A stretch of 9,484 bases of DNA from Balneolaceae bacterium SMO_bin1 (lineage in GTDB: Bacteria > Bacteroidota > Rhodothermia > Balneolales > Balneolaceae), in the NCBI GenBank assembly GCA_003123965.1, contig NNSL01000443.1, positions 1 through 9,484 of the forward strand, written 5' to 3'. Position numbers and translations under genes: made by a program. The notes under the pieces are model-generated. The model was not told where the DNA came from. It worked only from the letters and a program-made list of their open reading frames with translations, and made no database searches. Below are positions 1-9,484 of this stretch, in pieces (position 1 is the stretch's first letter; each line of letters begins with the position of its first letter).

Positions 1-80
1 TTGTTTTTTACGCATCCGAAAACCAGGTGAACATTACCGATCTAGTGCTATCACGCCTGACTTCATCAAACTCAAACTAA
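1..80 (+). CDS. OmpH/Skp-family periplasmic chaperone, C-terminal tail only (cut by window edge)
   Basis: The frame starting at base 3 is open to the TAA at 78-80 and encodes 25 residues containing VFYASENQVNITDLVLSRL. It lines up with the end of the next gene once that gene is frame-corrected (ILYAS...YDITDEVMEEL). The shared pattern of a hydrophobic strand, Y-A-S, then an I-T-D helix is the usual end of OmpH/Skp proteins, trimeric periplasmic chaperones that escort unfolded outer-membrane proteins. The stop lies 23 bases before the next start, so the two are tandem paralogues, probably one operon. In related bacteria such pairs follow bamA; that gene would lie outside this window. The identification rests on a short tail and on the paralogue match. 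Confidence 0.65.
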   Translation, partial: VFYASENQVNITDLVLSRLTSSNSN

Positions 81-103
81 TTTAAATTTATATTTACTCT
101 GTT

Positions 104-553
104 ATGATAAAACGAACTATTTTCTTAACGGCTTTATGTGCAGCATTTTTACTAACCGGGCTTTCAACGGAAACGCACGCTCAGGTTACCAATCAAGAGC
201 GCATCGGATATGTAAATCCACAGGCCATTCTGCAAAAAATGCCTGAATTGAAAGCAGTGCAGCAACGACTGCAAAATTTTGTTGAAAAGCAGCAAAGCCA
301 GCTTGATCAGCGACGTGAAAAGGTAAACGAGCAAATTGCCCAGTTCCAGGAAGATCAGGGTGATATGAACGCCCAAGGTCGCCAGCAGGAGCAAGCCCGG
401 CTGGGAGAGCTGCAGGCTCAACTGCAGCAGGCCGAGCGCCAAGCCCAGCAGGAAATTCAGCAGAAACAGCAGGAGCTGGTAAGCCCGCTCTACCAGGAAA
501 TCAACAAGAGCATCCAAGCCGTGGCTCAGCAAATGAATCTTCATATGTGCTGA
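104..553 (+). CDS. ompH: OmpH/Skp-family periplasmic chaperone, frame ends early at a probable frameshift
   Basis: The 149-residue frame starts with a signal peptide: a K-R pair, a hydrophobic stretch at about residues 5-20, and a likely cleavage after A26 (T-H-A|Q). Mature protein begins with the family's first strand (RIGYVNPQAIL, about 33-43), followed by a very Gln/Glu-rich coiled coil at about 45-135, which forms the tentacle helices of Skp-type chaperones. These proteins bind unfolded outer-membrane proteins in the periplasm. The usual last strand and helix are missing from this frame, which ends NLHMC-stop. They are found intact just downstream in other frames (see 544-662). Corrected for two one-base deletions the gene would end at 662 and give about 186 residues, normal for the family. 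The ATG at 104 has an AT-rich leader and no clear Shine-Dalgarno. Family call is firm; whether the gene is really broken is uncertain. Confidence 0.85.
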   Translation: MIKRTIFLTALCAAFLLTGLSTETHAQVTNQERIGYVNPQAILQKMPELKAVQQRLQNFVEKQQSQLDQRREKVNEQIAQFQEDQGDMNAQGRQQEQARLGELQAQLQQAERQAQQEIQQKQQELVSPLYQEINKSIQAVAQQMNLHMC

Positions 554-662
554 ACACGACTACCTCGAACGGCGATGTTATTATCCTTACGCTTCTCCTG
601 AAGCTCAGGAGCAGTACGACATCACCGATGAGGTTATGGAAGAGCTTGGTATTGGTAGCTAA
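544..662 (+). pseudogene. ompH: Out-of-frame C-terminal part of the ompH gene (two -1 shifts)
   Basis: After the in-frame codons for N-L-H (to 544), the expected end of the protein continues in two steps. Bases 544-588 read YVLNTTTSNGDVIIL in one frame. Bases 588-662 then read YASPEAQEQYDITDEVMEEL plus GIGS and TAA in a third frame. Each break is explained by one missing base, most simply a T in CAT-TAT near 544 and a T in CTT-TAC near 588. Both segments match the C-terminus of the upstream paralogue, so this is coding sequence and not intergenic DNA. Either the gene is a recent pseudogene or the two gaps are sequencing or consensus errors in T runs; I favour error because nothing else in the gene has decayed. 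Confidence 0.75.
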
Positions 663-688
663 TCGTTACAGCTTTTAAGGCGAATATG

Positions 689-722
689 AAAAGGCAGCTG
701 CATTACGCAGCTGCCTTTTTTA
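689..722 (+). terminator. Strong intrinsic terminator after ompH, possibly bidirectional
   Basis: A perfect 9-bp GC-rich stem GGCAGCTGC (693-701) / GCAGCTGCC (707-715) with the 5-base loop ATTAC is followed by TTTTTT (716-721) and preceded by AAAA (689-692). The A run pairs with the T run, extending the stem. It lies 27 bases after the corrected ompH stop at 662. The minus-strand VWA gene ends at 751 facing it, and the AAAA gives a short U tract in that direction too, so it may end both transcripts. Confidence 0.9.
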
Positions 723-750
723 TTTAGTTTAGATTTTATGCAGATGAAAA

Positions 751-1863
751 CTACCGCACCCGTTTTTTCCGGTTGCGGATGTAATCTTCAAATATGTAAC
801 CGCCTAAATCATCGAGTGAAGCAAAATAGGCACGCCCCTTATTCGCCTCGGTAAGCTCGCGCACAAAGCCCTGCAGGTAGGGGTCGCGGGCAATCATAAA
901 GGTGGTGATGTCGATATTATCGCGCCGGCATTTTACGCCTTCATCAAGTACTTTATTCACAATTTTGCGGTCAAGCCCAAAGCTGTTTTTGTACATTTTA
1001 CCGTTCTGGATCATGCAGGAAGGCTTACCGTCCGTGATCATGAAAATCTGCTTGTTGGCATACTTGCGGCGATGCAGCAAGTGGCGGGCAAGCTCCAGCG
1101 CCTGCTGGGTGTTGGTGTGATAAGGGCCGGCCTGCAGGTAGGGAAGGTCTTCAATTTCAACTTCCCAGGCTTTGTTGCCAAAAGCCACAATATCGAGCGA
1201 ATCTTTGGCAAAATCGTTAAGAATAAGTTCAGAGAGCGCCATGGCTACCTTTTTGGCCGGGGTGATGCGGTCTTCGCCGTAAAGCACCATGGAGTGGCTT
1301 AGGTCAATAAGCAGCACTGTAGCTACGGATGTGTAGTGATCGGTATCGTGCACCCGCAGGTCCTGCTCGCGCAGGTTAAACTGGTCAATGGTGCTATGCT
1401 TCAGCATGTTCATCATGGTGCCCACGCTGTCTATATGGCTGATGTCATCACCGTGTTTCCAGTTGCGGGTTTCGGGCTGTCGTTCAAGTCCCTTGCCGGT
1501 GTAATTGGTTTGATGATGACCGCTGGATCCCTTTTCAAGATCCTTGAAAATTTCGCGCAGTGAACGCTGCCGGAGGCTCCGCTCGGTTTTGCGGGTCATC
1601 ACCATAATATCCTGGTCGGTGTCTGATTCGATATACCCCCGATTTTCAAGCTCTTCTACAAAGTCTCCGAGCCCAAAATCTTCATCAAACTGATCGGTGA
1701 GGTCGTACTCATTATCAATATCGGTAAGCCATTTTAATGCTTGCGATACATCACCGCCGGCTATGGTCAGCAGTTCTTGGAAAATGTCCAGCAGGGTATC
1801 AAACGGCGTTTTATCACTCTTTTTGGCGAACCGCTCGTCCCATTCTACGTACTTGAAATGCAT
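751..1863 (-). CDS. VWA (von Willebrand factor A) domain protein with intact MIDAS, CoxE/ChlD-like
   Basis: A 370-residue cytoplasmic-looking protein; no signal peptide or membrane segment is seen. The C-terminal half is a VWA domain (about residues 180-345) with the full metal-ion-dependent adhesion site: D187-x-S189-x-S191 in LLIDLSHSM, T250 in PYHTNTQQAL, and D278 in MITDGKPS. The N-terminal half is acidic and charged, without a domain I recognise. Bacterial proteins of this kind resemble the VWA halves of MoxR/ChlI-type AAA+ ATPase pairs, which remodel or load metals into partner proteins. No such ATPase is in this window, so the partner is unknown. I chose the ATG at 1863 because M-H-F-K-Y-x-x-W-D looks like the conserved beginning; a GTG at 1890 would add nine residues. 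The gene converges on ompH and diverges from rnhB. Domain call is secure, function is not. Confidence 0.85.
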   Translation of the reverse strand: MHFKYVEWDERFAKKSDKTPFDTLLDIFQELLTIAGGDVSQALKWLTDIDNEYDLTDQFDEDFGLGDFVEELENRGYIESDTDQDIMVMTRKTERSLRQRSLREIFKDLEKGSSGHHQTNYTGKGLERQPETRNWKHGDDISHIDSVGTMMNMLKHSTIDQFNLREQDLRVHDTDHYTSVATVLLIDLSHSMVLYGEDRITPAKKVAMALSELILNDFAKDSLDIVAFGNKAWEVEIEDLPYLQAGPYHTNTQQALELARHLLHRRKYANKQIFMITDGKPSCMIQNGKMYKNSFGLDRKIVNKVLDEGVKCRRDNIDITTFMIARDPYLQGFVRELTEANKGRAYFASLDDLGGYIFEDYIRNRKKRVR

Positions 1864-1950
1864 ACAAAAAAGATTGACTTTAAGACTCACTATTCACAAC
1901 GAATGCATCTGAAAATTAATTCACTTACGATCGACCATTAGAGGCTATAA
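1864..1950. promoter_or_regulatory. Divergent intergenic region between the VWA gene and rnhB, with an rnhB ribosome binding site
   Basis: These 87 bases separate two divergent starts and must hold both promoters or leaders. AGAGG at 1940-1944 lies six bases before the rnhB ATG at 1951 and is the only convincing Shine-Dalgarno in the window; it supports that start. I see no full match to either promoter consensus, so no -10/-35 is placed. Confidence 0.4.
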
Positions 1951-2583
1951 ATGCAAGGTAAAACAATAAACCGCCTGGAATTTGAGCAACAATTATGGGA
2001 TGAAGGCTACACCCGTGTGATGGGACTGGATGAAGTGGGCCGCGGCTGTCTTTCGGGTCCGGTAGTGGCCGGGGGCGTGATTTTCAAACCCGACACCCGT
2101 ATTGATGCCATCCGCGACAGTAAAACACTGGGGCTGGAAGAGCGCAAAGAGCTGGTGCACATCATCAAGCAGAAAGCCGCGTTTTGGACCGTGCAGCAGT
2201 GCGATCCGCACGAAATCGACGAGCTGAATATCTTATGGGCCTCTATCAAAGCCATGCAAAAGTGTGCCAACGCGGAGAACGCCGAGCCGGAATACCTGCT
2301 GGTGGACGGCAACCGCTTTGGGGCAAGCATGTACCCGCACCAGTGCATTGTTAAGGGCGATGACCGCTCCATGAGCATCGGCGCAGCATCAATTCTGGCG
2401 AAAGTATACCGGGACGAGCTGATGATTCGCCTGCATAAAGAATTTCCGCATTTTGGGTGGAATACCAATGTAGGATATCCCACGCGCAAGCATTTCGAAG
2501 GGCTGCAGGAATACGGTATCACCAAACATCACCGCCGCAGTTTTAAGCTGCGTACCGAAAAACAATATTCCGCCGGTGACTAA
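1951..2583 (+). CDS. rnhB: Ribonuclease HII
   Basis: A 210-residue type 2 RNase H, which nicks the RNA strand of RNA-DNA hybrids and starts removal of single ribonucleotides misincorporated into DNA. The motif GLDEVGRGCLSGPVVAG at 25-41 supplies catalytic D27 and E28 and the G-R-G that reads the RNA-DNA junction. DSK follows at 56-58, the third acidic residue D119 is in LLVDGN, and SIGAASILAKVYRD (142-155) supplies the fourth, D155. The late GYPTRKH and HRRSF motifs are also present. Length is normal and no key residue is missing. It is a metal-dependent cytoplasmic enzyme. Its TAA overlaps the stop codon of the convergent histidine kinase gene by four bases (2580-2583). It appears to be a single-gene unit. 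Confidence 0.97.
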   Translation: MQGKTINRLEFEQQLWDEGYTRVMGLDEVGRGCLSGPVVAGGVIFKPDTRIDAIRDSKTLGLEERKELVHIIKQKAAFWTVQQCDPHEIDELNILWASIKAMQKCANAENAEPEYLLVDGNRFGASMYPHQCIVKGDDRSMSIGAASILAKVYRDELMIRLHKEFPHFGWNTNVGYPTRKHFEGLQEYGITKHHRRSFKLRTEKQYSAGD

Positions 2584-5558
2584 AGCTCGTCTGCAATGAT
2601 GCCGCTGCTGGAGCCTTTAATTTGCTGGCGCTCAAATGAGAATGTTACGGCGGTGCCGTCATCACTCGTGATTTCAAAATCGGCCTTAAGCTGTTTAGTA
2701 AGCGTGTCGATGATAGTATAACCCATCGACTCTTTGATGTTTTCTATCTCCGATTGGGTCATGCCTACACCGTTATCGCGTACTTCTACACTTACCCGAT
2801 TTTCATGCTCCTGCACGTCAATGATAACCTGGCCGGAATTGAGCCCCACAAAAGCGTGCTTCAGCGAATTAACAATCAATTCATTAATAATGAGGCCACA
2901 AGGTACGGCTTGGTTAACATTTAGCTTAATGTCGCCGCAGTTAAGTGAAAGCTCAATATTTTCTTGCAGGGCCATGGTATCCCGCATGTTCGAGATGAGA
3001 TCTTCGAGATAGTTCTTGAAATTGATATTAGAGAGTGAAGACGTTTGGTAGAGTTTTTCGTGGATGAGCGCCATGGATTTTATGCGCAGCTCGCAGTTTT
3101 TCAGAATGTTTTTCAGCGTTTCGTTATCAATGTTGAAACGCTGAATGGTAAGCAGACCCGATACTACGGCCAGATTGTTTTTTACGCGGTGATGCACTTC
3201 CTGCAGCAGCACTTCACGCTCCTGAATGGTTTGCTTCAGCTTGGTTTCGTATTCAATGCGGCTGGTAATGTCCTGCGCTATAATCTGCAGGCCGTTCTGG
3301 CCGCCTTCGAGCACTACGGGGGTTGACTGCAGCAGAATATGCCGCTGTTCGCCCTCTTTTTCCATTTTATATGTGGCCGTACCCAGATTTTCGCCATCTA
3401 AAACGCGCTGCATACGCTGTTTGGCTTTTGAAGGATTGGTGAGTGGAATAACATCAAATATTGACTTTCCAAATAGATCATCTGGGTCTTGCAGACCAAG
3501 TGACTCGGCAGCTGCAGGATTTGCGAAGTCAATTTCTGCGTTTTCGTTGACCAGTAGAATATAGTTGGGTGCGTTAGCCACCAGGTTCTTCCAGCGCTTT
3601 TTGCTTTGCTGCAGCTTGTGGTGCGCCAGTATATTTTTTATTTGAAACGCGAGTGTTTCTGTAAGAGCGTCAATGAGCTTGCGCTCTTCCATTAAAAATA
3701 CGCCTTCACTGCTTTTACCTTGCTGTTCAGTGTAGGCAATGGTAATGGTAAGCTTTTTGTCAAATACCTGTTCGCTGGTGGCTGTTTGTGTCCACTCGGT
3801 TTCTCGGAAATCTGCGGTTTTGTAAGTGGTGGCGTCGTAGGTTATAGCTGCTTCCGTAATGTTGGGGTACTGCCATCCCTGGGGCAGGTAATGAACGGCC
3901 TGTTCAAGCAGTTCCTCAATAGTGAGTTCTTGTTCGCTGAGGCTGGCAATTTTATACAGGCAAGCCTGTTCCTTTACCCGCTCTTGCAGTTCGTCCATCA
4001 TTTCTTTTTGTCCGGTAATATCTGTGGAAATACCGCACACATGATTTTCAAATCCCGGCACGCCCTGCAGTGGATATTTTATGGTCTGGTAGTACTTCAT
4101 TTGCCCATCAAGCGGGAACTTTTCTTCGAACTCAATGGCCATGCCCTTATTACGTACTTCTTTGTCGTTCTCCTGTATCTGCAGCGCAAATTGATCGGGG
4201 TGCAGCTCATAATCTGTTTTGCCAAGCACCTGTTCTTCCTCAACGTTGAACAAAGAGAGGTAGGCATCATTAACCAGCTGATATCGGCCCTCAGGGTCTT
4301 TCACGTAAATAATTGAATCCGTCTGGTTGATGATAGCATCAAAGAGTTGTTCTTGTTGTCGGCTCTTAAACTCTGCTTTTTTCAAGTCGGCCAGGTTGGT
4401 ACATGTGCCCAAAATGTATCGCTGCCCCGACCGCACAAACTTGGTGCCGGTTATATAAAAGGGAATAGAATGGCCGTCGGCGTGTAAAATATCTACCTCT
4501 ACGTCAGCACTACCGGTTTCAATGACCTCTTGAACTTTGGAAAGGATGAGATCGTGATCATCTTCGCGAAAGAAATCGAGCATGTGCATCTGCTCTATTT
4601 CTTCTGCGGAATAGCCCAGCTCCTTTTCCAGGTTTTTATTCCATTTCACATACTGCTGCTCCTCATCAATCATGTAGAAGATGCCCGGCATGCTCGTTAT
4701 GGCGCTGTTAATAAACTCTTTTTCCTGCTCCAGCTGTTCGCGGGTTTCTATCAATTCCGTTACTTCATTCTGGATGCCGATATGGTGGGTTACTGTCCCT
4801 TCCTCATTTTTAACAGGCGAAATATTTAGCTGATTCCAGAACATACTGCCGTTTTTACGGTAATTGCGCAGCACAAACTGCCCGCTTTCTTTATTTTGGA
4901 GGCTTTTGGCAATTTCTGAAATTTCATCCTGTTCGCGGTCATCAGCCTGCAAAAAGCGGCAGTTTTTACCCAGTATCTCCTCTTCGGAGTATCCGGTCAT
5001 TTCTTCAAACCCCTTATTGCAGTAAATAGCGGGATTGTCGTCTTGGGTGGCATCAGTGATAAGCACCCCGGTTTCGGTGGCATCGAGGGCCTGCCGGTAA
5101 ATGCGCAGCTGCTTATTCTTTTCTTCGAGCTCCTCATTTTTCTGTTTTAGCTGCAGTGAATATTTGCGCTGCTTCAACAACATTTCAATACGGCTTTGCA
5201 GAATCTGCTTGCGTGCCGGTACATAAATGACGTCATCGGCGTATTCTAGAATGGAGCTGCTGGCACGAGCGCTGGCTTTATTCTTGGAAAGCACTAATAC
5301 CGGGCAGAAGGTAGGGGCAGCATTTCGCTTCAGGCTTTCAATTTGTTTCTTATTTCTGCGAAATGCCTGGTCATCGAGTATGCATAGGTCAAAAAGCTGA
5401 TTGCCAAGCCCGTTGTCGCTTACTTTCACGTTCAGTGTATCGGGCAAATACGAATTAATGAGGCTGCTATCTTTACTGTTGCGCATATTCAGCAGTACTA
5501 CGGGCTTATACTCCTCACTAATTGCTTTTAGCTGGGCATTATTTGCAAAAGAATCCAT
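2580..5558 (-). CDS. LOV/multi-PAS hybrid-type sensor histidine kinase (HisKA_2), putative blue-light receptor
   Basis: A 992-residue soluble kinase with no membrane segment. Domains in order: a receiver-like region at about 15-130 lacking the acidic pair; a coiled coil at 130-155; a LOV domain at 155-270; PAS at 280-392; PAS at 400-517; a GAF-like domain at 525-645; PAS at 652-768; HisKA_2 from about 780; HATPase_c to about 976. The LOV domain has the photoactive motif GKNCRFLQ (C200, codon 4959-4961), NKGFEEMTGY before it, and the flavin-contact motifs NYRKNG, FWNQLNISPV and GIQNEVT. In known LOV proteins this cysteine forms a blue-light-induced adduct with FMN. The phospho-accepting histidine is H790 in EVHHRVKNNL; the ATP site shows N892/N897 in INELIVNSLKHAF and DNGVGM at 928-933. 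The gene starts 29 bases after kaiC and probably shares its transcript. Partner regulators are likely the two upstream receivers, which is inference. Kinase and LOV calls are firm; the N-terminal receiver is structural guesswork. Confidence 0.93.
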   Translation of the reverse strand: MDSFANNAQLKAISEEYKPVVLLNMRNSKDSSLINSYLPDTLNVKVSDNGLGNQLFDLCILDDQAFRRNKKQIESLKRNAAPTFCPVLVLSKNKASARASSSILEYADDVIYVPARKQILQSRIEMLLKQRKYSLQLKQKNEELEEKNKQLRIYRQALDATETGVLITDATQDDNPAIYCNKGFEEMTGYSEEEILGKNCRFLQADDREQDEISEIAKSLQNKESGQFVLRNYRKNGSMFWNQLNISPVKNEEGTVTHHIGIQNEVTELIETREQLEQEKEFINSAITSMPGIFYMIDEEQQYVKWNKNLEKELGYSAEEIEQMHMLDFFREDDHDLILSKVQEVIETGSADVEVDILHADGHSIPFYITGTKFVRSGQRYILGTCTNLADLKKAEFKSRQQEQLFDAIINQTDSIIYVKDPEGRYQLVNDAYLSLFNVEEEQVLGKTDYELHPDQFALQIQENDKEVRNKGMAIEFEEKFPLDGQMKYYQTIKYPLQGVPGFENHVCGISTDITGQKEMMDELQERVKEQACLYKIASLSEQELTIEELLEQAVHYLPQGWQYPNITEAAITYDATTYKTADFRETEWTQTATSEQVFDKKLTITIAYTEQQGKSSEGVFLMEERKLIDALTETLAFQIKNILAHHKLQQSKKRWKNLVANAPNYILLVNENAEIDFANPAAAESLGLQDPDDLFGKSIFDVIPLTNPSKAKQRMQRVLDGENLGTATYKMEKEGEQRHILLQSTPVVLEGGQNGLQIIAQDITSRIEYETKLKQTIQEREVLLQEVHHRVKNNLAVVSGLLTIQRFNIDNETLKNILKNCELRIKSMALIHEKLYQTSSLSNINFKNYLEDLISNMRDTMALQENIELSLNCGDIKLNVNQAVPCGLIINELIVNSLKHAFVGLNSGQVIIDVQEHENRVSVEVRDNGVGMTQSEIENIKESMGYTIIDTLTKQLKADFEITSDDGTAVTFSFERQQIKGSSSGIIADEL

Positions 5559-5587
5559 TAAATAAAATCACTTATATTCATGGTCAA

Positions 5588-7024
5588 TTATGCCGTATGC
5601 TCAGGGAGTCCGGTTAAAATGCCGCGCATGTCTTCCAGGGGATTACCAACAGCAATACCATCGGGTGTTATCTCAAATTCACGAATAGTATTTTCAAATC
5701 CGCTCAGCCGTTTCTTCAAGACGCCGATAGCTTTCTTAAGCCGGCCGTCCAATTCCAGGTAGCGCAGAAAAATTATGTTATCAGCCAGGTAGCTGGCATT
5801 CATATTGGTAGCCTTAAAATCTCCTGTAATATTCTGCGATTCATTCACAAGCAGGGTAGTGATACCCATATTTTGCAGGTATATGGTTAATGTATGCAAC
5901 GATTCCAGAACGTTTTTTTCACGCACTGCCATGCCATATCCGCCAATGGAATCAATCATTACCATTTGGGTGTGATGCTCTTCAATATCGGTTTGCACGT
6001 TTTTGGCAAATTCATCCGGGGAATAGGAGAGGGGTTCAATGGACACAATTTCCAGGTTGCCGGCTTCTATCATATCATCAATGGGAATGTTCACCATTTT
6101 TGAGCGATGGATGATTTGTTCTCGCGATTCTTCGAAACTGTACAGCACGGCTCGATGGTTGCGCTCGGCGGCCTGTTTTATGAACTGCAGCCCCATATTG
6201 GTTTTACCTACCCCGGTAGGACCAATCAACAAATTGGTTGTTCCTTTCTCAATTCCGCCGTGCAGCAGGTGGTCAATTCCTTGTATGCCCGACGAAAGCT
6301 GTTCTTTTTTGAACGTTCGGTTGTATTGATTGGGGCGCAGCTGCGGAAATACGGTTATGCCGCTGCCGGTGATGGAGAACGAATGGAGCCCGTTCATGTA
6401 GTCAGATCCGCGGAACTTGCTTACCTGTAGTTTTCGCCACGGTTCTTGGTTCATAAGTTTAATGATGCCGTCTACCCAAAACGTGCTGTCATCGCTGGCC
6501 TTTTCATCAAAATATTCCGATATCATCAACAGGGTGGCCCCTTGGCCGGTAATATACTTTATAAGCGAAAGCCCCAGCTTGCGCATCTGGTAAGCATCAT
6601 CATTTAGCATGCGCAGTATGGTTATGGAATCGAGGACCACGCGGCTGGGGTTCAGTTCTTCGAAATGCTGCCGTAGGGTATCAAGCAGGGGCTGTTGTTC
6701 TACTTCAGCCGGAGAAAATACGCTGTAGGTGTTTCCGTTTTCGTCTAAATTATCGCTGGGGCTTAAGTCCAAAATAGATACGTCGGCCAGATTGATATCC
6801 ATGGCTTGGGCATTTTGGCGAATACTCTGCTCCGATTCCCCAAGACTGATATACAGGCCATTTTCTTGATTTTTTGCAGCCTGGGCCAGAAAATGAAGCC
6901 CCAGGGTTGATTTTCCGGAGCCGGGCCCGCCCTGAATTAAATATGATTTTTTGGGCAGAAGGCCGCCATGTAAGATTTCATCAAGCCCTTCAATACCGCT
7001 TGAAATTTTGTTTAATGTGTCCAT
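5588..7024 (-). CDS. KaiC-like two-domain RecA-fold ATPase
   Basis: A 478-residue protein with two tandem KaiC domains. The first (about 1-230) has Walker A GPGSGKST at 33-40 and Walker B VVLDS ending at D132-S133. The second (about 240-478) has Walker A GPTGVGKT at 268-275, the E298-E299 pair in YSFEES and Walker B D358 in VMIDSI. KaiC proteins are cytoplasmic hexameric ATPases; the cyanobacterial one is the clock core and autophosphorylates in its second domain. Here the first-domain catalytic pair is reduced to G62-E63. Aligning by eye to cyanobacterial KaiC from memory, the phosphorylation site S431/T432 corresponds to S411/Y412 and T426 to T406. The C-terminal peptide that KaiA grips in cyanobacteria is absent: the protein ends soon after GNPLEDMRGILTGLP. 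This places it among the KaiC homologues of non-photosynthetic bacteria and archaea. It is probably co-transcribed with the LOV kinase and may relay its signal. Confidence 0.93.
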   Translation of the reverse strand: MDTLNKISSGIEGLDEILHGGLLPKKSYLIQGGPGSGKSTLGLHFLAQAAKNQENGLYISLGESEQSIRQNAQAMDINLADVSILDLSPSDNLDENGNTYSVFSPAEVEQQPLLDTLRQHFEELNPSRVVLDSITILRMLNDDAYQMRKLGLSLIKYITGQGATLLMISEYFDEKASDDSTFWVDGIIKLMNQEPWRKLQVSKFRGSDYMNGLHSFSITGSGITVFPQLRPNQYNRTFKKEQLSSGIQGIDHLLHGGIEKGTTNLLIGPTGVGKTNMGLQFIKQAAERNHRAVLYSFEESREQIIHRSKMVNIPIDDMIEAGNLEIVSIEPLSYSPDEFAKNVQTDIEEHHTQMVMIDSIGGYGMAVREKNVLESLHTLTIYLQNMGITTLLVNESQNITGDFKATNMNASYLADNIIFLRYLELDGRLKKAIGVLKKRLSGFENTIREFEITPDGIAVGNPLEDMRGILTGLPEHTA

Positions 7025-7063
7025 TTGAAATTAAATACTTTCAATAATTGATAGTGAACAATG

Positions 7064-7084
7064 GGTGCAGGAATTTCTTGCACC
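7064..7084. repeat. 21-base operator-like palindrome upstream of kaiC
   Basis: The left arm GGTGCAGGAA (7064-7073) and right arm TTCTTGCACC (7075-7084) are reverse complements except for one pair, around a single central T. The centre lies 50 bases upstream of the kaiC start codon. Size and symmetry fit a binding site for a dimeric regulator; a leader hairpin is the alternative. Confidence 0.45.
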
Positions 7085-7197
7085 AGAAAAAATATTTAGT
7101 GTTTTTTACTCCCCGCTCTTATAAAAATGGGCGGTGGGTAAAGTGAGTCGGTTTTCTTTTGCTATAGAAAATAAGGCACTTAATGCAAATGGGGTTG

Positions 7198-7236
7198 ACG
7201 TAAAATACGTAGGGCCTAATCTACGTATTTTCACGT
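7198..7236. repeat. Long inverted repeat with TACGTA motifs between the receiver gene and kaiC
   Basis: The left arm ACGTAAAATACGTAG (7198-7212) and right arm CTACGTATTTTCACGT (7221-7236) pair perfectly over 11 bases next to the 8-base spacer GGCCTAAT, and over 15 with one bulged base. Each arm also contains the 6-base palindrome TACGTA. No T run follows on the minus strand, so it is not an ordinary terminator. A tandem operator for a regulator, perhaps the LuxR-type protein encoded upstream, or a structured leader are the options. Confidence 0.5.
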
Positions 7237-7366
7237 AGAACTCTTGGGCTTTCTTCCTCAAATTTCCTTCAGAATTGGTTTTTACATTCTAGAATTTACT
7301 TATTCAAGAAAGTTTAAATTTTTGCAGCAAGTTACCTGTGCGCGGGCAGGTTTAGCCGGCACGTGC

Positions 7367-7723
7367 TTAACCGTAAAGTTTAATTTGCTGTACCCATTCT
7401 TCTGTAGGCGTGTCAAACGAGATATGGTTAGAGCAACCGGCATCCAGAATGGGCTGAAGAAATTGATCGGGGTAGCCGTTGTGTACGGCTATATACGTGT
7501 CCGACAACTTTAATTCCCGAAGTGATTGTATCTGCTCTTCTTTAGGATTTGGCAGGGCATCCACATCAATAAGCGCAATGTCAAATGCAGGGCCGGAATG
7601 TTCGGCGCTCTTTTCTTTAAAATCGCGTAAGGTACGCATGTGTACATCAAAGCCGTTTTCAGAAAGTACTCGCTCAACGGACTGATTTAATATAGTAGGC
7701 CGTCCCAGATAAAGTATCCTCAT
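7367..7723 (-). CDS. Stand-alone degenerate receiver (pseudo-receiver) domain protein
   Basis: A 118-residue protein that is a single receiver-like domain with the expected alternation of strands and helices. The third strand FDIALIDVDALPNP carries D53 in the place of the phosphorylated aspartate. The acidic pair after strand 1 is replaced (ILYLGRPT), strand 4 ends YIAVHNG without the usual T/S, and the conserved lysine before the last helix is absent (HISFDTPTEE). Such domains usually cannot be phosphorylated in the standard way and act through protein contacts. It lacks an output domain. It lies between the LuxR-type regulator (145 bases upstream) and kaiC (342 bases downstream) on the same strand, so a role as adaptor in the same pathway is likely. 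The fold call comes from pattern reading only; divergence lowers certainty. Confidence 0.75.
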   Translation of the reverse strand: MRILYLGRPTILNQSVERVLSENGFDVHMRTLRDFKEKSAEHSGPAFDIALIDVDALPNPKEEQIQSLRELKLSDTYIAVHNGYPDQFLQPILDAGCSNHISFDTPTEEWVQQIKLYG

Positions 7724-7805
7724 GTATAGTAAGATTAGAAAAGTGACTTCTCACAAAAAGCGGTTTACTGAATGGGATAACGGATAGAGCGGTGGTGGTT
7801 CAGCA

Positions 7806-7813
7806 CAAACGTA
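7806..7813 (-). promoter_or_regulatory. Candidate -7 element (TAnnTTTG) for the pseudo-receiver gene
   Basis: On the minus strand the bases read TACGTTTG, an exact match to the Bacteroidota -7 consensus, which would give a leader of roughly 75 bases before the start at 7723. No clear TTG is found about 20 bases further upstream, so only half of the promoter is supported. The element overlaps one arm of a 7-bp inverted repeat, CAGCACA (7801-7807) / TGTGCTG (7839-7845). Confidence 0.35.
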
Positions 7814-7868
7814 GACGTGACTTTCCAAGGTAAGGCCCTGTGCTGCCCAATGTAAAATTTAATTCAAA

Positions 7869-8528
7869 TTAACCAGTACCCTCTATATTGTATACATTAT
7901 GCTTGATAGCATATTTAACCAGCCCGGCGGTATTTTTGGCGCCCGTTTTCTGCAGTATATTTCGCCGGTGGGCATCTACCGTTCGTACGCTAATAGACAG
8001 CAGATCACCGATTTGTTTATTGGTGTATTCCCTGCAAATTAGATTCAATACTTCCAATTCGCGTTCGGTGAGTTCAGCGGATGACTCTTGCTCACTCGAG
8101 GTATCCTCGAGCAGCCCAGTTAAAATTTTTATGGAATCATCACAGAGGTATTGATTGCCGCCTTGAATGACCCCAATGGCATTAATTAACTCTTTTTTTC
8201 CTCGTTTTTTAAAAATATACCCTGCGGCACCGGCTTTCAGAACGGGTTTAATTTTCTCAGTATGTTTGTTATCACTTAAAGCCAAAATTTTCAAGTCGGG
8301 AGCAATATCGGTGATTTGCTCTATAATTCCCGGTACTTCAACGTCTGGCAGGCTTAAGTCGAGGATAAGCAAATTATGCGCGCCAGTTTTGATACGCTCA
8401 AAAAGCTCCTCACTGTTTTTAACTGAATCACTCACACGCAGGCCGTCTTCATCGGCAATAATAAGCTCTACGCCATCACGGAATATATGGTGATGGATAG
8501 CAAGCAATATGTCGGTTGTTTCACTCAT
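7869..8528 (-). CDS. NarL/FixJ-type response regulator with LuxR helix-turn-helix, atypical receiver
   Basis: A 219-residue DNA-binding regulator. The receiver (about 5-122) keeps the phospho-acceptor D57 in LLILDLSLPD, S85 in ILALSD and K107 in GAAGYIFKK. The acidic pair is lost, however: the family's A-D-D-H reads A-I-H-H at 10-13, while the following IFRDGV is standard. The LuxR-type helix-turn-helix covers about 151-214, with LTERELEVLNLI, then NKQIGDLLSISVRTVDAH and RRNILQKTGAKN as the recognition region. It is the first gene of the signalling run on the minus strand and is the likely transcriptional output of the LOV kinase, though pairing is inferred from proximity. Loss of the acidic pair suggests weak or phosphorylation-independent control. 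The ATG at 8528 has no Shine-Dalgarno. Family call is firm. Confidence 0.93.
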   Translation of the reverse strand: MSETTDILLAIHHHIFRDGVELIIADEDGLRVSDSVKNSEELFERIKTGAHNLLILDLSLPDVEVPGIIEQITDIAPDLKILALSDNKHTEKIKPVLKAGAAGYIFKKRGKKELINAIGVIQGGNQYLCDDSIKILTGLLEDTSSEQESSAELTERELEVLNLICREYTNKQIGDLLSISVRTVDAHRRNILQKTGAKNTAGLVKYAIKHNVYNIEGTG

Positions 8529-8624
8529 TTGGCTCTGTAATTATGCTAGTTTTAAACGCAAACGCTGCACCGTTCGGGGAGTTCGCGTAACGCTTGAAAA
8601 TGACTGAAATCTGAGCCTAGGATA

Positions 8625-8652
8625 ACTTATTTGCAGCTACTTATAAATAAGT
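8625..8652. repeat. Inverted repeat ACTTATTT/AAATAAGT upstream of the LuxR-type regulator
   Basis: Perfect 8-base arms at 8625-8632 and 8645-8652 flank a 12-base spacer. The element is about 100 bases upstream of the regulator's start codon. Its last two bases are also the first two of the next hairpin, so on RNA the two structures cannot both form completely. AT-richness makes chance occurrence fairly likely. Confidence 0.35.
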
Positions 8653-8684
8653 GGTTTAGCCTAAATTGCGGTAGGCTAAAACAC
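8651..8684 (-). terminator. 13-bp hairpin between rodA and the LuxR-type regulator, possible rodA terminator
   Basis: Arms GTGGTTTAGCCTA (8651-8663) and TAGGCTAAAACAC (8672-8684) pair over 13 bases with one mismatch and an 8-base loop. On the minus strand the stem is followed by TTATTTAT, a weak U-rich tract, about 105 bases after the rodA stop. It could end the rodA transcript. The weak tract leaves open an operator or structured leader for the regulator gene. Confidence 0.4.
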
Positions 8685-8789
8685 GTATCAAAGCAGGGCG
8701 TATATTTCCATTTTTTAAATTATAAGATTTTTAAATCTTTTCTTCACATTTGGCAGCAAGGCCGGCTATTATAAACGTAGTTCTGGCAG

Positions 8790-9484
8790 CTATCGGTAAA
8801 TGCTCATCTGCCGTTTATTAAAGTCCAGGTTCAGGCAAATGGCCAGCATAAGGGTATTGGTCAGAAGGGCCGAGCCGCCATAGCTGATGAAGGGCAGGGG
8901 CAGGCCAATAACGGGCAGCAGACCCGTAGCACTGCCGATATTTATGAAAAAGTGAATAAAGAATACCGATGCCACACCCACCATGGTAATTTGGGCAAAG
9001 GGGTGCTTATGGTTTTGGGCGCTGTTTAGCAGCCTGAACAGGAGCCCCATAAAGAGTATGAGAACAAATGAGGCCCCCACAAAGCCAAACTCCTCGGCAA
9101 TTACGCAGTAGATAAAATCGGTCCACTGCTCCGGCAGAAAACGCAGCTGGGTTTGGGTGCCTTCCATAAAGCCCTTGCCGTACACTCCGCCCGAGCCAAT
9201 TGCCGTTTTGGCCTGAATAACATTCCAGCCTGCTCCCTGTGGGTCAAAATCGGGGTTTGTAAAGGCTTCAATGCGCCCGCGCTGGTACGGCTGCAGCACC
9301 TGATACAGCGCTACCTGCACGCCGATTACAATCAAGATGCCAAACACAAACGATGAGAGCGTGAGCCATGTTCGCCGCTGGATAAAGAAAATAAGGAACG
9401 TGAATATGATTGCGGCCATCAGCCCCCAGTACCATCCAATGATACACAGGTAGCCGATTACTGCCGGTGAGATAATGAAAAGTG
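8790..9484 (-). CDS. rodA: RodA, SEDS peptidoglycan glycosyltransferase, C-terminal 230 residues (cut by window edge)
   Basis: The frame is open from the window edge to the TAG at 8790-8792, so the ATG at 9417-9419 is internal and not the start. RodA is an inner-membrane polymerase that builds glycan strands with a class B penicillin-binding protein in the rod-shape elongation complex. The fragment shows several hydrophobic membrane segments. It has the SEDS motifs NPDFDPQGAGWNVIQAKTAI, GSGGVYGKGF, GTQTQLRFLPEQWTDFIYCV with the presumed catalytic Asp (codon 9117-9119), AEEFGFVG, and LPFISYGGSALL near the end. The residue before T-D-F is W, where many RodA proteins have H; all other motifs are intact. 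It probably ends an elongation operon lying outside the window, and its relation to the signalling genes downstream seems to be only shared direction. Confidence 0.96.
   Translation of the reverse strand, partial: LFIISPAVIGYLCIIGWYWGLMAAIIFTFLIFFIQRRTWLTLSSFVFGILIVIGVQVALYQVLQPYQRGRIEAFTNPDFDPQGAGWNVIQAKTAIGSGGVYGKGFMEGTQTQLRFLPEQWTDFIYCVIAEEFGFVGASFVLILFMGLLFRLLNSAQNHKHPFAQITMVGVASVFFIHFFINIGSATGLLPVIGLPLPFISYGGSALLTNTLMLAICLNLDFNKRQMSIYR

Follow-up and report, generated by a model that had tools for sequence, protein, structure and literature searches.

A KaiC homolog paired with a pseudo-receiver LOV kinase in Balneolaceae bacterium SMO_bin1: a candidate light-gated signaling module without KaiB

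Locus organization

Four consecutive genes lie on the minus strand of the window (the whole stretch of DNA analyzed, 9,484 nucleotides of contig NNSL01000443.1), at the positions given in a first-pass annotation. They encode a NarL/FixJ-type regulator (7869 to 8528; LuxR-type HTH by PF00196 [GerE], 57.3 bits; Response_reg, 53 bits), a stand-alone pseudo-receiver of 118 amino acids (7367 to 7723), a two-domain KaiC homolog of 478 amino acids (5588 to 7024; two PF06745 stretches), and a sensor kinase of 992 amino acids (2580 to 5558). The intergenic distances are 145 bases (regulator to pseudo-receiver), 342 bases (pseudo-receiver to kaiC), and 29 bases (kaiC to kinase, the spacing already reported). 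The two larger gaps, the 342-base one containing a conserved promoter element of its own, break the continuous run first described; a single four-gene operon is not supported, given this gap and element ahead of kaiC and the rarity of the full gene set among relatives. Known RNA elements were absent from the window at Rfam thresholds.

The kinase (minus strand throughout) is ordered as N-terminal pseudo-receiver (PsR), LOV domain, PAS repeats, HisKA_2 (EVHHRVKNN; 2979 to 3200; PF07568, 88.3 bits), and HATPase_c (2628 to 2897; PF02518, 41.6 bits). The PsR (residues ~18 to 135; 5154 to 5507) had been overlooked by the first-pass annotation, whose two atypical receivers were both borne out; it is the third pseudo-receiver of the locus. 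Its predicted structure is a receiver fold (AlphaFold2 pLDDT, 85), but the acidic pair and the Lys that functional receivers have are absent; Asp62, Pro86, Pro114, and Arg123 are invariant in 16/16 rows of alignment A2. A receiver-fold pseudo-receiver joined to a histidine kinase is a CikA-like architecture; the idea that the PsR is specifically related in fold to KaiA or CikA was rejected, as neither was among the best 50 structure matches, which ordinary receivers headed. In a large protein search, with a word filter that misses distant kin, the first 150 kinase residues matched only themselves and one other protein.

LOV domains are marked by a photoadduct cysteine in GxNCRFLQ and by flavin-contact Asn, Asn, and Gln residues. 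The LOV domain of the kinase (residues ~153 to 277; 4728 to 5102; alignment A6) carries GKNCRFLQ (Cys200, codon at 4959 to 4961), NYRKNG, FWN, and GIQ, so that the cysteine and the flavin-contact residues are all present. Its best PDB matches were YtvA and other LOV proteins (E, ~1e-35), which upholds by sequence the domain call made earlier, and from these residues it would be expected to bind flavin.

KaiC homologs are widespread outside cyanobacteria, where their inputs are largely unknown. In the window KaiC, both Walker A motifs are present and the CII pair Glu298-Glu299 is retained. When aligned to solved KaiC, Ser411-Tyr412 occupies the place of the cyanobacterial phosphosites Ser431-Thr432; Ser-Tyr stands at this pair in 33/33 rows of alignment A1 and in 22 of a wider set of 25 sequences (Ser-Asn in 2, Thr-Tyr in 1). 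The C terminus is ~20 to 25 residues shorter than in solved KaiC chains: the alignment stops 2 to 3 residues short of the window protein’s end, at residues 491 to 495 of chains that are 518 to 519 residues long. In cyanobacteria, this C-terminal tail is the KaiA binding site. Of the features of the KaiABC clock, the protein thus has the two-domain architecture with both Walker A motifs and lacks the Ser-Thr phosphosites and the tail. Neither KaiA nor KaiB was matched among the eight window proteins scanned; the absence of kaiB noted earlier recurs in the kaiC-bearing relatives (kaiB in 0/12, in genomes that may be incomplete), and the three genomes with kaiB among 128 of the order hold no window-type KaiC at an E value of ≤1e-60. 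With kaiB lacking from the kaiC genomes and Tyr at the Thr432 site, the window system is, judged from its genes, not a KaiABC clock.

The 118-amino-acid protein also has a predicted receiver fold (AlphaFold2 pLDDT, 87; Foldseek matches are receivers) and keeps Asp53, with the acidic pair and Lys gone by eye. It matched nothing in Pfam at an E value of ≤0.1, and the large protein search, again with a word filter that misses distant kin, yielded no match other than the protein itself; its BLAST relatives adjoin kaiC at loci L001 and L003. The regulator resembles NarL/FixJ regulators with atypical receivers in its LuxR HTH, in the retained Asp57 and Lys107, and in the palindromic sites found in relatives. 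It differs in its acidic pair, of which the window protein has lost both residues and so does not hold a full phosphorylatable receiver; the pair is broken in 7/7 module members (both residues lost in five, one Glu remaining in L002 and L033) and intact in two neighboring NarL paralogs. A receiver without the full Mg-binding pair suggests that the regulator is probably controlled by protein contact. It adjoins kaiC in only 7/12 loci with upstream sequence.

Two candidate control elements were found by pattern scan, both on the minus strand. A tripartite operator-like element, RCCTA-N8-TAGG-N7-RCYTA (8648 to 8676), lies ~120 to 148 bases upstream of the NarL-type gene, and the kaiC promoter element (7196 to 7231) is an inverted repeat, AAAATACGTAG-N8-CTACGTATTTT, running into TACGTATTTTACGTCA. 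In 252 kb, all matches to the two patterns (8/8 and 6/6; ~0.05 expected for each) lay upstream of the regulator or kaiC, with regular expressions that were composed after inspecting promoters, the window’s among them. The gapped pattern matched 10 times in 12 genomes and its reversed control 5 times, so weight is placed only on the seven module sites and on three near-identical sites at one second locus. The 16-mer TAGGTGANNTSACCTA was perfect in 3/11 genomes, at one place each, at the module; its one-mismatch matches (23 in total, versus 31 for the reversed control) were discarded as background. The protein that binds the two elements may be the NarL-family regulator. A terminator-like hairpin predicted at 8680 to 8655 overlaps the operator-like element, which could conceivably double as the rodA terminator in the window; a role as terminator of the far-side gene was rejected for L001, L003, and L036, where that gene is divergent.

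Distribution in other genomes

The order was labeled Balneolales via G001 (uncultured Aliifodinibius) and the archaeal phylum Halobacteriota via G430 (a Methanosarcinaceae MAG), with “haloarchaea-like” as our label for PsR-bearing members of the latter phylum. E-value and bit cutoffs were set by us; genome profile searches scored part of the candidates per genome, and several counts are of matches listed. All 16 rows behind the PsR model (A2) are kinases adjacent to kaiC, which biases counts based on this model toward adjacency. The LOV model (A6) was likewise built from nine LOV domains that are all kaiC adjacent, and its survey sample of 364 genomes differs from the 392-genome draw of the PsR survey.

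Within the order, a PsR kinase directly follows kaiC on the same strand at 13/13 loci. A PsR kinase stands within 500 bp of kaiC at 11/13 Chloroflexota kaiC loci, and 27/32 PsR kinases do so at 30 haloarchaea-like loci (30 of 60 listed places, from 30/45 genomes with a PsR); the pairing also occurs on one cyanobacterial plasmid. The haloarchaea-like loci have a GC content of ≥0.56 in 26/30, and five kinases checked there are all strongly acidic. On haloarchaeal plasmids, where PsR stretches came from 11/16 records, only 6/13 PsR kinases lie within 500 bp of kaiC and 9/13 within 3 kb. Among 128 genomes of the order, PsR matches of >75 bits were found in 12/12 kaiC genomes versus 2/116 others, one of those two having its match beside a kaiC remnant. 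On the stretches examined, the PsR kinases of G050 and G825 have no kaiC nearby, and a contig scan with a single KaiC sequence as the query confirmed no relative.

The check for conservation proposed earlier was run with a split outcome: the kaiC/PsR-kinase pair is conserved as the core of the module, and all four genes together with LOV are less common, being limited to the window and L001, while L003 has the four genes but no LOV (stand-alone pseudo-receivers called by BLAST). The N-terminal PsR is the key domain of the pairing.

The LOV signature is found in 10/15 PsR kinases at the order’s loci and in 13/32 at haloarchaea-like loci, 22 of these 23 within 500 bp of kaiC; it is missing from the other 5/15 and 19/32, from all 11 Chloroflexota kinases, and from all 13 kinases on haloarchaeal plasmid stretches. 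Since so many PsR kinases lack it, light can be no more than an optional input. LOV relatives of the window kinase at L005 and L034 are short (~600 amino acids). The haloarchaea-like motif is mostly DCRFLQ (the stricter NCR form matched three loci), and the two LOV sets stand apart in a tree. Kinase cores differ as well: the order’s kinases have HisKA_2, and of three LOV kinases scanned from haloarchaea-like genomes, two have HisKA and one is without an H-box family call. Separate LOV sets on different cores suggest that LOV may have been recruited separately and light sensing wired to KaiC more than once. In the archaeal phylum, 67/364 genomes sampled have LOV-like matches (to the A6 model, not motif counts), which makes the co-occurrence of LOV and kaiC less striking there.

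Comparison with known systems

Like the cyanobacterial KaiABC/CikA system, the window encodes a KaiC of two domains and a histidine kinase joined to a pseudo-receiver; the pseudo-receiver of CikA is described as binding KaiB (PMC12632262). The window differs in its N-terminal PsR, whose best 50 structure matches are ordinary receivers, in Ser-Tyr for Ser-Thr, and in the lack of kaiB across its kaiC-bearing relatives. LOV histidine kinases share the LOV signature and HisKA_2/HATPase core, whereas the window kinase has a PsR ahead of LOV, further PAS domains, and a kaiC partner; it scored 181 bits against the NCBI LOV-kinase equivalog (cutoff, 450). In myxobacteria, which are nonphotosynthetic hosts, a bacteriophytochrome kinase has been proposed as linked with KaiC homologs from STRING predictions, and expression of those kaiC homologs is described as not depending on light (PMC11832031). 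In both systems a photoreceptor kinase would be linked with KaiC, the myxobacterial one being a red-light phytochrome and ours a LOV protein. KaiC-family ATPases, some fused to receivers, have been proposed as archaeal signaling hubs (Makarova, Galperin, and Koonin 2017, as cited in PMC5847659); those hubs are archaeal, and the citing passages of PMC5847659 mention neither a PsR-kinase partner with LOV nor operators.

In Haloferax volcanii, two-domain CirC (52.7 kDa) adjoins the kinase-like gene “fixL,” orc2 lies directly upstream of cirC, and expression of the cir genes depends on light and dark and is disturbed in cir mutants (PMC3941300). CirC and the window protein are both two-domain KaiC proteins next to a kinase-like gene, and from this architecture cirC may be an ortholog of the window-family kaiC. 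Haloferax larsenii (L040) has a window-family kaiC followed by two proteins that start with PsR-like sequence, with an orc1/cdc6 gene ~5 kb upstream, an order partly unlike that of H. volcanii; it differs from the window in a PsR kinase without the LOV motif and in a stretch on which no NarL-type regulator is annotated.

Interpretation

Gene content, conservation, and shared DNA elements are established for the module, and we give an even chance to its being a KaiB-less KaiC signaling module in which the two-domain KaiC and the PsR-first kinase are constant and the kinase also bears LOV in this lineage, making a light-gated hub. The direction of signaling, which we infer, would run from blue light through a flavin-cysteine adduct in LOV, predicted from its residues, to a changed kinase. 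The PsR, given its strict co-occurrence with kaiC, may dock the kinase on the KaiC ring, so that the light state and the ATP-bound or phosphorylated state of KaiC would be read together. Output would pass via the NarL-type regulator, and binding of a NarL-family regulator to the conserved elements in the promoters of its own gene and of the kaiC-kinase pair would close a feedback loop.

Conserved neighbors can share a regulon without touching, and a possible though somewhat doubtful alternative is that the two proteins work in different pathways, the LOV kinase as a common type of two-component sensor for blue light and KaiC as an unconnected ATPase, with no physical relay. They would then be coexpressed because each is needed under the same conditions. 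Common promoter elements would account for coexpression without contact, and the canonical NarL regulators that adjoin the module in L002 and L033 are possible phosphotransfer targets. Coregulation alone, however, does not predict that what tracks kaiC across phyla is the noncatalytic PsR, rather than the kinase core or the sensor. Chance neighborhood is rejected for the kaiC-kinase pair, as its conservation in the order and in further groups leaves that reading practically no probability.

We think it unlikely that KaiC keeps an hourglass or KaiB-independent rhythm that the LOV kinase resets with light. The light/dark-dependent cir genes of H. volcanii, with cirC beside “fixL,” and the gene arrangement of H. 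larsenii speak for such a timer, but the orthology of cirC is drawn from architecture only, with partly different gene order, and the single kaiC homolog of Halobacterium NRC-1 is described as having no light/dark change (PMC3941300). The lack of kaiB in the kaiC genomes, the Tyr at the Thr432 site, and the missing tail also count against it. Slightly more improbable is a redox or stress module, with LOV as a flavin redox sensor instead of a light sensor. LOV domains can respond to redox, and LOV-less partner kinases carry other PAS domains in the LOV position. Against this, the photoadduct cysteine is present in 9/9 A6 rows and in 14 of 21 rows listed, the other 7 resembling ordinary PAS domains by eye with no clear Cys-less LOV; the argument is a weak one, because the A6 rows were picked by motif, which favors the cysteine.

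The pairing makes it possible to test whether light acts on KaiC in organisms other than cyanobacteria: this KaiC subfamily has an adjacent partner kinase, a noncatalytic domain as candidate adaptor, a photoreceptor whose chemistry is known, and a predicted operator, so that the role of a KaiB-less KaiC could be tested in vitro with two purified proteins. For the light-dependent expression of kaiC genes in haloarchaea, which is still unexplained, it also supplies a candidate light input. More tentatively, and with less confidence than for the module itself, a KaiB-independent, light-gated KaiC machine may be common to bacteria and haloarchaea, with the PsR, unlike KaiB or KaiA, as the docking adaptor, LOV plugged in on two or more occasions, and transcription factors with pseudo-receivers as the readout; if true, this would be a second, independent solution for coupling light to KaiC. 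A parallel gene order, HalX regulator, kaiC, and PsR kinase, is found on Halorussus plasmids.

The kaiC-kinase module is real and conserved. Its four minus-strand genes lie where the first-pass annotation had placed them (2580 to 8528 in the window), and the neighbors are rodA, rnhB, and genes encoding VWA and OmpH-like proteins. The KaiC homologue (5588 to 7024, minus strand) has two KaiC domains, and nearly all of it can be aligned with solved structures of KaiC (best E value, 9e-61); its closest named relatives are from Fodinibius/Aliifodinibius (63 to 66% identity), then Balneolaceae, Gracilimonas, and Balneola, which marks the contig as Balneolaceae-like. The kinase (2580 to 5558, minus strand) carries a LOV domain followed by PAS stretches, HisKA_2, and HATPase. 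That LOV domain, also proposed in the first pass, is real by sequence (residues ~153 to 277; top solved relatives, YtvA and other LOV proteins; E value, ~1e-35), and its photoadduct cysteine is Cys200.

Within the order (Balneolales), the window-type KaiC family was found in 12 of 128 genomes. A sensor kinase starting with a pseudo-receiver domain (PsR) is the next gene downstream of kaiC, on the same strand, in 13/13 loci (the window plus L001 to L006, L008, and L033 to L037, fetched from relatives; L008 kaiC is truncated by the contig end), and L037 repeats the window's order of rodA, regulator, kaiC, kinase, rnhB, and VWA gene. A PsR model built from kaiC-adjacent kinases only matched at >75 bits in all 12 kaiC genomes versus 2 of the remaining 116, with the score falling to 43.2 bits right below this set. 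At an E value of ≤0.001, matches occurred in 120/128 genomes, the bulk presumably ordinary receivers. Of the two exceptions, genome G032 has a 129-codon kaiC remnant (L054:10128-10514) with internal parts gone, through gene decay or an assembly fault, adjoining a PsR-LOV kinase; in G050, kaiC was absent from the stretch around the PsR kinase. The >75-bit matches in kaiC genomes fall at 13 places, one being a second copy in G019. This second G019 kinase lacks LOV (L036:2713-5700) and lies 3.3 kb away from kaiC. Across a phylum-wide sample of 394 genomes, PsR (E value, ≤1e-15) was present in nine, eight of them with window-type KaiC; in G825, PsR had no kaiC within 1.5 kb.

A NarL-type regulator adjoins kaiC in 7 of the 12 loci whose upstream region is covered (window, L001, L002, L003, L033, L036, and L037), and a stand-alone pseudo-receiver (BLAST) lies beside kaiC in three (window, L001, and L003). 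The conserved unit is therefore the kaiC-kinase pair; the joint conservation that the first pass set as a check holds for that pair and not for the exact four-gene set with LOV.

The pair recurs in other groups. In the phylum of a Chloroflexi MAG, 13/301 genomes had window-type KaiC, and a PsR kinase lay ≤500 bp from kaiC on the same strand in 11/13 loci (one of the other two ends at a contig edge, and one has a distant KaiC); five loci (L007 and L066 to L069) read kaiC, single receiver, PsR kinase. PsR (E value, ≤1e-15) was found in 45/392 genomes of the phylum of a Methanosarcinaceae MAG, where 30 loci were examined and 27/32 PsR kinases lay ≤500 bp from kaiC; a GC content of ≥0.56 in 26/30 loci and acidic proteins suggest that these are haloarchaea. 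On haloarchaeal plasmid stretches, 6/13 PsR kinases were ≤500 bp and 9/13 were ≤3 kb from kaiC. Halorussus plasmids have a HalX regulator, kaiC, and a PsR kinase, and Haladaptatus plasmids have kaiC and a single receiver. Four Haladaptatus plasmid loci (L078, L080, L081, and L083) have a response regulator (HalX-type in L078), then a PsR kinase, with no kaiC within 4 kb; from these loci, a PsR kinase can exist apart from kaiC. A divergent PsR kinase is present on an Acaryochloris plasmid.

Atypical receivers occur three times in the module: as PsR, as the stand-alone protein, and as a domain of the regulator. The two named in the first-pass annotation are present, and the PsR at the kinase N terminus had been missed. 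Kinase residues 1 to 140 matched no Pfam family, and the predicted structure is a receiver fold (pLDDT, 85). Aligned with relatives' partner kinases, PsR keeps Asp62, Pro86, Pro114, and Arg123 in 16/16 rows, without the acidic pair and lysine typical of a working receiver. The 118-amino-acid stand-alone protein gave a confident receiver-fold model and zero Pfam matches. The LuxR-type regulator of the window contains a receiver, and in module regulators the acidic pair is broken in 7/7 (both residues lost in five; one Glu remaining in L002:9007-9639 and L033:8253-8897); Asp57 and Lys107 are nonetheless kept. The pair is intact in two paralogues adjoining the module (L002:8079-8804 and L033:7344-7994).

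LOV domains were counted by a single motif (Cys, two Asn residues, and the Gln position), present in 10/15 PsR kinases from loci of the order (counting G032), 0/11 from Chloroflexota, and 0/13 from haloarchaeal plasmid stretches. Among haloarchaea-like PsR kinases it occurred in 13/32, leaving out a 14th case with a split frame (L111); a stricter motif retained just 3 in this set, the majority reading DCRFLQ, and one case (L105) was confirmed by solved-structure matches (E value, 1e-29). Of the 23 LOV PsR kinases in the order and haloarchaea-like sets, 22 lie ≤500 bp from kaiC and the other at 880 bp. In L002:11448-14798, GVL replaces GIQ, placing Leu at the signaling-glutamine position, and this photoresponse may be weakened.

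Over 12 labeled order rows of the KaiC tree, the LOV label takes three changes and clusters no more than shuffled labels, a pattern that early gain followed by repeated loss would give. On a 31-row LOV tree, the order's 10 LOV domains linked to kaiC group together (88/81), nested in a supported 16-row set (97/94) with 6/7 other order LOV domains and 0/14 archaeal rows; the seventh sits among the archaeal sequences, and support at the deepest fork is weak. HisKA_2 was found in 10/10 scanned partner kinases of the order; of three haloarchaea-like LOV kinases scanned, two had weak HisKA and the third no H-box family. Because the LOV sets fall mostly apart and the kinase cores differ, the simplest reading would be separate recruitment of LOV in the two groups. 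LOV-like matches are frequent in the Methanosarcinaceae MAG's phylum (67/364 genomes), which cautions against over-reading, and rarer in the order (17 places at ≥140 bits in 128 genomes, 9 in kaiC-partner kinases, with a model built from 8 of those 9 plus the window).

Three tested KaiABC features fail. The lack of kaiB seen in the first pass extends to 0/12 kaiC genomes, the same search detecting kaiB in 3 others of the 128; Tyr replaces Thr432 in 33/33 close relatives; and the window KaiC lacks the C-terminal tail of solved KaiC. G054, G061, and G095 have two kaiB matches ~135 to 142 bases apart (and G061 has part of a third), and the window-type KaiC family was not found in them at an E value of ≤1e-60. 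The cyanobacterial oscillator parts list is thus missing, and a timer of another, non-KaiABC kind is still conceivable. The 33 close relatives retain the serine next to position 432 and the catalytic glutamates (both in CII, one in CI); KaiC may therefore remain capable of ATP hydrolysis and of autophosphorylation on Ser411.

The open-license literature, including the retrieved portions of PMC10359499, PMC6627678, PMC5847659, PMC12632262, and PMC11832031, turned up no account of kaiC being paired with a LOV kinase, and no joint mention of KaiC and Balneola or of LOV, haloarchaea, and KaiC. In the retrieved text of PMC3941300, the closest experiments concern Haloferax volcanii cir genes, where cirC, a two-domain KaiC, adjoins 'fixL' and cir expression is light/dark dependent and disturbed in mutants; its discussion gives no light/dark change for Halobacterium NRC-1 kaiC. 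Excerpts of PMC5847659 cite KaiC as an archaeal signaling hub. Those of PMC11832031 suggest, from STRING, a link between myxobacterial KaiC homologues and a phytochrome, while describing expression of the kaiC genes there as light independent.

Gene content gives good support to light input to a KaiC system, in bacteria as in haloarchaea-like genomes; at the protein level, such input is a prediction. In the best single account, PsR would dock the kinase to KaiC, LOV would gate it, and an atypical NarL regulator would read it out and feed back; the chances that this mechanism is right are roughly even.

Relatives share half-sites (TAGGY/RCCTA), arranged in a fixed layout in front of the regulator gene or kaiC. 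The pattern RCCTA-N8,9-TAGG-N7-RCYTA (window, 8648 to 8676) matched eight times in 252 kb (14 loci), 8/8 upstream of the regulator or kaiC, and a second element ending (A/G)CGTCA (window, 7196 to 7211) matched six times, all 142 to 248 bases upstream of kaiC; both patterns were composed after inspecting promoters, restriction to module promoters not being built in, and simulated sequence gave ~0.05 expected matches for each. Neither pattern matched in L005, L006, L008, or L054, nor in L035, where similar sequence is visible by eye. By analogy with NarL sites, a NarL-family regulator would be the natural candidate reader of such palindromes; in L004 and L034, sites are present without an adjoining regulator.

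Across 12 whole genomes, demanding CC per half-site, 10 matches were found versus 5 in the reversed control: 7 at the module and 3, near-identical, 67 to 70 bases upstream of another stand-alone pseudo-receiver, a possible second regulon member. This second tripartite-operator locus (L098, L099, and L100, from G016, G003, and G001) encodes a ~129-amino-acid stand-alone pseudo-receiver (Asn at the acceptor Asp position, by eye), then a ~728-amino-acid PAS kinase; next to it are genes for a NarL regulator and for a large PAS kinase. In the window, the operator half-sites fold into a terminator-like hairpin (8655 to 8680, minus strand), which could double as the rodA transcript end. The OmpH-like gene (104 to 660) has a frame ending at 553 and a plausible continuation in another frame to ~660, which may reflect a frameshift in the contig.
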